DNA from: an uncultured Verrucomicrobiota bacterium
Lineage (GTDB): Bacteria > Verrucomicrobiota > Kiritimatiellia > RFP12 > UBA1067
DNA: 32,866 bases
Direction: 5' to 3'
Assembly (NCBI GenBank): GCA_945834475.1
Contig: CAMAHK010000016.1
Span: forward strand, 1 to 32,866
The notes beneath the pieces are model-generated. The model worked only from the letters and a program-made list of their open reading frames with translations, had not been told where the DNA came from and searched no databases. Positions 1 to 32,866 of this stretch are shown here, piece after piece. Every line of letters begins with the position of its first letter. Position 1 is the stretch's first letter. A program made the position numbers and the translations under genes.

Positions 1-2
1 CG

Positions 3-191
3 GCCGAAGCGAAGGGCGTTTCGAACTGTCCGCTCTGTGCAATCGGCCACGCGGCGAACGCGACGCGAATCTGGAAGTTCGCGGAAATGGATGCCGACCA
101 CGTCACGGCCTGGTCGAAGGGTGGCGCGACAACCGTCGACAACTGCCAGATGCTCTGCAAGACACACAACCGTGCGAAAGGCAACCGGTAA
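3..191 (+). CDS. HNH endonuclease, C-terminal fragment (5' end outside window)
   Basis: Reading from base 3 gives about 62 residues ending in TAA at 189-191. They carry the layout of an HNH/ββα-metal nuclease: a CPLC zinc-type pair, then MDADHV (the catalytic His region), GGATTVDNCQ, and MLCKTHNRAKGNR at the end, which supplies the second CxxH-like half and the final HN. This arrangement is common at the C-terminus of DUF262/HNH (GmrSD-related) and other restriction-type nucleases, so a defence role is possible, but the N-terminal domain that would decide it is not in the window. The HNH call is firm; the family is not. Confidence 0.75.
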   Translation, partial: AEAKGVSNCPLCAIGHAANATRIWKFAEMDADHVTAWSKGGATTVDNCQMLCKTHNRAKGNR

Positions 192-206
192 GCGTAAAAT
201 GATTGA

Positions 207-437
207 TGCAGCCAACGGAAGGAATGGCATGCTGCTTACGCTTCGTTCCAGAATCATTCGCCTGAGCGGATCGACCGGAGCATTCGACGGCTGGATCCGA
301 CCTATGAGAGGAGCAAACGTCGGCTTGGAGTTTTGCGTGCGGTTCAGAATCTTGGCGTGAACGAATGGCAGACGAATTTTGTCGCGACTGCCATTCGCGA
401 GCTTGAGGTTTATCCCGAGGCGAACTTGCCGGAGTGA
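207..437 (+). pseudogene. Start-less ORF fragment downstream of the HNH gene
   Basis: After a TGA at 204-206 this frame stays open for 76 codons to TGA 435-437 and has no ATG. The translation has a natural-looking composition, for example KEWHAAYASFQNH, ERIDRSIRRLDPTYERSKRR and NEWQTNFVATAIRELE, with charged amphipathic stretches, unlike a random GC-rich frame. I do not recognise a family. It could be the 3' remnant of a gene whose 5' end was lost beside the HNH gene. An alternative ATG-started frame over the same bases (about 229-360) looks less protein-like. Confidence 0.3.
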
Positions 438-519
438 TAAACAAATGAAGCCGACGCTTGTTTTTCGCAAATGATGTTGAAGATATTTCGCAATCGAACT
501 CTTGACTATGGGTTTGACA

Positions 520-528
520 TGATAAAAT
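520..528 (+). promoter_or_regulatory. Extended -10 promoter, TGATAAAAT
   Basis: TG-A-TAAAAT matches the extended -10 form repeated before other genes in this window. A TTGACT at 502-507 could serve as -35 with a short 15-nt spacer. The predicted start of transcription is near 535, upstream of an AAGGAG ribosome binding site (546-551) and ATG 560. Confidence 0.5.
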
Positions 529-559
529 GGAGCTTGGAAAATTAAGAAGGAGTTTCAGC

Positions 560-925
560 ATGAAGAGAGCATCTGTCATTATCCATTGGTGTAGCGCTCC
601 TCCCCAGGGTTGGAGTGGCGTCATGCGTAGAGAGATAATTGGCTTGGGGCTGGTTCTGCTGGCGCTGGAAGCGTCGGCGGTGGTGGCGTTCAAGGACGCG
701 GCGAAGGACATCGTCGACTCGCCGTGGTCCGTCGGCTGCGAGACGCTTGACCGCGTCCGCAACATTCCCTCGAACCTCTTCACGTTCATCGACCTGCAGT
801 ACACGTTCATGCTCCAAAGCTTCGGGCTTGTCCGTTCGAACACGCTCAAGCAGCCCGTCATGCTCGCGCCGAGTGCGCAGATGCCACGCAGAATTGTCCG
901 CAGTGGACGATGTGAGTCGAAGTGA
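560..925 (+). pseudogene. Remnant of a secreted glycosidase-like gene (possible GH39-type), internally deleted
   Basis: The frame opens at ATG 560 behind AAGGAG; a second in-frame ATG at 623 begins a good signal peptide (MRREIIGLGLVLLALEASAVVA). The mature start has DSPWSVGCETLDR, which resembles the N-terminus of secreted GH39/beta-xylosidase-like proteins where a catalytic domain of several hundred residues should follow. Instead the sequence jumps to LQSFGLVRSNTLKQPV, which resembles late sequence in such proteins, and ends after 121 codons in low-complexity residues. I read this as an internal deletion that kept the frame. Promoter and ribosome site persist, so a short secreted peptide may still be made. 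The family assignment is from memory of the motif and is uncertain. Confidence 0.4.
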
Positions 926-954
926 ATAGATTGATTTGGAGCGAGGAGATGAAG

Positions 955-1854
955 ATGTTTGAAGGTAAGGTGGTGCTCGTGACCGGCGGCAACCGGAACA
1001 CCGGGCTTTGGATCGTGAAGAAGTTCGTTGACGAAGGCGCGCGTGTCTTCATGTGTGGGTCGTCCGAGGCGTCGACGGCGAAGGGCGTGGAGGCGCTCAA
1101 GGCGATGGGGGTTGCGGCGACGCTGTTACCCGCGGCCTCCGGCTGTCTCGCTCCGCTCGGCTGTTCGGGCGAGACGCACCGCGGTACGGGGATGGTCCTT
1201 GCGCAGGCTTGTGACGTCGGCGACAAGGCGCAGGTCGCGGCGCTGATGGACTTGATCGAACGCGAGGCGGGGACGCTGGACATTCTCGTCAACAATGCGG
1301 CAGACCAGGGGCTTGGCTTGGGCGGTCCGCTCGAGATGGATCCTGACGCGATCCTGAAGGTGATGGGTACGAATGTGCGCGGCGGCTTTCAGGTCACGCA
1401 GGCGGCGGCGAATCGATTTTTCATGAAGCGGCCAAGGCCGCAGGTGGAGATTGGAGGTGGAGGTCGAGAGGCGTTGGGCGATCGCGGCGTCGTCGTCTTC
1501 CTTTCTTCCAATACGGCGCAGCGGGCGATCCGCAACCGAACGGCCTACTGTGCGTCGAAGGGCGCGATCAATGCGATGGTGCGGGTGCTGGCGCTCGACC
1601 TCTCGCCGCTTGGGATCCGCGTGAACGCCTGTGCGCCAGGGTACATTTACACGGAGCGGTGGGATGCCTTGGAAGAGGTGAAGAAGGCGCGGCGCCGCGC
1701 GAACTGTCCGCTCGGTCGCGAGGCGCAGGGCGCGGACATCGCGAATGTCGTTGCGTTTCTCGCGAGCGACTTGAGTGCGAACATGGCCGGCGAGATCGTG
1801 ACGTGCGACGCGGGCTGTAGTGCGCAGCATATGCCGGCAGACGTCGACTGCTGA
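955..1854 (+). CDS. SDR-family NAD(P)-dependent oxidoreductase carrying two in-frame insertions
   Basis: A 299-residue classical short-chain dehydrogenase. The cofactor motif TGGNRNTG is at residues 10-17, the NNA motif lies in ILVNNA, the catalytic Ser in VFLSSN, and Tyr198/Lys202 in YCASK. The end (EIVTCDAGCS) fits the classical SDR C-terminus. Start: ATG 955 is preferred over GTG 922 and ATG 949 because GAGGAG at 943-948 sits 6 nt ahead of it. Classical SDRs are near 250-260 residues; the excess comes from residues about 58-78 (a dispersed palindromic repeat) and from a Gly/Arg-rich stretch starting near residue 158, before the catalytic Ser strand. The enolase-superfamily gene follows 62 nt downstream, so a sugar or sugar-acid oxidation role is likely; the substrate cannot be read from sequence. 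Confidence 0.85.
   Translation: MFEGKVVLVTGGNRNTGLWIVKKFVDEGARVFMCGSSEASTAKGVEALKAMGVAATLLPAASGCLAPLGCSGETHRGTGMVLAQACDVGDKAQVAALMDLIEREAGTLDILVNNAADQGLGLGGPLEMDPDAILKVMGTNVRGGFQVTQAAANRFFMKRPRPQVEIGGGGREALGDRGVVVFLSSNTAQRAIRNRTAYCASKGAINAMVRVLALDLSPLGIRVNACAPGYIYTERWDALEEVKKARRRANCPLGREAQGADIANVVAFLASDLSANMAGEIVTCDAGCSAQHMPADVDC
1127..1188 (+). repeat. Dispersed palindromic repeat, copy A (in frame inside the SDR gene)
   Basis: The 3' part (GGGCGAGACGCACCGCGG then TACG, 1167-1188) is identical to copy B in the GH2 gene and nearly so to copies C and D. Outer arms TACCCGCGG (1127-1135) and CCGCGGTA (1179-1186) pair, and inside them GTCTCGC (1145-1151) pairs with GCGAGAC (1169-1175), giving a two-step hairpin. 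On the coding strand the 3' half encodes GETHRGT, the same peptide as in copy B. It lies in the SDR between beta-alpha units and adds about 21 residues. Confidence 0.8.
1428..1441 (+). repeat. Perfect hairpin GCGGCC-AA-GGCCGC within the SDR coding sequence
   Basis: A 6-bp perfect stem with a 2-nt loop, followed by a purine-rich run with repeated GGAGGTGGAGGT units (about 1444-1475). Together they encode the Arg/Pro/Gly-rich insertion before the catalytic Ser strand of the SDR. This may be a second, unrelated inserted repeat. Confidence 0.4.
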
Positions 1855-1872
1855 CGCAGTCAACGTCTGAAT

Positions 1873-1900
1873 GATAAGCGATAAGTGTTAAGTGTTGAAC
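1873..1900 (+). repeat. Four degenerate 7-nt tandem repeats
   Basis: Units GATAAGC, GATAAGT, GTTAAGT and GTTGAAC follow one another without gaps between the SDR stop codon and the ribosome binding site of the next gene. The AT-rich composition is unlike the flanking genes. Similar short tandem units occur at 3080-3093, 4873-4906 and 5461-5501. Confidence 0.65.
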
Positions 1901-1916
1901 GAAGGAATTTCTTGCT

Positions 1917-3083
1917 ATGAAGATCACGGGACTTAAGACGTTTGTCATTGACTGCTTTCGGACGAACTGGGTGTTCGTCAAGGTGATGACCGACGAGGGA
2001 ATCTCGGGTATTGGCGAGGGGACGCTCGAGTACAAGGAGAACGCGCTCGTCGGCGCGATTCAGGACCTCGAGCATGCGCTTGTCGGAAAGGATCCGTTCG
2101 ACACGGAGTGGATCTGGCACGAGAACTACCGCGACGCCTACTGGCGCGGCGGTCCTGTGCTGATGTCGGCGTTGTCGGCGGTCGACATGGCGCTCTGGGA
2201 CATCAAGGGCAAGGCGCTCGGGCTGCCGGTCTGGAAGCTCCTCGGCGGCAAGTGCCGCGAGGCGGTGCCGTGCTATGCGAACTGCTGGTTCGCGGGCGCG
2301 AAGGAGCCCGAGGAGTTCGCGGCGAAGGCGACGGCCGCCGTGGAGAAGGGCTTCAAGGGACTCAAGTGGGATCCGTTCGGCAAGAACTACCGTCAGCTGC
2401 CGCCCGCGGACGTCAAGAAGGCGATGCGCTGCGTCGAGGCCGTGAAGGCGGCAACCGAGGGCCAGGCGGAGATTCTGATCGAGTGCCACGGCCGCTTCGA
2501 CCTGCCGACGGCGCTCCGGCTCTGCAACGCGCTCGAGGAGTTCGATCCGTATTGGGTCGAGGAGCCGATCATTCCCGACACGATGCGCGCACTGGCCGAC
2601 CTCCGCTCGCGCGTGCGTGTGCCGATCGCGTGCGGCGAACGCCTCTTCTCGACGCAGCAGATCATGGACGCGATCGAACTCCGGGCCTGCGACTACCTGC
2701 AGCCCGATTCCTCGCATGCGGGCGGACTCACCGAGATGAAGAAGATCGCGGGCATCTGCGACGCGCATCACATTCCGTTCTGCGCGCACAATCCGTCCGG
2801 TCCCGTCGCAAACGCGGTCACACTCGCCCTGGGCGTCTCGATGCCCGGCTACTGCATCCATGAGACGCTCTTCGACGACGTGCCGTGGCGCAAGGACGTG
2901 ATCGATGAGGACGTGAAGTTCGTGGACGGCATGATGTATCCGTCGGACCGTCCCGGCCTCGGCATCGAGCTGAACGAAGAGGCGGCTGCGGCGCATCCGA
3001 AGGCGGATCACTGGCTCCGTCACTATGTCGGCACGCTGACGAACATCCGTCCGCCGGACAGCATCAGCTATTTCCATCCGTAA
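1917..3083 (+). CDS. Enolase-superfamily sugar-acid dehydratase (mandelate racemase/DgoD-like)
   Basis: A 388-residue protein with the N-terminal capping domain followed by the (beta/alpha)8 barrel. RGGPVLMSALSAVDMALWDIKGKALG is the family signature region. The barrel shows K150-W-D152 at the end of the second strand, metal-ligand acids E189 (in ECHGR, with H191), E215 (EEP) and E241 (GER), and H291 in AHNPSGP. The HGR and AHNP motifs resemble D-galactonate and related aldonate dehydratases, which remove water from an acid sugar to give a 2-keto-3-deoxy acid. With the SDR upstream it would make a two-step oxidation/dehydration route. The exact substrate is not decidable. A weak AAGGAA at 1901-1906 precedes ATG 1917. 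Confidence 0.85.
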   Translation: MKITGLKTFVIDCFRTNWVFVKVMTDEGISGIGEGTLEYKENALVGAIQDLEHALVGKDPFDTEWIWHENYRDAYWRGGPVLMSALSAVDMALWDIKGKALGLPVWKLLGGKCREAVPCYANCWFAGAKEPEEFAAKATAAVEKGFKGLKWDPFGKNYRQLPPADVKKAMRCVEAVKAATEGQAEILIECHGRFDLPTALRLCNALEEFDPYWVEEPIIPDTMRALADLRSRVRVPIACGERLFSTQQIMDAIELRACDYLQPDSSHAGGLTEMKKIAGICDAHHIPFCAHNPSGPVANAVTLALGVSMPGYCIHETLFDDVPWRKDVIDEDVKFVDGMMYPSDRPGLGIELNEEAAAAHPKADHWLRHYVGTLTNIRPPDSISYFHP

Positions 3084-3093
3084 GACGTAAGAC
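3080..3093 (+). repeat. GTAAGAC tandem duplication over a stop codon
   Basis: Two exact copies of GTAAGAC; the TAA stop codon of the enolase-superfamily gene (3081-3083) is inside the first. It belongs with the other short tandem units at gene ends. Confidence 0.6.
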
Positions 3094-3126
3094 GGGCTGT
3101 CGATTAGGAACGCGGGGCGACATTTA

Positions 3127-3135
3127 TGATATAAT
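3127..3135 (+). promoter_or_regulatory. Extended -10 promoter for glyS (TGATATAAT)
   Basis: A perfect TATAAT at 3130-3135 with TG one base upstream. The region 17 bp further up is GC-rich and has no TTGACA. Transcription would start near 3142, leaving a 23-nt leader with AAGGAAGG ahead of ATG 3165. Confidence 0.75.
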
Positions 3136-3164
3136 ACTTCTCTAATTTCGAAGGAAGGTCAACA

Positions 3165-4808
3165 ATGGCAGAAGAAAACAAGTCCTCGCTCGACGCGCTC
3201 ACCGCTCTGTGCAAGCGTCGCGGTTTCATTTTCCACTCGTCGGAGATCTACGGTGGCATGCCGGGTTTCTGGGATTACGGTCCCCTCGGCTGCGAGCTCA
3301 AGAACAACATCAAGCAGGCGTGGTGGCAGTTCACCGTGCGTGGCCGCGAGGATGTCGCGGGTCTTGACGCGACGATCATCATGCACCCGAAGATCTGGAA
3401 GGCGTCGGGTCACCTCGACACGTTCGCCGATCCGATGACGATGTGCAAGGACTGCAAGAAGCTCATGCGCGCAGACCAGGTGAAGGACATCTACGCCGAC
3501 CAGAAGAAGAAGCCCCAGCCGAAGGTGGCGGGCGCGGAGTTCTTCTGTCCCTACTGCGGCGGCGAGCTTACCGAGCCGAAGCCGTTTAACCTCATGTTCA
3601 AGACGGTCGTCGGCCCGATCGACGATCCCTCGAACGTCGCGTACCTGCGTCCCGAAACGGCCCAGGCGATTTTCGCGCAGTTCCTGAACGTGACGGCGAC
3701 CTCGCGCATGACGGTTCCCTACGGCATTGCGCAGATGGGCAAGAGCTTCCGCAATGAAGTGACCCCGCGCAACTACACGTTCCGTAGCCGCGAGTTCGAG
3801 CAGATGGAACTCGAGTTCTTCATCCGTCCGGACGAGGCGATCGAGCTGCAGTACGGCCACGTCGTGACGCTTGCCGACAATCCCGACCTGAACGGTCCGG
3901 TGCAGGACGACTGGGGCTGGGAAGTCTGGCACAAGTACTGGGTCGAGCAGCGCAAGAAATTCCTGACCGCGATGGGCCTGCCGCCGTCGACGTTCGTCGA
4001 GTACTGGCAGAAGCCGGACGAGCTCGCCCACTACGCCCGTGCGTGTGTCGACATCGAGTACGACTTCCCGTTCGGGCGTCAGGAGCTTGAGGGTATCGCC
4101 GCGCGCAGCGACTTCGACCTCACGCAGCACCAGACGCACTCGAAGGTGCCGCAGACAGTCTTCGACGATCCGCTCAAGCAGGCCTGCAAGAAACTGACCG
4201 ACGAGCAGAAGGCCGCGTTCATCGAGAAGACGCAGGGCGAGTGGCTGCTCCGCAAGGAGACGGCGCTTTCCGCGAAGGCCGGCAAGACGATCGTCCTCAC
4301 GGCCGAAGAGCGCGAGACGCTCGCCGCCGCGGCGAAGACGTTCTGCGAGAACCTCTTCGACGGCAAGTACGTGCCGCACGTGATCGAGCCGTCCGCCGGC
4401 GTCGACCGCCTGATGCTCGCGCTCCTCTGCGAGGGCTATGAAGAGCAGAAGCTCACGGACGAGAAGGGCAAGGAAGACATCCGCACGGTCCTTCACCTCT
4501 CCCCGAAGGCGGCACCGATCAAGGTCGCGATCTTCCCGCTCATCAAGAAGGATCCCGACCAGGACCGCATCGCCCGCGAGATCTTCACGAAGCTCCAGAA
4601 GAAGGTCAACTGCATGTGGGACGTCTCGGGTGCCATCGGCCGCCGCTACCGTCGTCAGGACGAGGCGGGCACGCCCTGGTGCATCACCGTCGACGCGCAG
4701 ACCGTCCAGGACGGCACGTTCACCGTCCGCGAGCGCGACTCGATGGAGCAGAAGCGCATGACCTACGGTGAATTCCTCGCCGAGATGTACGACGCGCTCG
4801 AGTTCTAA
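3165..4808 (+). CDS. glyS: Glycine--tRNA ligase, single-chain alpha2 type
   Basis: A 547-residue class II aminoacyl-tRNA synthetase that charges tRNA-Gly. The N-terminus has the glycine-enzyme motif 1 region (GFIFHSSEIYGGMPGFWDYGPLG), then two CxxC pairs (CKDC, CPYCGG) as in bacterial/eukaryotic alpha2 GlyRS. Motif 2 is FRNEVTPRN with FRSREFEQMELEFF, motif 3 is GVDRLMLALL, and the C-terminal anticodon-binding domain begins at APIKVAIFPL. Length is in the range of the single-chain alpha2 family, which differs from the glyQ/glyS heterotetramer of Enterobacteria. It has its own promoter and a strong ribosome binding site. Confidence 0.96.
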   Translation: MAEENKSSLDALTALCKRRGFIFHSSEIYGGMPGFWDYGPLGCELKNNIKQAWWQFTVRGREDVAGLDATIIMHPKIWKASGHLDTFADPMTMCKDCKKLMRADQVKDIYADQKKKPQPKVAGAEFFCPYCGGELTEPKPFNLMFKTVVGPIDDPSNVAYLRPETAQAIFAQFLNVTATSRMTVPYGIAQMGKSFRNEVTPRNYTFRSREFEQMELEFFIRPDEAIELQYGHVVTLADNPDLNGPVQDDWGWEVWHKYWVEQRKKFLTAMGLPPSTFVEYWQKPDELAHYARACVDIEYDFPFGRQELEGIAARSDFDLTQHQTHSKVPQTVFDDPLKQACKKLTDEQKAAFIEKTQGEWLLRKETALSAKAGKTIVLTAEERETLAAAAKTFCENLFDGKYVPHVIEPSAGVDRLMLALLCEGYEEQKLTDEKGKEDIRTVLHLSPKAAPIKVAIFPLIKKDPDQDRIAREIFTKLQKKVNCMWDVSGAIGRRYRRQDEAGTPWCITVDAQTVQDGTFTVRERDSMEQKRMTYGEFLAEMYDALEF

Positions 4809-4872
4809 GCCATCGAATCATTGCGTCTTCGTTCTGCGGACCCAGTCGCGAAACTGACAGTCGACTCGAAAA

Positions 4873-4906
4873 GCTCAGATGCACTTTTGCTCAGATGCTC
4901 AGATGC
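4873..4906 (+). repeat. GCTCAGAT short repeats downstream of glyS
   Basis: GCTCAGATGC occurs at 4873-4882, 4889-4898 and 4897-4906, the last two in 8-nt register. The interval 4809-4981 otherwise holds nothing I can name and no clear terminator. Confidence 0.6.
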
Positions 4907-4981
4907 CGAGGTCAGTCAAGACCGCGCAGCGGTGTTGACCGAGTACTCGGAGGGCGGTGTGTTGCGTTTCCTGAGTGTATG

Positions 4982-4990
4982 TGGTATTAT
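4982..4990 (+). promoter_or_regulatory. Extended -10 promoter for the pseudopilin gene (TGGTATTAT)
   Basis: TG-G-TATTAT in an otherwise GC-rich stretch, with predicted transcription start near 4997 and AGAGAGG ahead of ATG 5026. Confidence 0.6.
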
Positions 4991-5025
4991 TTACAGACGA
5001 AATCTTTTGTTTAGAGAGGTGTATC

Positions 5026-5457
5026 ATGCATAAGACTAAAAATTCAGTTGTTCTGGCCGCGCAGCGCGGCTTTACGCTTGTCGAACTTCTGGTCGTCGTG
5101 GCCATTCTCGGCATTCTTGGTGCGGTCGCGGTTTCGAACGTGACGGGGTACATTGAAACGTCGCGCAAAACGGCTGCGAAGACGGCGGTCGACAATCTCA
5201 AGGGCGCGATCACGAACTATATGATCGCCAACAAGAAGTCCACGCCGCCGAACGACCTCAAGGTTCTGATCGAACAGCGCGGCGACGAGGATCCTTACAT
5301 TGACGGCGGCGAGGGTGCGCTCGTCGATCCGTGGGACAACGACTACCGCATCGAAGTGAAGGGCAAGCGCTACGTCGTCATTTCCGACGGTCCGGACGGT
5401 TCGCCCAATACCGAGGATGACATCCGCTCTGACAAGATCGAAAAGTCGAAGAAGTAA
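5026..5457 (+). CDS. GspG-like type II secretion major pseudopilin
   Basis: A 143-residue protein with a prepilin leader cleaved between G15 and F16 (QRG/FTLVELLVVVAILGIL); the mature Glu5 needed for methylation and assembly is present (E20). After the hydrophobic helix comes a globular C-terminus with DPWDNDY and a DGPDG...EDD loop, typical of the calcium-binding end of GspG. Pseudopilins form the periplasmic piston of the type II secretion system or related surface assemblies. No other gsp gene is in the window, so it is an orphan here; Planctomycetes, Lentisphaerae and Verrucomicrobia relatives often carry many such stand-alone genes. The GTG at 4975 would put the coding start inside the promoter and is rejected. 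Confidence 0.85.
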   Translation: MHKTKNSVVLAAQRGFTLVELLVVVAILGILGAVAVSNVTGYIETSRKTAAKTAVDNLKGAITNYMIANKKSTPPNDLKVLIEQRGDEDPYIDGGEGALVDPWDNDYRIEVKGKRYVVISDGPDGSPNTEDDIRSDKIEKSKK

Positions 5458-5460
5458 GTT

Positions 5461-5501
5461 TAGTCCTAGACGTAGGTTTTAGGTGTAGAAATAAGGTGTA
5501 G
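5461..5501 (+). repeat. Degenerate TAG-phased 6-7 nt repeats
   Basis: TAG recurs at 5461, 5467, 5473, 5480, 5486 and 5499, with TAAGG at 5492 filling the one gap, so the spacing is 6-7 nt throughout. AGGTGTAG is repeated. It fills the gap between the pseudopilin stop and the GH2 gene. No promoter is visible here. Confidence 0.55.
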
Positions 5502-5509
5502 GTGAAGAA

Positions 5510-8305
5510 ATGATGATAGCTTCCGTTTTTGCTGCCGCGGTTGCTGCGGCGAATGTTGCTTCGGCGGAACTTCCGCCGTGGCGTGATCCCGCCGTCAATT
5601 CCATCAACCGCCTGCCGGCGCGCAACCTGCTCGTGCCGTGCGAGACGGAGGAGCTCGCGATCGACATCGCCCAGGGCTACGAGAAGAAGGCGAAGTCCCG
5701 CTGGGTGCAGTCTCTGAACGGCACGTGGGACTTCAAGTGGAAGCCGAATCCGACGAACGACTGGCAGAAGACGGCGACGATCGCGGTGCCGAGCTGCTGG
5801 CAGTTGCAGGGCGAGTACGATCCCGCGCTCTACACGAACGTTACGTATCCGATCGGCTTCGACGGCACGGGCGACCCGATGGTCGATCCGCCGAAGAAGG
5901 ACTACACCTCCTATTCGATGCGCAATCCGGTCGGCCTCTACACGACGACGTTCAAGCGTCCTTGGCGCTGGTGGTTCCGCCGCACGGTGATCCGCTTCCA
6001 CGGCGTTTCGAGCGCGTTCTACGTGCGCGTCAACGGCAAGTTCGTGGGTTATGCAGAGGACAGCCGCTTGCCGAGCGAGTTCGACCTGACGCCATACCTG
6101 AACGTCTTCGGCAAGAACACACTCGAAGTTGAAGTCTACAAGCATTGCGACGGCACGTATCTCGAGGATCAGGACTTCTGGCGCCTTTCGGGCATCTTCC
6201 GCGATGTGATGCTTGTTTCCGAACACAAGAAGGCGCCGAAGGACATGGTTGTCGAGACGTGGCTCTCCGACGATTACTCCGCCGGCAAGTTCTGGCTCCG
6301 TGACGAGAACGGCAACGAGATCAAGATGCGCGACGTGCCGAATCCGAAGCTTTGGTCGGCGGAATATCCGTATGTTTACGTGACGCCCGTCGAGCATAAG
6401 TGGGGCTGGTGGATCTTCGGCGGCACCGACCACTACACGGTGTCGTTCGGCTTCCGCAAGGTTGAGATCAAGGACAGTGTCATCTACCTGAATGGCAAGC
6501 GCGTTCTCTTCAAAGGCGCGAACCGTCACGAGATGGAGCCGTCGACCGGCTACACCGTCACCGAGGCGGGGATGAACCGAGATATCGACATCTTCAAGGA
6601 ATTCAACATGAACGCGGTGCGCACGTGCCACTATCCGGACGCCCCGGAATGGTACGAGAAGACGGACCGCGCGGGGCTTATGGTCGTCTGCGAGGCGAAC
6701 GTTGAGGCGCACGGCGTGCCGAGCTACTATGCGGCGAAAGGCCTGCACCTGCCGAAGAATCCGCGCTTCCACGACATGATCGTCGAGCGCAACACGCGCA
6801 TGGTGCAGTTCTACCGCAACCACCCGTCGATCGTCATCTGGTCCTTGGGCAACGAGTCGGGCGACGGCCCTGCGATGGCCGATGCGTACAAGGCGGTCAA
6901 GGCGATCGACGCGACGCGTCCCGTCCAGTACGAGGCCGCGCAGGATACGGACCACAGCGACCTCAAGTGTCCGATGTATTCGCGTCCGTGGGACTGCGAG
7001 AAGTATGTCGCGAACAAGCCGGCGAAGCCGATGGTGCTGTGTGAGTACACGCACGCGATGGGCAACTCGAACGGCGACGTCCATGACTACTGGCGGCTTG
7101 CGAAGAAGTACCCCTCGTTCCAGGGCGGCTTCGTCTGGGACTTCCAGGACCAGGCGATCTGGAAGACGGATGCGAAGGTCAAGTGGCTCGCGTACGGTGG
7201 CGATTTCGGGGACAAGCCGAACGATGACAACTTCAACTGCAATGGACTTTTCGATGCGCTCCGCAATCCGCATCCGGGCGCATTCGAGCTCAAGCACGCG
7301 TACCAGCCGATCCACGTGACGGCCTATGACTGGACGACGGGCGAGTCGACGGTTGAGAGTGATCTCCTTTTTACGCCGATGGACGAATTCGATCAAGAGG
7401 TCACGTATACGCGGAATGGCCGTCCCGTCGAGAAGAAGGAAGAGGCGGATGCCGTGCTCTTCCGCTTCTACCGCGACGGGGACCTCGTCGCCTGGGATCA
7501 GTTCACGAAGCCGTTCGCGCCGAAGACCGTACCGTCGTGCGTCCCCGCCGACGGCGCTGGCCAGCCGCTTGGGGACGCCGCGGGCGAGACGCACCGCGGT
7601 ACGTTTAAGCTGAATTTCTGGCGTGCGCCGACGGACAATGACCGCGGCTGGCAAATGCCGAACGTCTGCAAGGTGTGGAAGGATGCGACGGCGTCGCAGA
7701 AGCTTCCCGAGGGCGTGACGAGCGACCTCAAGGTGTCGAAGACGACCGAAGGCGCGACGCTCGTGGACTGGACGCTCGTTGTTCCGAAGGGGCTGCCGCC
7801 GATTCCGCGCGTGGGCCTCACGTTCACCGTGCCGAAGACCGAGACGACGGTCGAGTGGTACGGACTCGGTCCGTGGGAGAATTACTCCGACCGCTGCGAG
7901 GGCGCGATCCTCGGCATCCACCGGGCGACGGTCGGGCTCGTGAAGGGCATCGCCGACGAGAAGACGGGCACGATCGCGTATCCCGCGAATCGGCTCAATC
8001 CCGACAACTACATCGAACCGGGCGAGCAAGGTTATCGCTCGGGCGTCCGTTCGCTCAAGATCGGCGCGGTGGAGGTCGAGGCGGTCAACGCGCCGTTCGG
8101 TTTCAACGCCTGGCCCTATCCGCAGACGATGCTTGAGGGCAAGAAGCATTCGTGGGAACTGGCCGAGACGGACGAGATCACGCTCAACGTCGATGCCGCG
8201 CAGATGGGTGTCGGCGGCGACAACAGCTGGGGTGCGCGTCCGCATAACAACGTGATGCTCGGCGCGGGGACGTATCGCCTGGTCTTCACGGTGAAGGGAC
8301 TCTAA
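5510..8305 (+). CDS. Secreted GH2 beta-galactosidase (LacZ type), compact form with inserted repeat
   Basis: A 931-residue enzyme with a short signal peptide (AAVAAANVASA). It follows LacZ: sugar-binding domain, Ig-like domain, TIM barrel with acid/base E449 in GNESG and nucleophile E512 in CEYTHAMGNS, then the C-terminal beta-sandwich with FWRAPTDND and WYGLGPWENYSDR. It hydrolyses terminal beta-galactosides; the signal peptide puts it in the periplasm or outside. It is shorter than the roughly 1,020-residue E. coli enzyme. The second domain looks trimmed between SEHKKAPK and the WGWWIFGG stretch, and the sequence before FWRAPTDND is shortened exactly where repeat copy B adds residues about 673-698. 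The transporter gene follows after 3 nt. Start ATG 5510 is preceded by AGGTG-type sequence only. Confidence 0.92.
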   Translation: MMIASVFAAAVAAANVASAELPPWRDPAVNSINRLPARNLLVPCETEELAIDIAQGYEKKAKSRWVQSLNGTWDFKWKPNPTNDWQKTATIAVPSCWQLQGEYDPALYTNVTYPIGFDGTGDPMVDPPKKDYTSYSMRNPVGLYTTTFKRPWRWWFRRTVIRFHGVSSAFYVRVNGKFVGYAEDSRLPSEFDLTPYLNVFGKNTLEVEVYKHCDGTYLEDQDFWRLSGIFRDVMLVSEHKKAPKDMVVETWLSDDYSAGKFWLRDENGNEIKMRDVPNPKLWSAEYPYVYVTPVEHKWGWWIFGGTDHYTVSFGFRKVEIKDSVIYLNGKRVLFKGANRHEMEPSTGYTVTEAGMNRDIDIFKEFNMNAVRTCHYPDAPEWYEKTDRAGLMVVCEANVEAHGVPSYYAAKGLHLPKNPRFHDMIVERNTRMVQFYRNHPSIVIWSLGNESGDGPAMADAYKAVKAIDATRPVQYEAAQDTDHSDLKCPMYSRPWDCEKYVANKPAKPMVLCEYTHAMGNSNGDVHDYWRLAKKYPSFQGGFVWDFQDQAIWKTDAKVKWLAYGGDFGDKPNDDNFNCNGLFDALRNPHPGAFELKHAYQPIHVTAYDWTTGESTVESDLLFTPMDEFDQEVTYTRNGRPVEKKEEADAVLFRFYRDGDLVAWDQFTKPFAPKTVPSCVPADGAGQPLGDAAGETHRGTFKLNFWRAPTDNDRGWQMPNVCKVWKDATASQKLPEGVTSDLKVSKTTEGATLVDWTLVVPKGLPPIPRVGLTFTVPKTETTVEWYGLGPWENYSDRCEGAILGIHRATVGLVKGIADEKTGTIAYPANRLNPDNYIEPGEQGYRSGVRSLKIGAVEVEAVNAPFGFNAWPYPQTMLEGKKHSWELAETDEITLNVDAAQMGVGGDNSWGARPHNNVMLGAGTYRLVFTVKGL
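7528..7603 (+). repeat. Dispersed palindromic repeat, copy B (in frame inside the GH2 gene)
   Basis: The longest and most symmetric copy. The left arm CGTACCG-tc-GTGCGTC (7528-7543) pairs with the right arm GACGCAC-cg-CGGTACG (7588-7603), giving 14 pairs around a 2-nt mismatch. The right half matches copies A, C and D. It encodes a Pro/Gly/Ala-rich stretch ending GETHRGT directly before the conserved FWRAPTDND of the LacZ C-terminal domain. Confidence 0.85.
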
Positions 8306-8308
8306 GTC

Positions 8309-9835
8309 ATGTCCAACGACGCGACGCCGATCGTTCCGAAGAAGTTCCTTGCGATCTTCGCGATGCTCGTGAGCTGCTTTGCCCTGTGGGGGCTTCTGAA
8401 CAACATGACGGACAACCTCGTCCCCGCGTTTCAGAAGATCTTCACGATGGACCAGTCGAAGGCCGGACTCGTGCAGGTCGCGTTCTACGGCGCATATGCC
8501 GTATTGGCGATCTTCGCGGCCGTCCTGGCGGAGGAGCTCTCCTACCGCAAGGGCGTGTTGATCGGACTCTTCATCTACATCGCGGGGGCGCTTCTCTACA
8601 TTCCCGCGTGCGTGGCGCAGTCGTTTGACATCTACTTCATCGCGATCTTCATCGTCGCATCGGGCTGTTCGCTCCTCGAGACGACGTGCAATCCGTATGT
8701 CCTTTCTTTGGGTGATGAGTCGACGGCCGTCCGTCGATTGAACTTCGCGCAGATGTTCAATCCCGTCGGCTCGATGGTCGGCATCGTCCTCGCGCAGCAG
8801 CTCATCCTCTCGCACCTCAACCCAGCCTCGGCCGAGAAGCGGGCGCTGATGGACGAGGCGACACGCCAGGGGATCATCCACAACGAGCTCTTCTGGGTCT
8901 GCGCGCCGTACGTCGGGCTCTGCGCGATCGCGGCGCTCATTTGGCTCTTTTTCCTGATGAAGCGCGAAGGGGAGACGGCGCCGACGAAGAGCGCACTCAC
9001 GAAGGTCGTCGTCGCGCTCCTGTTCTCGGTCGTGCCGATGATCGTCCTCTACTTCCTCTTCCCGGAGATGGATAAGATCCTCTGGGTCCTCTGCGGCGTT
9101 CTGGGTCCCGTCGCCTACGTCGTCATCGACGGCAACTACCGCGGCATGCTGAAGACGCTGCTCGCGACACCCCGCTACTGGTCGGGCGTGATCGCGCAGT
9201 TCTTCTACGTTGGCGTGCAAATCGCGGCGTGGACATGGATGAACGCCTATTGCCAGAAGGAGCTCGGCGTCACCGCGGCGCAGGGCGCGATCTACTACAC
9301 GATCGCGATCTCGACCTTCATCGCCTGCCGCTGGATCGCGACGTTCCTGATGAAGTACTTCGAGCCGGCGAAGATGATGGCGCTCTTCGCGGTCGGGGCG
9401 ATTGCCTTTACGCTTGGCGTCGTCTACCTGCCGACGAAGGTGTTCTTCACGATCGGCCAGCTGCCGTTCTCGGCGAACATCATCTGCCTTGTCCTCATGT
9501 CGGCGTGTATGTCGCTCATGTTCCCGACGATCTACGGCATGTCGCTCGGCGGACTCGACGCGAAGGCCGTGAAGCTCGGCGCGTCGGGCCTTATCATGTC
9601 CATCCTGGGCGGCGCGATCATCACGCCGTGGATGGCCGACATCATCGGCGACGCGGGCAGCGTCTGGTGCAAGCTCGTGCCGGGCTTTGCGACGGACTGG
9701 GACGCGAACCTCAAGCTTTGTCAGACCTCTCTCAGGGCGTCGTTCTTCGTGCCGGCAATCTGCTTTGCGGTCGTGTTCGTCTACGCGCTCACGTTCCGGG
9801 GAAAGAAAATCAGGTCGGGCGGGATGAGGCCTTAA
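8309..9835 (+). CDS. FucP-like MFS sugar transporter
   Basis: A 508-residue polytopic protein with about 12 membrane segments. The first helix, CFALWGLLNNMTDNLVPAF, and the downstream LETTCNPYVLSLG and RLNFAQMFNPVGSMVG are the hallmark segments of the FHS (fucose/galactose/glucose:H+ symporter) family of MFS proteins. It should import a monosaccharide in the inner membrane with protons. It begins 3 nt after the beta-galactosidase stop codon, so galactose or another sugar released by that enzyme is a natural guess. The sugar itself cannot be deduced. Confidence 0.88.
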   Translation: MSNDATPIVPKKFLAIFAMLVSCFALWGLLNNMTDNLVPAFQKIFTMDQSKAGLVQVAFYGAYAVLAIFAAVLAEELSYRKGVLIGLFIYIAGALLYIPACVAQSFDIYFIAIFIVASGCSLLETTCNPYVLSLGDESTAVRRLNFAQMFNPVGSMVGIVLAQQLILSHLNPASAEKRALMDEATRQGIIHNELFWVCAPYVGLCAIAALIWLFFLMKREGETAPTKSALTKVVVALLFSVVPMIVLYFLFPEMDKILWVLCGVLGPVAYVVIDGNYRGMLKTLLATPRYWSGVIAQFFYVGVQIAAWTWMNAYCQKELGVTAAQGAIYYTIAISTFIACRWIATFLMKYFEPAKMMALFAVGAIAFTLGVVYLPTKVFFTIGQLPFSANIICLVLMSACMSLMFPTIYGMSLGGLDAKAVKLGASGLIMSILGGAIITPWMADIIGDAGSVWCKLVPGFATDWDANLKLCQTSLRASFFVPAICFAVVFVYALTFRGKKIRSGGMRP

Positions 9836-9841
9836 TGGTTC

Positions 9842-10813
9842 ATGAATATCCACGTCATCATCGGTGAGGACGACTTCCTCGTCAGCGAAGCGGCGAAGAA
9901 GTCGATCGGTGACGGCGTGGGCCTCGAGGTCATCGACTCGGCGAACGCCTCGAACGCCGAGCTGCAGATGGCCGACCTCCGTCGGGCCGAGGAGAGCGTG
10001 CAGACGCCGCCGTTCCTCGACCCGAAGAAGGTGACGTGGTGGAAGAACGTCGGGTTTCTGCCGGGCGGCAAGAGTTCGGAAGAGGTGAAGCTCGCGCTTG
10101 AGAAGTTCGCGGAGTTCCTCGCTGCGGCGAAGCTTCCCGAGAACCAGCATTTCATTCTCTCGGGACCGCATCTCCTCAAGACGTCGATTTTCGCGAAGCG
10201 TCTCGCGGGCCATGCGGAGATCCTTTCCTTTTCCGCCGGCAAGCCGTGGGAAGAGGCGAGGAATGCTGCGCAGCGGGCGACGGAATTCGCCGACCAGCTC
10301 GGGCTTGCGTTTGCGCCGGGTGTCGAGACGAAGTTCACAGCGATCGTCGGGACGGACGCGCGCTCGCTGATGAGCGAGATCGCGAAGCTCCGTGATTACC
10401 TTGGCGAGGAATCGAAGGTCATCACAGCCGAGGCCGTGGCGGCGGTGACGAGTCCGGGCGCGAAGGTCGAGGCCGAAGTCTGGGACGTCACGGACGCAAT
10501 CGGCAACCGCAACCTGCCGGCGGCCCTGGAGGCGATCCGCAAGTTCGAGCTTGAGAATGGTTTCGCCGTCTTCATGAGCGGCATGGTCGAGAAGTTCTTT
10601 CGTCAGCTCATTGACGTGAAAGAAGGGCGCGTCGAGGGGATGGCCCCGTTCGCCGTCAAGAAAATGACGGGTTTTGGCGCGAAGTGGGACATCCGCGAGC
10701 TCAAGGCCGCGCGCGCCCGCTTCCTTGACCTTCGTGAGAAAGTCGTTTCCGGCATGACGGCCGGCGATGTCCTGATTGTGACGAATCTTGTCCGTGTCTT
10801 GCGTCGTCGTTAA
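9842..10813 (+). CDS. holA: DNA polymerase III subunit delta
   Basis: A 323-residue protein beginning NIHVIIGEDDFLVSEAAKK, as HolA proteins do, with the region where Walker motifs degenerate in delta, a middle AAA+-like lid with RSLMSEIAKLRDYL (conserved in HolA), and a helical C-terminal collar with FRQLIDVKEG. Delta opens the beta sliding clamp in the clamp-loader complex. Overall similarity is typically low in this family, so the call rests on fold layout and the L-x-x-E-I-x-K-L motif. It starts 7 nt after the transporter stop; the unrelated function suggests chance adjacency or read-through transcription. Confidence 0.85.
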   Translation: MNIHVIIGEDDFLVSEAAKKSIGDGVGLEVIDSANASNAELQMADLRRAEESVQTPPFLDPKKVTWWKNVGFLPGGKSSEEVKLALEKFAEFLAAAKLPENQHFILSGPHLLKTSIFAKRLAGHAEILSFSAGKPWEEARNAAQRATEFADQLGLAFAPGVETKFTAIVGTDARSLMSEIAKLRDYLGEESKVITAEAVAAVTSPGAKVEAEVWDVTDAIGNRNLPAALEAIRKFELENGFAVFMSGMVEKFFRQLIDVKEGRVEGMAPFAVKKMTGFGAKWDIRELKAARARFLDLREKVVSGMTAGDVLIVTNLVRVLRRR

Positions 10814-10838
10814 GGTTCGGTCGGGGACCTCGTTTTTA

Positions 10839-10847
10839 TGATATACT
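10839..10847 (+). promoter_or_regulatory. Extended -10 promoter for trmB (TGATATACT)
   Basis: TG-A-TATACT just after the holA stop. Transcription would start near 10854, so the in-frame ATG at 10838 is upstream of the transcript and ATG 10865, with GGAG at 10858-10861, is the start. Confidence 0.65.
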
Positions 10848-10864
10848 ATCGTCCCGTGGAGACG

Positions 10865-11527
10865 ATGAATCATATCTTGAAGGTGGAAAGCATTACGGCG
10901 CCCTTGCCGATTGACCTCTCGCGTCCGTTGGAAATCGAGGTCGGTTGCGGCAAGGGGCGGTTTCTGACGGCGCGCGCCGCGGCGAATCCGGACTGTGACT
11001 TTCTGGGAATCGAGCGTATGTTGGAGCGCGTGCGGCTCTTTGACGGCAAGTGCCGTCGTGGCCGAATCGACAATGCGCGTGTTTTGCGCCTTGAAGCTCT
11101 GTATACATTCCATTATCTGCTGCCCGATCATCATGCGCGGCGCGTCTATGTCTTCTTCCCCGACCCGTGGCCGAAGAAGAAGCACCATTCGCATCGCTTG
11201 TTCGGTCCCTTGTTCCGGGCGGCCCTGTGGAAACGGCTGGAGATCGGGGGCAAGATCGAGTTTGCGACGGATCACCGCGAGTATTTCGAGGAGGTCTGCG
11301 AAGGTTTCTCGACCGACACGCGCTTCAGGCGTGTCGATCCGATGCCGCGTCCGAAGGAAGTCTGGACCGAATTTGAGACGATGTTCCGCGAGCAGGGGCT
11401 TCCGATCTACTCGGCGGCCTGGGAGGCGCTTGAAGCCGATGACGCGCCGCTCGCCCCGCTGACGATTCCGCCGGAGCTGGAACCGCGGGAAGGGCTTTAT
11501 CGAAGGGACTTCGGAGGAATTGTTTGA
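10865..11527 (+). CDS. trmB: tRNA (guanine-N7-)-methyltransferase
   Basis: A 220-residue class I SAM methyltransferase that makes m7G46 in tRNA variable loops. The SAM-binding motif EVGCGKGRF is near residues 24-32, followed by FLGIERM. The family-specific FFPDPWPKKKHHSHR is near residues 97-111, and IEFATDHREYFEEV supplies the later conserved block. Length and motif order are normal for TrmB. It has its own promoter and probably carries panB with it. Confidence 0.95.
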   Translation: MNHILKVESITAPLPIDLSRPLEIEVGCGKGRFLTARAAANPDCDFLGIERMLERVRLFDGKCRRGRIDNARVLRLEALYTFHYLLPDHHARRVYVFFPDPWPKKKHHSHRLFGPLFRAALWKRLEIGGKIEFATDHREYFEEVCEGFSTDTRFRRVDPMPRPKEVWTEFETMFREQGLPIYSAAWEALEADDAPLAPLTIPPELEPREGLYRRDFGGIV

Positions 11528-11534
11528 GCTTCGA

Positions 11535-11566
11535 GACGCCGCGGGCGGGGACGCACCGCGGTACGG
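11535..11566 (+). repeat. Dispersed palindromic repeat, copy C (between trmB and panB)
   Basis: A 32-nt copy with SacII-type CCGCGG blocks at each end of a short GCG-GGGA-CGC hairpin. Its complement matches copy D inside purF at 31 of 32 positions. It sits in the non-coding gap, just upstream of GGGAGGA and the panB start, and could influence panB translation or message stability. Confidence 0.85.
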
Positions 11567-11583
11567 TTTGGGAGGAACCTATC

Positions 11584-12357
11584 ATGAAGAAGTGGACAGT
11601 GGCAACGGTTCGGGCGGCGAAGGGCGTTGAGAAGCTCGGGTGCTGCACGGCGTATGATGCGGCATTTGCGCGGCTCGCCGACGAGGCGGGTGTGCCGATT
11701 ATTTTGGTCGGTGACTCGATGGGCATGAACACGCTCGGGTATGGGACGACCTTGCCTGTCAACATGAGCGATACGCTCGCGGCGACGGCTGCCGTGGCGC
11801 GTGCGGCAAAGAACGCGATGGTCGTTGGCGATATGCCGTTCGGCTCGTACCAGTGCGGTGACGACGAGGCCGTCCGAAATGCCGTCGCGATCATCAAGGC
11901 GGGCGCGGACGCGGTAAAGCTCGAGGGCGGCGCGTCGGTCTGCGGACTCATCAAGCGCCTCACGACGGCGGGGATCCCCGTTCTCGCTCACGTCGGCATG
12001 ATGCCGCAGAGCGTGAATGCTTACGGCGGGTTCAAGAAGCAGGGTAAGACGCGCGAGGCGGCCGAGCAGGTGATCGCCGACGCGAAGGCCGTCGAGGAGG
12101 CGGGAGCGTTTGCGGTGACGCTCGAGTGCATTCCGGCCGAGCTCGCGGCGGAGATTACGGCGGCCCTCAAAATTGTGACGGTCGGCATTGGCGCGGGCCC
12201 CGTGTGCGATGCGCAGTGGCTTGTCATGCACGACATGCTGGGTCTCAACGAGAAGGTGCCTTCGTTCGTGAAGAAGTACGCCGACCTGGCAACCATCGTG
12301 CGCGGCGCGTTTGCGAGCTACGTCAACGAAGTCAAGAACGGCAAATTCCCGCAGTAA
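11584..12357 (+). CDS. panB: 3-methyl-2-oxobutanoate hydroxymethyltransferase
   Basis: A 257-residue (beta/alpha)8 enzyme that adds a one-carbon unit from methylenetetrahydrofolate to 2-oxoisovalerate, the first committed step of pantothenate synthesis. Seen: LGCCTAYDAAFARLADEAG, VGDSMGM (magnesium ligand Asp), GDMPFGSY, KLEGG, AHVGMMPQ and the catalytic Glu in LECIPAEL. The start ATG 11584 has GGGAGGA 12 nt upstream. A longer frame from TTG 11524 would translate repeat copy C and overlap trmB, so it is rejected. Pantothenate feeds the 4'-phosphopantetheine of acyl carrier proteins, which the ketosynthase genes 1.5 kb downstream would need; that link is only suggestive. Confidence 0.95.
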   Translation: MKKWTVATVRAAKGVEKLGCCTAYDAAFARLADEAGVPIILVGDSMGMNTLGYGTTLPVNMSDTLAATAAVARAAKNAMVVGDMPFGSYQCGDDEAVRNAVAIIKAGADAVKLEGGASVCGLIKRLTTAGIPVLAHVGMMPQSVNAYGGFKKQGKTREAAEQVIADAKAVEEAGAFAVTLECIPAELAAEITAALKIVTVGIGAGPVCDAQWLVMHDMLGLNEKVPSFVKKYADLATIVRGAFASYVNEVKNGKFPQ

Positions 12358-12359
12358 CT

Positions 12360-13133
12360 ATGTTTCCCGATCTCATCGACCTCGGCTTTCTTCATCTGAA
12401 GACTTACGGCGCGTGCATGGCCGTCGGGTTCATGCTCTGTTGGACTCTCATTGAAAAGCTGAGCGGACGCAAGGATCTCGGAAACTTCATCCTAGCGATG
12501 ATGGTTTCGGGCGTGATCGGGTCGCGGATCGCGTATGTGATCGAGCACTGGAGCGTCGAGTTCGCGGCGCATCCCGAGCAGATTATTCGCGTCGATCAGG
12601 GTGGTCTTATGTTCTACGGCGGACTCATCCTGGCGATTCTCGTCTTCTTCGGCGGCTGCTGGTGGAAGAAGGAAAATCCGCTGAAGCTTGCGGACCTTTT
12701 CTGTACGGTGATTCCGCTCGGGCATGCGTGCGGGCGCTTGGGTTGCTTCTTCTACGGATGCTGCTACGGGAAGGATTCCGACGCTTGGTGCGCGGTGACG
12801 TTTCCGGCGGGGAGCCCGAGCTGGTTTAATCATCATCGGCAGATGGTGAGCGTGTTGCCGACACAGCTTTTCGAGGCTACCGCCCTGCTGGTGCTCTTTG
12901 TGGTGTTGGTGGTCGTCTACAGGAGGTATCGTCGGTTGACAGCCGGCATCTATTTGGCGGGTTATGCGGTCATACGCTTTGGCCTTGAATATACGCGGGG
13001 TGATCCGCGCGCCGCAGTCGGTCCGTTCTCGATCAGTCAGACGATTTCCATTGGATTGCTGGTGGTCGGATTGTCGCTTGTATGGTATAATACAAAATCT
13101 CGGAGTCCTAATGGGGTGTCCGTCGGTCAATAA
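12360..13133 (+). CDS. lgt: Prolipoprotein diacylglyceryl transferase
   Basis: A 257-residue inner-membrane enzyme with about seven helices that transfers diacylglycerol from phosphatidylglycerol to the lipobox Cys of prolipoproteins. The Lgt signature is HACGRLGCFFYGCCYG, with conserved Arg and Gly; GGLMFYGGLI and the late RFGLEYTRGDPR are the other family blocks. The Cys-rich version of the signature is the form seen in divergent Lgt proteins rather than the E. coli form. It starts 2 nt after panB, with no obvious ribosome site in the gap. The promoter of the next operon lies within its last 50 nt. Confidence 0.9.
   Translation: MFPDLIDLGFLHLKTYGACMAVGFMLCWTLIEKLSGRKDLGNFILAMMVSGVIGSRIAYVIEHWSVEFAAHPEQIIRVDQGGLMFYGGLILAILVFFGGCWWKKENPLKLADLFCTVIPLGHACGRLGCFFYGCCYGKDSDAWCAVTFPAGSPSWFNHHRQMVSVLPTQLFEATALLVLFVVLVVVYRRYRRLTAGIYLAGYAVIRFGLEYTRGDPRAAVGPFSISQTISIGLLVVGLSLVWYNTKSRSPNGVSVGQ
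13083..13091 (+). promoter_or_regulatory. Extended -10 promoter of the ketosynthase operon (TGGTATAAT), inside lgt
   Basis: TG-G-TATAAT lies within the lgt coding sequence, with predicted transcription start near 13098. GGAG at 13102-13105 and ATG 13111 follow. This gives the apeO-P-Q-R-like genes their own promoter. Confidence 0.7.
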
Positions 13134-14280
13134 ATCGAAAAAAAGACAAGACGATGTTCGGCGGCGGCGACAAGTGAGTCGTCCTGTTCTGACAGATATC
13201 GGTCTCGTCTCGGCTCTTGGATTGGGCTGTGACGAGACCGTACGGCATCTTTTCGCCGGCGATACGAGCGGCATGCAGCCAATTGCGCTCGCTGGCGGCG
13301 AGACGTCGCGCTTTGGTGTCGCGCCGTTGCCGGACGCGGCGTTTGCCGCGGCGCCGACGCGTGTGGCGGCGCTCTTGGATGCGGCGGTTGCGCAGCTTGA
13401 TCTCGCGGCGCTCTTTCGCGAGATGCCGGCCGAACGGGTCGGCGCGGTAATCGGGACGAGCAACTCCACGATGGAGGATTTCACCGACAATCCCGACAAG
13501 ATCGACATGGCGTATTGCACCGAACGCCTGCGTGAGAAATGGGGCGTGAAAGGTCCCGCCTGGTGTGTTTCAACGGCATGTTCGTCGAGCGGTAAGGTCT
13601 TCGCTTCGGCGCGGCGCTTGCTGGATGCCGGGCTTTGCGATGCGGTGCTCGTCGGCGGAGCCGATGCGAAGACGCGCACGGTGATCGAGGGCTTCCATGC
13701 GCTCGAGTCGCTGGCACCCGACTTGACGCGTCCCTTGGCGGAGGATCGCGACGGCATCAACTTGGGCGAAGGAGCGGCCGTTTTCGTGATGCGCCGCGAA
13801 GGGGACGGCGTGGCGCTTCTCGGCGTTGGCGAATCGTCCGACGCCCATCATCTGACGGCACCCGATCCTGAGGGGAAGGGCGCCGAGACCGCGATGCGGG
13901 CGGCGCTCGCCGATGCGGGCCTTGTGCCCGAGGCGGTCGACTATGTGAATTTGCACGGTACGGGAACCGTCTATAACGATGCGATGGAATGTGCGGCCGT
14001 CAGGCGCGTCTTCGGCGACCGCGTCGCCTGTTCGTCGACGAAGCCGTTGACGGGACATTGCCTCGGCGCGGCCGGCGCGATCGAGGCGGCACTTTGCTTT
14101 TTGGCCTTGCGCGAGAATCGCGGGCTCCCGCCCCACGTCGGTCCGATCGATTCGACCCTTGCGCCGTTCCCGATTCCAAGAGTCGGCGACACGACGCCAG
14201 TTCACGTCATTCTTTCGAATTCTTTCGCCTTCGGCGGAAGCAACGCGAGTGTGGTGCTGGGAAGGATGGGAATGTCATGA
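13111..14280 (+). CDS. Beta-ketoacyl-ACP synthase, ApeO-like
   Basis: A 389-residue thiolase-fold condensing enzyme with a complete Cys-His-His triad: C157 in STACSSSG, H282 in LHGTGT and H316 in TGHCLGAAG, plus the NSFAFGGSN C-terminus. It condenses an acyl group with malonyl-ACP. The first of four overlapping genes whose order (ketosynthase, ApeP-type dehydratase, ketoreductase, ketosynthase) is that of apeO-P-Q-R in aryl polyene clusters. ATG 13111 is chosen because of the promoter and GGAG just upstream; it adds a basic tail of about 21 residues before the family's usual start, and GTG 13174 is the alternative. The 5' end overlaps lgt by 23 nt. Confidence 0.88.
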   Translation: MGCPSVNKSKKRQDDVRRRRQVSRPVLTDIGLVSALGLGCDETVRHLFAGDTSGMQPIALAGGETSRFGVAPLPDAAFAAAPTRVAALLDAAVAQLDLAALFREMPAERVGAVIGTSNSTMEDFTDNPDKIDMAYCTERLREKWGVKGPAWCVSTACSSSGKVFASARRLLDAGLCDAVLVGGADAKTRTVIEGFHALESLAPDLTRPLAEDRDGINLGEGAAVFVMRREGDGVALLGVGESSDAHHLTAPDPEGKGAETAMRAALADAGLVPEAVDYVNLHGTGTVYNDAMECAAVRRVFGDRVACSSTKPLTGHCLGAAGAIEAALCFLALRENRGLPPHVGPIDSTLAPFPIPRVGDTTPVHVILSNSFAFGGSNASVVLGRMGMS

Positions 14281-14735
14281 TGCCTCTTTCCGAACTTTTG
14301 CCGCAGGCAGAGCCGATGATTCTGTTGAGCGGGTATGAGCCGAACGTGACACTGGGGACTGCGACGGCGTATGTCGATGTCACGCCGTCGGTGCCGTTTT
14401 ACGATTTCGAAGCCGACGGCGTTCCGGCGTGCGTGGCGCTCGAATACATGGCGCAGACGATGGCGCTGGCGGTTGGCGAGATGCGACGGACGGAGGGATT
14501 GCCGCCGCAGATCGGCTTCGTGCTCGGGTCGCGTAAGTTTGAGACGTTTGTGGAGGTGTTCAGGGCGGGGAGTCGCTACCGTGTGACGGCGGTCAACACG
14601 TATCAGAATGAGTCGTTCGGTAGCTTTGCGTGTGAGATCCTGGCGCCGGACGGCACGTGCGCGGCGCACGCCGAAATGACGGCGTTCCAGCCGACGGGCG
14701 AGATGACGCCGGAGAAATTGAAAGAGTATGAGTAA
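14277..14735 (+). CDS. 3-hydroxyacyl-ACP dehydratase, hotdog fold, ApeP-like
   Basis: A 152-residue hotdog protein. LPQAEPMILLSGY at the N-terminus replaces the LPHR-type block of FabZ, and GVPACVALEYMAQTMALAVG plus IGFVLGSRKFE match the ApeP family of aryl polyene dehydratases rather than FabA/FabZ. The FabZ His is replaced by Gln in LPQAEPM, which may matter, since ApeP works as a partner of the second dehydratase ApeI in characterised systems. It would remove water from 3-hydroxyacyl-ACP intermediates. The start ATG overlaps the stop of the upstream ketosynthase (ATGA), a sign of translational coupling. Confidence 0.82.
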   Translation: MMPLSELLPQAEPMILLSGYEPNVTLGTATAYVDVTPSVPFYDFEADGVPACVALEYMAQTMALAVGEMRRTEGLPPQIGFVLGSRKFETFVEVFRAGSRYRVTAVNTYQNESFGSFACEILAPDGTCAAHAEMTAFQPTGEMTPEKLKEYE

Positions 14736-15405
14736 GTACGTGATTGTAACCGGGTCGAGCCGCGGCATTGGGCTCGCCATTGCCGAGGCGCTGAAGGCGG
14801 ACGGCTTTGAGATCGTGACGCATTCCGTCCGCTCCGGCGGCACGGACCTTGTCTTCGACATCGCCGACCGCGAGGCGGCGAAGACAGCGCTCGAGGCGTG
14901 GGTCGCCGAGCACGGCGCGCCGTATGGCATCGTCCTGAACGCGGGTATTGCCGACGATAACGTGTTCCCGGCACTGGAGGACGAGCAGTGGGACCGCGTG
15001 CTACGCACTGACCTTGATGGTTTTTACAACGTACTCCGTCCGCTCGTGCTGCCGATGGTGCAGGCACGGGCTGGCGGGCGCATCGTCGCGATCTCGTCTA
15101 TTTCGGGCGTGATCGGCAACCGCGGGCAGGTCAACTATTCGGCGGCGAAGGCGGGCCTCATCGGTGCGACGAAGGCGCTGGCCGTCGAGCTCGCGCGGCG
15201 GAAGATCACGGTCAACTGCGTGGCGCCGGGCGTGATCGAGACGGAGATGATTGACGGGATTTTTGCGGAAGAGGCGATGAAAGCGATTCCGATGCGGCGC
15301 TTCGGGCGTCCCGAGGAAGTCGCTGCGGCCGTGCGCTTCCTCATGTCCGACAGCGCGTCGTACATCACGCGGCAGGTGATTCAGGTGAATGGAGGAATGT
15401 TCTGA
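14728..15405 (+). CDS. 3-oxoacyl-ACP reductase, FabG/ApeQ-like
   Basis: A 225-residue SDR ketoreductase with TGSSRGIG at the NAD(P)H site, LNAGI (variant of NNAG), the catalytic Ser in AISSIS, Tyr/Lys in YSAAKAG, and the FabG-type end ASYITRQVIQVNGGMF. It reduces 3-ketoacyl-ACP to 3-hydroxyacyl-ACP. It overlaps the dehydratase gene by 8 nt and the next ketosynthase by 1 nt. LNAG in place of NNAG occurs in other Ape-type reductases as far as I recall. The operon position suggests a dedicated rather than housekeeping FabG. Confidence 0.88.
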   Translation: MSKYVIVTGSSRGIGLAIAEALKADGFEIVTHSVRSGGTDLVFDIADREAAKTALEAWVAEHGAPYGIVLNAGIADDNVFPALEDEQWDRVLRTDLDGFYNVLRPLVLPMVQARAGGRIVAISSISGVIGNRGQVNYSAAKAGLIGATKALAVELARRKITVNCVAPGVIETEMIDGIFAEEAMKAIPMRRFGRPEEVAAAVRFLMSDSASYITRQVIQVNGGMF

Positions 15406-16634
15406 TGCGGCGGGTCGTGGTGACGGGAATGGGTGTCGTGAGCTCGCTTGGACTGACGGTTCAGTCGGCGTTCGAGCGCTTGAAGACGCCCAAGAACTGC
15501 GTGAAGGTTTCGGATGACCTCAAGACGTACAAGGGTCTTCAGTCCCATCTTTGGGCGCCGGCCGGCTGGACGCGTCCCGAGCGCTACACGCGCAAGGTGA
15601 TCCGCACGATGAGTCCCGTCTCGCAGATGGCGCTTGACGCGACGGAACAGGCGCTTGCCCAGGCGGGACTTGCCGAGGATCCGATTCTCAAGTCCGGTCG
15701 CTGTGGTGTCGCTTACGGCTCGTGTGCGGGCAGCGTCGAGGCCAATGCGGATTTCGCGTCGATTCTGATGAGTCACGAGGTCCGCAACGTGACGAGCTCG
15801 ACGTACATCAAGATGATGCCGCAGACGTGCGCGGTGAATCTGTCGGTTCATTTTGGTACGACGGGACGCATCCTGCCGACGGGCACGGCCTGCACCTCGG
15901 GGTCGCTCGCAATCGGCGAGGCCGCGGAGGCGATCCGCTACGGCAAGCAGGACGTGATGATCGCGGGCGGCGCCGAGGAGTTCAGCGTCACGCAGGTCGC
16001 GGTTTTCGACACGCTTTTCGCGACCTCGCGCAAGAATGACGCGCCGGAGGCAACGCCACGCGCGTTCGATGCGAACCGCGACGGACTCGTCATCGGCGAA
16101 GGCGCGGCGACGCTGATCCTGGAGGAGCGCGAACACGCGCTCGCCCGTGGCGCGACGATTCTCGCGGAACTCGTCGGCTTCGGCTACAATTCGGACGGTC
16201 GCCACGTCACGCAGCCGAACGCCGAGACGATGGGACGCGCGCTGACGCTCGCGCTCGAGGACGCGGGGCTTCCGCCCGAAGCGATCGGCTATGTGAACGC
16301 GCACGGCACGGCGACCGATCTCGGCGATGTCGCCGAGTGTACGGCGATGGCGTCCGCATTCGGCGCGGTCCGTCCCCCGGTCAGCACGATCAAGGGCTAT
16401 ACGGGACACACCCTCGGCGCGTGCGGCGCCCTCGAGGCGGCGATGACGATCGAGATGATGCGCGACAATTGGTTCGCGCCGAATCTCAATCTCGAGACGC
16501 CCGACCCGAAGTGCGGCGAACACGATTTCATCGTCGGCGACGGCCGCAAGATCGAAACCGACTGCGTAATGACCAACAACTTCGCCTTCGGCGGCATCAA
16601 CACGTCGCTCGTGTTCAGACGTGTAGCCGTTTAA
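15405..16634 (+). CDS. Beta-ketoacyl-ACP synthase, FabF/ApeR-like
   Basis: A 409-residue condensing enzyme with C163 in TACTSGS, H300 in AHGTATDLGD and H335 in GYTGHTLGACG, a full catalytic triad, and NNFAFGGINTSLVF at the end. It is the last gene of the four-gene overlap (TGATG junction with the ketoreductase). With two active ketosynthases here and a chain-length-factor-like protein 4 kb downstream, the set fits iterative assembly of a conjugated polyene better than ordinary fatty-acid synthesis. Confidence 0.88.
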   Translation: MRRVVVTGMGVVSSLGLTVQSAFERLKTPKNCVKVSDDLKTYKGLQSHLWAPAGWTRPERYTRKVIRTMSPVSQMALDATEQALAQAGLAEDPILKSGRCGVAYGSCAGSVEANADFASILMSHEVRNVTSSTYIKMMPQTCAVNLSVHFGTTGRILPTGTACTSGSLAIGEAAEAIRYGKQDVMIAGGAEEFSVTQVAVFDTLFATSRKNDAPEATPRAFDANRDGLVIGEGAATLILEEREHALARGATILAELVGFGYNSDGRHVTQPNAETMGRALTLALEDAGLPPEAIGYVNAHGTATDLGDVAECTAMASAFGAVRPPVSTIKGYTGHTLGACGALEAAMTIEMMRDNWFAPNLNLETPDPKCGEHDFIVGDGRKIETDCVMTNNFAFGGINTSLVFRRVAV

Positions 16635-16658
16635 GGGAAGCGCGTTGTTTTACCGCAG

Positions 16659-16671
16659 GTGCCTTCGGCAC
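16659..16671 (+). terminator. Short perfect hairpin GTGCC-TTC-GGCAC after the ApeR-like gene
   Basis: A 5-bp GC stem with a 3-nt loop, 25 nt past the stop codon. No T-tract follows, so it could be a weak terminator, an mRNA 3' stabiliser or part of the larger palindromic element just downstream. Confidence 0.35.
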
Positions 16672-16681
16672 ACGCAGAGTT

Positions 16682-16780
16682 GCGACCGATTCAAAATGTC
16701 GTCGCCCCGCGCGATGTCGAGTGTGGTTGTCCTTTGCGCCTTCGGCTTAGATGCGCGGCGACATTTTGGAATCGGTCGCG
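16682..16780. repeat. Large imperfect inverted repeat at the left edge of the AT-rich island
   Basis: The left arm GCGACCGATTCAAAATGTCG (16682-16701) is matched by the complement of CGACATTTTGGAATCGGTCGC (about 16758-16778), with one extra base; a few further pairs extend inward. The loop of roughly 45 nt contains a second GCGCCTTCGGC motif resembling the hairpin at 16659. It could be a MITE-like or REP-type element. The rest of 16635-16816 shows nothing else I can name. Confidence 0.7.
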
Positions 16781-16816
16781 GGTTTCTGTCTGGAAGATGC
16801 CGTGGTGTGTCGATTT

Positions 16817-16825
16817 TGGTATAAT
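16817..16825 (+). promoter_or_regulatory. Extended -10 promoter for the CoiA-like gene (TGGTATAAT)
   Basis: TG-G-TATAAT with predicted transcription start near 16832 and a 19-nt AT-rich leader before ATG 16851, with only a weak AAAGAAA as ribosome site. Confidence 0.7.
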
Positions 16826-16850
16826 AAATAAAATTATCGAAAGAAATATC

Positions 16851-18248
16851 ATGTCGGTAGGAGCGGGACTATGCAAGTGGCCGTATGCGATTGTTGATGG
16901 CGTGCGAACGCACATCAGCAATGCCGCACGGTTACAGCATGGTCTCTGCCCGGTTTGTGGCGCTGAACTTGTAGCAAGGAAGGGAAGATTTCGCGAGGAT
17001 CATTGGTGGCATGTCAATGGCGCTCGTTGTGATCCGTGGTATCAGCCGAAAGGTCCGTGGCATCGTTATTGGCAGAACATGTTCCCAAAGGAGTGCCAAG
17101 AAGTCGTTGTCGAGGGCGATGTTGACGGAGTTCGCGTCAGGCACATTGCCGATGTGAAGACTCCGGGTGGCGTCGTCATGGAAGTGCAGTATTCGGCGAT
17201 CACGCCTGATACGGTTAAAATACGGGAGGCGTTCTACGGGAAAATGATCTGGCTTGCGAGTATGCGGCGCGTAGAGTCTGACATGACCGTCTTGACAGCC
17301 CTGAAGCGAAACGGGCCTTATCCAGTTGAAGGCGAATCGGCGTGGGTTATTGAAGATCCCCGTTTGGCTGGCAATCAGAAATGGTTCTTGGCTTCGAAAC
17401 CTGTGGCATTTGATTTCGCCGGATGGTTCGACAAGCCGGAAAGCGATGAGCATCTCTATTGTCTTCTGCCGACGTTCACCGGTGGGCCGGAACGTGTTTG
17501 CATTGAGGTCGATCGCTACAAGCTGATGGAGGCTTTGCGCAATAGCACATGCGGGCGGCTGTTGCGCCAGTGGAAAGATGCCGTGCCTGACATCATTAGG
17601 CGTTACAATGTCAGTGTAGAAGAGAGGAAACGGCAGGCGGAAGCTGAAGCGAAGGCCGCGCGTGAGCAGCAACGCAAATTTTGGCATGAGCGGATTGCGG
17701 AGGCGTCGCGCAAGCGTCAGATGCTTGGGGCCTCGAATGCGCGAGACATGTCGTTCTATCAAGATGTGGGCCTGACGCCGGAAGAGGTTCACGATTTTAT
17801 TACGGGACAGTTCAGTTCAGAGTTGTCGCTTGCGCTTTCGCTCGGTTGGGTAGAAGCCTATCTGGTTTGTTGTGGAGAGATTGTGCACAACACGCAGGTC
17901 CCGATCTCAGCCTTCGCCGTGCCGAAGATGGGGCGGTTCGTCCTTCATTATGTGAATGGTTACACATACGAAGAATTCAAGCGGGATGCAGCCAAGGCCA
18001 AAGAATGCTTGGGGGAGGAGATTAGCAAGGCTCTGGATTTTGAGAAGATGAAGAAGTTGCAGGGGAAAGTTGTGGCTGTCGGAGACTACTTTGCGTGTGG
18101 TGAGAATGGCTCGGAGGGCGTGTTGTTTCGCGGAGTACGGTACCTGAGACGACACTTTGATCTTCACGCGCAGAAAGTTGGCTTCTCGAGGATTAGCAAG
18201 AAACAATCCGCGTTCTTTTCTGCTTATGATAGTCCTTTCGGTTTGTGA
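16851..18248 (+). CDS. CoiA-like competence/nuclease-domain protein
   Basis: A 465-residue protein. The N-terminal 120 residues follow the CoiA layout: CPVC (C33, C36), GRFREDHWWH (H51, H54), then HIADV (D101) and VMEVQYSAI (E111, Q113), which is the D-x9-ExQ variant of the PD-(D/E)xK nuclease core, followed by TVKIREAFY. CoiA is needed for transformation in some bacteria, and related nucleases occur in mobile and defence contexts. Residues about 205-380 include a charged helical segment rich in Glu, Arg and Ala (near 256-291); the remaining C-terminus is unrecognised. Codon use is more AT-rich than in the flanking operons, consistent with acquisition. The function is inferred from the fold only. 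Confidence 0.7.
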   Translation: MSVGAGLCKWPYAIVDGVRTHISNAARLQHGLCPVCGAELVARKGRFREDHWWHVNGARCDPWYQPKGPWHRYWQNMFPKECQEVVVEGDVDGVRVRHIADVKTPGGVVMEVQYSAITPDTVKIREAFYGKMIWLASMRRVESDMTVLTALKRNGPYPVEGESAWVIEDPRLAGNQKWFLASKPVAFDFAGWFDKPESDEHLYCLLPTFTGGPERVCIEVDRYKLMEALRNSTCGRLLRQWKDAVPDIIRRYNVSVEERKRQAEAEAKAAREQQRKFWHERIAEASRKRQMLGASNARDMSFYQDVGLTPEEVHDFITGQFSSELSLALSLGWVEAYLVCCGEIVHNTQVPISAFAVPKMGRFVLHYVNGYTYEEFKRDAAKAKECLGEEISKALDFEKMKKLQGKVVAVGDYFACGENGSEGVLFRGVRYLRRHFDLHAQKVGFSRISKKQSAFFSAYDSPFGL

Positions 18249-18258
18249 GGAGTAGGTT

Positions 18259-19575
18259 ATGGAGATGCTGAGCAGTCTAATTAAACGAATCATTCCCGTT
18301 GTGGTATGCGTTGGTGTGACGGCGACTCGGGCGTTTGCGGAGGATGAAGACACGGCCCTGATTCCTCCGGTTGATGATGTGCAATGGGTTGGCGACGCCG
18401 CAGCCATCGGGGCAGTTGCCGATGTACTTGACTTGCAGGGAGAGGATTTCAGTGATGAGGAGCGGATGGAGGTTCTCAATTGGTCTATGCGGGAATTGCG
18501 GCGGCATCCGGAGAATTTCCTTAACTTCCCGCAGATCATTGCGAGAGCGCGTCCATTGTCGGACGAAGCGAAGGATCAGGTGTTGCGGTTTTCCATAGAG
18601 ATGCTGGAGACAGGAGCTTGGCAGGTTGCGCAAGCGGTTCGGCGTGTGGTTATGATGATAGGAACGATGTCCTCGGGGATGAAGGAGGACTTGATCGCGG
18701 CATTTCTGGAGTCGGTCAAGAAGACTCCGCAGAACGTGGGCTATCTTCAAGAGATGATCACAACAGTCGGAGTAATGACAGATTCCTTGAAAGAGAGATG
18801 CGTTGAGAGTTTGATTGTTGCCATGCGTAAAGATCCGGAAGTGATTTATTCGATGGGCGACATTGTTGAGTCGCTGGGTGGGGTTTCGGATTCGTTAAAG
18901 AGGACGGCTATCAGAGAAGCTTTTGAAGTCGCTCGAGAGAATCCAAACGTGTTGAGATATGTGGCATCTGTCGTGCAGAAGTTTTCTGTGGAGTTGACGT
19001 CGGAAGAGAGAAGGCGCCTTTTGGGGTGGACGATGAAGTTGGCAGAATCGGAGCGGAATTCGGAGTGGGACTATACGAGCGACGTGTCTGTCTGCGTGAC
19101 TAATGTCATCGTTCATCAGGTGACAACAAACGCATTATCGCGCATTATGGATCCCTTGCCATTTGAGCCAGGATATGTCGTGGCGACAACAGAAATCAAG
19201 GGTGGAATATTCGTTGTTCCCGATGTTTGGGCGAGTTTGTATGCGGGGCTTGTGGAGCGGTATGGCGGAGATCTTGTAGCAGCGTTGAAGAAGCCGACGG
19301 GAAAACGCTTGTCGGATGGAACTGCCGCGTTTGTCTGGCAAGACTATGTTGCCGGGACGGATCCGACGGACGTGAACGATGTCTTCAAAGCGTCGGTCGC
19401 GTTTGACGAAGGCAAGCCGGTGGTGTCTTGGACGCCGGAGCTGAAACCAGAGCAGGCGTCGCTCCGCAAGTACACCGTCTACGGCAAGGCGCGGCTGACG
19501 GATTCCGAGTGGACGGTCGTCGATGGCAATGAAGCCGATTTCAACTTCTTCAAGGTCACGGTAGAGATGCGGTGA
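18259..19575 (+). CDS. Secreted alpha-solenoid repeat protein with a conserved-looking C-terminal domain
   Basis: A 438-residue protein with a signal peptide (cleavage likely after TRAFA, residue 27). Residues 64 to about 265 form six tandem units of 36-37 residues starting near 64, 100, 137, 173, 209 and 245. Each begins with an SDE/SDS/TDS-type helix cap followed by two helices, often with a Pro midway, giving a HEAT-like superhelix. Residues about 355-438 are a separate beta-rich tail (VWQDYVAGTDPTD, KPVVSWTPEL, YTVYGKARL, FNFFKVTVEM) that I associate with the ends of many secreted Kiritimatiellae proteins. The tail DNA is visibly more GC-rich than the repeat part, suggesting a module swap. 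AGGAG at 18248-18252 supports ATG 18259. The function is unknown; binding or scaffolding is plausible. Confidence 0.7.
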   Translation: MEMLSSLIKRIIPVVVCVGVTATRAFAEDEDTALIPPVDDVQWVGDAAAIGAVADVLDLQGEDFSDEERMEVLNWSMRELRRHPENFLNFPQIIARARPLSDEAKDQVLRFSIEMLETGAWQVAQAVRRVVMMIGTMSSGMKEDLIAAFLESVKKTPQNVGYLQEMITTVGVMTDSLKERCVESLIVAMRKDPEVIYSMGDIVESLGGVSDSLKRTAIREAFEVARENPNVLRYVASVVQKFSVELTSEERRRLLGWTMKLAESERNSEWDYTSDVSVCVTNVIVHQVTTNALSRIMDPLPFEPGYVVATTEIKGGIFVVPDVWASLYAGLVERYGGDLVAALKKPTGKRLSDGTAAFVWQDYVAGTDPTDVNDVFKASVAFDEGKPVVSWTPELKPEQASLRKYTVYGKARLTDSEWTVVDGNEADFNFFKVTVEMR

Positions 19576-19730
19576 TGGCTGATTGTTATGTCTTTGCCCG
19601 CACGGCAGGTGCGCGGTACGGTGAGGTGATTCACAAGAATCCACCTTGTGGACCTCGGGAAGATGCTCTGATTTGCGAACCGGACGAGGAATCGCCGAAG
19701 TTGGAAGAACCCGTTTTTGTAAGAGACTGA
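19575..19730 (+). CDS. Small ORF of 51 residues, coupled to the solenoid gene
   Basis: ATG 19575 overlaps the upstream TGA by one base (TGATG), and TGA 19728-19730 lies one base before an AGGAG site for the next gene. The product (MADCYVFARTAGARYGEVIH...) has three Cys residues and an acidic end (EPDEESPKLEE). No signal peptide or family is recognised. The precise fit between two genes argues that it is translated. Confidence 0.5.
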   Translation: MADCYVFARTAGARYGEVIHKNPPCGPREDALICEPDEESPKLEEPVFVRD

Positions 19731-19742
19731 AGGAGTAAAACA

Positions 19743-20105
19743 ATGGCACTCACTAAACCGAAATACATAACCGAATATCCTACTGCGCGTACTGTTCTTC
19801 AGGTTCTTTTGATCCTGTCTCTTTTTGCCTCGACATTTCTGATTATCATGGGAATTTGCATGCGGGAAGATGTGTTGTGGATTTGGGGAATTGCGGGTTT
19901 AATTGGAGCGCCGCTCCAATGCTTCTTTCTCGATGTGTTTCTCGACATATCGGATCGGGTGAGACAGACGCGGGATGAGGTCGAGGGGCTGCGGGAAGAA
20001 ATGAAGCAGCTCCGAGCGGGAAGTAGCACCGCTGTTCCCGCGCCGAAGGCGAACTCGGGCACGATGCGCTACAATGCCAAGACTCACGAATACGAAGCGG
20101 TTTAA
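19743..20105 (+). CDS. Small membrane protein: two helices plus coiled coil
   Basis: A 120-residue protein. Residues about 17-38 and 45-66 are membrane helices; residues about 70-92 (DRVRQTRDEVEGLREEMKQL) form a short coiled coil, and the tail is Ala/Pro-rich and ends NAKTHEYEAV. AGGAG at 19731-19735 precedes ATG 19743. It forms a compact group with the two genes upstream. I do not recognise a family; the layout resembles small DUF membrane proteins that are common next to phage or plasmid cargo. Confidence 0.6.
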   Translation: MALTKPKYITEYPTARTVLQVLLILSLFASTFLIIMGICMREDVLWIWGIAGLIGAPLQCFFLDVFLDISDRVRQTRDEVEGLREEMKQLRAGSSTAVPAPKANSGTMRYNAKTHEYEAV

Positions 20106-20306
20106 AGACGGGAATTGAAATTCTCTTCGCAATCGCTGGATTTGTGCCATGAAAGCCCGTTGGAAAGTGGTTTGATAATCGCGAAGCTTAGCTGAAGCGG
20201 TAGCGTAGGCCTTTTGCCAACCATCGGCGTTAAATTTGCTGCTTGACAGTTTGACGCGTAAACGCACGCCGCTTCGGAGGTGTTGTGGTCGGTTCGTGCG
20301 TAAATA

Positions 20307-20315
20307 TGGTATAAT
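20307..20315 (+). promoter_or_regulatory. Extended -10 promoter with predicted leaderless start (TGGTATAAT)
   Basis: TG-G-TATAAT ends at 20315; a start 7 nt downstream falls on the ATG at 20322. No ribosome site is present between them. The preceding 20106-20306 holds only a short GAATT-GA-AATTC palindrome (20112-20123) and no gene I can support. Confidence 0.65.
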
Positions 20316-20321
20316 AGCGGC

Positions 20322-20636
20322 ATGTTATATCCGTTTATAACCCTTGATGATAATACACAGATTGTGCATTCGGAGTTGCTTTCGGATGGACAGGTTCGTG
20401 TTTGCATTGAACAGCCGATCTATCGTGGTTTCAACTCGGCGACTTGTATGTTGCCGAGTTACACGTGGACGGATATCGAGGGATTCTCGTCGGAGGACAT
20501 TATGCGTTATCAGCAGATTATTGAAGATGGCGCACACTTGATCTTTAGTTCATGTTCACGTTACGACTGGGGTGCCAGCACCGAAAGATACAAAGTTTTG
20601 GATGACGAAGTCTGGCGGAGTCGTCCTATGCCATAA
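20322..20636 (+). CDS. Small protein of unknown function, C-terminus probably altered by a deletion
   Basis: 104 residues starting MLYPFITLDDNTQIVHSE, with SYTWTDIEGFSSEDIMRYQQIIEDGAHLI. I recall small gut-bacterial proteins of this type, with a conserved AHLI and an acidic/Gly-rich end, next to DUF4160 genes. Here the sequence after AHLI changes character (FSSCSRYDWGASTERYK) and the same bases read in the +1-position frame as a DUF4160-like protein (20542-20709). The simplest reading is that a deletion fused this gene to the back half of its neighbour. It may still be expressed from the strong -10 box. The pairing resembles toxin-antitoxin-type small modules, but no toxic activity can be inferred. 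Confidence 0.5.
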   Translation: MLYPFITLDDNTQIVHSELLSDGQVRVCIEQPIYRGFNSATCMLPSYTWTDIEGFSSEDIMRYQQIIEDGAHLIFSSCSRYDWGASTERYKVLDDEVWRSRPMP

Positions 20637-20709
20637 CAAGGGACGCATCCCACGGGCACAGCTTCGCGAGATCGAGGAATTGCTAAGAGTATATGAAGAC
20701 GTGTGTTAA
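20542..20709 (+). pseudogene. DUF4160-like C-terminal remnant
   Basis: This frame, open after TGA 20539-20541 and ending TAA 20707-20709, reads VHVHVTTG, then DTKFWMTKSGGVVLCHNKGRIP, then LREIEELLRVYEDV. HVHV, KFW and the LxxIExxI helix match the back half of DUF4160 proteins. There is no start codon and the N-terminal beta-strands are missing. The last 17 nt overlap the next gene's start at 20693. Confidence 0.55.
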
Positions 20710-21157
20710 GATTCTTGCGAAGCGGGTTTTGAAGCCGGGGGAGACGCCGGACGTGTCGTTTGTGCCGCCGTTGCAGAGAAGGCGGCTGTCGCCGCTTCAG
20801 AAGATTTTCTTCCATCTTGCGAACTTCGAGGGACAGCCCTTGCCGAAGCGCATCGTCTTCGCGAGCGCGGACGGCGAGGACACGCTCACGCGGCGGACGG
20901 TCGAGGACTTCAACGCCGACGGGACGGTGTCGCCGAACCGCTTCAGCTCGTCCGTCTACAATGCCGCGCCCGGGCTCTGGAGCGTCTTCACGCACAACAC
21001 CGCGCCTTACACCGCGATTGCCGCGGGACGCGACACGATTCGCTGCGGACTTCTCGAGGCGCTTCTTCCCGCCGACACGCCGACTCTCTTCGTCTACGCC
21101 GAGGAGACGGGCGGCGGTCACGGCTTCTCCTTTTTGTATGGCTTCGAAGGCGCTTGA
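20693..21157 (+). CDS. Ketosynthase chain-length-factor-like protein (ApeC-like, Ketoacyl-synt_2)
   Basis: 154 residues that match the compact chain length factor of aryl polyene clusters: LQRRRLSPLQKI, RIVFASADGEDTLT, then SPNRFSSSVYNAAPGLWSVFTHNTAPYTAIAAGRDTIRCGLLEAL and LFVYAEE. No catalytic Cys/His triad is present, as expected for a factor that pairs with a ketosynthase (ApeC with ApeO in studied systems). It is short even for this family, and the start at ATG 20693 overlaps the DUF4160 remnant, so the N-terminus may have been trimmed at the island junction. Its natural partner would be the ketosynthase at 13111, now 6.4 kb upstream. Confidence 0.72.
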   Translation: MKTCVKILAKRVLKPGETPDVSFVPPLQRRRLSPLQKIFFHLANFEGQPLPKRIVFASADGEDTLTRRTVEDFNADGTVSPNRFSSSVYNAAPGLWSVFTHNTAPYTAIAAGRDTIRCGLLEALLPADTPTLFVYAEETGGGHGFSFLYGFEGA

Positions 21158-21890
21158 GATTCTGCGCGGGGCGACCTCCGTCTTGCTCTTCGCCGTCTTC
21201 GGACTCGGTGCGCTCGCGATTTCGCCGCTGATGCTCGTGTTGCGTAAGCCGGAACTCTGTCAGCGCGTCGTGCGCGCGGTGTGGCGTCCGCTCGTCAAGC
21301 TCTTCATCCGGACGGGTCTCATCGCCGTCGAGCGCGGCAATCTGCCGAACGCACAAGGGACGATTCTTGTTGCGAATCATCCCTCGCTCATCGACGTTGT
21401 CATCGTCGTCTCGCTTGTGCCGAAGACGCTTTACATCGCCAAGCACGGCCTTCGGACGAATCCCGTGATGGCGGCGATCGTGCGGGCGACCTCGCTCCCG
21501 GACGATGCGCGGCTCTTTGACGCGGCCGCGCCGTATCTGAAGAAGGGGTGGAATGTTCTTATCTTCCCCGAGGGGACACGTTCGCCGGAAGCGGGCGGAC
21601 TTCATCCGTTCAAGCGCGGGGCGGCGCAGCTCGCGCTCCGCACCGGCGCGCCGGTCGTCTGCGTCGGCATCCGGCAGTCGCGGCTGATTCTCGCGAAGCG
21701 CCAGGCGATCTGGGACATGGGGCCGCGCCGCGTCACCTACGCGTTTCGGGCCGATGCACCAACGGTTGAGATTCCTCTGAATGCACGCGACAAGAATGTC
21801 GCGTCTCCTCTGGACGGCGAGTCGCTGCATGCGGCGGCGCGGCGTGTGACGGACGAACTGAGTCGTCGGATCGGAGGACTGCTCGCATGA
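21138..21890 (+). CDS. Lysophospholipid-type acyltransferase (PlsC family, ApeD-like)
   Basis: A 250-residue membrane-associated acyltransferase with one N-terminal hydrophobic segment. NHPSLID carries the catalytic HX4D, FPEGTRS is the acyl-acceptor motif, and VPKTLYIAKHGL and GAPVVCVGI are later family blocks. It overlaps the chain-length-factor gene by 20 nt and the glycosyltransferase by 4 nt, so it is probably translated with them. In aryl polyene clusters such an enzyme is thought to attach the polyene to a lipid. A housekeeping PlsC role is the alternative. Confidence 0.82.
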   Translation: MASKALEILRGATSVLLFAVFGLGALAISPLMLVLRKPELCQRVVRAVWRPLVKLFIRTGLIAVERGNLPNAQGTILVANHPSLIDVVIVVSLVPKTLYIAKHGLRTNPVMAAIVRATSLPDDARLFDAAAPYLKKGWNVLIFPEGTRSPEAGGLHPFKRGAAQLALRTGAPVVCVGIRQSRLILAKRQAIWDMGPRRVTYAFRADAPTVEIPLNARDKNVASPLDGESLHAAARRVTDELSRRIGGLLA

Positions 21891-22573
21891 AGCTGCCGTT
21901 TGTCGCGATTGTGCCGGTCTTCAATCCCGAGCCGGGCCTTGTCGCGCTGGTGGAAGGACTGGTCAGCCGTTTCGAGACGGTGGTCGTCGTCGATGACGGC
22001 AGTGTCGAGGAGACGGCGGCGTTTGCGGCGTTGCCGTCCGCGGTGACGTTTTTGCGCCATGCGACGAACCGGGGCAAGGGACGGGCGATGAAGACGGCGC
22101 TCGCGTGGATCGCCGAGCACCGTCCCGATGCCTGTGGCGCGGTCTTTGCCGACGGGGACGGGCAGCATCGCCTCGAAGACATCGTTGCCGTCACAGAGAA
22201 GGCGCGAACGGACGACGGCGTTGTTTTCGGCGTGCGGGATTTCGGCCGGAAGGGTGTTCCGTTCCGCTCCTGGTGGGGGAACCGCTGGACGGCTATCGAG
22301 GTCGGCTTGCTGTTTGGATTTTGGCTCAAGGACACGCAGACGGGATTGCGCGCCGTGCCGCGACGGCTGTTTCCGGCGCTGCTGACACTCGGCGGCGAGC
22401 GCTTCGAGTATGAAGCGGGCTGGTTCGGACTTCTCAGGCACCTGCGCGAGCCAATTCGCGAGGTGCCGATTGAGACGATCTATCGCGGCGGCAACCGCGC
22501 GTCGCATTTTCGTCCCTGGGAAGATACGCTTCTCACGCAGCGCGCTCTGTTTCGGAGGCGATACCATGGTTGA
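21887..22573 (+). CDS. Family 2 glycosyltransferase (dolichyl-phosphate mannosyltransferase-like)
   Basis: A 228-residue GT-A enzyme with IVPVFNPEPGL, VVVVDDGS for the nucleotide, NRGKGRAMKTAL, FADGDGQH as the metal DxD site and DTQTGLRAVPRRL, the hallmark of DPM1/ArnC-like enzymes. There is no C-terminal membrane segment, so it is a short soluble version. It overlaps both neighbours (ATGA start, 8 nt at the 3' end). Glycosyltransferases of this type occur in aryl polyene clusters (ApeJ-type) and may decorate the lipid-linked product. Confidence 0.85.
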   Translation: MKLPFVAIVPVFNPEPGLVALVEGLVSRFETVVVVDDGSVEETAAFAALPSAVTFLRHATNRGKGRAMKTALAWIAEHRPDACGAVFADGDGQHRLEDIVAVTEKARTDDGVVFGVRDFGRKGVPFRSWWGNRWTAIEVGLLFGFWLKDTQTGLRAVPRRLFPALLTLGGERFEYEAGWFGLLRHLREPIREVPIETIYRGGNRASHFRPWEDTLLTQRALFRRRYHG

Positions 22574-23243
22574 TCCTTTGACCGTTTGTCGGGAATGGGT
22601 CGTGTGGGATTGGAACGGAACGCTCTTGGACGATACCGTCGCCGCGCTTAACGCGTTCAACGTCCAGCTCGTCCGCCGCGGTCTTCCGCCGATCACGTTC
22701 GACTTCTACCGCGACCATTTCGCTTTTCCCGTCAAGCCGTTCTATGTGCTTTGCGGCATCGACCTGGCGCGAGAAGACTGGGACGAACTGGCACACGAAT
22801 ATCATCGTTCGTATGCCGCCGAGCCGAAGGCGCTCAATGTCGAGGCGGTCGCCGCGCTCGAGGCCGTTCGTGCGCGAGGTGCACGGCAGTGTATCCTATC
22901 GGCCTTGCGGCAGGATCTGCTGGACGCGGCGCTGACCGAGCACGGTATCCGTCCCTACTTTGACTACGTCTACGGCGTCGACAATCTTGACGGCGGCAGC
23001 AAACTTGAGCGCGCCCGCGAACTGTTTGCGCACCTGGCGGCGGACGCTTCGCCGTACGGGCCGGCGCGGATCACGCTCATCGGCGACGCCATCCATGATG
23101 CGGAAGTCGCCAGGGCGCTCGGGGTTGACTGTGTTCTGGTCGCCACGGGTGGACATAGCGCGGCGCGCCTTCGGGCCGTCGCTCCGACGGCAGACACGCT
23201 CCTTCAGGCCATTCGGGCGGTGGGACGGGGAAATTTGGTATAA
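22566..23243 (+). CDS. HAD-superfamily phosphatase, phosphoglycolate-phosphatase-like
   Basis: A 225-residue HAD hydrolase. The nucleophile motif is VWDWNGTLLDD (D-W-N-G-T), motif II Ser lies in CILSALRQ, motif III Lys in GGSKLERA, and motif IV is LIGDAIHDAEVA. A helical cap follows motif I. It overlaps the glycosyltransferase by 8 nt, so it shares its transcript. The substrate is unknown; the small-molecule phosphatase role is by family. The TAA stop codon is inside the -10 box of the GH3 gene. Confidence 0.82.
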   Translation: MVDPLTVCREWVVWDWNGTLLDDTVAALNAFNVQLVRRGLPPITFDFYRDHFAFPVKPFYVLCGIDLAREDWDELAHEYHRSYAAEPKALNVEAVAALEAVRARGARQCILSALRQDLLDAALTEHGIRPYFDYVYGVDNLDGGSKLERARELFAHLAADASPYGPARITLIGDAIHDAEVARALGVDCVLVATGGHSAARLRAVAPTADTLLQAIRAVGRGNLV

Positions 23244-23244
23244 T
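23236..23244 (+). promoter_or_regulatory. Extended -10 promoter for the GH3 gene (TGGTATAAT)
   Basis: TG-G-TATAAT contains the TAA stop of the HAD gene (23241-23243). The predicted transcription start near 23251 is 2 nt from ATG 23253, implying a leaderless or nearly leaderless message. Confidence 0.7.
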
Positions 23245-23252
23245 AATTGCCT

Positions 23253-25481
23253 ATGAAAACTACACACCTGATCTGTGGGACGCTGGCGGCGGTTGCGGCT
23301 GGCTCGGCTTTGGGCATGCTGGACGACGATGCGGCCTTTGACGCTGCGCGTAAGGTCCTTTCCAAGATGACGCTTGAGGAGAAGGTTCTCCTGACGGGTG
23401 GTTCCGGTACGATGACGCTTTCGGCGATTCCTCGTGTCGGGATCACGAAGGAGTGGACGATGAGCGACAACTCGTCGACGGTGCGTCCCGCGATGAATCG
23501 CTGGGACTGGGGATACACCGAGCCGAAGAGCGAGAACACGAAGCTTCCGTCGCTCTCGGCCCTCGCGCAGACGTGGGACGTCGCCTGGGCGCGTCGCCAC
23601 GGCGAAGTCCTCGGCGCGGAAATGCGCGACCGCGGTGTCGACGAACTGCTCGGACCCGGCGTCAACATCTGCCGTACGCCGCTCAACGGTCGCAATTGGG
23701 AGTACCTCGGCGAAGATCCGTGCCTTGCGGCGGCGATGTGCGTGCCGCTGATCCAGGGCGTACAGAGCTATGATGTCGCGGCGACGGTGAAGCACTTCTG
23801 TCTCAATGACCAAGAGTGGAACCGCAATACGGTCGACACGCATGTCGACACGCGCACGTTGAACGAGATCTATCTTCCCGCGTTCCGCGCGGCCGTCAAG
23901 GAGGCGGAAGTCCTCTGTCTGATGACGAGCTACAACAAGATCGACGGTATCTGGGCGAGCGAGAACAAGTACCTGCAGCGCGGTGTCCTTCGTGACCGCT
24001 GGGGGTTCAAGGGTATCATTGAGACCGACTGGGGCGGGCAGCACTCGACCGATTTCGCCGCGAACAACGGCGGTGGCATCGAGATGCACTGGGGTCAGGG
24101 CATCAAGTACAATTATTACGCGATGACGAATCGCTATCCGCTCGCCGAGGCCGTGCGCGCGAACAAAGTGCCGGCGGCGGTCGTCGACGAGATGGCGCTC
24201 CGTACGCTCTTCGTCATGGCGAAGACGGGCTTTCTCACGAACGCGCCGCGCAAGGCCGGCGCACGTAACACGAGCGAGCATCAGCGCGTCGCGCGGGCCG
24301 AGGGCGCGGACTCGATCGTCCTCTTGAAGAACGAGAGGAAAGTCCTTCCGCTGCAGGCGAAGGCGCTCAAGAAGGTGCTCGTCATCGGTTCGAACGCGGA
24401 CGTCAAGCAGTGCGACAAGGGCTGTTCGGGCGAAGGCAACGTGCCGTATGAGGTTACGCTCTTTGCGGCGCTCAAGAACCGTCTCACGGGCGCCGAGGTG
24501 AAGCTGATGCCGTTCTGTGCGAAGATGGAGATTGCGAAGACCGACACGTCGAACGCAACGATCACGGGCGGACACGTCGAACAGAAGGGCAAGGTGGCAT
24601 GGAGCGATCCCGAGGAGCTGCGCAAGGCCGCCGAGGCGGCGGACGCCGTCATCGTCTTCACGGGCACGGAGCTCGGCTATCAGGAGAACATGGAGTCCGA
24701 ATCGCGCGACCGCGTCGAATTCGAGCTGCCGAAGGAACTGCAGGCGGCGATGCACACGATCCTCGGCTGGAAGTTGAAGAACTGCGTCGTCGTCTCGCGC
24801 TCGGGCACGCCGGTCGGCTATACCTGGACGGACAAGGCCGACACGCTCGTGCAGACCTCGTACCTCGGCATGGAAGAAGGTAATTCGATCGTCGACGTCC
24901 TCCTTGGCGAGGTGAACCCGTCGGGCCGGCTCTGCCAGACGTGGCCGAAGCGCTATGCCGACACGGCGGTCGCGCAGTGCGGCACGTACAATGGCACGAA
25001 CGTTGTCTACAACGAGGGCTTCTACGTCGGCTATCGCTGGCACGACAAGAAGGCGATCGAACCGCTCTTCCCGTTCGGTTCCGGCAAGTCGTACACGACG
25101 TTTGACTGGAAGAACGCGCGCATTGCCCGCGGAAAGGGCCCGCGCGACCGAGACGCGTTTGTGGTCTGTGTTGACGTGACGAATACGGGCAAGGTTCCGG
25201 GACGTGACGTCGTTCAGGTCTATCTCGGCTATCCGAACGCGAAGGTCGAGCGGTGCGTGAAGGACCTGCGCGGCTTTGCGAAGACGAAGGTGCTCAAGCC
25301 CAGCGAGACCGAGACGGTCGAGATCGTCCTCGAGGCGCGCGATTTTGCGTACTGGGACCTCCTCGAGAATCGCTTCCGCGCGGACAAGGGCGAATACGAA
25401 GTCCTACTCGGCGCGTCCGCCACGGAGATCCGCGCCCGGGCCAAGGCGAATTTGACGCGCGACCAGCGCTTCCGCGACTAA
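23253..25481 (+). CDS. Secreted GH3 beta-glycosidase
   Basis: A 742-residue enzyme with a signal peptide (CGTLAAVAAGSALG). The (alpha/beta)8 domain has GPGVNICRTPLNGRNWEYLGEDP, VKHFCLNDQE and the nucleophile D259 in ETDWGG (TDW where SDW is usual). The second domain has IVLLKNERKVLPL, and the fibronectin-III-like end has PGRDVVQVYLGYP and LRGFAKTKVLKPSETETV. Such three-domain GH3 enzymes remove terminal beta-glucose, xylose or similar from plant glycans; the specificity is not readable. It starts at ATG 23253, which has no ribosome site and sits just past the promoter. Confidence 0.92.
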   Translation: MKTTHLICGTLAAVAAGSALGMLDDDAAFDAARKVLSKMTLEEKVLLTGGSGTMTLSAIPRVGITKEWTMSDNSSTVRPAMNRWDWGYTEPKSENTKLPSLSALAQTWDVAWARRHGEVLGAEMRDRGVDELLGPGVNICRTPLNGRNWEYLGEDPCLAAAMCVPLIQGVQSYDVAATVKHFCLNDQEWNRNTVDTHVDTRTLNEIYLPAFRAAVKEAEVLCLMTSYNKIDGIWASENKYLQRGVLRDRWGFKGIIETDWGGQHSTDFAANNGGGIEMHWGQGIKYNYYAMTNRYPLAEAVRANKVPAAVVDEMALRTLFVMAKTGFLTNAPRKAGARNTSEHQRVARAEGADSIVLLKNERKVLPLQAKALKKVLVIGSNADVKQCDKGCSGEGNVPYEVTLFAALKNRLTGAEVKLMPFCAKMEIAKTDTSNATITGGHVEQKGKVAWSDPEELRKAAEAADAVIVFTGTELGYQENMESESRDRVEFELPKELQAAMHTILGWKLKNCVVVSRSGTPVGYTWTDKADTLVQTSYLGMEEGNSIVDVLLGEVNPSGRLCQTWPKRYADTAVAQCGTYNGTNVVYNEGFYVGYRWHDKKAIEPLFPFGSGKSYTTFDWKNARIARGKGPRDRDAFVVCVDVTNTGKVPGRDVVQVYLGYPNAKVERCVKDLRGFAKTKVLKPSETETVEIVLEARDFAYWDLLENRFRADKGEYEVLLGASATEIRARAKANLTRDQRFRD

Positions 25482-26816
25482 ATGCAGGATGCGATTGCGA
25501 GATTCTCGGTCGGCCGCGTTACGCGCTTTTACGTGCCGCTGCTTCTGCAGGGATTCTCGCAGTCGCTCACCTATCCGCTGGTCGCCGGCATCGTCACGCA
25601 CGGCGCCTTCGGCGTCAACGGACTGACGGCGTTCAGCCAGGGCCTCATGATCATGTTCATGATCGGGGCCATTGGCGGCGGACTCGTCACGACGGGGCTC
25701 GTCTTTGCGAAGACCTGGTTCGGCTATGTCTCGTTCCGCCGGCTGAACGGACTGATGGCGCTCGTGCTCCTGTCGGTGCAGGCAATCGTTGCGTTGCCGC
25801 CGTTCGACGGCTGGATCTTCGAGGGTTTCTTCGGTCTGCCGCCCGAACTGGCGGCCGTTTCGCGGCGTATCCTGCTGGGCGGACTCGTGATGAACTTCGG
25901 GTTCTTCCTGCGCAACGTGCCGGTCGTCGTTCTCTTCAACCGCTTCGAGAGCGGCAAGGCGAACAACGCGACGCTCGCGCGCATCGTTCTGACGGTCGCG
26001 CTGACGGCGGTGTTGCCGCGCTTCGGGTATGTCGGTCCCGAGTGGGGACTCTGGGCGCTGACGCTCGGCGTCTGGCTCGAAACCTTCATCACCTGGCTCT
26101 ATGCACGTCCCTACGTCGCCGAACTCTCCGGCCGGACCGCGCCCGACCCCGTGCCGCCGAGCGCCCTCGCCGGCGGCGTCTCCATGACATCGCTCCTCGT
26201 CGAGCAGTTCCGCTTCACGATGCCGCTCGCGCTGGGTGGTTTCCTGCTCGCCTGTTCGCCGCTGGTCATCGCGGCGTTCGTTGCCCGCAGCGCGGATCCG
26301 ACGGACATGCTGGCGATCCATTATGTGTCCATCGGCGTGGCGAATCCCGTGGCCTTTGCGGCGCTCAGGCTGCAGACAGTCGCGGTGAAGTTTCTGCCCG
26401 AGTATCCGGGCGACAAGCGGCTGCTCGCTTATGCGGTCGTCGCGGGACTTCTCCTCGGGCTGGGTCCGCTGCTCTTCGCGACGCCTTGGGTCGGCAATTG
26501 GTATTTCGGTACTTTCCAAAACGTCCCCGCACGCATCCTGCCGACGGCGCGATTGGCCATTGGCCTCTATGCGTTCATCTGCGTCATTCACGCTGTCCGC
26601 GCCCGCATCGAGGGCATCGCCGCCGCCCGCAAGCGGTCGGACGCCGTCATGTGCGGGCAGATCGCCTACACGGTCGCCTTGCTCGTCGCCTGTTCTGTCC
26701 TGCTTCCCTTGGGCGTGCCGGGATGGCTGATGGCCGTATTGGCGATCCACGCCGGACCGATCGCCGTCACCGCGACGGTCTACGGACGGTTGCGGAAGAC
26801 CCGATTTTTGTTATAA
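25482..26816 (+). CDS. Polytopic inner-membrane protein, MOP/MATE-flippase-like
   Basis: A 444-residue protein with about 12 hydrophobic segments. The N-terminal FYVPLLLQGFSQSLTYPLVAGIV and repeated polar residues inside early helices give it the feel of the MOP (MATE/Wzx/MviN) exporter superfamily, but no family signature is decisive. It starts at the base after the GH3 stop codon, so the two are probably co-translated. The stop codon lies inside the next promoter. A role in export or uptake related to the secreted hydrolases is only a guess. Confidence 0.6.
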   Translation: MQDAIARFSVGRVTRFYVPLLLQGFSQSLTYPLVAGIVTHGAFGVNGLTAFSQGLMIMFMIGAIGGGLVTTGLVFAKTWFGYVSFRRLNGLMALVLLSVQAIVALPPFDGWIFEGFFGLPPELAAVSRRILLGGLVMNFGFFLRNVPVVVLFNRFESGKANNATLARIVLTVALTAVLPRFGYVGPEWGLWALTLGVWLETFITWLYARPYVAELSGRTAPDPVPPSALAGGVSMTSLLVEQFRFTMPLALGGFLLACSPLVIAAFVARSADPTDMLAIHYVSIGVANPVAFAALRLQTVAVKFLPEYPGDKRLLAYAVVAGLLLGLGPLLFATPWVGNWYFGTFQNVPARILPTARLAIGLYAFICVIHAVRARIEGIAAARKRSDAVMCGQIAYTVALLVACSVLLPLGVPGWLMAVLAIHAGPIAVTATVYGRLRKTRFLL

Positions 26817-26817
26817 T
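26809..26817 (+). promoter_or_regulatory. Extended -10 promoter for the SGNH hydrolase (TGTTATAAT)
   Basis: TG-T-TATAAT overlaps the TAA stop (26814-26816) of the membrane-protein gene. Transcription would start near 26824, followed by AAAGGA and ATG 26844. Confidence 0.7.
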
Positions 26818-26843
26818 TGGCACACTACAGAAAGGACTGTCCC

Positions 26844-27737
26844 ATGAAACTCTCCCGTCGAACTTTCGTTTCCGCCTCCGCCCTGGCTCTGCTGGGTGGA
26901 CTCGCCTTTGCCGCCGAAGAGCCGGCGTCGCAGAAGCCCCTCAAGGTGCTGATGATCGGCAACTCATTCTCGATCTGCGTCCTGCAGGAGATGCCGAAGA
27001 TCGCGGCGGACCTCAAGTTGCCGCTCGACCTCTGCTCGATGTACATCGGCGGATGCTCGCTCGAGCGTCACATGAAGAACGTCAACGCGCCCGAGACGAC
27101 GCCCTACAAGGTTACGTGGAGCTACGTGTCGGACGATGCGGCGGCCTTCCCGAAGCAAGGCAACATCCCGCAGATGCTCGTCGCGGACAAGTGGGATGTC
27201 GTGACGATCCAGCAGGCGAGCCACGGCAGCTGGCAGCCGGCGACCTACGAGCCGTTCGGCACGGATCTGATTGCGAAGATTAAGGAACTTGCGCCGCAGG
27301 CGAAGATCTACGTGCAGCAGACGTGGTCGTACACGCCGTGGGACAAGCGTCTCGCGAAGTGGGGCATCAATCAGGATACGATGTTCGGCGCGCTGGAGGC
27401 CGCGTATGCGGACTTCGCCCAGCGTCACGGTCTCGAACAGATCTACACCGGCGAGGCCGTGCAGCGCTATCGCAAGGCGCTTCCCGTCGTCTACACCGAG
27501 AAGACGAATGACGATGATGTCTGCGGCACGAGCGTCTTCGAGGAGAAGGACGGCCGATGGACGCCGAAGGGCGATGTCTTCCATTTCAACGCGCGCGGCC
27601 ATTTCCTCCAGGGGCTCGTCTGGACGGCGCGGCTTTTTAATGTCGACGTCACGAAGTCGACCTATGTGCCGAAGTGTCTTGCGCAGCAGCCCGAGCGTGC
27701 CGCGCTGATGCGCAAGATCGCGACCGAACTGAAGTAA
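26844..27737 (+). CDS. Tat-exported SGNH-type hydrolase (DUF4886-like)
   Basis: A 297-residue protein with a twin-arginine leader (SRRTFV, then a hydrophobic ALALLGGLAFA). The mature part begins KVLMIGNSFS, the block I GxS motif with S41 as nucleophile. GGCSLERHM, TIQQASHGSW and the late FHFNARGHFLQGL fit DUF4886 proteins of the SGNH fold, which remove ester groups such as acetyl from glycans. Tat export implies folding in the cytoplasm. The neighbouring GH3 and membrane-protein genes support a carbohydrate role, though this gene has its own promoter. Confidence 0.78.
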   Translation: MKLSRRTFVSASALALLGGLAFAAEEPASQKPLKVLMIGNSFSICVLQEMPKIAADLKLPLDLCSMYIGGCSLERHMKNVNAPETTPYKVTWSYVSDDAAAFPKQGNIPQMLVADKWDVVTIQQASHGSWQPATYEPFGTDLIAKIKELAPQAKIYVQQTWSYTPWDKRLAKWGINQDTMFGALEAAYADFAQRHGLEQIYTGEAVQRYRKALPVVYTEKTNDDDVCGTSVFEEKDGRWTPKGDVFHFNARGHFLQGLVWTARLFNVDVTKSTYVPKCLAQQPERAALMRKIATELK

Positions 27738-27748
27738 AGGGGAATTAA

Positions 27749-28567
27749 ATGACACTGGAGACATTTGACAAGATGGCGGCGGCGTTGCCGGCCGTGTGTT
27801 TCGACCAGGCGCCGGACGTCGGCATCCTGCTCGGATCGGGCTGGGGCGCGGCGCTCGAGATGGATGAGGTCGTTTGCCGCGTGTCATACGCTGACATCCC
27901 CGGGCTCGGTGCGTCGACCGTTCAGGGCCACGCGGGCGAATTCGTTCTCTACCGTCGCAGCGGCAAGCTCGTTGCCGCGTGGTGCGGACGCCGCCACTAC
28001 TATGAGGGCGTCGGCTGGGAGCAGGTCATTGCGCCGGTCGAGCTTCTGCGCCGAATGGGCTGTCGGACGCTCCTTCTCACGAACGCGGCAGGCGGGATCA
28101 ATCCGGCGCTCAAGCCGGGCGACTTCGTGATCCTCAACGACCACATCAACCTCGTCCGCGCAAATCCGCTCGTCGGTGCGCACATTCCCGAGTGGGGGCC
28201 GCGCTTCCCCGATATGAGCGAGGTCTACTCTAAGGATTTGCGCGCGCTGCTCGTGGCGGGTGCGGCGAAGCTTGGCATACACGCGATTGAGGGTTCTTAC
28301 GCGTTCAACTACGGACCGTGCTACGAGACGCCGGCGGAGATTCGTGCGTACAAGACGATCGGGGCGGATGCGGTCGGCATGTCGACCGTGCCGGAGGCGA
28401 TGCTCGCGAAGTCCATCGGCTTCCGCATTGCCGGCCTCTCGCTCGTCTCGAACCTGGCGGCGGGCATCTCGCCGACACCCCTCAATCATCTTGAGGTTGT
28501 CGCGGCCGGCGAGGCGGCGAAACCGAAGATGAAGGCCCTCATCGAGGATTTCATTGCTCGACTCTGA
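27749..28567 (+). CDS. punA: Purine nucleoside phosphorylase
   Basis: A 272-residue enzyme of the trimeric PNP family. GILLGSGWGA is the phosphate loop, then VQGHAGEFVLY, GRRHYYEG, TNAAGGINPALKPGDFV, GPCYETPAEIRA and GADAVGMSTVPEAMLAKSIGF, in the order seen in PunA/DeoD2. It splits inosine or guanosine with phosphate for purine salvage. The purF gene 2 kb away may be metabolically related. GGGGAA is the likely ribosome site ahead of ATG 27749. Confidence 0.95.
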   Translation: MTLETFDKMAAALPAVCFDQAPDVGILLGSGWGAALEMDEVVCRVSYADIPGLGASTVQGHAGEFVLYRRSGKLVAAWCGRRHYYEGVGWEQVIAPVELLRRMGCRTLLLTNAAGGINPALKPGDFVILNDHINLVRANPLVGAHIPEWGPRFPDMSEVYSKDLRALLVAGAAKLGIHAIEGSYAFNYGPCYETPAEIRAYKTIGADAVGMSTVPEAMLAKSIGFRIAGLSLVSNLAAGISPTPLNHLEVVAAGEAAKPKMKALIEDFIARL

Positions 28568-29450
28568 GATCGAGCTTTTCCTCTCGACGCTGCTCCTCGA
28601 ACGGGGACTGGCGCAGAACACGTGCGAAGCCTACGGACGCGATCTCCGGGACTTCGCACGGTTCGTGAAGGCACGCAAGGTCACGTCTGCCGCGGGCGTG
28701 ACGCGCGACCTCATCGTCGACTACCTGCAGGAGGAGCGCGCAGACGGACGGAAGTCCACGACCCGCCGTCGTCGCACGGCGGCGATCCGGATGTGGCTCA
28801 AAGACCTCAAGGCGCGGCGGCTCATTCCGACGAATCCCGCAGAACTCCTCGATCCGCCAAAGAAGGAGCTGGCGCTCCCGAAGACGCTTTCGGAAGCGGA
28901 GGTCTTCGCAATGCTCGACGAAGTGAAGGGCGAGGAGCCGCGCGAGGTGCGTGACCGGGCGATCTTGGAGACGCTTTACGGTTGCGGCCTGCGCGTTTCG
29001 GAGCTCTGCGACCTCAAGATGGACGCGATCGTCGCGGAGGGTGAGTTGTTGCGGGTGTTTGGCAAGGGTTCGAAAGAGCGCCTCGTGCCGATCGGCGGCG
29101 CGGCGGGACGGGCGCTCAACGTCTATTTCGCGGCGGCCCGCGGGTTCTTCACGCGCGGGAATCTCGCCGAGACCCATGTCTTCGTGACGCGGCTTGGCAA
29201 GCCGTTCACGCGGCAGGGCGTCTTCAAGATCATCCGCGAGCGTGCGGCGGCCGTCGGCATCGCGGCGAACCGCATCTCGCCGCATGTCCTCCGTCACTGC
29301 TTCGCTTCGCACATGCTTGCGCACGGGGCGGACATCCGTGCGATCCAGGAGATGCTCGGCCACGCCGACATCTCGACGACCCAGATCTACACCCACGTCG
29401 ATACGGCCCGCTTCGGGGAAATCCACCGTAAGTACCATCCCCGGGCCTGA
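28554..29450 (+). CDS. xerD: Site-specific tyrosine recombinase
   Basis: A 298-residue recombinase. The catalytic set is complete: R147 (CGLRVSEL), K171, H244 and R247 (HVLRH), H270 (GHAD) and Y279 (TQIYTHV). The ending RKYHPRA is close to the XerD C-terminus. XerD with XerC resolves chromosome dimers at dif; the other partner is not in the window. The start is TTG 28554 within the end of punA, with GAGG upstream; there is no ATG in the conserved N-terminus. The gene lies in a housekeeping setting, so it is the chromosomal recombinase rather than a phage integrase. Confidence 0.9.
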   Translation: MLDSEIELFLSTLLLERGLAQNTCEAYGRDLRDFARFVKARKVTSAAGVTRDLIVDYLQEERADGRKSTTRRRRTAAIRMWLKDLKARRLIPTNPAELLDPPKKELALPKTLSEAEVFAMLDEVKGEEPREVRDRAILETLYGCGLRVSELCDLKMDAIVAEGELLRVFGKGSKERLVPIGGAAGRALNVYFAAARGFFTRGNLAETHVFVTRLGKPFTRQGVFKIIRERAAAVGIAANRISPHVLRHCFASHMLAHGADIRAIQEMLGHADISTTQIYTHVDTARFGEIHRKYHPRA

Positions 29451-29469
29451 AAAGGGAGACCCCAGACTT

Positions 29470-30102
29470 ATGAACGCCATCTTCTTTGACCTTGACGGTA
29501 CGCTTTTTGACACGCGACGCGATCTCGCGGCGACGGTAAACCATACGCGGCGCGACTTGGGACTGGACGAGCTGCCGGTCGAGACGGTCGTCACGTTCGT
29601 CGGACAAGGCGCGCGCTATCTACTGATGCACGCGATCCCCGAGTCGGATCGTCCGTTTGAAGATCTTTGGACGATTTTCAAGAGCCATTACGCCGAGCAT
29701 TGTTGCGAAACTCTTGTGCCGTATCCGGGCGTACTCGAGACGCTGGAGGCCTTTCGGCGCGCGGGATGGAAGCTGGGCGTCAATACGAACAAGCCGAATT
29801 TCGCGACGCACGCGATTTTCCGGAAGTTCGGCCTGACGGAGCTCTTCGGCGCGGCTGTCGTCGCGGGCGGGGATGGTTTGCCGCTCAAGCCCGATGCGGC
29901 GTCCCTCCAGGCCTGCGCCGAACGGCTCGGCCACACGCTGACACCGGACGACTGGATGGTCGGCGATTCCTGGACGGATATGAAATGTGCCGCAAACGCC
30001 GGCGTGAAAGGGGCTTTCTGCACCTTTGGCTTCGGCCGTCTGGACGATGCACGCTATGATCTGCGTCTAGAGTGCTTTGCCGACCTTCAAAATATGGTCT
30101 AG
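29470..30102 (+). CDS. gph: Phosphoglycolate phosphatase-like HAD hydrolase
   Basis: A 210-residue HAD enzyme with FFDLDGTLFDTRRDL (nucleophile and general acid Asp), NTNKPN (motif II Thr), LPLKPDA (motif III Lys) and MVGDSWTDMKCAANAG (motif IV). The helical cap and length fit Gph, which dephosphorylates 2-phosphoglycolate from DNA repair. It follows xerD by 19 nt with GGGAGA upstream. Other small HAD phosphatases look similar, so the substrate is likely, not certain. Confidence 0.8.
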   Translation: MNAIFFDLDGTLFDTRRDLAATVNHTRRDLGLDELPVETVVTFVGQGARYLLMHAIPESDRPFEDLWTIFKSHYAEHCCETLVPYPGVLETLEAFRRAGWKLGVNTNKPNFATHAIFRKFGLTELFGAAVVAGGDGLPLKPDAASLQACAERLGHTLTPDDWMVGDSWTDMKCAANAGVKGAFCTFGFGRLDDARYDLRLECFADLQNMV

Positions 30103-30111
30103 GACCTAATT

Positions 30112-30157
30112 ACACGGCTTGGCCGTGGTGTGCATTGGACGTTGCAAAAGATGTAAC
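30112..30157. promoter_or_regulatory. Two small inverted repeats in the purF leader
   Basis: CACGGC-TTG-GCCGTG (about 30112-30126) is a perfect 6-bp stem, and ACGTTGCA...TGTAACGT (about 30137-30157) pairs at 7 of 8 positions. They lie between gph and purF. The first may be a weak terminator for gph without a T-tract; the second could be an operator. No clear -10 box is visible for purF. Confidence 0.35.
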
Positions 30158-30205
30158 GTTTTGTGGTCTTGTACGGATTGGTACGGGATTTGCAATGCGG
30201 TTGGC

Positions 30206-31912
30206 ATGTCCGACCAGATCAAACACGAATGTGGCGTGGCGCTGTTGCGCTTGCGCAAGGGAGCTTCGTACTATCGCACGACCTACGGGACGAGCGACTA
30301 CGGCGGGATGAAGCTGTCGCTTCTGCTGGCGAAGCAGCATAATCGCGGACAGGATGGTGCCGGCGCGGCGATGCTGCGGCTCCAGCCCGAACCCGGGACG
30401 CCGCCGTATCGCGTCCTCAAGTCCGTCGCCGCCCAACCGCTCACCGACCTTCTCGGTCAGATTGCAAAACGCCATTCGGCGTCCGATCCGTACCGCGGTG
30501 CGTCCTCGCCCGCGGCGTCTGACGAGACGGTCTTCCTCGGACACCTCCGCTACGCGACCTTCGGGCGGCAGGATCTCAACTTCTGCCACCCGTTCGTCCA
30601 CGTCGCCTCGACGCTCGAGCGGACGCTCCTCCTCGCGGGCAATTTCAACCTGACGAACACGCACGAGCTTTTCGAAGAGTACCGCGGACTTGGCTTCTTT
30701 CCGTCGTGCAAAGCCGACGGTTACCTGATGACGGAGCTGATCGCGCATAACCTGAAGCACGGCAAGCCGATCGAGACCGCGCTCAAGGAGGCGCTCACGG
30801 GCGCGGATGGCGCGTTTACACTGATCGGCTCGACGGCTGCGGGAACGTCCTTCGCGATTCGCGATCCGCACGGGATCCGTCCGGGCTACTATTACATGAC
30901 CGATGAGGTCGTTGTCGTCGCCTCGGAGCGTCCTGCGATCCAGGCGGCATTTGACTGCGACTTGGAAGATGTCAAGGAACTGCCACCGGGCGAGGTGCTC
31001 GTCATCGAGTCGGATGGCTCGGCGGAGTTCCGTCCCTGCCTGCCGCCCGCCGAATCGCGCGGCTGCGTTTTCGAGCGCATCTACTTCTCGCGCGCGAACG
31101 ACGCGGAGATCCATCACGAGCGCAAGGCACTGGGCGCGGCGCTGATGGAGCCGGTCGTCAAGGCGTCGGGCTGTGACCTAGAGGACATCTTCTTCAGCTT
31201 CATTCCGAATTCGGCTCAGGTTGCGTTCCACGGACTTGTCGAACAGCTGTATGCCGAGGGACTTAAGCGCGGCAAGCATGTCCGCTTCGGGCAGGTCGCG
31301 GTCAAGGATGCGAAGTTCCGCACGTTCATCGCCGACGCCGCCGCACGGCGCGAGTTCTACAAGCACGTCTACGATGTCACATACGGCTTGGTTCGGCGCG
31401 GCGAGGATACGCTTGTTGTCCTCGACGACTCGATCGTCCGCGGCAATACGATGAAGAATGCGATCTTGCCGATGCTTGACCGTCTGGGCCCCAAGAAAAT
31501 CGTCGTCGCGTCGTCCGCCCCGCCGATTCGGTATCCAGACTGCTACGGTATCGACATGTCGACCCTGGGCGAGCTCGTCGCGTTCCGGGCGCTTGTCAAT
31601 CTCCTCGGCGCAGAAGCCGACGCGGTTCTGCGCGCGGCACTGGAGGGCACCGACCTGAATTCGCTGGAGAAGGTGTACGGACGCTTCACAGAGCAGGAGC
31701 ACAACGCGGAGATTGCGCGGCTGTTGACGCCGAAGGGACTCCATGCCGAAGTCGAGGTTGTCTACCAGACGATGGAAGGCCTTCACGCGGCGTGTCCGAA
31801 AAGCTCGGGCGACTGGTACTTCACCGGCAACTATCCGACGCCAGGCGGTTACCGCGTTCTGCGCACGGCCCTTGCCAACTACCTCGAGCGCCGCGAAGGC
31901 CGTTCGTACTGA
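30206..31912 (+). CDS. purF: Amidophosphoribosyltransferase, long form, with palindromic repeat inserted
   Basis: A 568-residue enzyme that makes phosphoribosylamine, the first step of purine synthesis. ATG 30206 gives an 8-residue propeptide (MSDQIKHE) before the nucleophile C9 (CGV) of the Ntn glutaminase domain. QHNRGQDGAG, GHLRYATFG and GNFNLTN complete that domain; VVLDDSIVRGNT (D407, D408) is the PRPP site of the phosphoribosyltransferase domain. It resembles the longer, Bacteroides-type PurF. Residues about 95-105 (YRGASSPAAS) are encoded by repeat copy D in inverted orientation, in a linker of the glutaminase domain just before GHLRYATFG, where family members vary. An upstream in-frame ATG at 30119 is rejected because it would displace the processed Cys. 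Confidence 0.93.
   Translation: MSDQIKHECGVALLRLRKGASYYRTTYGTSDYGGMKLSLLLAKQHNRGQDGAGAAMLRLQPEPGTPPYRVLKSVAAQPLTDLLGQIAKRHSASDPYRGASSPAASDETVFLGHLRYATFGRQDLNFCHPFVHVASTLERTLLLAGNFNLTNTHELFEEYRGLGFFPSCKADGYLMTELIAHNLKHGKPIETALKEALTGADGAFTLIGSTAAGTSFAIRDPHGIRPGYYYMTDEVVVVASERPAIQAAFDCDLEDVKELPPGEVLVIESDGSAEFRPCLPPAESRGCVFERIYFSRANDAEIHHERKALGAALMEPVVKASGCDLEDIFFSFIPNSAQVAFHGLVEQLYAEGLKRGKHVRFGQVAVKDAKFRTFIADAAARREFYKHVYDVTYGLVRRGEDTLVVLDDSIVRGNTMKNAILPMLDRLGPKKIVVASSAPPIRYPDCYGIDMSTLGELVAFRALVNLLGAEADAVLRAALEGTDLNSLEKVYGRFTEQEHNAEIARLLTPKGLHAEVEVVYQTMEGLHAACPKSSGDWYFTGNYPTPGGYRVLRTALANYLERREGRSY
30488..30519 (-). repeat. Dispersed palindromic repeat, copy D (inverted, in frame inside purF)
   Basis: The complement of this 32-nt stretch equals copy C between trmB and panB at 31 of 32 positions. 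It begins CCGTACCGCGGTGCG on the + strand. The hairpin has CCGCGG at each side and a GCG-AGGA-CGC tip. Read in the purF frame it gives a Ser/Ala/Pro linker instead of the GETHRGT of copies A and B. Confidence 0.85.
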
Positions 31913-31969
31913 TAGTTCCGTGAGTCACCAAATGACGAACGGGTCAATTGACAAAGTAAATGCAACTGT

Positions 31970-32017
31970 GGGCAGGTTAAATGCAACAAATCCTTGAGCG
32001 TTGCATTTAGTCTGCCC
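31970..32017. repeat. 18-bp hairpin built on TAAATGCAAC
   Basis: GGGCAGGTTAAATGCAAC (31970-31987) pairs with GTTGCATTTAGTCTGCCC (32000-32017) apart from two central bases. TAAATGCAAC also occurs directly at 31957-31966. Terminal repeats of IS30-family elements often carry similar AAATGCAAC/GTTGCATTT motifs, and an IS30-type transposase remnant lies 400 bp away. It may be an IS end or a bidirectional terminator after purF. Confidence 0.6.
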
Positions 32018-32066
32018 GATTCGCAGTCTCTTGCTGTCCGGGCCTTGTCGCAGAAGGCGTCGCTGC

Positions 32067-32235
32067 GGGTCGGGGTGCAGCTCGCTCCGAGCTTTTTTCG
32101 GGAGCCCACCCGACACGGCATCCCCGAGGTGAATGGGCCGCGTTTCTTTTGCTTCCGCCCGCAGTCCTTGCGGTTAACCGAGGCGTCGCCAGCCGCGTCG
32201 GTCCCGAAAAAACTCTCCGCGACTCACCCCGACCC
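32067..32235. repeat. 169-bp palindromic element with matched ends (MITE-like or large REP)
   Basis: GGGTCGGGGTG (32067-32077) and TTTTTTCGGGA (32093-32103) on the left are matched exactly by the complement of TCCCGAAAAAA (32202-32212) and CACCCCGACCC (32225-32235) on the right. The segments between the paired blocks differ (15 versus 12 nt). The middle holds CCCGAGGTGAAT (32123-32134), which recurs in the other orientation near 32736 and 32783. Confidence 0.7.
32080..32098 (+). terminator. Intrinsic terminator-like hairpin in the palindromic element
   Basis: GCTCG-CTC-CGAGC followed by six T residues (32093-32098) is a textbook intrinsic terminator shape on the + strand. It lies 168 nt past the purF stop, the only T-tract hairpin noticed in the window, and may end that transcript. 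Confidence 0.6.
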
Positions 32236-32329
32236 TCCGCTGTCGTCGCATCCGGTTCGCGGACTTGCAATCCGCCGTCGTCCTGGTGTATACTGTCCGC
32301 CGAGGCCCTCAAGACAAAAACTCCCCCAA

Positions 32330-32374
32330 CCCCATGTCGCAAGTCTGATTTGCGGTCAAGTAAATGCGATGGGG
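32330..32374. repeat. Foldable 45-nt stretch near the IS remnant
   Basis: CCCCAT-gt-CGCA (32330-32341) pairs with TGCG-ATGGGG (32365-32374), leaving a 2-nt bulge. Inside, AAGTAAATGCG resembles the AAGTAAATGCAAC at 31955-31966. It may be the second end of a decayed mobile element whose first end is the hairpin at 31970. Confidence 0.4.
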
Positions 32375-32412
32375 AGGGAGGATCACGGAGGATCGAGTCT
32401 GTCGCGAGGGCC

Positions 32413-32595
32413 TTACTTCATCTCGATGCCGACGACCCTCGTCCTCTTGACCCCGTCCCCCGTCTCCTCGATGCGCGTCGGGTTCGAGAACTCCGTGCCG
32501 CGGTCCGTGAGGATGACCTGGAAGAGCCGCGCGAAGAGCTGAAACTCGATATGGCTCCGTTCGGTACCGTCCATCTGCTTCTTTCCCTTTGTCAT
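32413..32595 (-). pseudogene. IS30-family transposase remnant
   Basis: A 60-residue minus-strand frame. LFARLFQVILTDRGTEFSNP matches the second catalytic Asp region of IS30-type DDE transposases (usually ILTDNGSEFSNP), followed by IEETGDGVKRTRVV, which resembles the next block (RRTRIFYCDP). The first Asp, the final Glu and the DNA-binding N-terminus are missing; the first dozen residues (MTKGKKQMDGTER) do not belong to the family. It has an ATG behind GGAAAC at 32596-32607, so a short peptide could be made, but no transposase activity is possible. Confidence 0.65.
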
Positions 32596-32700
32596 GTGTG
32601 TTTCCTTTCATTGACACCGCCGGAAGTGGCGCTAGCGCGTATGATACACGGACTTCAGCCAACCCGTGCAGGCCGGGAGGGCGGGGATGCACGAGAGCAC

Positions 32701-32821
32701 CTTCCGCGCCTGCGACATGTCTGGCGACGCGCCATATTCACCTCGGGAAGGCCGCAGGCGGTCAGCAAGAGCCAGAGGCCCGATTCACCTCGGGAACGAC
32801 ATGTCGCGCATGGCGCGGAAG
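32701..32821. repeat. Inverted repeat enclosing two direct ATTCACCTCGGGAA copies
   Basis: The left arm CTTCCGCGCCTGCGACATGTC (32701-32721) is matched by the complement of 32798-32821 (GACATGTCGCGCATGGCG then CGGAAG) with three extra bases. ATTCACCTCGGGAA lies between them at 32736-32749 and 32783-32796. The remainder of 32596-32866 shows no gene I can support. Confidence 0.55.
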
Positions 32822-32866
32822 TGCGGGTCGGGCGTCACCGCCCGGAGGCCGTGTATTTGGAGCAGA

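Follow-up and report, generated by a model that had tools for sequence, protein, structure and literature searches.

Introduction

REPs owe their name to an extragenic location, and their scarcity within genes is usually taken as a sign of strong selection. In the excerpts cited here, 14 of 1,067 REP 16-mers overlap genes in Pseudomonas fluorescens SBW25 (Bertels and Rainey 2011, PMC3116915), and every RAYT gene, which encodes a REP-associated tyrosine transposase, is said to lie between two REPs in inverted orientation (Nunvar 2010, PMC2817692). Intragenic GTAG/CGTC REPs are also known, over half of the inserts being dimers or groups; the excerpt in question gives most REPs as intergenic and names the verrucomicrobium O. 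terrae as the species with the most intragenic GTAG REPs (Di Nocera 2013, PMC3733652). Rickettsia palindromic elements, described in the section cited as ~150 bp long, are often in-frame insertions (PMC10969869). Among the matches listed for literature on palindromes, repeats and transposases, a scope outside which most subscription journals and bioRxiv lie, Kiritimatiell- is absent.

The genome considered here (2,567,673 bases in 134 contigs, 85.5% complete) belongs to an uncultured Verrucomicrobiota bacterium. In this one genome two palindrome families, family 1 and family Y, lie beside RAYT-like genes and are found inside genes at roughly the frequency expected from random placement.

Copies in the window

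The window, i.e. the whole 32,866-nt stretch analysed, had been described in the initial annotation as carrying four dispersed copies (A to D) of a palindrome, and all four were found where it had placed them (1127-1188, 7528-7603, 11535-11566 and 30488-30519). Translation confirmed that copies A and B both encode the peptide GETHRGT, and an eye count reproduced the reported agreement of copy C with the reverse complement of copy D at 31 of 32 positions. The repeat finder joined A, B and C in family D8 and paired C with D as I1 (38 nt, 92%). The boundaries of the units, including a fifth family-1 site, are listed in Table 1.

Table 1 Palindromic units in the window
Feature	Position	Strand	Location and remarks
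Copy A	1127..1188	+	In SDR-type oxidoreductase ORF 922-1854
Copy B, left unit of inverted pair	7525..7562	-	In GH2 beta-galactosidase-like gene 5510-8305; repeat I3
Copy B, right unit of inverted pair	7570..7606	+	Reads GDAAGETHRGT
Copy C	11531..11568	+	Probably intergenic, between trmB (10838-11527) and panB (probable ATG 11584, end 12357)
Family Y unit (second, unrelated palindrome)	21784..21805	-	In acyltransferase-like gene 21138-21890; GACGCGACACTCYTGTCGCGTC, ≤3 mismatches
Fifth family-1 site	26147..26184	-	In ORF 25482-26816; encodes DPVPPSALAGGVSM; missed in the initial annotation
Copy D	30486..30523	-	In purF-like gene, ORF 30119-31912; antisense reading DPYRGASSPAAS

Copy A corresponds to the 3' half of a family-1 unit (model match 1160-1191), the 5' arm of which is split by a second small palindrome, ACAGCCGAGCGAAGCGAGACAGCCG. 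This small palindrome occurs at eight sites (≤3 mismatches) in 712 kb of the genome (e.g., window 1140-1164, L042 13355 and L066 820), some of them nested in family-1 hairpins. The left unit of copy B has its stem in the CCGTCG/CGACGG version. At copy C, a TTG frame from 11524 stays open across the palindrome, and the match to PanB starts only at residue 21, which is the ATG at 11584. The ORF with the fifth site had neither an NCBIfam match nor a homologue in the congener G003 with which it could be compared. No structured-RNA family of Rfam reached its gathering score in the window or at the RAYT locus.

Orthologues of two of the host proteins lack the inserts. Opposite copy A, a gap of 25-26 aa was found in 17 SDR orthologues from congeners. 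Copy D is missing from a congener PurF orthologue of 84% identity, which reads QIAKR-ATTP-DETVFL, versus QIAKR-HSASDPYRGASSPAAS-DETVFL here. The named relatives nearest by this protein share 58-67% identity with it and are mostly MAGs from the rumen that bear the labels Kiritimatiellae, Verrucomicrobia or Lentisphaerae RUG572.

As a separate observation, the PurF proteins of several congeners (L090, L091, L093, L097, L099, L101 and L103) carry unrelated in-frame insertions in the same stretch as copy D, such as TGLTGLTRLSG...NPVNLVNPVK and SHKEHIEHK...LCGLCDLCGK, and other congeners have none there. Judged from the peptides, some of these insertions look like inverted repeats at the DNA level.

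Abundance in the genome and distribution among relatives

The repeat is not confined to the four sites of the initial annotation. The 16-nt core GACGCACCGCGGTACG has 188 exact matches in the genome (98 and 90 by strand) and 231 with at most one mismatch (124 and 107), and the same pattern read backward, used as a control, has none at either setting. A 23-nt pattern representing the long-loop form, searched with up to one mismatch, was present in one of 345 genomes of the class, namely this one, and in none of the 344 others; its backward control matched once, in genome G339. A chance palindrome was rejected, the controls of the 16-nt core being empty and that of the 23-nt pattern yielding this single match.

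The exact core was found in none of 39 relatives, 23 of them congeneric. A covariance model search across 58 genomes of the genus, this one included, returned the genome itself and one marginal match (G013, E=9.7e-4). As this search scored 117 first-look candidates per genome only, the pattern searches are the stronger ground for regarding the repeat as absent from congeners. A 26-base pattern had no exact match in viral_contigs, and spread by viruses was rejected on that ground; nor was there an exact match to the repeat from other named species in genome_contigs, a collection from which this genome is possibly excluded.

Structure of the unit

The consensus unit is GC-rich, measures ~37 nt and reads TGGAGACGCCGCGGGCGA(G)GACGCACCGCGGTACGGGG. 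Its predicted fold is a 10-bp stem, in which an A is bulged, capped by a loop of 3-4 nt. Across 59 units aligned with MAFFT, 98.8% of the pair cells hold a standard pair, compared with 19-52% when the strands are slid against each other, and three pairs are changed on both sides in a compensatory manner. For 138 distinct sequences aligned to the model (E up to 1) the value is 98.7% versus 23-55%, a figure not independent of the model to which this alignment was fitted; here 43 cells are altered on both sides, and 28 of the 138 have C-G in place of one G-C pair.

In 712 kb of the genome the covariance model found 132 matches at E<0.01, which form 90 clusters: 59 single units, 26 pairs and 5 larger groups. 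Close neighbours number 42, with 4.1 expected, and 25 of the 42 are in -+ orientation. The TACGG end (CCGTA on the other strand) is nearly constant (44 of 59 units), and GACG (CGTC on the other strand) stands at one end of 24 of the 59; the GTAG/GTGG head of classical REPs is absent at the foot of the hairpin. Because the nearest congener is only ~74% identical in DNA, target duplications and exact ends are not definable. The lengths of 22 internal pairs (REPINs) modulo 3 leave remainders of 1 in 14 cases, 2 in 6 and 0 in 2, values that depend on the model bounds and are uninformative.

RAYT-like transposase genes and their palindromes

Ten Y1_Tnp matches were identified in the genome, of which seven score above the Pfam cut-off. 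One of the weaker ones is a 228-aa ORF on contig C1 (20.7 bits, cut-off 23), for which the best NCBIfam family is the REP-associated tyrosine transposase (REP_Tyr_transpos; E=2.6e-16, 59.8 bits versus a cut-off of 80). This ORF contains MPNHLHVIV, which we take to be the HUH motif of the transposase. It is bracketed by ten family-1 units within 1.7 kb, three on one side and seven on the other, and the units nearest to it are one + and one -. Within this RAYT locus (L031 13760-15460) we also observed repeated modules of ~280 bp, in which inverted units have GGTAACAGC motifs between them. At eight other Y1_Tnp loci examined, family-1 units come within 1.6 kb of two (L075, L076), and no bracketing was seen.

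A second palindrome, family Y (GACGCGACACTCYTGTCGCGTC), was found via over-represented words. It has 95 sites at ≤1 mismatch in this genome and none in 57 congeners. A second RAYT-like gene (contig C17, L070; NF047646, E=5.9e-17, 61.9 bits, cut-off 80) has Y copies both upstream and downstream of its conserved part. The upstream Y copy lies within the long open frame of this gene, and the Y copies have the same orientation.

Homologues of the C1 ORF with 34-36% identity are encoded by the congeners G066, G008 and G070, each gene being bracketed by palindromes of its own that are unlike family 1. The G070 palindrome has 33 sites in G070, 32 in G008, one in G003 and none in G000, G066 or G049. 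That of G066 is sparse, with nine sites in G066 (six at its RAYT), 14 in G008 and two in G070. Some of the G070/G008 palindrome sites inspected (L321-L339) fall in short frames and some within frames of 500-1000 aa, and the tolerance of such repeats in genes may thus be wider than this species, though not uniform. RAYT relatives at E≤1e-20 were detected in 84 of 332 genomes of the class, including this one; the best-scoring relative elsewhere is 41% identical, and a 53-residue piece of another is 49% identical. The abundance of family 1 therefore tracks its cognate RAYT: the repeat occurs in one of 345 class genomes, and the best-scoring relative of the transposase elsewhere in the 332 is the one of 41% identity.

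These data bear on the possibility that the palindrome is MITE-like and moved by an unrelated transposase, as may hold for the Rickettsia palindromic elements, the RAYT gene being merely a spot where copies accumulate. The scores of the C1 ORF under both curated cut-offs and the missing GTAG head are compatible with this, as are the in-frame palindromes of Rickettsia, for which no RAYT is named in the section cited (PMC10969869). Against it stand the ten units flanking the RAYT on both sides in 1.7 kb, the family-Y copies to either side of the conserved portion of the C17 RAYT-like gene, and the sibling RAYTs of three congeners, each with its own palindromes; we therefore regard an unrelated transposase as unlikely.

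A third palindrome, X (CCGGCGTGACCTCACGCC), is distributed differently from families 1 and Y and was observed at 27 sites in the 712 kb (17 intergenic, 9 internal and 1 at a gene edge; e.g., L042 12607-14368, L046, L047 and L048), 19 of which are on contig C4.

Position in genes and retention of the reading frame

Intragenic statistics refer to 712 kb of the 2.57 Mb (28%), made up of stretches of contigs C1-C11 and the window, in which a custom hexamer caller trained on 157 homology-supported genes called 550 genes (85% coding). The 132 family-1 units comprise 100 gene-internal ones, 4 near an N terminus, 4 near a C terminus and 24 intergenic ones, 10 of the latter at the RAYT. The internal fraction (100/132) compares with a random expectation of 71% (binomial p=0.25). 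Family Y is distributed in the 712 kb over 26 internal (in 19 genes), 3 N-terminal and 4 intergenic sites (n=33). As a side observation, one gene of 845 aa (L064 9768-12305) remains open and can be aligned to G003 despite holding three units of family 1 and three of family Y.

Independently of the gene caller, the frame was tested against ORFs of G003 (809 kb fetched of ~1.8 Mb). The frame was kept in all 42 units that lie inside a G003-homologous gene; when spanned units were counted again, they numbered 41, from 30 clusters and 25 genes. No split genes were detected by this comparison at the 24 intergenic units. For 51 of the 100 internal units the part of G003 fetched offered no homologue, and tblastn clusters 11, 17, 25, 26, 32, 33, 37, 38, 46 and 56, which look low-complexity or antisense, were not used.

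For 48 units spanned by a single alignment, 17% of the core residues are identical to G003, compared with 57% for the host genes. In 22 of these units, G003 has gaps opposite half or more of the core residues; at the other 26, G003 residues align at the core with low identity. Since these 26 align to residues, and since the net gain is just 3-6 aa in 4 of 14 well-conserved cases, some inserts have replaced residues or entered stretches that were already variable. Of the four genes with Y sites comparable to G003, residues are clearly missing from the congener in three, and the alignment is ambiguous in one (L053). An ancestral origin of the family-1 peptides was rejected, as the residues are missing from the 17 SDR orthologues and from the closest PurF, and the core identity is so much lower than that of the hosts. 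Judged from the alignments, it is plausible that the inserts form protein loops.

The initial annotation had proposed a mobile, coding-tolerant repeat. Hundreds of copies, orthologues free of the insert and the 42 of 42 units in frame bear this out.

Frame bias and encoded peptides

The 100 internal units are unevenly spread over the six frames (5'-arm frame: sense-0 46, antisense-2 24, antisense-1 19, sense-2 9, sense-1 2 and antisense-0 0). All six frames are open in both loop forms. The bias persists with one unit per cluster (70 clusters; chi2=73.8, p=1.6e-14) and among homology-supported clusters (33; p=3.8e-5). It could partly reflect a preference for a certain phase at insertion.

DNA uptake sequences can be abundant within genes without any transposition, and a sequence signal of this or a similar kind, maintained by selection or biased uptake, would be compatible with the high copy number, the intragenic copies and the non-random frames. 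Yet many copies are insertions relative to orthologues, units occur as inverted pairs, their hairpins show compensatory changes, and the congeners searched gave at most one marginal match, all of which makes such a signal very improbable.

Peptides were tallied for 93 units with standard loop lengths, seven others being set aside; the names are those of consensus peptides, from which single units vary. The commonest are AAGETHRGT (28), VPRCVLARG (21), AAGEDAPRY (15) and VPRCVSPA (11), followed by PRARTHRGT (8), PYRGASSPA (6), RTAVRLARG (3) and PRARRTAVR (1). No unit of the 93 encodes RGRDAPRY, RGRGRTAVR, PYRGASRPR or RTAVRPRPR. One or two arginines are present in 81 of the 93 units, three in 11 and four in one; the rule is imperfect, as PRARTHRGT, with three arginines, occurs in eight. 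This distribution suggests that arginine-rich inserts are selected against and hence that the inserts are translated, a reading that frame retention and frame bias likewise support.

The inserts would go untranslated if ribosomes skipped the hairpins, as in the translational bypass of Magnusiomyces mitochondria. GC-rich hairpins within conserved genes would suit such a process, and the precedent is mentioned in the part of the source cited (PMC6649704). Bypassed elements, however, need neither keep the frame nor avoid arginine-rich frames, and with 42 of 42 units in frame and a strong frame bias we give bypass very little credence.

The initial annotation also suggested that the repeat adds peptide loops to conserved enzymes. 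The data speak for insertions that are tolerated and filtered by selection rather than for a benefit. Adaptive protein decoration, in which enzymes would have recruited the peptides as beneficial modules, would agree with the recurrence of a few peptides across many proteins. This explanation has to contend with unrelated hosts, several frames and a nearly random placement with respect to genes, and the frame bias is already explained by filtering; of the readings considered it is the least credible. The peptides are most likely tolerated passengers rather than selected modules.

Origin and maintenance of the repeat

Overall, we consider it highly probable that the repeat belongs to the REP-like mobile palindromes of RAYT type and that its copies are kept in genes as tolerated passengers filtered by selection. 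Its mobility is deduced from the dispersal, the insert-free orthologues and the transposase. By analogy with the RAYT/REP literature, the RAYT single-strand transposase would recognise the hairpin in trans and spread single units or inverted pairs. No avoidance of genes at insertion is detectable. Copies disrupting the frame or adding strongly arginine-rich peptides would probably be purged by selection, and the survivors mostly encode frame-preserving, arginine-poor peptides (AAGETHRGT, AAGEDAPRY, VPRCVSPA, PYRGASSPA and VPRCVLARG) in insertion-tolerant stretches of conserved enzymes.

A broader scenario is more speculative, and we hold it to be possible though doubtful: the RAYT/REP systems of this group may have lost, or never had, avoidance of coding DNA, so that independent families in successive species would steadily supply in-frame peptide insertions to core enzymes, and insertion might even favour a coding phase or unit length.

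Family 1, together with the insert-free sites of a congener, offers a direct look at which protein positions and which peptides survive the insertion of mobile DNA, and the same comparison can ask whether RAYT systems help to create variation in protein length. Where proteins of such genomes share recurrent peptides such as GETHRGT, VPRCVSPAA or RRDRSVASP, these are better taken for footprints of mobile DNA than for conserved motifs.

Comparison with known systems

The initial annotation had likened the repeat to Rickettsia palindromic elements. The likeness holds for the effect, as in the excerpts cited these too are in-frame palindromes in unrelated genes that yield repeated peptides (PMC10969869, PMC6649704, PMC3733652); the machinery indicated, which that annotation did not include, is of the RAYT/REP type. 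Compared by description only, the Rickettsia elements are longer (~150 bp), with no RAYT named in the section cited, whereas the unit described here has 37 nt and a candidate RAYT.

With RAYT/REP systems and REPINs, as characterised in the excerpts cited (PMC2817692, PMC3116915), family 1 shares short GC-rich palindromes in hundreds of copies, inverted pairs, a transposase gene bracketed by its own repeats and a repeat abundance that tracks the transposase. Unlike classical REPs, it has no GTAG/GTGG head, and its end is TACG(G), or (C)CGTA on the other strand. It also departs from the extragenic habit by which REP/RAYT systems are recognised: while 14 of 1,067 REP 16-mers of SBW25 are given as overlapping genes, 100 of 132 model matches in the 712 kb are gene-internal. 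Occurrence within protein genes is shared with the intragenic GTAG/CGTC REPs, from which, going by the excerpt cited (PMC3733652), the present case differs in a placement indistinguishable from random and in that the comparison with an insert-free congener and the frame bias were measured. Intragenic REPs and in-frame Rickettsia palindromes are thus already known, and a RAYT-associated palindrome without the extragenic habit is a new variant.
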